A stretch of DNA of 30,231 bases from a virus: positions 1 to 30,231 of the IMG/VR virus record IMGVR_UViG_3300031951_000847. One strand, 5' to 3'. The notes below the pieces were generated by a model, which saw nothing but the letters and a program-made list of their open reading frames with translations, was not told the DNA's origin and did no database searches. Both the position numbers and the translations under genes were made by a program. Positions 1 through 30,231 of this stretch are shown here, in pieces. Each line of letters starts with the position of its first letter. The stretch's first letter is position 1.

Positions 1-64
1 CCGTCTCGGGATGAGTCCCGAGAGCCGAGGCGATCTCTTGGACGGTTAGAAGTTTTACGCTCAC
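1..64 (-). CDS. partial helix-turn-helix (excisionase/MerR-like) protein, N-terminus only
   Basis: A leftward reading frame opens with GTG at 62-64 and runs off the left edge. Its first residues read MSVKLLTVQEIASALGTHPE. This matches the start of excisionase-type or MerR-type helix-turn-helix proteins, which typically begin with a 'LLTVxEVAxxLGVxPET' pattern. Only about 21 residues are visible, so the family call rests on one motif. The start is not backed by a clear ribosome binding site, and an in-frame TTG lies further upstream. It sits 53 bases after the stop of the 1479-residue gene, on the same strand. If real, it would be a DNA-binding regulator or recombination directionality factor placed after the late genes. 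Confidence 0.45.
   Translation of the reverse strand, partial: MSVKLLTVQEIASALGTHPET
4..23. repeat. perfect 8-bp inverted repeat with 4-base loop
   Basis: TCTCGGGA and its exact reverse complement TCCCGAGA are separated by TGAG. No T-run follows on either strand, so it does not look like an intrinsic terminator. It lies inside the partial helix-turn-helix reading frame. Confidence 0.5.
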
Positions 65-117
65 GCAAGCGAATGTAGCCGCGTGTTGCAAACTGTCGAG
101 AGAAATCTTTTGGGAAT

Positions 118-3100
118 TTACTCGGACGGTTGCTGGAACCCTCGGCGGGCTGAGATTGGCGTGAGGGTTTGGCCGGATTCTCGCAGTTCCTTGAGGAATC
201 GATACTTACCGATTTCCGCGCCTTTGTCGTAGGCTTGGTTCAGGAGTTTGATGCGAGCATCATCGCCGTTCTGCTGGTATGCACCGCTCAGATAGGCGCG
301 TTCGGCAAGGCTTCTACGCCAGAAGCCAACGAGCTGAGTGTACCGGTCATACTGCTCAGGGGTGAGGCGTTCGTACGTCTTGTTTCCGTAGGTAATCTTC
401 GGGTTCGGAACAGAAGGAATCGCCTTGTTATCAGCGGTCCTACGCCATGTGGAGTAGATCGAGGCATTGAGAGGATCGGCATCGATCTCGCGGCTCTTGG
501 ATGCACTGAGAAGATTGTAGGCCCAAGGATTCTCGCTCTTTGGAGTCTGGCGCACAGGCTCTCCCCACAGATCGCGGCGCACGGGCATCGCATTCGGATC
601 TTTGGTTCCTGGGATTTGCAGGCCAAGAACAGCGAATCGTTGATTCAGCTCGTTTGTGGTATCCTTGATGAACCCTTCGTTGCCAATCGCAGGAAGATAC
701 TCGCGTCGAGACCTGCGGATTACGCCAAGAATCGCGGGAGCCACCGGGGAAGCGGCAGTCACTGCGAGGTTCTTGATCCACCGGTCAAGTGAGTTGCCAG
801 ACTCCTCGGACATCAGCTTGATGAAATCGCTGGTTCCTTTGAGAAACTGCTGGTTCATCACAAAGTTGATGCCAGACAGAGCCGCGCCCTTTCCAAGCGA
901 CAAGAAATCAGGGTCGTCATTCGGGCTGCGCTCCTGCAATCGCTTAGCCGATCCCACCATCAGACCAATCGCTCCACTTGTCCCCAATGCCGAGAGATCT
1001 TTGACGGTATCACCCGGCTTGAACGTGGGATCTCCGCCCCGAACCAAGCGTCTCAATCCGCTGACGTTAAGAGTGCCAGGAGGCATCACACCACCAGATT
1101 TGGCCAACTCGCGAGCCTTGTTCGTTTCGCCGGGAGTATCGAGATTGGGGGTGATGACACCCTTGTCGTAGAGGTAGGCGTATGCTCCACCAACCATCGT
1201 TCCAACGACGAGTCGGCCAACAGCAATGTTTCGCTGACGAGGGGTCAGGTTTTTCCAGTTGAAACCTTGAAGCAAAGCGGCGGGTGTGAATTGCATCGTT
1301 TCAGCAACCACATTGATCGGTGTTTTCTGGAACAACGAAATAAGGCGATACGGAATGTATCCAGCAGGACCAGCCTCTTCCTTAATGAATCGGTTGATTC
1401 CAGCAACCATTCGAGTTCCAAAGTTTTCCTGTTGGAACACCGATTTGGCTGATTCGTGTTCAATCAAACCAAGATCGTCTGGCGTGAATCCGCGTTGACC
1501 AGCAGCACTGGCTTCATCGCTGATTGCCATGAGCTTAGGATCACGAGTGGCCAACTTTATTTGAGCCTCGGTCAATCCGCGCTGTCGCCCAATCTCAGCG
1601 ATGATTCTCGCTCGATCAGCAGAGCGGAATGGAACGTCAGTAGCTTGGCTCAACCTGAGGAATACGTCGGGAATTGCTCCAAGCGTTGCCTCTACCAAGT
1701 TCCTCGCAATGGGAGCATCTGGATATTTTCCAGACATCGCATCGAACAGGTTTCCCCATGCGCGTGTGAAATTGAGTGGATTGCCAATGTCGGTGCCAAG
1801 TTCATACGGCATGGCACTGGAACCTTTGAGCAGCACTTTCTTGGCTTGTGGAAGAGAGTTTCCAAATGCCTTGATCCGATCAAGTGTGCGGGCGCGGATG
1901 TTGTAGCTGTTGTTCTTGTTTCCAGACAACGCCATGTCAATCCCGCTTGCCGTAACATCAGCAAGCTCTCTCAACGGAATGTTGATCGTGTTTCCAACAA
2001 CATTCCTGATGATGGAAATCGGAGACATCACCGAACCTTGAACCATTGAGATGAACAGATCGGTGGCTGTGGATGGATTGAGTCGCGCAATCTGCTCGTT
2101 CAACGCAACGTCAGATTCCGATTTCAACGCATCGGCCATGTCCAAAAGACCGGAGTTGACCTTGATGCCGTTGATGTCGTTTTTGTTTACCGCATCCTTG
2201 AGCTTGATCTCAGCGCGTTTCACAGCATCGACTGAACCTCGATACTGATCCATTGAATCGCCCAGTTTCGTGGCCTGTTCAGGAGTGAGCTTTCTGCCAC
2301 GCTCATCCATCGACTTTGCAACGAGCTGAATAACACCTTCGCGAGAAGCAGACTTGAGCAGCTTGAACTGGTTGATGAGCTGACCCCAAGTGGTTCCGCT
2401 TTCTGCCAATTTCAACGAAAGATCAATCGCTTCCTGAGTGCGTCCTTCATTCAAATACCGATTGAACAGCTCCATCCCAGAAGCAACACGAGTATTTGAC
2501 TTTGCATTACCAATGTCAGCGTTGAGCTGATCAGGGGTCATCATTGATGCCTGTTCAACCACCTGATCAACATTTTGCTGCAAATATGAAGCGCGAGGAG
2601 ATTTTGCCACCGCTTCTCGGATCACAGGGGGAACACCAGGAGCGGCTGCAACGCGCTCGGCGAACGCACGAGGCTCCATCTTGGGAGGAGCTTGTATGGC
2701 AGATGGGCGTTCAATGGTGAGAGAGAGTTGGTTTGAGAACTCATTCTCGTCGAACTTCTCTTTGAAGTTCTGTTGGGCATAACGAAGACCAGCGGCTACG
2801 CCATCGGCAACGGTTCCACCTGCTCGAATGATTTCTTGAGCTACCGTAAGCGCACCATTCCAAGCAGATCCCATAAGCTGAGGAAATGGGTTTGCGCCCA
2901 CACCCGGTTCAATTTCAGCACGGAGTCCTTCGAGCCTCTGAGCAACGGTTTCAGCTTTCTGTCGGAACTTGCCTTTTGTGGCAAGCCGCTCATCACGAAC
3001 TTTAAGACGTTCAGCCAAGATGTCGTCAACAGACCGAAGCGGAGTTCTTTCTGGTTCTTTAGCTGGAAGCATCCCCCCCTCTCTAGGGGCAGGTCTTTCT

Positions 3101-4557
3101 ACCGTAAATTCAGGAGTGATGATTTCACCGGAACGAACAGGTTCAGCCGGAACCTCTGGAGTTGGTTCTCCGCGCATGAGTTCCTCGGTTGAAAACTGTC
3201 TTCGGCCAATGGCTTCTCGAATTGCTGCGGCTCTTTCACGAAGTGCCTGACGCTCAGCGGATCGTTGAGCCTGAGCTTGCTCAGCAGTTCTGAGTGGTGT
3301 TCCGGCACTAGCGGCTTCACTTTCTAACGCCTTCTGTTCTTCGGCAGCAATACGTTCGTCGCGGGCGCGAAGACGTTCAGCTAGTATTTGATCCTGAGTA
3401 CGAAGCGTCTCAGGAGCTTCCTGAATCACCTGTTCAACAGGAAGTCGTCCCCCTTCAACTTGAGCGCGTGGACCCTCTCCAATCACTTCTGGTTGATAGA
3501 TGAACGGCTCATCGGGATTCATCTCAGCAATCAGTTCTCGGAACTGAGTCTTGAGATCACGCACCGGAACGATGCGATCCATCTGATCGATGAGTCCACT
3601 GACTTGGCCAATGGCCTCCCCAACGGTCTGTTTTCGAGAAGCAAGGTTATCAAGCACATCAGCTTGAGTTACACCTTTCCCGCGCATGCCAAACGAGCGG
3701 GCCACTTGAGTGCCAAGACCGGCTGCGAAGAGAGTTCCGATAGCCGCTTCGTATGAAGCCTTGAGCTTCTGCTCTGGAGTAGCTTCTGGATCAGCGATGG
3801 TCTGCAATGCAACACCGGTTGATTCAGCGGCACCACGGGTTACCTCGGGAGCAAGAACAGCGGGGATGGCTTGGCCAACTTGCTCAGTTGCGCGAGCCGC
3901 CTCTCCAGCGCGAGTGAGATCCGCAATCTGTGCAGCGCGAGCAGCAGAAGGGGCTGCGGCTTCAGCAAATGACTCAGTGGCAGCAGCAACAGATCTTGGA
4001 ATTCGAGCAGCTTCTCCAGCGGCTCCAGCAATCCCAAGAGTCATCAGGTTCATCGGAGACAGAAGGTCAGCGGCAACTTGGCCCGCCACTTCCCCCGCCG
4101 GACGAGTCACTGATTCTGGAACAGCCCGAAGTCCTGGAGTAACAATCCTTGCAATGTCAGCGGCTTTTGCGCCTAGAGACGCTCCCAATTCACGCTTCTC
4201 AGGAGAAGCTGACAAGAGGGCCATGATGCCTTCCTTGTCGATACGAGATGCACCTTCGAGCATTCCCTGCTTTGGCTCACCACCAGTGACCTGCTGGATG
4301 GTTCTTCCAACGGTCGCAAGATCTTGCGGCATTGGAGTTCCAAACGCAAAAGGAGCGGCAATACGGGCGAATGCTGGAGCGACCGATTTGGCCTTCTCGT
4401 ACAGGCTTGGTGGTGCCTCAAGAACTGGAGCATTCGGATACTTTTGTTTACCAGCAAAAGCGAACGCCTTATTTATATCCTCTTGAGTGGGGTCTTTATC
4501 GCCTTCCAATTCAAGAGTAACACCAGTAGCATCATTGGTGATCTGATAGATAGGCAT
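118..4557 (-). CDS. very large putative internal/ejected virion protein (1479 aa)
   Basis: This is the largest gene in the window and the last of the late structural block. The N-terminus (MPIYQITNDATGVTLELEGD, residues 1-20, then a DPTQEDI stretch) resembles the short 'xYEIxxPDGxxYEVE' tag often found at the start of phage ejection proteins. Residues 120-290 are alanine-rich with hydrophobic patches. Residues 370-530 are charged, predicted coiled coil, with an internal duplication (ILAERLRARDERIA at 391-404 and ILAERLKVRDERLA at 513-526). Near the C-terminus, YERLTPEQYDRYTQL resembles a motif common in large polyvalent phage proteins. Its position after the tail hub and a run of small internal-like proteins parallels T7 gp16, the DNA-ejection channel protein. 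No lysozyme or transglycosylase motif was recognised. The role is inferred from size and gene order. The start has no clear Shine-Dalgarno; it follows the upstream stop by two bases. Confidence 0.85.
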   Translation of the reverse strand: MPIYQITNDATGVTLELEGDKDPTQEDINKAFAFAGKQKYPNAPVLEAPPSLYEKAKSVAPAFARIAAPFAFGTPMPQDLATVGRTIQQVTGGEPKQGMLEGASRIDKEGIMALLSASPEKRELGASLGAKAADIARIVTPGLRAVPESVTRPAGEVAGQVAADLLSPMNLMTLGIAGAAGEAARIPRSVAAATESFAEAAAPSAARAAQIADLTRAGEAARATEQVGQAIPAVLAPEVTRGAAESTGVALQTIADPEATPEQKLKASYEAAIGTLFAAGLGTQVARSFGMRGKGVTQADVLDNLASRKQTVGEAIGQVSGLIDQMDRIVPVRDLKTQFRELIAEMNPDEPFIYQPEVIGEGPRAQVEGGRLPVEQVIQEAPETLRTQDQILAERLRARDERIAAEEQKALESEAASAGTPLRTAEQAQAQRSAERQALRERAAAIREAIGRRQFSTEELMRGEPTPEVPAEPVRSGEIITPEFTVERPAPREGGMLPAKEPERTPLRSVDDILAERLKVRDERLATKGKFRQKAETVAQRLEGLRAEIEPGVGANPFPQLMGSAWNGALTVAQEIIRAGGTVADGVAAGLRYAQQNFKEKFDENEFSNQLSLTIERPSAIQAPPKMEPRAFAERVAAAPGVPPVIREAVAKSPRASYLQQNVDQVVEQASMMTPDQLNADIGNAKSNTRVASGMELFNRYLNEGRTQEAIDLSLKLAESGTTWGQLINQFKLLKSASREGVIQLVAKSMDERGRKLTPEQATKLGDSMDQYRGSVDAVKRAEIKLKDAVNKNDINGIKVNSGLLDMADALKSESDVALNEQIARLNPSTATDLFISMVQGSVMSPISIIRNVVGNTINIPLRELADVTASGIDMALSGNKNNSYNIRARTLDRIKAFGNSLPQAKKVLLKGSSAMPYELGTDIGNPLNFTRAWGNLFDAMSGKYPDAPIARNLVEATLGAIPDVFLRLSQATDVPFRSADRARIIAEIGRQRGLTEAQIKLATRDPKLMAISDEASAAGQRGFTPDDLGLIEHESAKSVFQQENFGTRMVAGINRFIKEEAGPAGYIPYRLISLFQKTPINVVAETMQFTPAALLQGFNWKNLTPRQRNIAVGRLVVGTMVGGAYAYLYDKGVITPNLDTPGETNKARELAKSGGVMPPGTLNVSGLRRLVRGGDPTFKPGDTVKDLSALGTSGAIGLMVGSAKRLQERSPNDDPDFLSLGKGAALSGINFVMNQQFLKGTSDFIKLMSEESGNSLDRWIKNLAVTAASPVAPAILGVIRRSRREYLPAIGNEGFIKDTTNELNQRFAVLGLQIPGTKDPNAMPVRRDLWGEPVRQTPKSENPWAYNLLSASKSREIDADPLNASIYSTWRRTADNKAIPSVPNPKITYGNKTYERLTPEQYDRYTQLVGFWRRSLAERAYLSGAYQQNGDDARIKLLNQAYDKGAEIGKYRFLKELRESGQTLTPISARRGFQQPSE
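2980..3387 (-). repeat. duplicated coiled-coil segment within the 1479-residue protein
   Basis: The cores at 3346-3387 and 2980-3021 encode ILAERLRARDERIA and ILAERLKVRDERLA. Each is preceded by a similar lead-in (GGRLPVE and GGMLPAK). The similarity is at protein level and indicates an old duplication. Confidence 0.7.
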
Positions 4558-4559
4558 AA

Positions 4560-5474
4560 TTATCTTACACGCTTAATTGTAAAACCGGGAATATCAGTAG
4601 GCTTAGCAGTTTCAGAACCCTTTACTCCAGCGGCTGGTTCAATTGGGAATCCACCGGTTCCACCAAACGCAGATTGAAACTGCTTGGTTATTTCAGCCTG
4701 TTTTTCAATCGGAACTCCCGGCTTGAATGTGATTACAGGCTTATAGGTTTCAGTAACAGGATCGAATGACAAACGGCTTGAGAACGGAGAGTTATCAGTT
4801 CCAGCATTATCAAGAAAATCCTTAAGTTGAGGATACATCTTGCTTATTTCCTTAATTTGCTCAGGGCTTCCACCGACAGTTCCAACGCCAGGAAGATTGA
4901 ACTGCATGTATCCCTGCTTCTTTCGATCAGCTTCCTTTTGAGCGGCTTCCTTCGTTTTCTCCTGAGCCTCCATGAACGCGAGCGTTTCAACATCGGGTTC
5001 CCCGAGTTTTACTGCTCGCTGAGACAGGTATCCCGACATTTCAGGAGCGCGTGACTTCAATGCCTGAATTCTCGCGTTTTCCGTTTGAGCTTGAGAAAGT
5101 TCAGCTTCAGCTATTCCAGCTCTTGTGGCGGCATCGAGTGGGCCAACGAACTGATTAGTGGTTCCACCCAAAGCCATTGCGGCACCCTTGGCCTTTGAAG
5201 CTCCAGTCAACAAATTGGCTTCACGTTCAGCGGCCAATCGCTTGATGTCTTCCTCAAGCATGAGCTGACGTTGAACTTTCATGCGCTTGAGAAGCATGTC
5301 TTCTTCAAGCAAAGCTCTTCTTGCGCTTGCCGCTTCCTGAGCCTTCTCAGTGCTTCCGCTGATCTGGCCAGCCAAGCCTCCGGTAAGGACGTTCAGAAGG
5401 CGGGTTGGTACTCCGGTGCGATATTGAGCGGCTTGCTCAAGTGAACCAACATTTGGATAATTAGGTGTAGCCAT
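4560..5474 (-). CDS. putative internal virion protein with coiled coil (304 aa)
   Basis: A strong ribosome binding site (GGAGG, about ten bases before ATG) supports the start. Residues 45-90 are highly charged with heptad-like spacing (RRALLEEDMLLKRMKVQRQL), so a coiled coil is likely. The N-terminus carries LTGGLAGQISG (residues 30-40). A related motif occurs twice in the next gene upstream, which suggests these small proteins share a building block. The C-terminal half is rich in Gly, Pro, Phe and Thr. It has no recognisable catalytic motif. It lies between other probable internal proteins and overlaps none: two bases separate it from the 1479-residue gene and three from its upstream neighbour. 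Role as a core or ejected protein is inferred from position only. Confidence 0.8.
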   Translation of the reverse strand: MATPNYPNVGSLEQAAQYRTGVPTRLLNVLTGGLAGQISGSTEKAQEAASARRALLEEDMLLKRMKVQRQLMLEEDIKRLAAEREANLLTGASKAKGAAMALGGTTNQFVGPLDAATRAGIAEAELSQAQTENARIQALKSRAPEMSGYLSQRAVKLGEPDVETLAFMEAQEKTKEAAQKEADRKKQGYMQFNLPGVGTVGGSPEQIKEISKMYPQLKDFLDNAGTDNSPFSSRLSFDPVTETYKPVITFKPGVPIEKQAEITKQFQSAFGGTGGFPIEPAAGVKGSETAKPTDIPGFTIKRVR

Positions 5475-5876
5475 AGGTTAGTATCCTCCAGCGAAAGTGT
5501 TTTTCTTGCGAAGTGTTCCGGGTTCGACGGGCATGGGCATTGCGCTGCGATCAGGATTGAGTTCGCTTCCAACGGGTTCTGGAACCGGAGGATTTCCGTA
5601 TGCTTTCATTCGCTCTTCCAGACGGCGTTGAAGTTCATCCTGAATAATCTGCTGCTTCGCCATATCTCGCTGCTCCAGCTTGTCGTTCATTCCGCTGGCC
5701 TGACCGTAGATGCCTCCGGTCAGCAGGTTTCCGAGGCGTTCCATGATGCTCGGATCATACTTCGCAGCTTCGCGAACCAGCTCTGGGTTAGCGCGAAACG
5801 CCTCGGCCTCAGCGAGCTTCTGACGCTCAAGTTCCTTGTCGCGACCGCTGAGGTTGTTGTACAAGCCAGCGGTGGC
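5337..5876 (-). repeat. three copies of a glycine-loop/charged-helix module across two genes
   Basis: Copies lie at 5826-5876 and 5673-5723 (145-residue gene) and at 5337-5387 (304-residue gene). The shared pattern is [LA]T[GA]G[LI][YA][GN][QN]xSG followed by a charged helix. DNA identity is limited, so the relation is clearest in protein. Confidence 0.65.
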
Positions 5877-5915
5877 AAAGTTCGCAGCGTTCTGGAGGAA
5901 GTTCTCGAAAGCCAT
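5478..5915 (-). CDS. small putative internal virion protein with two repeat motifs (145 aa)
   Basis: The start is supported by AAGG nine bases upstream of ATG. Two copies of a short module are visible: ATAGLYNNLSGRDKELE (residues 14-30) and LTGGIYGQASGMNDKLE (65-81). Each is a small glycine-rich turn followed by a charged helix. The same module appears once in the adjacent 304-residue protein. The C-terminal 35 residues are proline-rich and probably disordered. No catalytic signature was seen. Its place among the genes between tail hub and giant protein suggests an internal or ejected protein; that is inference. Confidence 0.75.
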   Translation of the reverse strand: MAFENFLQNAANFATAGLYNNLSGRDKELERQKLAEAEAFRANPELVREAAKYDPSIMERLGNLLTGGIYGQASGMNDKLEQRDMAKQQIIQDELQRRLEERMKAYGNPPVPEPVGSELNPDRSAMPMPVEPGTLRKKNTFAGGY

Positions 5916-5920
5916 GATGA

Positions 5921-6664
5921 TTACCTTCTCAAATCATTGAGCATGGATCGACCGGCCATGCGACCGTTCATCACGCGCATTGCGGCAGCGAGGATCTCAT
6001 CAGGATCGTAATTGATGTATCCGTTGTACGGGTTCAAAGCCTCCTGCATGCGTCGAGCGGGAATCGGAACAGTGGTTGGTTCGACAATGGACGGAGTTGA
6101 TGTGACCGAAGACCCCGGAAGGGTTATCGGCTTGGGTGGCTTTGGAGGAGCAACCGGAGCAACCGGAGCGACCGGAGGCTGGCTCAGATCCAAGATCGGA
6201 GTCGATGTCACCGAAGATCCCGGAAGCACGATTGGAAGCCTACCGGGGAATGTAACAAGCCCTATTCCACCTGATGTTACTATCGCACCATCCTCACGCT
6301 TGGTCGTAGTCGGCGGTGTTCCGCCTGCCGTAACGCCACCGGGAATTGGCTGAGGAGGATTGTAGTAATCGGAAGTGAGAGTTTCATCACCCGGCTTGAC
6401 ACCACCCTTATCCCTCGAAGGAGGCTTGGCGAGGTTGGCGTAATCCCAGTCGCCTTTCATCCAGTTCCACTTATCACCAGTGTCATTGACAAGCACATCA
6501 CCAACACGAGTTCCGGGCATATTCGGAACCTCAGTACCCCACATCTGATATCCACCACCGGGAACGAGGTAGAGCTGATCAACGGCAGGGGTTGGAGTTT
6601 GATTCGGTCCTGCTGGTTCCGATTCAACGTCCGATGAGTTGTTGATGCTGGTATCGTTCGCCAT
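5921..6664 (-). CDS. proline-rich putative virion-associated protein (247 aa)
   Basis: Function is not recognised. Residues 20-60 contain a WG/NMPGTRVGD stretch that looks folded. Residues 100-205 are proline- and threonine-rich and include the repeat LPGSSVTSTP at 147-156 and 182-191, separated by a PVAPVAPVAPP linker. The last 40 residues are helical and basic. The composition suggests an extended linker joining two small domains. It sits between the 439- and 145-residue genes with gaps of three and five bases, in the run of probable internal proteins. No Shine-Dalgarno is evident at the ATG. Confidence 0.7.
   Translation of the reverse strand: MANDTSINNSSDVESEPAGPNQTPTPAVDQLYLVPGGGYQMWGTEVPNMPGTRVGDVLVNDTGDKWNWMKGDWDYANLAKPPSRDKGGVKPGDETLTSDYYNPPQPIPGGVTAGGTPPTTTKREDGAIVTSGGIGLVTFPGRLPIVLPGSSVTSTPILDLSQPPVAPVAPVAPPKPPKPITLPGSSVTSTPSIVEPTTVPIPARRMQEALNPYNGYINYDPDEILAAAMRVMNGRMAGRSMLNDLRR
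6092..6226 (-). repeat. two copies of a 30-bp coding repeat (LPGSSVTSTP)
   Basis: The copies are at 6197-6226 and 6092-6121 inside the proline-rich 247-residue gene. They flank a run of GGAGC(A/G)ACC repeats encoding PVAPVAP. Confidence 0.75.
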
Positions 6665-6667
6665 AAA

Positions 6668-7987
6668 TCAGGCTTTTGGAACCATGCTCTTGATCCGACC
6701 GATCATCCAGTTGGCCACCAACTTCTTCGCCTTCGGTTTATCCTTGAGCCACTTCGCGAACTTCTCCGCGTTGCTGTCGTAGAAGCTCTTGAACCAAGCG
6801 GGTCCAACGAGTTCCTTCCAGAAGTAGAACGCTTCCCACTGATCGGGAATGCACTCGCGAGCGACGTAGCAACCAGCAGCACTTCCGAGTGCGCCGATTG
6901 CTCCGGTGACACCTTTGAGGATTGCCAACGGTGAACCAGCCTGCGAAGCCTCGAACGCGTTCTGGGCGTTCTGGAGCGCAAAGCTGGAACCGGTCTGAAG
7001 CAACTGACCAGGACTAGCTTGCTGCATGCCTTGAATGTACTGAGGAGAAGCGAACGGAGACGCACCCTGCTGGAGTCCGCCAAGCTGAGCGGCTTGCGAA
7101 ACGATGGGCTGGAGACCCAGAGCGGACTGGATGTTCGCAATGTTCTGCTGCTGGGCACCCTGACGTTGCTGCTGAGCAGACATCTGGCCCGCAAAGGTCT
7201 GTTGCTGGGCAGTGTTCCGCTGACCGGTGGCTGCGAGGATATTCTGGAACGATTCCTGAGCTTGGCGATTGGCGACATCGCTCGTGGTTTGGCCGCTCTG
7301 GAGTAGGCCAAGAGCTTGCTGACGACGCTGGACATCGGCATTCGCAATAGCCTCGCCAACCGCCCGCGCCTCGCGGAAAGCGGAAAGGTTACCGAGGATA
7401 TTTCCGGTAGCAGTCCCACGAGCGCGAACGGCTTGCTCAGCGGCTCGGATCATTGCGGGATCAAGCGTTCCGGCTTGAGCGAGACCGGCACTGATCTGGC
7501 GTTCGAGGTTGCTGCGGATGTTCGCTGCTTCGCCAGTATCCTGCGGGCCGGTAGGCATGCCGACACGCTCGTAGGTGGGGGCAGCGGGAGCGGTCTCGGC
7601 AATGGGGCGTTGCCCAATGCTCTCCATGAAGTTTTCATAGAGACCATAGCGTTTAGGATCAGCGGCCTTAAGCTCTTTAAGGCGTTGCTCGGCAAACTGA
7701 GTTCCGTACTCCTTTGCGAGATCGAGCTGAGCCTTAGTCTGTTCAGGGGCAAGAGATGCTAATGCGCGAGCTGTTTCGCGTGTGGCATCGATGTCAGACA
7801 TGCCGCTGAAATTAACCGTTCGGTACTCACCGGTTTCTTTGCCGTTTTTGTAGATTGGAACCCGAACCTCTCCCCCAATCCGAGACGCTGCCTCGATCTG
7901 CCGTTGAAGCGGAAAGGTTTCAATCGAAGCCATGACAGCCTCGCGGTTTGCCGCCGCCATATCCGGTGCTTTATATGATCCGCCCAT
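6668..7987 (-). CDS. glutamine-rich structural protein with conserved C-terminal domain (439 aa)
   Basis: The start ATG has AAGGA six bases upstream, although the frame overlaps the end of the GNAT-like gene by 17 bases. Residues 140-345 are Gln/Ala-rich with clusters such as AQQQTFAGQMSAQQQRQGAQ, likely long helices or disorder. The last 75 residues form a distinct block: GCYVARECIPDQWEAFYFWK, then WFKSFYDSNAEKFAKWL and a basic end. That 'CxVAREV... W..F..W... WF..Y....E.FA' pattern recurs at the C-terminus of structural proteins in many podoviruses. It probably anchors the protein in the tail or internal core. By order it corresponds to T7 gp14/gp15-type internal proteins, which is inference. 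Confidence 0.8.
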   Translation of the reverse strand: MGGSYKAPDMAAANREAVMASIETFPLQRQIEAASRIGGEVRVPIYKNGKETGEYRTVNFSGMSDIDATRETARALASLAPEQTKAQLDLAKEYGTQFAEQRLKELKAADPKRYGLYENFMESIGQRPIAETAPAAPTYERVGMPTGPQDTGEAANIRSNLERQISAGLAQAGTLDPAMIRAAEQAVRARGTATGNILGNLSAFREARAVGEAIANADVQRRQQALGLLQSGQTTSDVANRQAQESFQNILAATGQRNTAQQQTFAGQMSAQQQRQGAQQQNIANIQSALGLQPIVSQAAQLGGLQQGASPFASPQYIQGMQQASPGQLLQTGSSFALQNAQNAFEASQAGSPLAILKGVTGAIGALGSAAGCYVARECIPDQWEAFYFWKELVGPAWFKSFYDSNAEKFAKWLKDKPKAKKLVANWMIGRIKSMVPKA

Positions 7988-8399
7988 AGGAAATCCTTCG
8001 GTTCATTAGAAGTTTGAAGTATCTGTTGAAATCGTACAAACGGGAAACGCCTCTGCTAAATCCGCCCACCTTGGTGACCTTATCTGAACAGACGGTCATC
8101 ATGGCCAACCAGAGAGTCTGAACGGCTTCTGGTTCCACCCCAATTACCATCTCGATCCAAGCGATGTGGCCATCAGGGAAGTTGTTGTTGATGTCTTCCG
8201 CTTCCTCGATTGAGTTCAGGAAACGAACAGCTCCGACACCAATGCACTCGCCATTCTCATTCTTGATGATCCCGATCTGCTTCATCTTGTTGAAGATGCC
8301 GATCCAGTTCAGGAGCTGATCATCGTTCCATGTGGAACAAGTTGGCCAATGAAGCCTAAGCAGCTTAGCTGCTTCGATGATAGACGGATGTGCGTTCAT
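7971..8399 (-). CDS. GNAT-like (acetyltransferase-fold) small phage protein (142 aa)
   Basis: The start overlaps the tail-hub stop in an ATGA junction, so translation is probably coupled. The middle of the protein has the order expected of a GNAT fold: a strand ending in a small-residue turn (ECIGVGAVRFLN), then IAWIEMVIGVEPEAVQTLWL, in which a central strand precedes a helix, and a terminal FSRG...LYDFNRYFKLLM. A gene for a GNAT-like protein at this exact spot, just after the tail hub, is known in T7-type phages (gp13). The classical acetyl-CoA loop Q/RxxGxG/A is not clear, so activity is doubtful and a structural role is equally possible. The call is from pattern, not from a search. Confidence 0.55.
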   Translation of the reverse strand: MNAHPSIIEAAKLLRLHWPTCSTWNDDQLLNWIGIFNKMKQIGIIKNENGECIGVGAVRFLNSIEEAEDINNNFPDGHIAWIEMVIGVEPEAVQTLWLAMMTVCSDKVTKVGGFSRGVSRLYDFNRYFKLLMNRRISYGRII

Positions 8400-10357
8400 T
8401 GCTGAGGACGCACGGAATCGACGAATCCAGAGAGAATGGCGGATTGGAATGACAGGCGACCGCCCGCATTGGTTTCAACCTTAAATTGGACCGAGTTCCA
8501 TCGGCCCTTGCTGATGAGGTTGTAGGCTTTCAGGAACTTCTGAGAACTGGTTATGCTCAGGCCAGAATCAATCGTAGAGAATGTTCCAGTCATGTCCTTG
8601 GCGTAGGAAACGGTAACACCGGTATTCTGGGTGGTGTACGGGTTGTCGAACGCGAGCTGGATGCTGTAACCGATCTTGTCGGGGATGGGTTCCCCAAGGT
8701 TGTAAGCCTTGGTGGTCACCGAGGACTGGTATTGCGAGCCACCATCCAAATAGGAAGAAACCGGTGTTGGTACGGTGCGAGTGTTTGGCAGGTAGTCGTT
8801 GAATGACCAGACCTGATTGCTTCCCGAAGACACTGCGGTCATGTCGCCAGCGAACATCAGCACAGGGCCAAAGCTTGAGAACGATGTGGCAAAGAAGTCG
8901 TTCACCTGCCAGTTGTCCCAGTATCCAAGCCAAGAGCGGGCCAGTGAGTGGTATACGATGATCGCGTTATTCCGAGGGATCAGGTCTTCGAGTTCGAGAT
9001 GGTAACCGTTTTCGAGAAGCATCGCATACTCGTTTTCGAGACCAACACCGAACGGTCCTTCCTGAACGAACGGAACCGCAAGCAGGTATCGGTTATTCCA
9101 GAACACACCGTCGCAGAGTTCGAGGCGCGTCTTATCAATGCGGCTGATGAGATCGTTGATCGGGCTGCTGAGCGCGAGTCCAACGCTGGTCTGGGTACCC
9201 GCTTGGATCTGGGCCATCGAGCGGATGCCGTCACGAGATAGGAAGAAAACGTCAGCACCCACCGCAGCAATGGATCGGTGCGAGGAGCAGCCGATGTTTC
9301 CGCTGACGAGCGAAATAGACCAATCAGCGGGATCTGCCGTTGGATCGGCATCCACAGTCCAGATGGACCGCTCCTTGAACACGAGCAAGCGGTATCCGAA
9401 CCACGAGTAGAGACCACGAATCGGATCGCCATCGCCACCAACTCGAATAGAACCAAGCGGGTCCCAGACTTCGCCATCGAGGATATCCGAGAAGTAAAGG
9501 GTATCGGGAGGAACCGTGGTATCTGCCGAAACGCACCAGAGACGATTGGTATGCGTTGTGAGGTAGAGAGGCTTGGCAGGAGCGGCGAGGGATACAAATG
9601 CGACCGCGTGAGATTGGTTTGTCGGGGAAATTGTAACCGTTGGGGGCGTGATGTATCCGCTTCCGGGATTCAGAATTACAATGGAAAGAATGGCTCCGTC
9701 TCCGCCGATTCTTGCTTCAGCGGTTGCAGTTACACCACTCGGAGGGGCCGATATGGTGATTGTTGGGATGTTGCTGTGTCCGCTTCCCTGATTGATGACA
9801 TCGATGCGGCTGATCTTACCGGCAGCGATGGATGCGTTCGAGTTCGAGCTGTTGACATAACGCAGTGCGCTATAGCCATCCGCGTAGAACAGCTTCTCGT
9901 TGAGCTGAGCGAAGTAGACGTATCTCGCGAGAGGATTGATCGTAGATCCGCTGATGACGTTGTACGAAATACCAGGAGATCCGTAGTACAGCAGATTGGT
10001 GTTTGCGTTGATATCATTCAGCGCGATTACCAGACGCTCTGAGGCGGACGTATCAAAGTAGAAGCCAGAGTAGACTTGGCAGTTGATTGGAAGGTTGGAG
10101 GCGAAGTTGCCGGTGGTTGCCTCCCAGTTTGTGATAACAGCTTCCCAGTTGGTAGTGATGCTGTTTCCAACCAGTGAAACGGACCCGAGACGAGTGACAA
10201 GGTTTCCAAAGTCATCGTAGTCCATGTTGATGGCCGACTCCAAGCTTGTGGCCGGAATGGCATCTGGACGAGTAGCTGAAACGACACCAGTGCTAAACCC
10301 ATTGCTTCCATCCAGAAGCATCTGGTCGTCGAGTGCGTCTGAGGATTGGAATGGCAT
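8396..10357 (-). CDS. tail hub / head-closure protein, P22 gp10 or T7 gp12-like (653 aa)
   Basis: The N-terminal part has the layout seen in short-tail hub proteins, with ESAINMDYDDFGNLVTRLGS (residues ~39-58) corresponding to the conserved 'N.d.d..G....R.G' element. Repeated beta-rich blocks follow, including LYFSDILDGEVWDP, GYRLLVFKERSIWTVD and DVFFLSRDGIRSM, typical of a beta-propeller-like domain. Length is near that of T7 gp12 (about 790) and P22 gp10 (about 470). The gene starts in a TAATG overlap with the adaptor gene stop and has AGGA nine bases upstream. It would close the tail below the adaptor ring. The exact subfamily cannot be fixed without a profile search. Confidence 0.75.
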   Translation of the reverse strand: MPFQSSDALDDQMLLDGSNGFSTGVVSATRPDAIPATSLESAINMDYDDFGNLVTRLGSVSLVGNSITTNWEAVITNWEATTGNFASNLPINCQVYSGFYFDTSASERLVIALNDINANTNLLYYGSPGISYNVISGSTINPLARYVYFAQLNEKLFYADGYSALRYVNSSNSNASIAAGKISRIDVINQGSGHSNIPTITISAPPSGVTATAEARIGGDGAILSIVILNPGSGYITPPTVTISPTNQSHAVAFVSLAAPAKPLYLTTHTNRLWCVSADTTVPPDTLYFSDILDGEVWDPLGSIRVGGDGDPIRGLYSWFGYRLLVFKERSIWTVDADPTADPADWSISLVSGNIGCSSHRSIAAVGADVFFLSRDGIRSMAQIQAGTQTSVGLALSSPINDLISRIDKTRLELCDGVFWNNRYLLAVPFVQEGPFGVGLENEYAMLLENGYHLELEDLIPRNNAIIVYHSLARSWLGYWDNWQVNDFFATSFSSFGPVLMFAGDMTAVSSGSNQVWSFNDYLPNTRTVPTPVSSYLDGGSQYQSSVTTKAYNLGEPIPDKIGYSIQLAFDNPYTTQNTGVTVSYAKDMTGTFSTIDSGLSITSSQKFLKAYNLISKGRWNSVQFKVETNAGGRLSFQSAILSGFVDSVRPQQ

Positions 10358-11118
10358 TAGGTGATGTCCTGAAAGGTGTAGTCGTAGAGGCTGTCAGGAA
10401 TGATGCGGCTGATCTGCTGCTGCTGACCGCGTTCCATGTCTTTCATAATGGACACCTGAGCAGCACCCTCTTGAAACTTGGCTTGGGCCTTACCGTACTG
10501 CCGAGAGTATTCCAGGAGATCGCCTTCGGTGTAGGCCATCAGTGCATTCTCCACACCGTGCAGCTCGAAGTTGCTGTCATTGGTGATGGTCTGAGCCTCA
10601 CCGAACTGACGCATCTGCGACTGCTTCTTACCAAGGATGAAGAGCGTTCCATTGACGTTGGGAACGGGGATGAGCTTGATCTTGGGAACACCGGCAAGTC
10701 CGTAAGCGGGGTCCATGTTTCGGACCCAGTTCACGAAGTTGTTGGGAGTGGACTTGCGCCCATCGACGTTGTTCCAAGTGTTTGGATCGAGCTGGAAGAA
10801 CGATACCCACTCAGCGGACGGGATCTCGATACCATCGGTATCCCCATCAACCGTGAACTTCACTGCCACCGGGAAGTCCATGTACATGTTGTACCCAGTG
10901 TTCGACGAGTAGGTGCTGGTGATGAAGGTGCTGATCGTATTGATCTCGTCACCGTCAGTGATCGGAATGGAGGTAACGCCCAGGGTATCGTTCCACAGGC
11001 ACGAATCCCAGATCATGGAGTAGCGGCGGATACAGAACTTCTTGGCCAACGTGAGCGTGGCCGAGTCCGTGAACGACAGCTTGTCGCAAGCCGCCTGAGC
11101 TACTTCAGAGGGTTTCAT
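10357..11118 (-). CDS. head-to-tail adaptor (tail tubular A / gp4-like) (253 aa)
   Basis: The protein begins MKPSEVAQAACDKLSFTDSA, followed by a helix with KKFCIRRYSMIWDSCLW. Such a helix-rich start, a beta insertion and a Gln-rich helical tail (KDMERGQQQQISRIIPDS) match adaptor proteins that sit between portal and tail hub. The C-terminal half contains ALMAYTEGDLLEYSRQYGKA, close to the 'A...GDml...rq..kA' helix found in tail tubular protein A relatives. Both ends are TAATG junctions with neighbours, and AGGA lies ten bases before the start. Gene order (adaptor then hub) supports the call. Confidence 0.7.
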   Translation of the reverse strand: MKPSEVAQAACDKLSFTDSATLTLAKKFCIRRYSMIWDSCLWNDTLGVTSIPITDGDEINTISTFITSTYSSNTGYNMYMDFPVAVKFTVDGDTDGIEIPSAEWVSFFQLDPNTWNNVDGRKSTPNNFVNWVRNMDPAYGLAGVPKIKLIPVPNVNGTLFILGKKQSQMRQFGEAQTITNDSNFELHGVENALMAYTEGDLLEYSRQYGKAQAKFQEGAAQVSIMKDMERGQQQQISRIIPDSLYDYTFQDIT

Positions 11119-12416
11119 TAGGCGAAGTATTCCTGAGCGGTGATCGTCGAAGTAGTGCTTTGCTGGACGGAACCACTTATGTTGAAGTTCAAATATATGT
11201 CACTAGATCCATAAATGTGAATCTTGTATGTAACAGCAGAGGTGGTATTGGGTGAATCAAGAAACTCTATCTTAACATTGTTGATCGACTCAATCTCACC
11301 GTCTTCGTAGCTGGCGGAAGCGATTCCAACTATTCCAGTACCAGTGCTTGTTCCAATCTCAGTTCCGTTTCTAGTTAGCCTGAAAACGCAGTTTTTGGAA
11401 TCACCGGTTAAAAACGAATAGTTGATAACGGCAGAAACAAGAATGTTTGAACTGCCGCTTCGTGGAGTAATAGAAACCGATATTACATCAGCACCAGATC
11501 CAGTGGTATTTGCCTCAATGCTTGCTCTGGCTTTGTTTGGAGTCTGCTTACATTGAGGTGAGTTCAATGAAGTCTGAACAAACTGACTGGAGTTGGAAGC
11601 CCGAAGTCTTCCAGTCGAATCAAGAATGATAACCTTATCGGTATCCGTATCAACATTCTGAGTAGTGATGTTCGGGAATGTAACAACATTCGCATTAACA
11701 GTAAGCAGATCGGTTGAAGCATTACCAATAGTGGTATTGCCATTTACGATCAGGTTTCCTGTGGCGGTCAGGTTGCCGCTGGTGAAGATGGTTCCAGTCG
11801 TGGTGAGGGTGCTTCCGAACACGACTGCACCGGTCACGTTTAGGGTGCTTCCGAAGGTAACCGCTCCGGGAATCGAAACGCCTCCGTTGAACGTAGCGAG
11901 ACCGCTGCAATTCAGATAGTTGAGCGAGGTGGTTGATCCGACGGAAAGGTTACCAGCAATCGAGCTTGAGGCTGCGACGTTGGTCTGGGTGATGTTTCCG
12001 TAGACCGACAGGTTGCTTCCAGAGCTGATGTTTCCAGAACCACCGGTTGAGATGTTGCCAGTGACAGCCAGTGTCGATGACATCGTGGCGGCTCCGGTGA
12101 CTGCGAGAGTGGACGAGAGAGTGGTCGCACCGGTAACGGTCAGGGTGGATGAAAGGTTGGTGGCACCGGTCACACCGAGTGTAGAACCGATAGTGGCCAA
12201 CCCAGAGACTGCGAGGCTCGAAGCTAGTCCGGTGGCACCCGTGACATTTAGGGTACCGACAATGTTGGCTGCGGTGGTGGATAGCTGGAGCGCGGAATCG
12301 GTTCCGCCGCCATCGCTGATGCTCCTGAGACTTCCGGTAAGACTGGCGTTGTCGGAGGTCTTGAGTAGGCCAATGTATGTTGATGCGACTGAACTGCCTG
12401 TAAGTGGGGTTGCCAT
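11118..12416 (-). CDS. repeat-rich tail fibre/appendage protein (432 aa)
   Basis: Residues 58-117 are five tandem 12-residue repeats of the form VTGATxLSSTLx, followed by degenerate copies (LNVTGAVVFGSTL, LIVNGNTTIGNAS) to about residue 235. This low-complexity beta repeat is typical of shafts of trimeric phage fibres. Residues 240-300 look like a transition (TDTDKVIILDSTGRLRASNS), and 310-432 form a beta-sandwich-like C-terminal domain that may bind the receptor. The start has AAGGA five bases upstream, inside the end of the lipoprotein gene, and follows that stop by one base. The N-terminus shows no known attachment domain. Which appendage it builds is not certain. Confidence 0.75.
   Translation of the reverse strand: MATPLTGSSVASTYIGLLKTSDNASLTGSLRSISDGGGTDSALQLSTTAANIVGTLNVTGATGLASSLAVSGLATIGSTLGVTGATNLSSTLTVTGATTLSSTLAVTGAATMSSTLAVTGNISTGGSGNISSGSNLSVYGNITQTNVAASSSIAGNLSVGSTTSLNYLNCSGLATFNGGVSIPGAVTFGSTLNVTGAVVFGSTLTTTGTIFTSGNLTATGNLIVNGNTTIGNASTDLLTVNANVVTFPNITTQNVDTDTDKVIILDSTGRLRASNSSQFVQTSLNSPQCKQTPNKARASIEANTTGSGADVISVSITPRSGSSNILVSAVINYSFLTGDSKNCVFRLTRNGTEIGTSTGTGIVGIASASYEDGEIESINNVKIEFLDSPNTTSAVTYKIHIYGSSDIYLNFNISGSVQQSTTSTITAQEYFA
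12066..12245 (-). repeat. tandem 36-bp coding repeats in fibre shaft
   Basis: Five consecutive 12-codon units encode VTGATGLASSLA, VSGLATIGSTLG, VTGATNLSSTLT, VTGATTLSSTLA and VTGAATMSSTLA. The last three are most alike, as expected from recent slippage or recombination. Confidence 0.8.
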
Positions 12417-12417
12417 A

Positions 12418-12642
12418 CTATTCCTTCGGTAGTGCGTACCATCCCTCGTGGATTGTCACGCGGTTTTGAGACTTGGTTGGGTTGCCCTGGGCATCTTTGA
12501 CCCAGACGCGAGCCTTAACGTCCTCAGCGAGGCGTATAGGCTCACCGTGGGGCACCATCACCACTCTTGTTGAGCAGCTTGCGCTCAGAATCAGCAATGC
12601 GATCCAGTAGCTTCTTTTTGAGTTCTGGATCGGGTTTTGCAT
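12418..12642 (-). CDS. small lipoprotein, outer-spanin-like candidate (74 aa)
   Basis: The ATG at 12640-12642 gives a good lipoprotein signal: MQNPIQNSKRSYWIALLILS, then ASC. The n-region is basic, a 10-residue hydrophobic stretch follows, and the cysteine ends a lipobox of the form L-S-A-S-C. The mature part (RVVMVPHGEPIRLAEDVKAR, ending EGWYALPKE) is short and probably periplasmic. An in-frame TTG at 12669 would add nine residues and weaken the signal, so ATG is preferred. The frame overlaps the adjacent 59-residue gene by 101 bases in a different frame, an arrangement seen for Rz/Rz1 spanin pairs. An outer-membrane lysis role is inferred from that overlap and the neighbouring holin-like genes. 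Confidence 0.65.
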   Translation of the reverse strand: MQNPIQNSKRSYWIALLILSASCSTRVVMVPHGEPIRLAEDVKARVWVKDAQGNPTKSQNRVTIHEGWYALPKE

Positions 12643-12721
12643 CCTCTGCGGTGTAGGGTGTTTTCGCAAGCCATACCAGCCACTTGAGAATGGCTGATAC
12701 GATTTGCTCGATGACGTTCAT
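12542..12721 (-). CDS. small helical protein overlapping lipoprotein gene (59 aa)
   Basis: The frame starts in an ATGA overlap with the preceding holin-like gene and has AAGG five bases upstream. The protein begins MNVIEQIVSAILKWLVWLAK, an amphipathic to hydrophobic helix that could bind or cross the membrane. A charged helix follows (DPELKKKLLDRIADSERKLL). This is the shape of a short inner-membrane spanin, but the hydrophobic segment contains a lysine and is weaker than in typical Rz. The other possibility is a membrane-associated holin partner. It overlaps the lipoprotein gene in another frame, so both reading frames are constrained. Confidence 0.6.
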   Translation of the reverse strand: MNVIEQIVSAILKWLVWLAKTPYTAEDAKPDPELKKKLLDRIADSERKLLNKSGDGAPR

Positions 12722-12900
12722 TCAGCCTTCTTCTTATCAGCGTCCTTGGCCATGATGAGTCCGAATCCAATGGTCACGGCGGTGATGGTGGCTGCGAGGT
12801 CCATGTTGGTAGACGGGTCTCCATCGAAGAGCGCTTTGAGTGCGCCTCCGATTGCGACCATGATTGCGCCGACACCTGCGAGAGTGGTTTTCCAGTTCAT
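12718..12900 (-). CDS. two-span holin-like membrane protein (60 aa)
   Basis: Start ATG at 12898-12900 overlaps the stop of the upstream small gene (ATGA), which fixes it over a longer upstream extension lacking membrane character. Residues 7-25 (LAGVGAIMVAIGGALKALF) and 35-51 (LAATITAVTIGFGLIMA) are two hydrophobic spans joined by a polar DGDPSTNMD loop. The C-terminus is strongly charged (KDADKKKAE). Size, two spans and a charged tail fit class II holins. No family was proven. It lies directly before the possible spanin pair. Confidence 0.65.
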   Translation of the reverse strand: MNWKTTLAGVGAIMVAIGGALKALFDGDPSTNMDLAATITAVTIGFGLIMAKDADKKKAE

Positions 12901-13067
12901 TTCTTGAGGGCTTTGTAGAGTCCGATTGCTGCGGCTATAAACGCCAACAGAGCGGCCCCGAATCGGAACCACTCTGTTAACTGAGGAAGCAGTGATACCG
13001 CACCAGCAGTAGCGGCGGTTGCAAGTGAAAGTCCAAGTCCGCTGCTACTGTTGGTATCGTTTGTCAT
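12897..13067 (-). CDS. second small two-span, holin-like protein (56 aa)
   Basis: The frame begins in an ATGA overlap with the upstream 50-residue gene and ends overlapping the ATG of the next. After a polar N-terminus (MTNDTNSSS) come GLGLSLATAATAGAVSLLPQ (moderately hydrophobic) and FGAALLAFIAAAIGLYKAL (clearly membrane-spanning), then KK at the end. Two tiny adjacent membrane genes could be holin and antiholin, or two subunits of one pore. This is inferred from size, topology and clustering. Confidence 0.6.
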   Translation of the reverse strand: MTNDTNSSSGLGLSLATAATAGAVSLLPQLTEWFRFGAALLAFIAAAIGLYKALKK

Positions 13068-13216
13068 TGCTCGGGCTTAGGCTGTGCGGCTGCGATGATG
13101 AGGTCGGCCAATGGCACTCCTACCTTTGCATTCTGGAAACCGCCAGCTTTGATGGCGATGTCGATGAGTTGGAGGAGTTGATTGGCCTGCTCAGTGGTAA
13201 GTTCGATTGTAATCAT
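13064..13216 (-). CDS. small conserved phage protein of unknown function (50 aa)
   Basis: Both ends are ATGA overlaps, with the DUF7936-like gene upstream and a holin-like gene downstream. The protein starts MITIELTTEQANQLLQLIDI and continues AIKAGGFQNAKVGVPLADLI. It resembles very short helical proteins with a 'LTxEQANxLLQLIDxAVKxxG' start that I recall from many podovirus-like phages near tail and lysis genes. The function is unknown. It has no membrane segment or cysteine. Confidence 0.6.
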   Translation of the reverse strand: MITIELTTEQANQLLQLIDIAIKAGGFQNAKVGVPLADLIIAAAQPKPEQ

Positions 13217-13656
13217 GCCGTCGGAGCATCCGAAACAACCGGCTGTTCGTCAACAGCGGCGACAGGAGTTTCCGCATTGACGAGCGGCGGCTCCACCTGC
13301 GGCAACATCGGAGGAACGATCATCACCGGCGGCGATGAAGGCTGCGCCGCCCACGGCAGCGGCGGAGCGATAACCGGCGGGTTGATCTGGTTCTCGATTT
13401 GGAGCGTCACGTTGGCTTCGATAGCCGCCTGATCGACGCCATTGGCGAAGCACCAGCCAAGCACCTGCTGCTCGGTCAGATCCTCGTACGGCGTGAAGTT
13501 CTCGCTGGGCGGAGCGAAGCTGGTCGAGCCGTAGCAGGTGCCGCTGTACTGATCCTGCGAGCCGTTGCAACGCCAGTCGGCGGTGATGACGACATCGGTG
13601 AGAGTGCCTTCGGTCGGCTTAACGAGAAGGCGTTCGATGATCCAAGAGATGTTCAT
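13213..13656 (-). CDS. phage structural-region protein, DUF7936-like (147 aa)
   Basis: The start is taken as ATG at 13654-13656, 11 bases after the fibre stop, giving MNISWIIERLLVKPTEGTLT. The N-terminal 105 residues match the layout of a family I believe is catalogued as DUF7936: 'W.IerL...p......DvV..a.Wr..g', then FTPYEDLTEQQVLGWCF, and IENQINPPVIAPPLPW. Members occur among tail-fibre and lysis genes of many phages, without known function. The last 45 residues are Pro/Val-rich and probably disordered. An upstream extension in the same frame is out-of-frame fibre sequence and was rejected. Confidence 0.7.
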   Translation of the reverse strand: MNISWIIERLLVKPTEGTLTDVVITADWRCNGSQDQYSGTCYGSTSFAPPSENFTPYEDLTEQQVLGWCFANGVDQAAIEANVTLQIENQINPPVIAPPLPWAAQPSSPPVMIVPPMLPQVEPPLVNAETPVAAVDEQPVVSDAPTA

Positions 13657-13667
13657 GGTGGTATGGG

Positions 13668-14780
13668 TTAGGCGACAGCCAGAGTGGTGATGGTTCCAGA
13701 GCTTCCACGGTACTTCAGCGCACCGGATTCGACGTAGAGTTGGCCACCAGTTACGTTGGCCGTAGGAGCAGTTCCGTTCGCAATCTGGATGGTCTTGGCA
13801 GCGGTGGTTCCGGCTGTGGTAAGACCCACCAAAAGATTCCCGCTCGCGTCGAGGACCATGTTGGTATTCATGGTGGGTGCAACACCATTTGTACCAGCCG
13901 CGCTGCTGCTCAACCACTGATGCGATCCGCTTCCGATGTCTTGATAATAGGCCACCGCATACTTTGAAGACGCCGAAATGCGACCGTAATTTGATCCGGT
14001 CCAGAACAGGTTTGACGACAGCGCAACGACATCGTTGTTGAAGTCGAAGTAAGCTCCGTAACCACGCGCACCAACCTGCAAAGCCTTCAGTCCAGAACCC
14101 CACGCACTCGGCGTAACCCCCACGCCGACGTTGCCGTCGCTATCAATTCGCATCCGCTCTCCGCCACCGCTTCCGCCTTTGTAAGTCTCGAAAACGAGAT
14201 AGCCATTACCAGATCCAGTGGACACAGCTCCAATTCGTCCAACGCGGCCCGAATTGAATGTGAGGGTTGAGGTCTGGAAAGATAGATAGTTGTCAGCAAG
14301 AACGGTCAGCTTGTCATTCGGACTAACCCCCACGCCCAGCCCCGTGGAGTTCAGGGTCATTCGAGTAGCTACACCCTCATTGAAGAACAGCGACTTGCCG
14401 CCGAAATACTGAAGCTGAGTATTGCCATCGGCAGCAGCACCATTGACAAGACCACTATCTCCAAGTTTGGTTTGAGAATCTCCAAAAAGCAAAAACCTGC
14501 TAACGAGACTAAGCGTTCCGCTGGTTGGAGTTGCACTCCCTATTCCAACACCGGAAGAACTCACAGAAAGTCCACTCGTCCGCACCGTCAGATCGCCGCT
14601 GATGGTGGCGCTGGCGAGGGTGGCGGTGCCGGATGCCCCGAGGATGTTATTAACGCTAATCCTCTTTGTGGTTCCAGATGCCGCCATCGAGTTATCGCTG
14701 ACATCAACGATAGGGATAGCGTCGTTAATCGGGTCAGCGGCGGTTAATACCCCTAGTGCTGTAATCTTTACGTCTGCCAT
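13668..14780 (-). CDS. tail fibre protein with repeated shaft motif (370 aa)
   Basis: The N-terminus ([20 protein letters not shown], then AIPIVDVSD and [11 protein letters not shown]) is the common 'MADxKITxL... DxxPiVd...T.kit...l' start of phage tail fibres. Repeated blocks of about 17 residues follow: [31 protein letters not shown] and [16 protein letters not shown], each a beta-strand pair as in trimeric fibre shafts. Between them are Gly/Ser-rich stretches and aromatic patches ([20 protein letters not shown]). No S74 chaperone domain or enzymatic motif was seen at the C-terminus, where [17 protein letters not shown] ends the protein as in many short fibres. No Shine-Dalgarno is evident at the ATG, which follows the previous stop by one base. 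Confidence 0.8.
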
Positions 14781-14781
14781 A

Positions 14782-15042
14782 TCAGTTAACTGTTAGAATG
14801 AATTTGTCTGATGCTTCGGTTAAAAGGTTAATGGGCAGTGTACCGCCCTCAAGTGAGATAACATCGTAAGTTCCAAGAGATGCACACAAGTATGTTATTG
14901 GATCTCCGGGATTGAACTCCAAAACGATTGGCTCTTCGGTTTGATCTGTAACAAGGACTCGGCGCAAAACAGGCGGATCGATTGGGGTGACTGTTCCGCC
15001 ACCTCCATTCGATACCAGTCTTGTTCCAAGAGCCAGCGTCAC
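14782..15042 (-). CDS. small unknown protein in structural block (86 aa)
   Basis: Function not recognised. The sequence is beta-prone: a Gly-rich turn ([14 protein letters not shown]), then [20 protein letters not shown] and a short C-terminal strand (DKFILTVN). It is a complete, tightly packed frame between two virion-like genes, one base before the fibre gene and four after its upstream neighbour. A minor virion or fibre-associated role is plausible from position alone. Confidence 0.55.
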
Positions 15043-15046
15043 AGGC

Positions 15047-15313
15047 TTAAGAGTTGATCACTCCGTTGAACGCGATCACCTGACCACCAGTAAGCTGGAA
15101 GCTCTGGATCGGTCCAGGAAGCGTGATTCCAGCAGGGATAGTCACTGATGGCCAAGTGCCAGTGATGTTGTTACCAGTGATCGAAGTAAAGGTGGTAGGG
15201 GCAACCGTGGTAATCGCCACAAACGGGCCAGTGGTCAGTGTAGTGGCCGTCACGAGAGCGAAGCCCGCGACCCCCATCGAATACTCAGTTGCGAGATTTG
15301 CATCAATACTCAT
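15047..15313 (-). CDS. small beta-rich virion protein, decoration or spike-like candidate (88 aa)
   Basis: The protein is rich in Thr, Val, Ile and Gly with no charged clusters: FVAITTVAPTTFTSITGNNI, then PAGITLPGPIQSFQLTGGQV. That short 'PAGvtl.G....f.ltsG.viAy' ending is familiar from small proteins near capsid genes in diverse phages, possibly trimeric beta-helical tips. It starts in an ATGA overlap with the upstream gene. Decoration versus fibre-tip role cannot be decided here. Confidence 0.6.
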   Translation of the reverse strand: MSIDANLATEYSMGVAGFALVTATTLTTGPFVAITTVAPTTFTSITGNNITGTWPSVTIPAGITLPGPIQSFQLTGGQVIAFNGVINS

Positions 15314-15564
15314 ATATCCCAGATCTTCCGAATTTGATTCTTTGTGAAAGTGCTTTCAAAGCGGGAACCCTGACGGTCTTCCATCCGGCTGAATCCCTGC
15401 TTCACCTTGTCCTTGAGTTCGGCTTCTCGGGCAAAGCCGGTGACCCCGAAGCGGGCCACCGGTTGCCTGTTCCACCGCTTCCCATCAAGGACAACAGAGT
15501 CAGTACCCATCGGAGCGATATGCTCGATGGACTGACCATTGTTCTCGAAGGTATAGATCGGCAT
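15310..15564 (-). CDS. small protein with FmdB-like N-terminus but no cysteines (84 aa)
   Basis: ATG at 15562-15564, one base after the upstream stop, gives MPIYTFENNGQSIEHIAPMG. The opening 'MPIYxFxxxG' recalls FmdB-type zinc-ribbon proteins, but the four zinc cysteines are absent. The rest is basic (ARFGVTGFAREAELKDKVKQ). It could be a degenerate ribbon or an unrelated small capsid-associated protein. A longer frame start (15597) overlaps the preceding gene and was not chosen. Confidence 0.6.
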   Translation of the reverse strand: MPIYTFENNGQSIEHIAPMGTDSVVLDGKRWNRQPVARFGVTGFAREAELKDKVKQGFSRMEDRQGSRFESTFTKNQIRKIWDI

Positions 15565-15565
15565 G

Positions 15566-15961
15566 TTAGGACTCCATCTCGCTGTCGTACTCCTCAACCA
15601 TCTTACGCATACCCTTTTCGTCCATAGGCTCCTTGGAAGCCATGGCCTTCTCGCTCTTGTTTTCGTACTCAGCGGGCATACCGTTCACGCTCCGAATCTC
15701 GACATAAGCTTCGCCGTTATCGAGCTTCTTGAGAACACCGCGAACATCGTCGAGAACCACTTCATCACCCACTTCAGGCATGGCCTGTTGGCCATCTTCC
15801 ATGTCAGTGGAAAGAGCCTCGACCGGAATAGAAATCATGGGCGCATTGTTGTCAGCCTCTTCACATCCGCAAGCGGAATGAGAAGGGGCACCACCGATTG
15901 CTCGATGATGCCCCTTTGGGCTGACGGCAATCACCATGATGGTGGCCGTCTTGGGTCGCAT
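15566..15961 (-). CDS. small acidic protein next to major capsid (up to 131 aa)
   Basis: The frame opens with ATG one base after the capsid stop (TAAtATG), and an internal ATG would give MISIPVEALSTDMEDGQQAM. The latter looks like the true folded start, because residues before it are basic and low in conservation-like features (HHRAIGGAPSHSACGCEEAD). The body reads PEVGDEVVLDDVRGVLKKLD, an SH3- or KOW-like beta pattern, then a charged tail (EKAMASKEPMDEKGMRKMVE). Its spot immediately after the capsid suggests a head-associated protein. Start and role are uncertain. Confidence 0.6.
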   Translation of the reverse strand: MRPKTATIMVIAVSPKGHHRAIGGAPSHSACGCEEADNNAPMISIPVEALSTDMEDGQQAMPEVGDEVVLDDVRGVLKKLDNGEAYVEIRSVNGMPAEYENKSEKAMASKEPMDEKGMRKMVEEYDSEMES

Positions 15962-15962
15962 A

Positions 15963-17114
15963 TTACAGCGTGGAAGAGGTCTTAGTACGATGGACCAAGT
16001 ACCAGGTCGGGTTACCAGTAGAACCCGTGTTACCAGCAGCCAGACGGAGCGTAGCGAAGTACAGCTTCACACCAACGGTGATGAGCTGGTTCAACGGATC
16101 GCTCTTGTCGGGGGTGTCAGTGATAACGATCTTCGGAGACAACGGATCATCACCGGTCAGAGCAGGGATACCGAACGACTCGTTACCAAAGAAGAACGAG
16201 GCGATGATGTCCTTGCTGACAGCGAGACCGCCACCAGCGGAGGTAGCCTGATAAACGAACTCATCGGCAGCGGTGCCGGAACCGGTGCTGACAAACGAGT
16301 TGGTCTGGGTGACAACGCGGCAACCGTAGATGGAACCAACCTCGCCCTTGTAGAACGGCGTACCCTTGTTTCCGTAGTTAGAAGCGTTCAACCAATCGGC
16401 ATCGCGCATCAGGTCGCGAGCAACGCGAGGATCGGTCGCGAGGACGTAGCCACCGTTGATCATCGGAGCGCGATTGCGCTTCAGTCGGGTCATGGAATCG
16501 AGGACAGCCGAAGCGGTCATCGTGGTGTTGGCAGCAGTCGTGTCGCTGTTCAACGCAGAGAAGCTCTGGGTGGTCAGCGTAGCAGGGTTACCGTAAACCT
16601 TAACACCACCGGAGCTGGCCACAGTGTTCACAGCGTCCGAGTTATCAAACGTACCACCACCCTCGGCGGCGGAACCGATGGACGAACCGCTGGCGGTGAG
16701 GTTGGAGCCAACCAGCGTGTTACGAATCACGGAGTCAACCCAGAGGGCCATGTCCAAGCCAGAGGTCTTGGTGGCCTGCTGGAGCGAGTTGAACAGGTCC
16801 GTGGCGCGGAGGATGTCGGTCAAACCGATCACCTGACCGTACTGGGCGAGCGACTTGCTGAGGCTGTTCAGGGCCAGAGCGCGGTAGTTCGCGGAGCTGA
16901 TGGCCGTACCCTCGGAGCTGATGGTCTGGACACCCGAGACGCTCGGCGAACCGAAGCGGAACATCGTGATGGCCTTGTTACCATTGTTCCGGGGGATCGG
17001 AGCCTTCATGGCGAACTGATCCAGGATGGTCTCCTGCTGGACGATGGAGAGCAGCTCCTTGCTGAAGTAGTTCTGGAACTGGCTCGTGAGCGTAGTTGAA
17101 GTAGTTACGGGCAT
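15963..17114 (-). CDS. major capsid protein, N4-gp56 family (383 aa)
   Basis: Length and pattern match the N4-gp56 group of HK97-fold capsid proteins. Key blocks: an N-terminal helix SQFQNYFSKELLSIVQQETI (residues ~11-30), a KAITMFRFGSPS strand, YGQVIGLTDILRATDLF, the helix DSVIRNTLVGSNLT, GGYVLATDPRVARDLMRDAD in the A-domain, and GTPFYKGEVGSIYGCRVVTQ near the end of the P-domain. The order upstream (terminase, portal, scaffold-like protein, capsid) is standard. The start lacks a Shine-Dalgarno; the leader is A-rich (ACTAAAATATG). It would assemble the head shell with the 314-residue protein as scaffold. Confidence 0.9.
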   Translation of the reverse strand: MPVTTSTTLTSQFQNYFSKELLSIVQQETILDQFAMKAPIPRNNGNKAITMFRFGSPSVSGVQTISSEGTAISSANYRALALNSLSKSLAQYGQVIGLTDILRATDLFNSLQQATKTSGLDMALWVDSVIRNTLVGSNLTASGSSIGSAAEGGGTFDNSDAVNTVASSGGVKVYGNPATLTTQSFSALNSDTTAANTTMTASAVLDSMTRLKRNRAPMINGGYVLATDPRVARDLMRDADWLNASNYGNKGTPFYKGEVGSIYGCRVVTQTNSFVSTGSGTAADEFVYQATSAGGGLAVSKDIIASFFFGNESFGIPALTGDDPLSPKIVITDTPDKSDPLNQLITVGVKLYFATLRLAAGNTGSTGNPTWYLVHRTKTSSTL

Positions 17115-17135
17115 ATTTTAGTTGTGGTTGTGCTA

Positions 17136-18080
17136 TTAGCCTTCGTCCCGGTCGAACTCTCTCGTCGCTCGCATGAGCGCGTCCCTTTGCTCCTTCAGGG
17201 ATAGCTTGGAGAAATCCTTCTCTTCAGCCTTGAGTTGTCCTGCCGGTACGCTTTTACCAATAGCGGTCTTCTGCTGGAGCTTACTGAGTTGTTCTTTCAG
17301 AGACTTGTTCTCGGCTTCCATCGACTGAGACCGTTCGGCTGCATTCTGGAGCTTCACAATTTCGACAGCGTGGACAAGTCCATCAGGAGTCGCAGTGAGC
17401 AGCGGGAAATTATTCAGAAGCTGAACAGTACGCTTGTACTCAGAGCTGTTCTGATCTTTCAGCCAAGCCTCCTTCTCGGACAGCTTGCCGTAGTTTTCAG
17501 CCCATGACTTCTGGAACTGCTCCTGTTGAACCTTCTGCTGTCTTTCACCAGCCGCTTTGCGGACATTATCAGCCTTGGCTCGCGCTGCCTTGGCCAACTG
17601 AGAATCGCCATCAGCCTCAAACTCCTTGGCCGCAGCCTCGTAGTCATCAGCCGTATAGCCCTTCTCGTCCCGATGAGAATTGGTTTCGGTGGCCTTGGAT
17701 TGCTCCCGGCTCCTGCTCCATTCCTCACGCTCACGCCTCACCGCTTCGCGCTCAGCCTTGAGGGCCTCCTTCTCAGCGTTGATTTGTTCCCAGGACTTCG
17801 CCTTTCGGTTCTGTTCCTGAGCGAATTTGCTCTTCTCCTTATCAACCTTCGGCTCTGTCTTTGTCGCCTTCGGTTCCGTCTCTGACTTCGTGCTTACTTC
17901 CTTCTCGCCACCATCGAACTCTTTGCTGGCGGTCACCTCATTAGAGGATTCCTGCTCAACCGGAGCTGACTCGTTTGATGTTGGAGTCTGCTCCCTTGGC
18001 TGGCTGTCAATATCGACACCGGCATCGTGATCTCTGGCCAACGCGAGTAGGCCATCTGCACTCATTGATTCGTCTGACAT
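17136..18080 (-). CDS. scaffolding-like protein, acidic and coiled coil (314 aa)
   Basis: It lies immediately before the major capsid gene, the usual place for the scaffold. Composition is extremely Glu/Lys/Ser/Gln-rich with no cysteine. Residues 1-80 are acidic and probably disordered. Residues ~85-130 (EQINAEKEALKAEREAVRRE, onward) and ~250-275 (AERSQSMEAENKSLKEQLSK) are strong coiled coils. The C-terminus is charged (SLKEQRDALMRATREFDRDE), as expected for the capsid-binding helix of scaffolds. No protease motif was seen, so it probably exits or is cleaved by another factor. Confidence 0.75.
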   Translation of the reverse strand: MSDESMSADGLLALARDHDAGVDIDSQPREQTPTSNESAPVEQESSNEVTASKEFDGGEKEVSTKSETEPKATKTEPKVDKEKSKFAQEQNRKAKSWEQINAEKEALKAEREAVRREREEWSRSREQSKATETNSHRDEKGYTADDYEAAAKEFEADGDSQLAKAARAKADNVRKAAGERQQKVQQEQFQKSWAENYGKLSEKEAWLKDQNSSEYKRTVQLLNNFPLLTATPDGLVHAVEIVKLQNAAERSQSMEAENKSLKEQLSKLQQKTAIGKSVPAGQLKAEEKDFSKLSLKEQRDALMRATREFDRDEG

Positions 18081-18098
18081 ATTGTGCTTTTACTCGTT

Positions 18099-18120
18099 TG
18101 CTGGTCCGCACAGACCGGCA
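18099..18120. repeat. hairpin in gap upstream of scaffold-like gene
   Basis: TGCTGGTC and GACCGGCA pair over eight positions with one G-T wobble and a six-base loop. It sits in the 55-base gap between the 107-residue gene and the scaffold-like gene. No T-run follows, so RNA processing or translational control is more likely than termination. Confidence 0.4.
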
Positions 18121-18135
18121 ACCGCAACTTTGATC

Positions 18136-18459
18136 CTATGTGTTCGTGGCAGAATCTGGATCATCATCCTGCCCCGTAATTGATTCCTGATCGGCCATCA
18201 CTTCGATGACCTTCACAAGACTGGCCTGACCCATTGCAAAGCCTGACGAATATTGCAAATGGTTTCTATCAGTTATCGCAGAAGCATTCTGCATAAGCAC
18301 AGTGTTTAACAGTGCGTCCCTGAATCGTTTGCCAGTATCGCTATTGAAGAAATTATTGAGCGTGATCGCGTCCTCCTTACGCCAAGGAAGCGGATCTACC
18401 CATCGTTGATGCCGCGCAAATGTCCACGCGGTACGGACTCGTGCGAAGAAGCTGATCAT
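18136..18459 (-). CDS. small unknown protein between portal and scaffold genes (107 aa)
   Basis: Start ATG directly abuts the previous stop (TAAATG). The protein has a basic aromatic N-terminus (MISFFARVRTAWTFARHQRW), a helical centre (DAITLNNFFNSDTGKRFRDA) with many Asn, and an acidic end (ITGQDDDPDS). Not recognised. The pattern of a short helical protein between portal and scaffold is common in phages but without assigned function. Confidence 0.6.
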   Translation of the reverse strand: MISFFARVRTAWTFARHQRWVDPLPWRKEDAITLNNFFNSDTGKRFRDALLNTVLMQNASAITDRNHLQYSSGFAMGQASLVKVIEVMADQESITGQDDDPDSATNT

Positions 18460-18618
18460 TTACTTGCTGGCTTTCTTTCGACCGGCAGCTTGGCGGCGCA
18501 TGAACTCTGCGGCCCCCAGCTTCTTGCGACCGATATAGGCAGCAAGTGCGCGAGGATCATCGGCCCCTTCCTTACGGAGTTCGTTGGCCAGTTTACTGAA
18601 CTTGGATTTCTTCTTCAT
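18460..18618 (-). CDS. small basic phage protein (52 aa)
   Basis: Start ATG at 18616-18618 follows the upstream stop by one base (TAAcATG). The sequence MKKKSKFSKLANELRKEGAD then DPRALAAYIGRKKLGAAEFM and a lysine-rich end resemble tiny proteins with a 'dPEALAAYIGRKKyG...f...AA.GRKk' core that I recall from many phages. It is strongly basic and could bind DNA or RNA. An upstream extension in frame (to 18702) overlaps the neighbour and was rejected. Function unknown. Confidence 0.65.
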   Translation of the reverse strand: MKKKSKFSKLANELRKEGADDPRALAAYIGRKKLGAAEFMRRQAAGRKKASK

Positions 18619-18619
18619 G

Positions 18620-18877
18620 TTAGGAAATGGGTCGCCACGCCTTGCAGGACCACGTTCTTGGCTTGGTTGGATCTTTCGCCGTGTCGCAATTATGCCGCGC
18701 ACGGAAGCTCTTGCGCCGTTCCGGGTCCGATTTCTTGATGGTCATGTCGGGATCACCGAATCGCACCTTGATGACCGTTCCCTTCGGGTTCTTCACATAA
18801 ACCGCACTCTTCTTCTTCTCACCCGGAGTGTAGAAGGGCTTGTTCAGAGTGACTGTCTTGCCTTGGTATTCAGCCAT
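18620..18877 (-). CDS. conserved basic phage protein with paired cysteines (85 aa)
   Basis: The protein has YQGKTVTLNKPFYTPGEKKK, a strand SAVYVKNPKGTVIKVRFGDP, and the block RRKSFRARHNCDTAKDP ... WSCKAW. Cys64 and Cys78 with His62 could form part of a metal site. I recall this arrangement (beta barrel-like N-terminus followed by 'KSFRARHnCd...k...ysCk.W') from many phage genomes, often near portal and capsid genes. The biochemical role is not known to me. ATG follows the upstream TGA by one base. Confidence 0.7.
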   Translation of the reverse strand: MAEYQGKTVTLNKPFYTPGEKKKSAVYVKNPKGTVIKVRFGDPDMTIKKSDPERRKSFRARHNCDTAKDPTKPRTWSCKAWRPIS

Positions 18878-18878
18878 A

Positions 18879-19193
18879 TCAAGCCTGTCCTCCCGAGAAC
18901 AATGGCGAAGCCTGAATATCCTTCAAGCTTTCCGGTTTCTTGGGCTTCTGGAACCGAATCTTCGGAGCAACACCCTCTTCGAGTGCCTCCATGATGATCG
19001 GTCGCGGTTCATCCGGCAATTTCGGTGCGGTTTGCACCACCACGGTGGTCACGATTGGGTTGTTCATGGCTTTGAATTCACCGCACCAGTCTTCATCCTT
19101 CATAGTAGGCCAGCAACTGGGTCTACTGCTGGGCGGATACCTGCGGCAGGTCTTATCCGCACTGAAAAACTGGCAGTCTTTGCAAAAATTCAT
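18879..19193 (-). CDS. small protein with N-terminal cysteine cluster (104 aa)
   Basis: The start is ATG at 19191-19193, whose A is shared with the portal stop (TGATG). Residues 1-40 hold five cysteines (C4, C7, C16, C27, C37) in the order CxxC...CRRYPP...C...W CGEF, which fits a zinc-binding or iron-sulphur fold of a kind often seen in small phage proteins. Residues 45-104 are Pro/Lys-rich and probably disordered. A GTG one codon earlier is possible but the coupled ATG is preferred. Confidence 0.65.
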   Translation of the reverse strand: MNFCKDCQFFSADKTCRRYPPSSRPSCWPTMKDEDWCGEFKAMNNPIVTTVVVQTAPKLPDEPRPIIMEALEEGVAPKIRFQKPKKPESLKDIQASPLFSGGQA

Positions 19194-21076
19194 CACATCT
19201 GAGGCTGCTGAGCCATCGCCTGAGCTTGTTGCTGCTGCTGACTAGGAAGGAGACCGCTACTCGTAAGGAATGTTTGGATCTCCTTCCGCAATTTCCGCGC
19301 TTCATTGGTCGCCACCTGCTCGTAAGCCTGCAAGAGGCTGTCCAAACGCATCATAAACGCGTTCTGTGCCGCCGGACTGAACTGCTGACCCTGCTGGATC
19401 GCCCCATTCAGGTACTGCATCAGCACCCCAATGCGCCCAGCGTAGTTCTGCCCCGGCTTCGCGGGCACCGGAATACCCACCAGCAGCGTCGGGATCGTCT
19501 TGGTCTCGTCCTCCAGCTCGTCCTGGGCCTTCTGACCCGGATCACGGATCAATTTCTTGATCAAACTCGGGTCATCCAGCTCCATGATGCTCTTGTCCAA
19601 CGCCACCTGATCCACCCAGGGCGAGTTCATAAACAACTGCTTACGGCTGATGGCCTGCTGAACCATCATCTGGCGGCTCACCATGTCCATTCCACCCTTC
19701 GGTTCCAGCTCGTACTGATCATGGAGGGCCACAGGGTCCGCATCCAGCGAGTCCTCCGCAAAGCGGTAGCGCAAGCTCTTGGAATCATACTGCACATACA
19801 AGCTCCACGCCTGCCGGTACAGCTTGCCCAGAGCCATGCGGAATAGCCGCGCCCGCAAATCCCCGCTCTGCATCGACTGAGCGTTGATGCTCTGGATCTC
19901 GGTCGCCGTCCTGCGATCACCACCACTGCTCATCGCGCTACTCATCGCGTAGTCCGGGCTACCGATCCGGTTCTCCGCAATGGCCCGCGTCTGATTCAAC
20001 TCCTGATCAAAACTCACCGGAGGCTGCGGCATCTGCACCGGAGCCACGCCATACGGCAAAATCTGCCCCGGCTGGAACCGCAGATTGATACTATTCGGCA
20101 ACTCCCGCTCCGCACGGAACAGCGGGCGGTTATACAGCGTCATCGCGTCATGCTTATGATTCCACATCGCGGTCATGCTCAGCTCGAACGCCGCCAGAAT
20201 CTCGCACACGCCTCTTGGACTGAACCAGCCCTTGTCCTTGATCTCATACGGGAAGTCCACGAACGGCAACTGGTTATGCTCATACGGCAACTCCATCGGG
20301 TCCCGCAGATCAAGATCCACCGCCGCAGGGCTGTAAGTATAAACCTCCCACACCCCGTCATCCCGCTTCCTATAAACCTCCCAAACAATCACGCCATCCG
20401 TGTTCGTGGTGTAAGTAATACCCTCGCGCAACTGCTTCGCATCATCCTCGGTCGCCGCCCCCGGAATGTTATCATCCTCCTGAGGGTTGCCCCGGATCTT
20501 CTCAATCGTCTTCGCATCGCTCTTCCACCCAAGCTGAGCTGCCACCCGCTTGTAAGCCGGAACACTCATCGGCATCACATGCACCGCCCAGTCCGCATCC
20601 TGCAAATCCACCGTGTACGCCGGGACCACGAAATACATCGGATCAATCGCCTCGAATCCCACCCGCTTATCACCCGGATTCCAGAAGCACTTCATCACCC
20701 CACGCCCGCTCATCAGCGTGTAATCCACCCAGCTCAATACCTCATCAATGAAGTTGGTCTTCTCCCGGATCTTATAATTGAACCAATCCTCGGCCACCTT
20801 CGTATACGCATTCAACTGCTGGCGCATCGGCACAAAGCTGGCCACAACATCCATACCCAGAGCTTGCTGGAGGAACAATGGTTTGAGCTTCTCAATCGCC
20901 GTATCAATGAGCGGCCAATGCAGATCCGCCGCCTTCGGCCAGGGCTTATTCACACGGCGCAACCCATTGTGGCGTAACTCATACCACCTCGTCTGCCTCA
21001 GCTCCCACGGACTGCGTTGGCTCACAGCCTCGACAATCTGGCCCTGCAACGCGTTCCGCTGTTTATCGCTCATCAT
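19193..21076 (-). CDS. portal protein (627 aa)
   Basis: Residues 1-60 include PWELRQTRWYELRHNGLRRV, and 60-130 contain ADLHWPLIDTAIEKLKPLFL and NFIDEVLSWVDYTLMSGRGV, an arrangement typical of portals of podovirus-like phages: N-terminal clip and wing, with a 'G.g......w' element at KCFWNPGDKRVGFEAIDPMY. Later, AENRIGSPDYAMSSAMSSGG and ATEIQSINAQS match the conserved tunnel-loop/stem region 'TaTEi....'. The C-terminus is Gln-rich (LLPSQQQQQAQAMAQQPQM). It lies between terminase and capsid genes. AAGGA lies about twelve bases before a double ATG. Length is like other portals of this class (550-750). Confidence 0.85.
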   Translation of the reverse strand: MMSDKQRNALQGQIVEAVSQRSPWELRQTRWYELRHNGLRRVNKPWPKAADLHWPLIDTAIEKLKPLFLQQALGMDVVASFVPMRQQLNAYTKVAEDWFNYKIREKTNFIDEVLSWVDYTLMSGRGVMKCFWNPGDKRVGFEAIDPMYFVVPAYTVDLQDADWAVHVMPMSVPAYKRVAAQLGWKSDAKTIEKIRGNPQEDDNIPGAATEDDAKQLREGITYTTNTDGVIVWEVYRKRDDGVWEVYTYSPAAVDLDLRDPMELPYEHNQLPFVDFPYEIKDKGWFSPRGVCEILAAFELSMTAMWNHKHDAMTLYNRPLFRAERELPNSINLRFQPGQILPYGVAPVQMPQPPVSFDQELNQTRAIAENRIGSPDYAMSSAMSSGGDRRTATEIQSINAQSMQSGDLRARLFRMALGKLYRQAWSLYVQYDSKSLRYRFAEDSLDADPVALHDQYELEPKGGMDMVSRQMMVQQAISRKQLFMNSPWVDQVALDKSIMELDDPSLIKKLIRDPGQKAQDELEDETKTIPTLLVGIPVPAKPGQNYAGRIGVLMQYLNGAIQQGQQFSPAAQNAFMMRLDSLLQAYEQVATNEARKLRKEIQTFLTSSGLLPSQQQQQAQAMAQQPQM

Positions 21077-21093
21077 AAAATCGTTGTCCTTTC

Positions 21094-22635
21094 CTACCCC
21101 CCAACATCACATCCAGCAAGCGCAACCCCTTTTTCGCTATGCTCTAGTGGGCCAATCTCATCCTCCAACCTCTCCATCAAACTCCTACCATCCTCGTTCA
21201 CCGCCCTCAAATACTCGTCCATCCGCTTCCCACCACCACCACAGAAAGCCAGTACCACCGCATCCGCCCGATCAGGACTATTCACCCCACGCGCCCGCAG
21301 CTCATCCTTCCCCTCCAGCGTCAACTTCCCCTTCCCATTAGTCCTCACCTTCCGGCTCACGAACTGCTGCAACAGCACCTCATCCGTCCCCACCGGTCCC
21401 AGATTCACCTTACCCTCCTCCACCATCCGCCCGAACTCAATCCACATCTCCGCCGCCCGATTCACGAACTGATCATCCCGGATGGCCCGCTCACCAAAGT
21501 TCACCCGCCGCACATCCCAACCCTCCGCCCTCAGCGCATCACACATCACCACACCCATGCCACCCACATCCGCATAAATATCCTCAGCCTTCAATTTCCA
21601 CTTCCTGAACTCCGATATAAACCTACCCACGCTGGCCATCGTGTCCTTATCCCTCCAGCGGACCAGCCCCTTAACCGTATTACCCTGACGCACCACCATC
21701 ACGCTCTCATCCCCGCCCGCGCTGAAATCACAACCCGCCGTCAGCCGGTGCCCTTCCAGCTCCTCCTTGGGTGGGCCAGAAACAACCTTCTGCCAGTCGG
21801 ATGTTTTGACCGCCGTGAGACTCCCATCATCCTCCATGAACTCCGCATAAATCATCGACCGGACCAGCGGATGACCCTCGCCCCACCTCGCGAACTGATC
21901 ATCAATCCACTCCTTCCGAATATGCGGGCAATCAAACGCGGTAACGGTAAATGTCTGCCACTTACCATCGTTCCGCCTGAATACATCGTAGAAATACCCG
22001 GAGCTACCACCAGGACTGCTCATCAGCAACGTCCGCGTCGGCTGGCACCGCTCCATCGACTGGAAGATCCCGTCCGGCACCGCTTTCGCCTCGTCCACAA
22101 TATACATCAAATCACCACTCGGACCCTGCACATGCCAGCCCTCCGCCTTCTCAGGGTTGCTCGCCGAGAACCCAATACACCGGCTCACCAACTCCTGACC
22201 ATCCACTTTTTTCGGGTATACATAGCGGATCTCGCCATCCTTGATCGAGAAACCATTCTCCTCTCCTCCCAACCCATTGATCATCTTTCGCAAATGCGGC
22301 CACAGAGCGTCGGCCACCTGTCGATATACACCAGCGGTGCAAACCACCAAACTCCCCGGCCAGCGGAGCATGTGCCAGATCACCGCACTCGCGGCCACCA
22401 TACTCGTCTTGCCAGAACCATTCGCCGCTTTCAAAGCTACCTTCGAGTGCTTCTCATTCAAAGCTCCCAACACCTTCTCCTGCCACGCATAGGTATCACG
22501 CAGGCCAAGCATCATCTTAGGGAAGTTCTGCAACTGCTGAGCCTCCTCCAAGAGCTTACGCTGCTTCCAAGCAGGGATATGCGAACCCATGCCGAGTGAA
22601 GGAGATTTCTTTTTCTTAATTTGCTTGACTGCCAT
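21094..22635 (-). CDS. terL: terminase large subunit (513 aa)
   Basis: ATG at 22633-22635 starts MAVKQIKKKK; a longer in-frame start would add a Pro-run translated from the GC-skewed gap and was rejected. Numbered from that ATG, Walker A is AANGSGKT (70-77), Walker B is LMYIVDEA (176-183), and SSPGGSSG (206-213) is the coupling motif. The RNase H-like nuclease shows its acidic residues in CDFSAGGDE (D303), YADVGGMG (D356) and SPDRADAV (D455/D458). All key residues of both the packaging ATPase and the headful or cos nuclease are present. It follows terminase small subunit with a 111-base gap. Confidence 0.92.
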   Translation of the reverse strand: MAVKQIKKKKSPSLGMGSHIPAWKQRKLLEEAQQLQNFPKMMLGLRDTYAWQEKVLGALNEKHSKVALKAANGSGKTSMVAASAVIWHMLRWPGSLVVCTAGVYRQVADALWPHLRKMINGLGGEENGFSIKDGEIRYVYPKKVDGQELVSRCIGFSASNPEKAEGWHVQGPSGDLMYIVDEAKAVPDGIFQSMERCQPTRTLLMSSPGGSSGYFYDVFRRNDGKWQTFTVTAFDCPHIRKEWIDDQFARWGEGHPLVRSMIYAEFMEDDGSLTAVKTSDWQKVVSGPPKEELEGHRLTAGCDFSAGGDESVMVVRQGNTVKGLVRWRDKDTMASVGRFISEFRKWKLKAEDIYADVGGMGVVMCDALRAEGWDVRRVNFGERAIRDDQFVNRAAEMWIEFGRMVEEGKVNLGPVGTDEVLLQQFVSRKVRTNGKGKLTLEGKDELRARGVNSPDRADAVVLAFCGGGGKRMDEYLRAVNEDGRSLMERLEDEIGPLEHSEKGVALAGCDVGG

Positions 22636-22746
22636 AAAATTGGTGTGCGGTGGGGGAGGGGGTATAAGGTAACAACCACCCCCCACCTGGGTGGTCCCCC
22701 CACCCCGTGGTCCTATTACTACAGCCGCTTATTCGTATACACTATC
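22636..22746. other. GC-skewed hairpin-forming gap between terminase genes
   Basis: GGTGGGGG (22649-22656) can pair with CCCCCACC (22680-22687). Alternatively CCACC/GGTGG (22683-22694) forms a tight hairpin, and CCAC/GTGG (22700-22710) forms another. The two larger structures share bases, so only one can form. No T-run follows. It may act on the transcript between terS and terL, or be a packaging recognition element. Confidence 0.4.
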
Positions 22747-23193
22747 CTATTTAGACTGCCCTCCGAATGCTCCTAGTAGACTACCGCTAATTGATAATTC
22801 CTTGCCACCTTTGCCAGTATGTTCTAGTGAAGCCCTTGCAACGTAGCCACGGGTTCTCTCTAACAACCAAGCAGCACCCTGCCATCCATTGGATGCATCC
22901 AGAACCCTTCCTTGCATTTCAACCTCTCCGGTCACACGAGCAGACTCTAATTCCATCTTAAAGTCTGGATGGCGGGACAAGTAAGCGCCCCAACCCGCAG
23001 GGTTCCCACAAGAGAACCCGCACAGAACAGCAACCCGGTCTTCAGGCATTCCAAGGTAGGCAGCACGCAAAGCTGTTTTTTTCTGTTCGGAAGAAATGGA
23101 TTTTTCGGGTCTTCCTATCTTCCCCCCTTTCCCCTTCTTTCCCGTTTTCCCTTCCTTCACCTGGACGATTTCCATGGGTTCACTTTGCGCCAC
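22747..23193 (-). CDS. terminase small subunit-like DNA-binding protein (148 aa)
   Basis: It lies directly upstream of the large terminase. The N-terminus is basic and flexible (EGKTGKKGKGGKIGRPEKS), followed by a helical segment KKTALRAAYLGMPEDRVAVL that reads as a helix-turn-helix, and MELESARVTGEVEMQGRVLD as an oligomerisation helix. This architecture fits terminase small subunits, which recognise viral DNA and form rings. The frame begins at GTG 23191-23193; ATG at 23173-23175 (MEIVQVKEG) is an alternative. The gene starts the leftward late block and faces away from the rightward mini-operon. Confidence 0.7.
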   Translation of the reverse strand: MAQSEPMEIVQVKEGKTGKKGKGGKIGRPEKSISSEQKKTALRAAYLGMPEDRVAVLCGFSCGNPAGWGAYLSRHPDFKMELESARVTGEVEMQGRVLDASNGWQGAAWLLERTRGYVARASLEHTGKGGKELSISGSLLGAFGGQSK

Positions 23194-23274
23194 AAAGCAT
23201 GCCTAGGAATTATTTTTCCCTTTTCTATCGTTTTCCGTTGCAAAGCATCGCATCCCATTGCAATCTACTCCCGT

Positions 23275-23291
23275 GAGCCGATGATCGGCTC
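23275..23291. promoter_or_regulatory. perfect palindrome upstream of rightward mini-operon
   Basis: GAGCCGA and TCGGCTC flank a TGA centre (7-bp arms, 17 bases in all). It ends 11 bases before the first ATG of the rightward cluster and lies in the divergent gap with the terminase genes. Position suits an operator or a hairpin controlling translation. Neither flanking promoter could be assigned with confidence. Confidence 0.45.
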
Positions 23292-23302
23292 CGTCAAACA
23301 CC

Positions 23303-23413
23303 ATGAAAAAATCCCACAAACTCCGTGCGTTCCTAGCGTTTATCGCGCTTAACCTCCTCCTCCTCCCGATCATTTGGCTTCTGGCCGATGCTTTGATTGG
23401 AGGTTCCCTGTGA
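23303..23413 (+). CDS. tiny single-span membrane protein (36 aa)
   Basis: The product begins MKKSHKLRAFLAFIALNLLL and continues LPIIWLLADALIGGSL. A basic start, a 20-residue hydrophobic span and a short tail predict one transmembrane helix with the N-terminus inside. It overlaps the next gene by four bases (GTGA), so the two are probably made together. The Shine-Dalgarno is weak, and the palindrome lies just upstream. Function unknown. Confidence 0.5.
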   Translation: MKKSHKLRAFLAFIALNLLLLPIIWLLADALIGGSL

Positions 23414-24102
23414 GCAACGGCTTTGTAATCCACGAAGACCAGCACCGTGTCATCATCGCGACGGGCTTCTCTAAAGCTTCGGACAACCGGAAAACCGGAG
23501 ACATGATTCAAATCTGGATCCTTGTGAAGCTTGTGGACCCCGTCCGCGCGATCAAGGAAGGTTTGGATCGTCTCATTTGCGGAAATTGCGTCCACCGTGG
23601 CAACGGCGACGGCTCCGGTCGTTCGTGTTATGTAAATGCTGGCCAAGCTCCCCTTGGCATTTATCGCGCTTGGAAAGCGGGTAAATATCCCACACTCCAA
23701 TTTATGGATTGCTTCGCAGGTAGGAAAGTCCGCTTCGGCGCATATGGTGATCCTACTCATCTCCCTTTGAGCCTTGCGCTTGCCATTGCGGGTGTCGCTT
23801 CTGGTCACACGGGATACACCCACCAATGGCGAAAGCCTAGTTTGCAAGGGTGGCGTTCCATTCTTATGGCATCCGTGGACACCACCGCCGAACTCCTCAT
23901 CGCCCGTTCCATGGGATGGTCCACTTTCCGAGTAACACCCGACACCGATCACCATAGTTTCGAGACCCTTTGCGCTTCGGAACGCAATGGAACCCCGTGT
24001 TCCGTTTGCTTGGGTTGCCCCGGTTCACGAAACGGAATTCAATCGGTGTGGATCCCGGCCCACGGGACCGGCAAACGTCACTTCATCGAAGCCCAAGCTT
24101 GA
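23410..24102 (+). CDS. cysteine-rich conserved protein, DUF7227/GP88-like (230 aa)
   Basis: The GTG start is supported by GGAGG five bases upstream and by overlap with the previous stop. The pattern is: GDMIQIWILVKLVDPVRAIK, then ICGNCVHRGNGDGSGRSCYV (Cys57, 60, 73), FGAYGDPTHLPLSLALAIAG, SGHTGYTHQW, ASVDTTAELLIARSMGWSTF, and a C-terminal cluster CSVCLGCPGSR (Cys197, 200, 203). I recall this order from a phage and plasmid family that I believe is catalogued as DUF7227, related to mycobacteriophage GP88. Members have no established activity. Eight cysteines suggest two metal sites, one near each end. A longer ATG start at 23374 overlaps the membrane gene and lacks the ribosome site. Confidence 0.7.
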   Translation: MSNGFVIHEDQHRVIIATGFSKASDNRKTGDMIQIWILVKLVDPVRAIKEGLDRLICGNCVHRGNGDGSGRSCYVNAGQAPLGIYRAWKAGKYPTLQFMDCFAGRKVRFGAYGDPTHLPLSLALAIAGVASGHTGYTHQWRKPSLQGWRSILMASVDTTAELLIARSMGWSTFRVTPDTDHHSFETLCASERNGTPCSVCLGCPGSRNGIQSVWIPAHGTGKRHFIEAQA

Positions 24103-24118
24103 ATTTCCCGGTGAGTCC

Positions 24119-24436
24119 ATGGGGGAAACCCCGTGGATTCCACGGGCAATTGATGCCCTTCAAACTATGCAATCCATTCAAACCAAATACCTTCCCCCCA
24201 CGGACACAAAGGGGGCACGCATTAAAGCAACCTGTGAAAGGGGAACCCGTACAATCCCGTACCCCTATGAATTGTCCGGTGATTCGGTCCATCGGGAAGC
24301 CGCCCTTCAATTGATTGAGCGATTCGTCGCCGAAGATTGGAAGGAGCGGGCCACCCCACCGTCACAGAACCCGTGGAAGCGGGCTTTTGTCACCGGTTCC
24401 CTTCCCGATGGAACTATGGCCCACGTCTTCCTTTGA
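24119..24436 (+). CDS. small conserved mobile-element protein of unknown function (105 aa)
   Basis: ATG at 24119 has GGTGAG a few bases upstream. The core reads SIQTKYLPPTDTKGARIKAT, then IPYPYELSGDSVHREAALQL and VTGSLPDGTMAHVF. The 'IxTKYLPxTxxxGaRIkA... iPYphelsGd.vH..Aa..l... G.lpdG..hVF' pattern is one I recall from short proteins on plasmids and phages. No function is known to me. It follows the DUF7227-like gene by 16 bases. A second ATG at 24167, nearer the conserved core, is a possible alternative start. Confidence 0.6.
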   Translation: MGETPWIPRAIDALQTMQSIQTKYLPPTDTKGARIKATCERGTRTIPYPYELSGDSVHREAALQLIERFVAEDWKERATPPSQNPWKRAFVTGSLPDGTMAHVFL

Positions 24437-24440
24437 ACAT

Positions 24441-24698
24441 ATGAAATCCGCTTTCAATCTCATTCAACGGGACGCATTCAAGTTTTCCGTGGGCCGTGCG
24501 ATTTTTTGCTGCCACCCAGACTGCGGGGTGATTCTAGATTATCGGCGGGCTGTGGAACTATCCGCTTGCAAGGGGGACAAGTACGTTTCGGTCAAAGTGT
24601 TCTGCGCCGATTGCGCCGACCGAGTCCGCCCGATAATTGAGGAGAAGCTTGTCCCCCTTGGAATGCGTCTCGAGGTTATCGATGGAAGGAAGCTATGA
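24441..24698 (+). CDS. small zinc-finger-like protein (85 aa)
   Basis: ATG four bases after the preceding stop gives MKSAFNLIQRDAFKFSVGRA. Cysteines at 23, 24, 28, 43, 55 and 58 are arranged CCHPDC...C...FCADC, compatible with a treble-clef or ribbon zinc fold. The C-terminus (RPIIEEKLVPLGMRLEVIDG) is a helix then strand. A longer frame start at 24315 lies inside the previous gene and was rejected. Function unknown. Confidence 0.55.
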   Translation: MKSAFNLIQRDAFKFSVGRAIFCCHPDCGVILDYRRAVELSACKGDKYVSVKVFCADCADRVRPIIEEKLVPLGMRLEVIDGRKL

Positions 24699-24826
24699 AA
24701 GTCTATTGGAAGGCATTTTACGGTCGAAGCGAGTACACGTTCCAAGGCCGCAACGCCAAGCGCGACGCGTATCGACTGGCCAAGCGGTTCGGCGGGCGCG
24801 TGGTCCGTGAGAAAGGTAAGCTGTGA
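24695..24826 (+). CDS. very small basic protein (43 aa)
   Basis: The start overlaps the previous stop (ATGA) and has AAGGA about five bases upstream. The product, MKVYWKAFYGRSEYTFQGRN then AKRDAYRLAKRFGGRVVREK, has a beta start and a strongly basic helix, which suits nucleic-acid binding. Too small for a family call. Confidence 0.5.
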   Translation: MKVYWKAFYGRSEYTFQGRNAKRDAYRLAKRFGGRVVREKGKL

Positions 24827-24912
24827 AACCCCTTCTCCGAGTCCTAGGCTACCTTGGGCTGTGCTTGCTGTTTACCCTCCTATTGATCCTCTCCGCCCTC
24901 GCGGGTAACTAA
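24823..24912 (+). CDS. tiny single-span membrane protein (29 aa)
   Basis: GTG overlaps the previous stop (GTGA) and has AAGG five bases upstream. The product, MKPLLRVLGYLGLCLLFTLL then LILSALAGN, is almost wholly hydrophobic after a basic start: one predicted membrane helix. It is the last gene before the terminator, mirroring the 36-residue membrane protein at the operon start. Confidence 0.5.
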   Translation: MKPLLRVLGYLGLCLLFTLLLILSALAGN

Positions 24913-24930
24913 CCCAAGCCAATCGTCACG

Positions 24931-24958
24931 CCCCGTAGGTTCCCCCCTACGGGGTTTT
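24931..24958 (+). terminator. intrinsic terminator of the rightward mini-operon
   Basis: CCCCGTAGG pairs exactly with CCTACGGGG (9 bp, six-base loop) and is followed by TTTT, then CCTTT. It begins 18 bases after the last stop, in the expected orientation. Confidence 0.9.
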
Positions 24959-25079
24959 CCTTTGCCCCGATAGTGTCCACCGCCCGCCCGCTTTCCTTCC
25001 TTAGTGGGCCATTCCTTCCTTCGTGTTCCCCTACTCCTTCGCCAGGTTATTTGCATAGCACTCCAAGGTAAGACATCCC

Positions 25080-25247
25080 ATGTCCCACCCCGTTACATCC
25101 CCTGCGACCCCGCCGGTATCATCCCGAAATCTGTTTCGGGATCATGCGATCTCATGGTGCGGTATTCCAGATCCTTCATATGCCATACGGAATTCGGAAT
25201 TCGGGAACCAGAATTCGGAAACCGACCCGGTTACAATGGTGCGGTAG
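25080..25247 (+). CDS. weak candidate small gene (55 aa)
   Basis: ATG at 25080 is preceded by AAGG about ten bases upstream and gives MSHPVTSPATPPVSSRNLFR, ending in DPVTMVR. It spans the hairpin and GAATTCGG repeats, which would encode RNSEFGNQNSE. No homologous pattern is recognised. It may be a chance frame across a regulatory region. Confidence 0.2.
   Translation: MSHPVTSPATPPVSSRNLFRDHAISWCGIPDPSYAIRNSEFGNQNSETDPVTMVR
25121..25142. repeat. perfect 9-bp inverted repeat with TCTG loop
   Basis: ATCCCGAAA and TTTCGGGAT flank TCTG. No T-run follows on either strand, so an operator or origin hairpin is more likely than a terminator. Confidence 0.5.
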
Positions 25248-25278
25248 ACCGTAAACCGCTTGTTGGATAGCGCAATTT

Positions 25279-26031
25279 ATGCTTTGTCGCGGCATGGGTG
25301 TGAAGAGAGTGATGGCTATTGGTTGCAGTCATGGCAACCGAGCGAACAAGGACGCGCTGGCGGCGGTTCTGTTGTTCCGGGAGCGGTTCAAGCCGGATGA
25401 GGTGATCCATCTGGGCGATGCCTATGATCTCGCCTCGCTCCGTGCTGGATCGCTGTCCAACCCTGACGATTCGGACCATGCGGACGACTATCTCGACGAC
25501 ATCCAGGAGGGAGCAAAGTTCCTAAACGAGTTGCGGCCCACAGTCTTCACGATGGGTAACCATGATGAGCGGGCCAAGAAGTACCTGAACCATCACAACG
25601 CGGTGGTGCGGGGGTTCGCGGAGGCGGTATGGGAGCGGATGCTGGCACCGATCCAGAAGCACTGCCACACATTCATCCAGTACAACGACGCTATGGACCG
25701 TTCCTTCTACAAGCTTGGTGGTTACAAGTGGGGGCATGGGATCTTGTATGGTGAGAACTTCATCCGGGACTCGGCGGAGACGTTTGGGAACTGCGTGATT
25801 GCCCATGCCCATCGAGCTGGCCAATCAACTGGGCGGACGCAATCGTCCCCTATTGGTTTCTGCGTAGGTACATTAGCGAATATCCCGTCTATGGATTACG
25901 CGAGCAAACGACGTTCAACGCTGGCATGGTCCCACGGTATTGTATTTGGAGAGTATACAATTAACAGCGCACAACTATATCTACATCAATGGCCACAAAA
26001 CGAGAAGAACTGGGTTCTGCCGAGCTTCTGA
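25279..26031 (+). CDS. metallophosphoesterase (up to 250 aa)
   Basis: The calcineurin-like phosphoesterase motifs are in order: GCSHGN (15-20), HLGDAYD (44-50), GNHDER (93-98), WGHG (151-154) and AHAHRAGQS (175-183). The first motif normally reads DxH; here the Asp position is Cys16, while His18 remains. Motifs II to V keep their metal ligands. A phage subfamily with 'GCxHG' in this place is one I recall, so the change may be natural. Substrate unknown; phosphodiesters or 2',3'-cyclic nucleotides are possible. Start options are ATG 25279, ATG 25294 and GTG 25300; none has a strong ribosome site. It overlaps the next gene by 43 bases. Confidence 0.8.
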   Translation: MLCRGMGVKRVMAIGCSHGNRANKDALAAVLLFRERFKPDEVIHLGDAYDLASLRAGSLSNPDDSDHADDYLDDIQEGAKFLNELRPTVFTMGNHDERAKKYLNHHNAVVRGFAEAVWERMLAPIQKHCHTFIQYNDAMDRSFYKLGGYKWGHGILYGENFIRDSAETFGNCVIAHAHRAGQSTGRTQSSPIGFCVGTLANIPSMDYASKRRSTLAWSHGIVFGEYTINSAQLYLHQWPQNEKNWVLPSF

Positions 26032-26264
26032 GGAAGCTGAGGCTGGCAATATCGAACCAAGCTGAAGAAGTGCCGGAGGGCTGGAAGACGGCGGCTCAAT
26101 GGTCCCAGGAGTGGAATGTGACCCATAACGCGGCGGGGATTGTTCTGGGCAAATCCACCAAGCTTGGGCTGATGGAATGCCGCAAGTTCCGAATCATGTC
26201 CCGGAGCCGTGGGGTCTATCCAACGCCCCATTACCGGTTGATCCCCAATGGCAATGGAAAATAG
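25989..26264 (+). CDS. winged-helix-like DNA-binding protein (91 aa)
   Basis: The protein starts MATKREELGSAELLRKLRLA, a charged helix, then GWKTAAQWSQEWNVTHNAAG as a probable helix-turn-helix and a C-terminal hairpin (MECRKFRIMSRSRGVYPTPH YR) as the wing. I recall this order in small early phage proteins described as winged-helix. The gene overlaps the metallophosphoesterase end by 43 bases and ends before the bidirectional terminator. A regulatory or replication role is inferred. Confidence 0.6.
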   Translation: MATKREELGSAELLRKLRLAISNQAEEVPEGWKTAAQWSQEWNVTHNAAGIVLGKSTKLGLMECRKFRIMSRSRGVYPTPHYRLIPNGNGK

Positions 26265-26397
26265 CCATTCCGCCATCCACACACCATCCAGCAATCAAAC
26301 GCGATCCTAGGGCCATTTCCGCTCCAGCAATCGCTATCCTCCATCCACCACCACAACCACCAACACGGGTACTTCGCAATCCAGTGGGAGGGTTTCG
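26265..26397. other. short non-coding stretch before terminator
   Basis: No gene is evident. It is C/A-rich and holds a 10-bp direct repeat TCCAGCAATC (26287-26296 and 26323-26332). Nothing else could be assigned. Confidence 0.35.
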
Positions 26398-26459
26398 AAA
26401 AACCGCAGCCGCAGCGGGGGGCGTCAGTCCCCCAGAGCGTCGCGGCGTTTGCGGTTTTT
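26398..26459. terminator. bidirectional intrinsic terminator with nested stems
   Basis: AAAAACCGCA (26398-26407) pairs exactly with TGCGGTTTTT (26450-26459). Inside it GCCGC pairs with GCGGC (26408-26412 and 26442-26446), and GGGGG pairs with CCCCC (26417-26421 and 26429-26433) around a seven-base loop. The A-tract on the left and T-tract on the right make it work in both directions. It ends the rightward metallophosphoesterase pair and would stop leftward transcripts from the primase block. Confidence 0.8.
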
Positions 26460-26460
26460 A

Positions 26461-26502
26461 ACTCCCTTATTAGAGGGAGTGTAAGTCTCCCTCTAAGGGA
26501 GA
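26461..26502 (+). promoter_or_regulatory. three mutually exclusive hairpins, attenuator-like
   Basis: Four segments alternate: 1 ACTCCCT (26461-26467), 2 AGGGAGT (26474-26480), 3 TCTCCCT (26486-26492), 4 AGGGAGA (26496-26502). Segments 1-2 pair (7 bp), segments 2-3 pair through TAGAGGGAG with CTCCCTCTA (9 bp), and segments 3-4 pair (7 bp). Forming the middle stem excludes the outer two. This is the classic layout of an attenuator or RNA switch. It lies about 80 bases before the next rightward gene; no U-run follows segment 4, so translational or RNA-stability control may fit better. Confidence 0.5.
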
Positions 26503-26579
26503 GTAGCAGGGGGGATGCTAACTTTGTGGGGTGGGCTGCAAAATCAACATTCCTTTACATTGACGCGGAAGCCTACACG

Positions 26580-27167
26580 ATGCATTCTGTTCTTGCTATG
26601 AGTTATCTCGACAATGGTTCCACGCTTCGGTCGATGTTCCGACTGATGCCCCCGCAACGCCACGATGCCGACCCGGACAAGTCCGAGGTACTGGCCTACA
26701 TCCGAAAGAATCTTGCCTGTGAGTTGGGTCGGGCGATCCGGGCTTTCAATTCCATGAGGAACAAGAAGTCCCAAGTCATAGTTTATGACATGGTTCATAG
26801 GCAGTGGCGTGGTTGTGACTGGGTTCCACCGGAGGATGAGGATCGGGTGTCGTTGCTCTTGAGGATGGTCAATGACCTGAAGCGTGATGTTGCGTATCTG
26901 AAGACCTCGGTGAAGAAGCATGAACGACTCATTGGCCAACTCGAAAGGAAGCGTTCGAGCAAGCGCGGTGGGGATGAGGAGCCGGAACCGGAGCCTGAAC
27001 CCGACATTGATCCCGAGGTCGTGGAGGCAGAGAAAAGGGCCTCTGAAGCCCGCAAGGCTATGCAGAAGGCCCGTGCTATAATTGAGGACGAGAAGTGGAG
27101 GGATTCTATGCTCGCCGCCCTCGCTGAGGGCGATACGGCTTCTTCTCCTTCAGTTCCGCCCCAGTGA
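26580..27167 (+). CDS. coiled-coil protein of unknown function (195 aa)
   Basis: ATG at 26580 is preceded by GGAAG eight bases upstream; a GTG at 26526 would lengthen it. The N-terminal part is mixed, with VLAYIRKNLACELGRAIRAF and VIVYDMVHRQWRGCDWVPPE. The second half is a long charged coil (VNDLKRDVAYLKTSVKKHER), an EPEPEPEPD linker and another coil (EAEKRASEARKAMQKARAII). Function not recognised. It converges on the primase-helicase gene and overlaps its 3' end by 62 bases on the opposite strand. Confidence 0.65.
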   Translation: MHSVLAMSYLDNGSTLRSMFRLMPPQRHDADPDKSEVLAYIRKNLACELGRAIRAFNSMRNKKSQVIVYDMVHRQWRGCDWVPPEDEDRVSLLLRMVNDLKRDVAYLKTSVKKHERLIGQLERKRSSKRGGDEEPEPEPEPDIDPEVVEAEKRASEARKAMQKARAIIEDEKWRDSMLAALAEGDTASSPSVPPQ

Positions 27168-28884
27168 ACGCGAATGGGTTGCACTCTTCCCACTGAATAC
27201 CGGTGGCTGAGTGCTGTACGTTGAGGATGGGGGATTCGAGTCCAAGCCTTGATCCCCGCTTGCAGAAGGCGAGCTGAAACCTTCTAGGCTTGAATTGGCC
27301 TACTTCATGGAGAACCGCTATCTCCCGCGCCCAGTTGGCGAGTTCGGACGATCCGAATCCGGCGTGGGCGAGTTCCATAGTGGTGAGTGGTTCTCCGTTC
27401 TCTTTGCGCTGAGGCTTGGAGACATGGTGCATCCAGATCCAAGCGACCTTGGTCTCGTGCAAGATGGGTTGGAGCTTGTTGCGAAGGAACACGCTTACCT
27501 CGGACTGATCACTTAGATCTCCTCCGAAGTAGGAGAACAGGGGGTCTGCCACTATGAGATCGAGCTTGGATCGGTGGATGAAGCGTCGGGCGTAGGCCAA
27601 GAACTGTTCACCGGTACGAACGGTCTCGGTGCGGAACTCTAGGTTGGCGTTGAGGTGGCGCATCTGATCTCCGGTGAGACGCATGGTATGTGTCACCCCT
27701 CGGAACGCTTCCGCGAGATCGCCCTTGTCGTTCTCTGCTTGGATGACTCCGATCTTCAATGGCTTCACCGGTTTGATGCCGAAGAAGTCGATACCGAGGC
27801 ACCACCTGATGATGATCTGCATCATCAGTGATGACTTCCCAATGCCGGTGCCACCGCTGATGATCATGCTGGAGCCGCGAGTGAGCCATCGATTACCGAT
27901 CAGGTTATCGGGATCTTTCTTTGGATCAAAGTCCATGAGGTCTTTGACCGTGACCACAGTAGCTTTGTCATCATCGGTCTCACGATCCGTGAGCCATTCT
28001 TCCCATGAGTTCGCACCCAGGTTGTTGGCCAACAGCTTCTGCTTCTGATCTCCGCGCCATGCTCCGGGTAGCCGGGAGAAGCGTGATGGATTCTTGTTCT
28101 TCGGATCGACGCCGGGGATGGACGAGTAGATGAGATCCCGGCGGGCATCCCACTCCTTGCGTGACGGTGCATCCACCCGGACCCATGCGTGGATCGACTT
28201 GCCACCGCTATCGATGAGTACGCTGATGGGCAGGCCAGAGGAGCGGAGGAGCTGTTCCTGCTCGGCCTTGGGCTTGTCATCGAACTCTACCAGGACATGG
28301 CGGTACGCGCTCACATCATTGTCCGATCCGCTGTATAGGCTGGGCCGGAAGGGATTGATGCGGACGAACACCCCATCGGTGCGGTCGCTGCGGAACAGGA
28401 TGGATTCGGGGTCATCGAAGCGGGCGATCCAATCCTCGATGGGCAGGAAAGACCCGGAGGTCATTGGCTTACCGTCCTCGACCTGCTCGCAGATGCAGAC
28501 CACTTCGGTTGGAGCGAAGGCGGACTGGAGGAAGCGTTGGAACTCCGAGGCTCCGGGGGCCGGTGGAACCGTTGGTGTAGGCCGCTTGAAGGTCACACGC
28601 GAGAGGTCCATGCCCGTGCTGGTGCTTTGGATCAAGTGGCCAGCGGGTTTGTCGTGGCTCCGGGAGGCTGCTTCACGGAGTTTGTGGGCCAGATCCTTGT
28701 CGGACCACGGTGGCTGGCAGGATAGGTTCCATTCGGACAGCAGGGTCATTGCGTCCCCGTATCCTAGCTGGAAGCCGTGTACAAGGCCCACGGCGGCGGT
28801 GTAGGTGGTTGAATGGCCGTTCTGTCCTGAGACGGCTGGCGGTACTTTGGCAAGCCAAAGAGCCGCTCGTTCGAGCGTTGTCAT
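27106..28884 (-). CDS. primase-helicase: primase-like N-terminal region plus RecA-fold helicase (592 aa)
   Basis: Residues 5-75 (LWLAKVPPAVSGQNGHSTTY to AHKLREAAS) form a helical cap seen in phage and plasmid replication proteins. Residues ~190-280 look like an archaeo-eukaryotic primase core: HVLVEFDDKP, SVLIDSGGKSIHAWVRVDAP and NPSRFSRLPGAWR. Residues ~330-560 are a RecA-like ATPase of RepA/AAA_25 type: GGTGIGKS Walker A (344-351), QAENDKGD, LIVADP Walker B (443-448) and MHHVSKP (485-491). It probably unwinds DNA and makes primers at the replication origin. No DNA polymerase lies in the window. The stop overlaps the 3' end of the coiled-coil gene on the other strand. Confidence 0.8.
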   Translation of the reverse strand: MTTLERAALWLAKVPPAVSGQNGHSTTYTAAVGLVHGFQLGYGDAMTLLSEWNLSCQPPWSDKDLAHKLREAASRSHDKPAGHLIQSTSTGMDLSRVTFKRPTPTVPPAPGASEFQRFLQSAFAPTEVVCICEQVEDGKPMTSGSFLPIEDWIARFDDPESILFRSDRTDGVFVRINPFRPSLYSGSDNDVSAYRHVLVEFDDKPKAEQEQLLRSSGLPISVLIDSGGKSIHAWVRVDAPSRKEWDARRDLIYSSIPGVDPKNKNPSRFSRLPGAWRGDQKQKLLANNLGANSWEEWLTDRETDDDKATVVTVKDLMDFDPKKDPDNLIGNRWLTRGSSMIISGGTGIGKSSLMMQIIIRWCLGIDFFGIKPVKPLKIGVIQAENDKGDLAEAFRGVTHTMRLTGDQMRHLNANLEFRTETVRTGEQFLAYARRFIHRSKLDLIVADPLFSYFGGDLSDQSEVSVFLRNKLQPILHETKVAWIWMHHVSKPQRKENGEPLTTMELAHAGFGSSELANWAREIAVLHEVGQFKPRRFQLAFCKRGSRLGLESPILNVQHSATGIQWEECNPFAFTGAELKEKKPYRPQRGRRA

Positions 28885-28918
28885 GTCGTTGATTCGTTGC
28901 TGAGTTGGACTGCGGAGG

Positions 28919-29107
28919 CTATGGCCTGCTTGTTATTACGAACTTGGAGTGGAATTCAGATTCGAGGCGAACGTATATATTGTCGCCCCGGCGATATATG
29001 ACTACTGGAGTTCGGAGTTCGGCCAGACGGTACTGAGCGCATCCGATGAATTCGACGATGATTGCTGGGTTGGTTCGGTTGACGTACCAAGTTCTTGCAT
29101 CTTCCAT
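28919..29107 (-). CDS. small protein with SH3-like barrel pattern (62 aa)
   Basis: ATG at 29105-29107 has AAGGA nine bases upstream. The product reads MEDARTWYVNRTNPAIIVEF and VVIYRRGDNIYVRLESEFHS. A 'Wxv... vVvYRrGd..yVR...EF' pattern is typical of small phage and DUF1653-like beta proteins. It overlaps the next gene's 3' end by 106 bases in another frame. Function unknown. Confidence 0.55.
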   Translation of the reverse strand: MEDARTWYVNRTNPAIIVEFIGCAQYRLAELRTPVVIYRRGDNIYVRLESEFHSKFVITSRP

Positions 29108-29301
29108 TTACGTTGTTCCTTTATTGGGTAAGCGATCCATCCGTTGGCAACTCCCCACGAGATGATCCGTGGCGCATCCTCGATGAGCTTGCGATTCTCC
29201 TCCGTGAGTATGGTTCGTTCTTCTTCGGTGATCTTGGACGGCTTCTTGTTGTTTTCCAACCGTGCTTCGTACCAAGGCTGCTCGTGTCGTGGAGTCTTCA
29301 T
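29002..29301 (-). CDS. small helical protein (99 aa), 3' end overlapping next gene
   Basis: ATG at 29299-29301 overlaps the previous stop (ATGA). Residues 1-65 look like a folded charged protein: EQPWYEARLENNKKPSKITE, then RKLIEDAPRIISWGVANGWI and AYPIKEQRKWKM. The last 35 residues (ELGTSTEPTQQSSSNSSDAL...) lie where the other frame starts and are low-complexity. Both frames may be translated. Function unknown. Confidence 0.55.
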   Translation of the reverse strand: MKTPRHEQPWYEARLENNKKPSKITEEERTILTEENRKLIEDAPRIISWGVANGWIAYPIKEQRKWKMQELGTSTEPTQQSSSNSSDALSTVWPNSELQ

Positions 29302-29543
29302 GGGTGCGATAGTTTGGCCAACATACAGTTGCAATAGTTGCCTTTGGTTGCGGCGTTACACTTTGGGTGATGCACCGGATTGGAAACGATGTGTGCTGTC
29401 AGATCCTTTGTGATGGTGACGAGTTCCAGGATGCGAGCTGACGCTTCGGCGCATAGAGCGTTGGCTGCTCCATCGACGGAGCAGATCTCGGTGGAGAGGA
29501 TGTTGAGTGCGTTGACGATGTCGTGTGTTGAGGACTTGTGCAT
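29298..29543 (-). CDS. small protein with C-terminal cysteine/histidine cluster (81 aa)
   Basis: The protein is helical at first (MHKSSTHDIVNALNILSTEI), then HHPKCNAATKGNYCNCMLAK, with His/Cys spacing suited to metal binding. Small proteins with this tail occur in early regions of many phages. It begins three bases after the upstream stop and ends in an ATGA overlap. Function unknown. Confidence 0.5.
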   Translation of the reverse strand: MHKSSTHDIVNALNILSTEICSVDGAANALCAEASARILELVTITKDLTAHIVSNPVHHPKCNAATKGNYCNCMLAKLSHP

Positions 29544-29546
29544 GGA

Positions 29547-29807
29547 TCAGATTTGTTTGTGGATGATGATTCCATTTCCCTTTGCATCGGTGAGTTCCAC
29601 TGACCGAACGTCTTCCAGTTTGGCCAGTGTCTTCAGCATCTCGATGGGGTCATGGGCTTGTGCTACGCAGGTGAGGTGGATGTCTCCATCTCCGTGGATG
29701 ACCTTGAGGTTGTCTTTGGTTCGATCCCTTAAAACGCGGATGGTCCGCCCCTCGGAGAGACGGACCACCTTGATCGATTCCACTAATGGAAACGAATGTC
29801 TGGTCAT
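29547..29807 (-). CDS. small early protein of unknown function (86 aa)
   Basis: The frame starts in an ATGA overlap with the regulator gene. The sequence SIKVVRLSEGRTIRVLRDRT then HLTCVAQAHDPIEMLKTLAK alternates strand and helix, a small alpha/beta fold. No motif was recognised. Position in the early leftward block suggests regulation or replication support. Confidence 0.5.
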   Translation of the reverse strand: MTRHSFPLVESIKVVRLSEGRTIRVLRDRTKDNLKVIHGDGDIHLTCVAQAHDPIEMLKTLAKLEDVRSVELTDAKGNGIIIHKQI

Positions 29808-30231
29808 ATTAACTTGTTGCAGTGCGGACAGGTTTTGATTTTACGGAATTCGATTGGCTGAATCCCGGCCCACGCACAGAGATCGTGGTAACTTCGCAGC
29901 CCGAAGTTCTTGTACTTGAACGGTCGAACGTCCCCGGACTTGATCATGGTGATGAGTGTCACGGGGTTGTTGACCTTGAGCTGAGTCATCAGCTTGGTAT
30001 TGCGAACGCTGAGTCCGTTGGTCCACAGGTTCTTGGATTCCTCCTGCCTATTGTGAGCTTTGAGGACCTGATGAACACGTTGCTTGGACATCTTGAGGGT
30101 GTCCCCGATGACTTGGTAGGTGAGACCTTGCTTACGGAGTTCGGTGACCTTCTCGATTGATTCTGTTAGTTTCACTTTTGGTTTACGTTTCTTCTTCGTG
30201 GGTGCTGTGACTACCGGAGCGGGAGTTGGGT
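29804..30231 (-). CDS. partial regulator: sigma-region-4-like HTH plus alpha-CTD-like segment
   Basis: The frame stays open to the right edge (PTPAPVVTAPTKKKRKPKVK precedes the first GTG), so the N-terminus is outside the window. Counting from GTG 30175, residues 5-41 (ELRKQGLTYQVIGDTLKMSK, then QRVHQVLKAH) form a helix-turn-helix like sigma region 4. Residues ~54-104 (LSVRNTKLMTQLKVNNPVTL, then KNFGLRSYHDLCAWAG) follow the LSVRxxNxLxxLxI...L...KNFGxkSL pattern of the RNA polymerase alpha C-terminal domain. A terminal CPHC may bind metal. The combination suggests a transcription factor touching RNA polymerase. This is pattern-based inference. Confidence 0.6.
   Translation of the reverse strand, partial: PTPAPVVTAPTKKKRKPKVKLTESIEKVTELRKQGLTYQVIGDTLKMSKQRVHQVLKAHNRQEESKNLWTNGLSVRNTKLMTQLKVNNPVTLITMIKSGDVRPFKYKNFGLRSYHDLCAWAGIQPIEFRKIKTCPHCNKLI

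Follow-up and report, generated by a model that had tools for sequence, protein, structure and literature searches.

A core phage operon of small genes with an exchangeable interior and an intercistronic RNA element that alternates with start-stop overlap

The DNA analyzed here, the 30,231-nucleotide IMG/VR virus record IMGVR_UViG_3300031951_000847 (referred to below as the window), carries six small plus-strand genes, o1 to o6, at positions 23303-24912 of an otherwise minus-strand phage contig, in which the structural genes and the primase are on the minus strand. Comparison with relatives leaves very little doubt that these genes form a conserved core operon with an exchangeable interior, found in a large group of uncultivated tailed phages with genomes of ~37 kb. 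The fixed front of the operon consists of a leader hairpin, a membrane peptide, and o2, a protein of the DUF7227/GP88 superfamily; its fixed back consists of a 29-aa membrane peptide, o6, and a terminator. The main significance of the locus lies in a structured RNA that follows the o2 gene (RNA element 2) and in its exchange with start-stop overlap. It is almost certain that both this element and the leader hairpin (RNA element 1) are real.

The features are listed in Table 1. A preliminary description of the region, made from the letters alone, had pictured an operon with its own terminator inside a leftward phage block, and the strands of the open reading frames and the hairpin after o6 bear this out. 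The plus-strand frames of 36, 230, 85, 43, and 29 codons are present as claimed. The third gene, given as 105 codons, is shortened here to 89 codons, because the relatives begin at the ATG equivalent to position 24167 (MQSIQTKYLPP...); the stretch upstream of it is a folded noncoding RNA. The genes had been said to be mostly linked by GTGA or ATGA, which holds for three of the five junctions, o1/o2 (GTGA), o4/o5 (ATGA), and o5/o6 (GTGA), but not for o2/o3 and o3/o4, where the genes lie 64 nt and 4 nt apart, respectively. As for the good ribosome sites, clear Shine-Dalgarno sequences precede o2 (GGAGG) and o5, that of o6 is weak, and o1, o3, and o4 have none. The Shine-Dalgarno sequence of o2 coincides with the terminal Gly-Gly codons of o1, an arrangement that is usual also in the first-position peptides of the relatives. 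A strict-consensus promoter scan of the window gave no match; in the relatives, aligned by eye, TTGACA or TTGACT, a 17-nt spacer, and [CT][AT][AT][TA][CA]T stand directly 5' of the leader hairpin.

Table 1. Features of the operon and its immediate surroundings in the window
Feature	Position	Strand	Remarks
Small terminase gene	22747-23193	-	Left neighbor, divergent from the operon
Promoter region	23194-23274	+	TTGCAA (23238-23243), 17-nt spacer, CAATCT; putative, sigma70-like
RNA element 1, leader hairpin	23275-23291	+	Ends 11 nt 5' of the o1 ATG
o1, 36-aa single-span membrane peptide	23303-23413	+	
o2, 230-aa DUF7227/GP88-superfamily protein (phrog_2554)	23410-24102	+	GTG start
RNA element 2, intercistronic	24102-24158	+	Helices P1 and P2; alternative helix P3 at 24144-24158
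o3, 89-aa phrog_3199 family protein	24167-24436	+	Profile match 7.5e-18; conserved start
o4, 85-aa protein with four invariant cysteines	24441-24698	+	
o5, 43-aa basic protein	24695-24826	+	
o6, 29-aa single-span membrane peptide (RVLGYL...LSALAGN)	24823-24912	+	GTG start
Terminator-like hairpin and T run	24930-24955	+	Strong; closes the operon
Metallophosphoesterase	25279-26031	+	Further plus-strand segment right of the operon; Pfam 7.5e-9

Searches of IMG/VR with o2 as bait retrieved at least 80 contigs (73 to 100% identity); because of this choice of bait, phages of the group that lack o2 would go unseen. The preliminary description had proposed looking for the same genes together elsewhere, and the operon recurs with the same strand and neighbors in at least 80 contigs. 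Among the matches listed, wherever the contig reaches far enough, o2 stands on the strand opposite to that of its neighbors, a terminase/portal block on one side and a primase on the other, both leftward. The 80 contigs among these matches and the window's own copy make up 81 loci, the counts from which are not independent, because the relatives share descent: 77 contain o6, 34 contain o4, 30 contain o1 (by sequence), 27 contain o3, and 4 contain o5. Among the matches listed, o2 and o6 are 59 to 820 bp apart, and several unrelated small-gene families occupy the space between them. The first position usually belongs to a single-span peptide of 30 to 37 aa, with about four sequence types among the relatives. 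Sequence comparison marks o6 as the most conserved element besides o2. Single-step codon changes in o6 number 92 synonymous and 30 nonsynonymous; corrected for the genetic code, the ratio is about 0.14. The gene is under purifying selection. In the relatives, its start overlaps the preceding stop codon, and a strong hairpin is found within 60 nt 3' of o6 in 74 of 74. In one relative (G010; 37,425 bp), the first 121 nt recur unchanged at the other end, so that this contig probably represents a full genome of about 37.3 kb; none of its inspected open reading frames was recognized as an integrase gene. A relative with 84% identity is carried on a 5-kb contig binned in a Verrucomicrobiota metagenome-assembled genome (MAG). 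Since binning errors are likely, Verrucomicrobiota are not claimed as hosts.

The whole segment had previously been read as a cargo (moron) module, possibly for exclusion, defense, or counter-defense; as a moron, it would be a recent acquisition. It does lie on the opposite strand, has its own terminator, and includes exchangeable small genes. Yet o2 and o6 are present nearly throughout the group sampled (with o2 as bait), the G+C content is that of the genome, and there is no match to a defense family, which makes this interpretation very improbable. Morons are expected to be sporadic among close relatives, whereas o2 and o6 run throughout at least 80 o2-baited relatives; they are expected to deviate in composition, whereas the G+C fraction of the operon is 0.544 versus 0.542 for the remaining genome; and of the promoter and terminator of its own that a moron should have, the terminator is seen and the promoter is deduced from the relatives only. 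With o2 and o6 fixed, the middle variable, and the G+C content as in the genome, the segment is therefore a core operon, and exchange is confined to the genes between o2 and o6. Phage accessory-gene hotspots such as those of P2/P4 (PMC9122126) are similar in that conserved genes flank exchangeable ones. Unlike in these hotspots, the flanks here are the genes with which the operon itself begins and ends, and none of the cassette genes is recognized as a defense gene.

The palindrome that had been flagged 11 bases 5' of the first ATG is perfect, GAGCCGAT-g-ATCGGCTC; apart from it, the two covarying RNA elements had been missed. When each leader was scored at the best of eight offsets, with its own shuffled control, 38 of 52 distinct leaders retained six or seven of the seven pairs, compared to 7.8% of mononucleotide-shuffled leaders scored identically. 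Compensatory changes are found at most of the seven pairs (e.g., GAGCCGA/TCGGCTC, GCTCCAA/TTGGAGC, GAACCGA/TCGGTTC, and CCGGCCA/TGGCCGG). A fixed-offset test was weak (50% paired versus 42% shuffled at k=11), because the distance from the hairpin to the ATG varies by 1 to 2 nt; in most relatives, the hairpin ends 10 to 12 nt before the o1 start. A MAFFT alignment of the bare 17-mers was misaligned and was left out. An RNA hairpin is preferred to a protein-binding DNA operator, which is less probable, as the sequence varies widely and some relatives have G-U pairs. In many relatives, the hairpin lies directly behind the sigma70-like promoter and therefore probably forms the 5' end of the mRNA; it is internal in those relatives in which another gene precedes the membrane peptide.

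RNA element 2 comprises ~62 nt, and the final base of the o2 stop codon is the first of helix P1. In 32 sequences, 99.8% of the cells of an 18-pair structure are paired, compared to 84.8% in shuffles and 30 to 52% in slid versions, over which it is somewhat favored, having been derived from the same alignment. Double changes occur at 10 of the 18 pairs (68 such cells), and the covariation score is 0.465 versus 0.179. In the window, the element folds at -36.8 kcal/mol (z -5.4), and the covariance model matches positions 24097-24169 with 78.5 bits. The sequence of P2 changes freely, and there is hardly any variation in the 3' part of the element, CGGGCAAUUGAYGCCC. As an alternative to P1, the 3' strand of this helix can form helix P3 (GGGC-AAUUGAU-GCCC). 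The two helices are mutually exclusive, suggesting a switch. In four sequences, column 55 is G rather than A, and both the P1 and the P3 partners still pair in all four, once by wobble, with P3 resting on few variable positions. A 15-codon TTG open reading frame inside the element, present in many relatives, was rejected, as its frame is lost where the length of P2 changes.

The element is apparently new and belongs to no catalogued RNA family: Rfam 15 has no family that reaches the gathering score in the window and, at E values of up to 10, nothing credible for RNA element 2. The covariance model finds it in the window and in six of eight near-full-length relatives (on the antisense strand, only weak echoes occur at the same position), and also in a phage-like contig of a MAG (L088); ten other phages and the eight remaining bacterial genomes gave nothing convincing (best, 0.02). 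Scanning IMG/VR for the exact core yielded 105 stretches. Among 75 newly fetched loci with the core motif, 63 have it directly 3' of o2 and two are on truncated contigs of the same group; the remaining ten are unrelated, without structure, and were discarded as chance matches.

RNA element 2 is found in 36 of 57 distinct loci. In 18 of the 21 loci that lack it, the next gene overlaps o2; in the loci that have it, an overlap can be read in at most 4 of 36, and these are TTGA or GTGA readings inside the element (p = 2e-8, a nominal value, as related loci are not independent). The genes that follow it are of at least four families plus a single one: s1 (21), o3-like (13), o4-like (8), s11 (6), and other (1). 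The element therefore goes with o2 rather than with the cassette, and it resembles a second way, besides start-stop overlap, of linking a cassette to o2. The RNA is present where the genes do not overlap and absent where they do; therefore, it probably controls or replaces the coupling to o2 translation, an assignment that we regard as having somewhat better than even chances. As the element precedes several unrelated families and largely replaces start-stop overlap, it also looks like a plug-in adaptor, which would allow new genes to be inserted after a core gene of the phage with their translation still controlled.

The location of this conserved DNA at the border of the fixed o2 and the variable cassette could also be that of a recombination junction for cassette exchange. 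Such a junction seems very unlikely indeed, as there is a single copy per genome and none at the other end of the cassette, G-U pairs occur in many sequences, compensation follows RNA pairing rules, and the element is absent from cassettes joined by overlap.

If RNA element 2 does control or replace coupling, translation of the cassette would be tied to that of o2 either by overlap or by the RNA. The free RNA would contain P1 and P2. A ribosome at the o2 stop codon would cover the 5' strand of P1 and free its 3' strand, which could then fold into P3 shortly before the next start codon. In modeling, P3 appears once 15 to 20 nt at the 5' end are masked. Neither modeled state has the next AUG in a helix, so the model predicts no sign of the effect on translation. 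It can be proposed, as a tentative idea with somewhat less than even odds, that the element represents a new class of RNA switch, in which exclusive helices read out a ribosome finishing o2 and set the translation of the next slotted gene. In a subvariant of this scheme, it may be a riboswitch with a product of o2 catalysis, or an o2 cofactor, as its ligand.

Two further interpretations concern the same structure. The element could be an RNase III-type processing or mRNA-stability hairpin with no switch, being a long, imperfect stem between two genes in which the P2 sequence changes freely. Intercistronic RNase III-type hairpins are found in the T7 early operon at the borders between early genes, likewise next to small uncharacterized genes. 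Unlike these, RNA element 2 starts at a stop codon, its 3' motif is conserved, and it can form an alternative helix. The near-invariance of CGGGCAAUUGAYGCCC, the retention of the P1/P3 alternative, and the absence of the element exactly where the genes overlap, which would not be expected of a mere processing site, render a processing hairpin unlikely. Still less probable is a ligand- or protein-binding regulator of the downstream gene, such as a riboswitch or an operator bound by o2: the element is compact, strongly conserved, capable of alternative helices, and always beside o2, but it matches no Rfam riboswitch, its P2 is the most variable part, there is no conserved pocket-like junction, and the downstream genes differ.

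The o2 protein matches phrog_2554 (E value of 1.3e-61, residues 11 to 227), although it covers only the C-terminal part of this 529-position profile. The relatives in this family come from phages of Mycobacterium, Gordonia, Klebsiella, Microcystis, and Roseobacter (32 to 46% identity); in contrast to those members, an operon that also includes o6 and the RNA is specific to the phage group described here. Homologs were detected by tblastn in 147 records of isolated phages (of the same five hosts and others) and in 15 bacterial assemblies, with phage-like neighbors in both contexts inspected. In one of the bacterial sequences, a deltaproteobacterial MAG (L098:7887-10016), the homolog continues into an open frame of 710 aa, which extends it by a long C-terminal part. 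The residues that are invariant in 50 diverse members are N26, K28, T29, G30, Q34, C57, G58, C60, C73, Y74, V75, R108, G110, Y112, G113, P119, T134, H138, S155, C188, C197, C200, C203, H218, and G219. The AlphaFold model is confident (pLDDT of 92, pTM of 0.88) and barrel-like, with alternating strands and helices, and places several of the invariant residues at or just past strand ends.

The preliminary assignment of o2 to a DUF7227/GP88-like family holds at the level of remote homology, even though the protein itself has no match in Pfam. DUF7227 is matched weakly by 6 of 16 o2 relatives (best, 0.0059; below the Pfam gathering cutoff). In hhalign, o2 and the DUF7227 (PF23872) set align with a probability of 95% (E value of 3.8e-8 for a single comparison), and in BFVD the o2 model retrieves a DUF7227 model (1e-5) and a GP88 model (E value of 0.04). 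DUF7227 shows the same order of motifs, NxKTG, a Cys pair plus C-Y, Y-T/S-H, a Cys cluster, and A-H-G. Similarity to the GP88-like set (PF17338) is confined to 48 columns (67% in hhalign), with no Pfam GP88 match; both have a C-terminal Cys cluster and a final His. Judged by these alignments and models, o2 is a remote relative of DUF7227, with a weaker link to GP88. No link of o2 to DUF5131 (PF07505) was found by hhalign. The GP88 and DUF5131 Pfam models match the same proteins in several bacterial genomes (L139-L164), and their profiles align at 67%, suggesting that DUF5131, GP88, DUF7227, and phrog_2554 constitute one superfamily. A DUF7227 search in 369 genomes of one class gave no match, a result of little informative value, and literature searches on DUF7227, DUF5131, and "gene product 88" returned nothing useful.

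The seven invariant cysteines of the o2 family follow a 3+4 pattern, which suggests two metal sites, and it is fairly likely that o2 is a metal-dependent enzyme. From the sequence pattern and the modeled fold, we infer that it is perhaps an Fe-S barrel enzyme. The radical SAM motif CX3CX2C is absent from o2, its N-terminal cysteines being spaced C57-x2-C60-x12-C73, and no radical SAM structures are among the listed PDB fold matches. PDB searches by sequence, and by fold for o2, returned no relative.

Searches of Pfam, NCBIfam, and PADLOC with all six proteins gave nothing significant; the similarities of o4 to DpdC (PADLOC; best, 0.011) and of o3 to MarR (0.015) were judged to be due to chance. 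With its four cysteines invariant in the alignment and a confident AlphaFold model (pLDDT of 90), o4 is probably a zinc ribbon; a fold search of the PDB with o4 gave no match. For the remaining cassette proteins that were searched, the matches, if any, are to PHROGs of unknown function. In the unrelated Roseobacter phage CRP-5 (L272, 302-1596), a GP88-like protein, gp02, is encoded close to the o3-family protein gp04 at the left end of the genome.

The earlier picture of two membrane peptides placed around the cysteine-rich and probably metal-binding proteins o2 and o4 proved correct, and this arrangement is conserved. The two peptides are single-span with basic N termini, and o6 is very conserved, as might be expected of lysis or superinfection-exclusion peptides in a membrane-acting module. 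This seems rather improbable: a small membrane protein at 12718-12972, beside the tail genes, is by position the more usual holin candidate, and o2 homologs in other phages belong to operons in which no fixed pair of this kind is evident.

The position of the operon and the kind of its genes point to a role in host takeover or counter-defense, a plausible assignment that we hold with less than even confidence. In such a scheme, o2 would be a metal enzyme whose target is a nucleic acid or protein of the host or phage, variable host-interaction factors would be encoded in the cassette, and o1 and o6 would act at the inner membrane. Taken as a whole, the best explanation, for which the chances appear about even, is a core operon that might serve as a host-takeover module with an o2-coupled RNA. 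In Microcystis phage Ma-LMM01, the o2 homolog is gp072, whereas the early genes are gp054-gp063 (PMC5780444), which weakens the case for early expression. The abundant and uncharacterized DUF7227/GP88 phage superfamily gains a testable context in an operon with defined, fixed ends. The 29-aa peptide o6 ranks with the best-conserved parts of the operon, and annotation easily misses genes of its size.

Several further features lie to the right of the operon. Between its terminator and the metallophosphoesterase gene, at 25118-25220, there is a cluster of inverted repeats, ATCATCCCGAAA/TTTCGGGATCAT, together with several GAATTC-centered repeats. A plus-strand gene for a 91-aa protein (25989-26264) overlaps the metallophosphoesterase gene. 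In the region of G010 that corresponds to 25279-26264, there is a C-5 cytosine DNA methylase (3.1e-34), so this looks like a second exchangeable site. At 29804-30175, on the minus strand, a 123-aa protein shows weak matches to HTH_23 and to a sigma70 region 4-like domain (0.004 to 0.005) and is a candidate transcription regulator.
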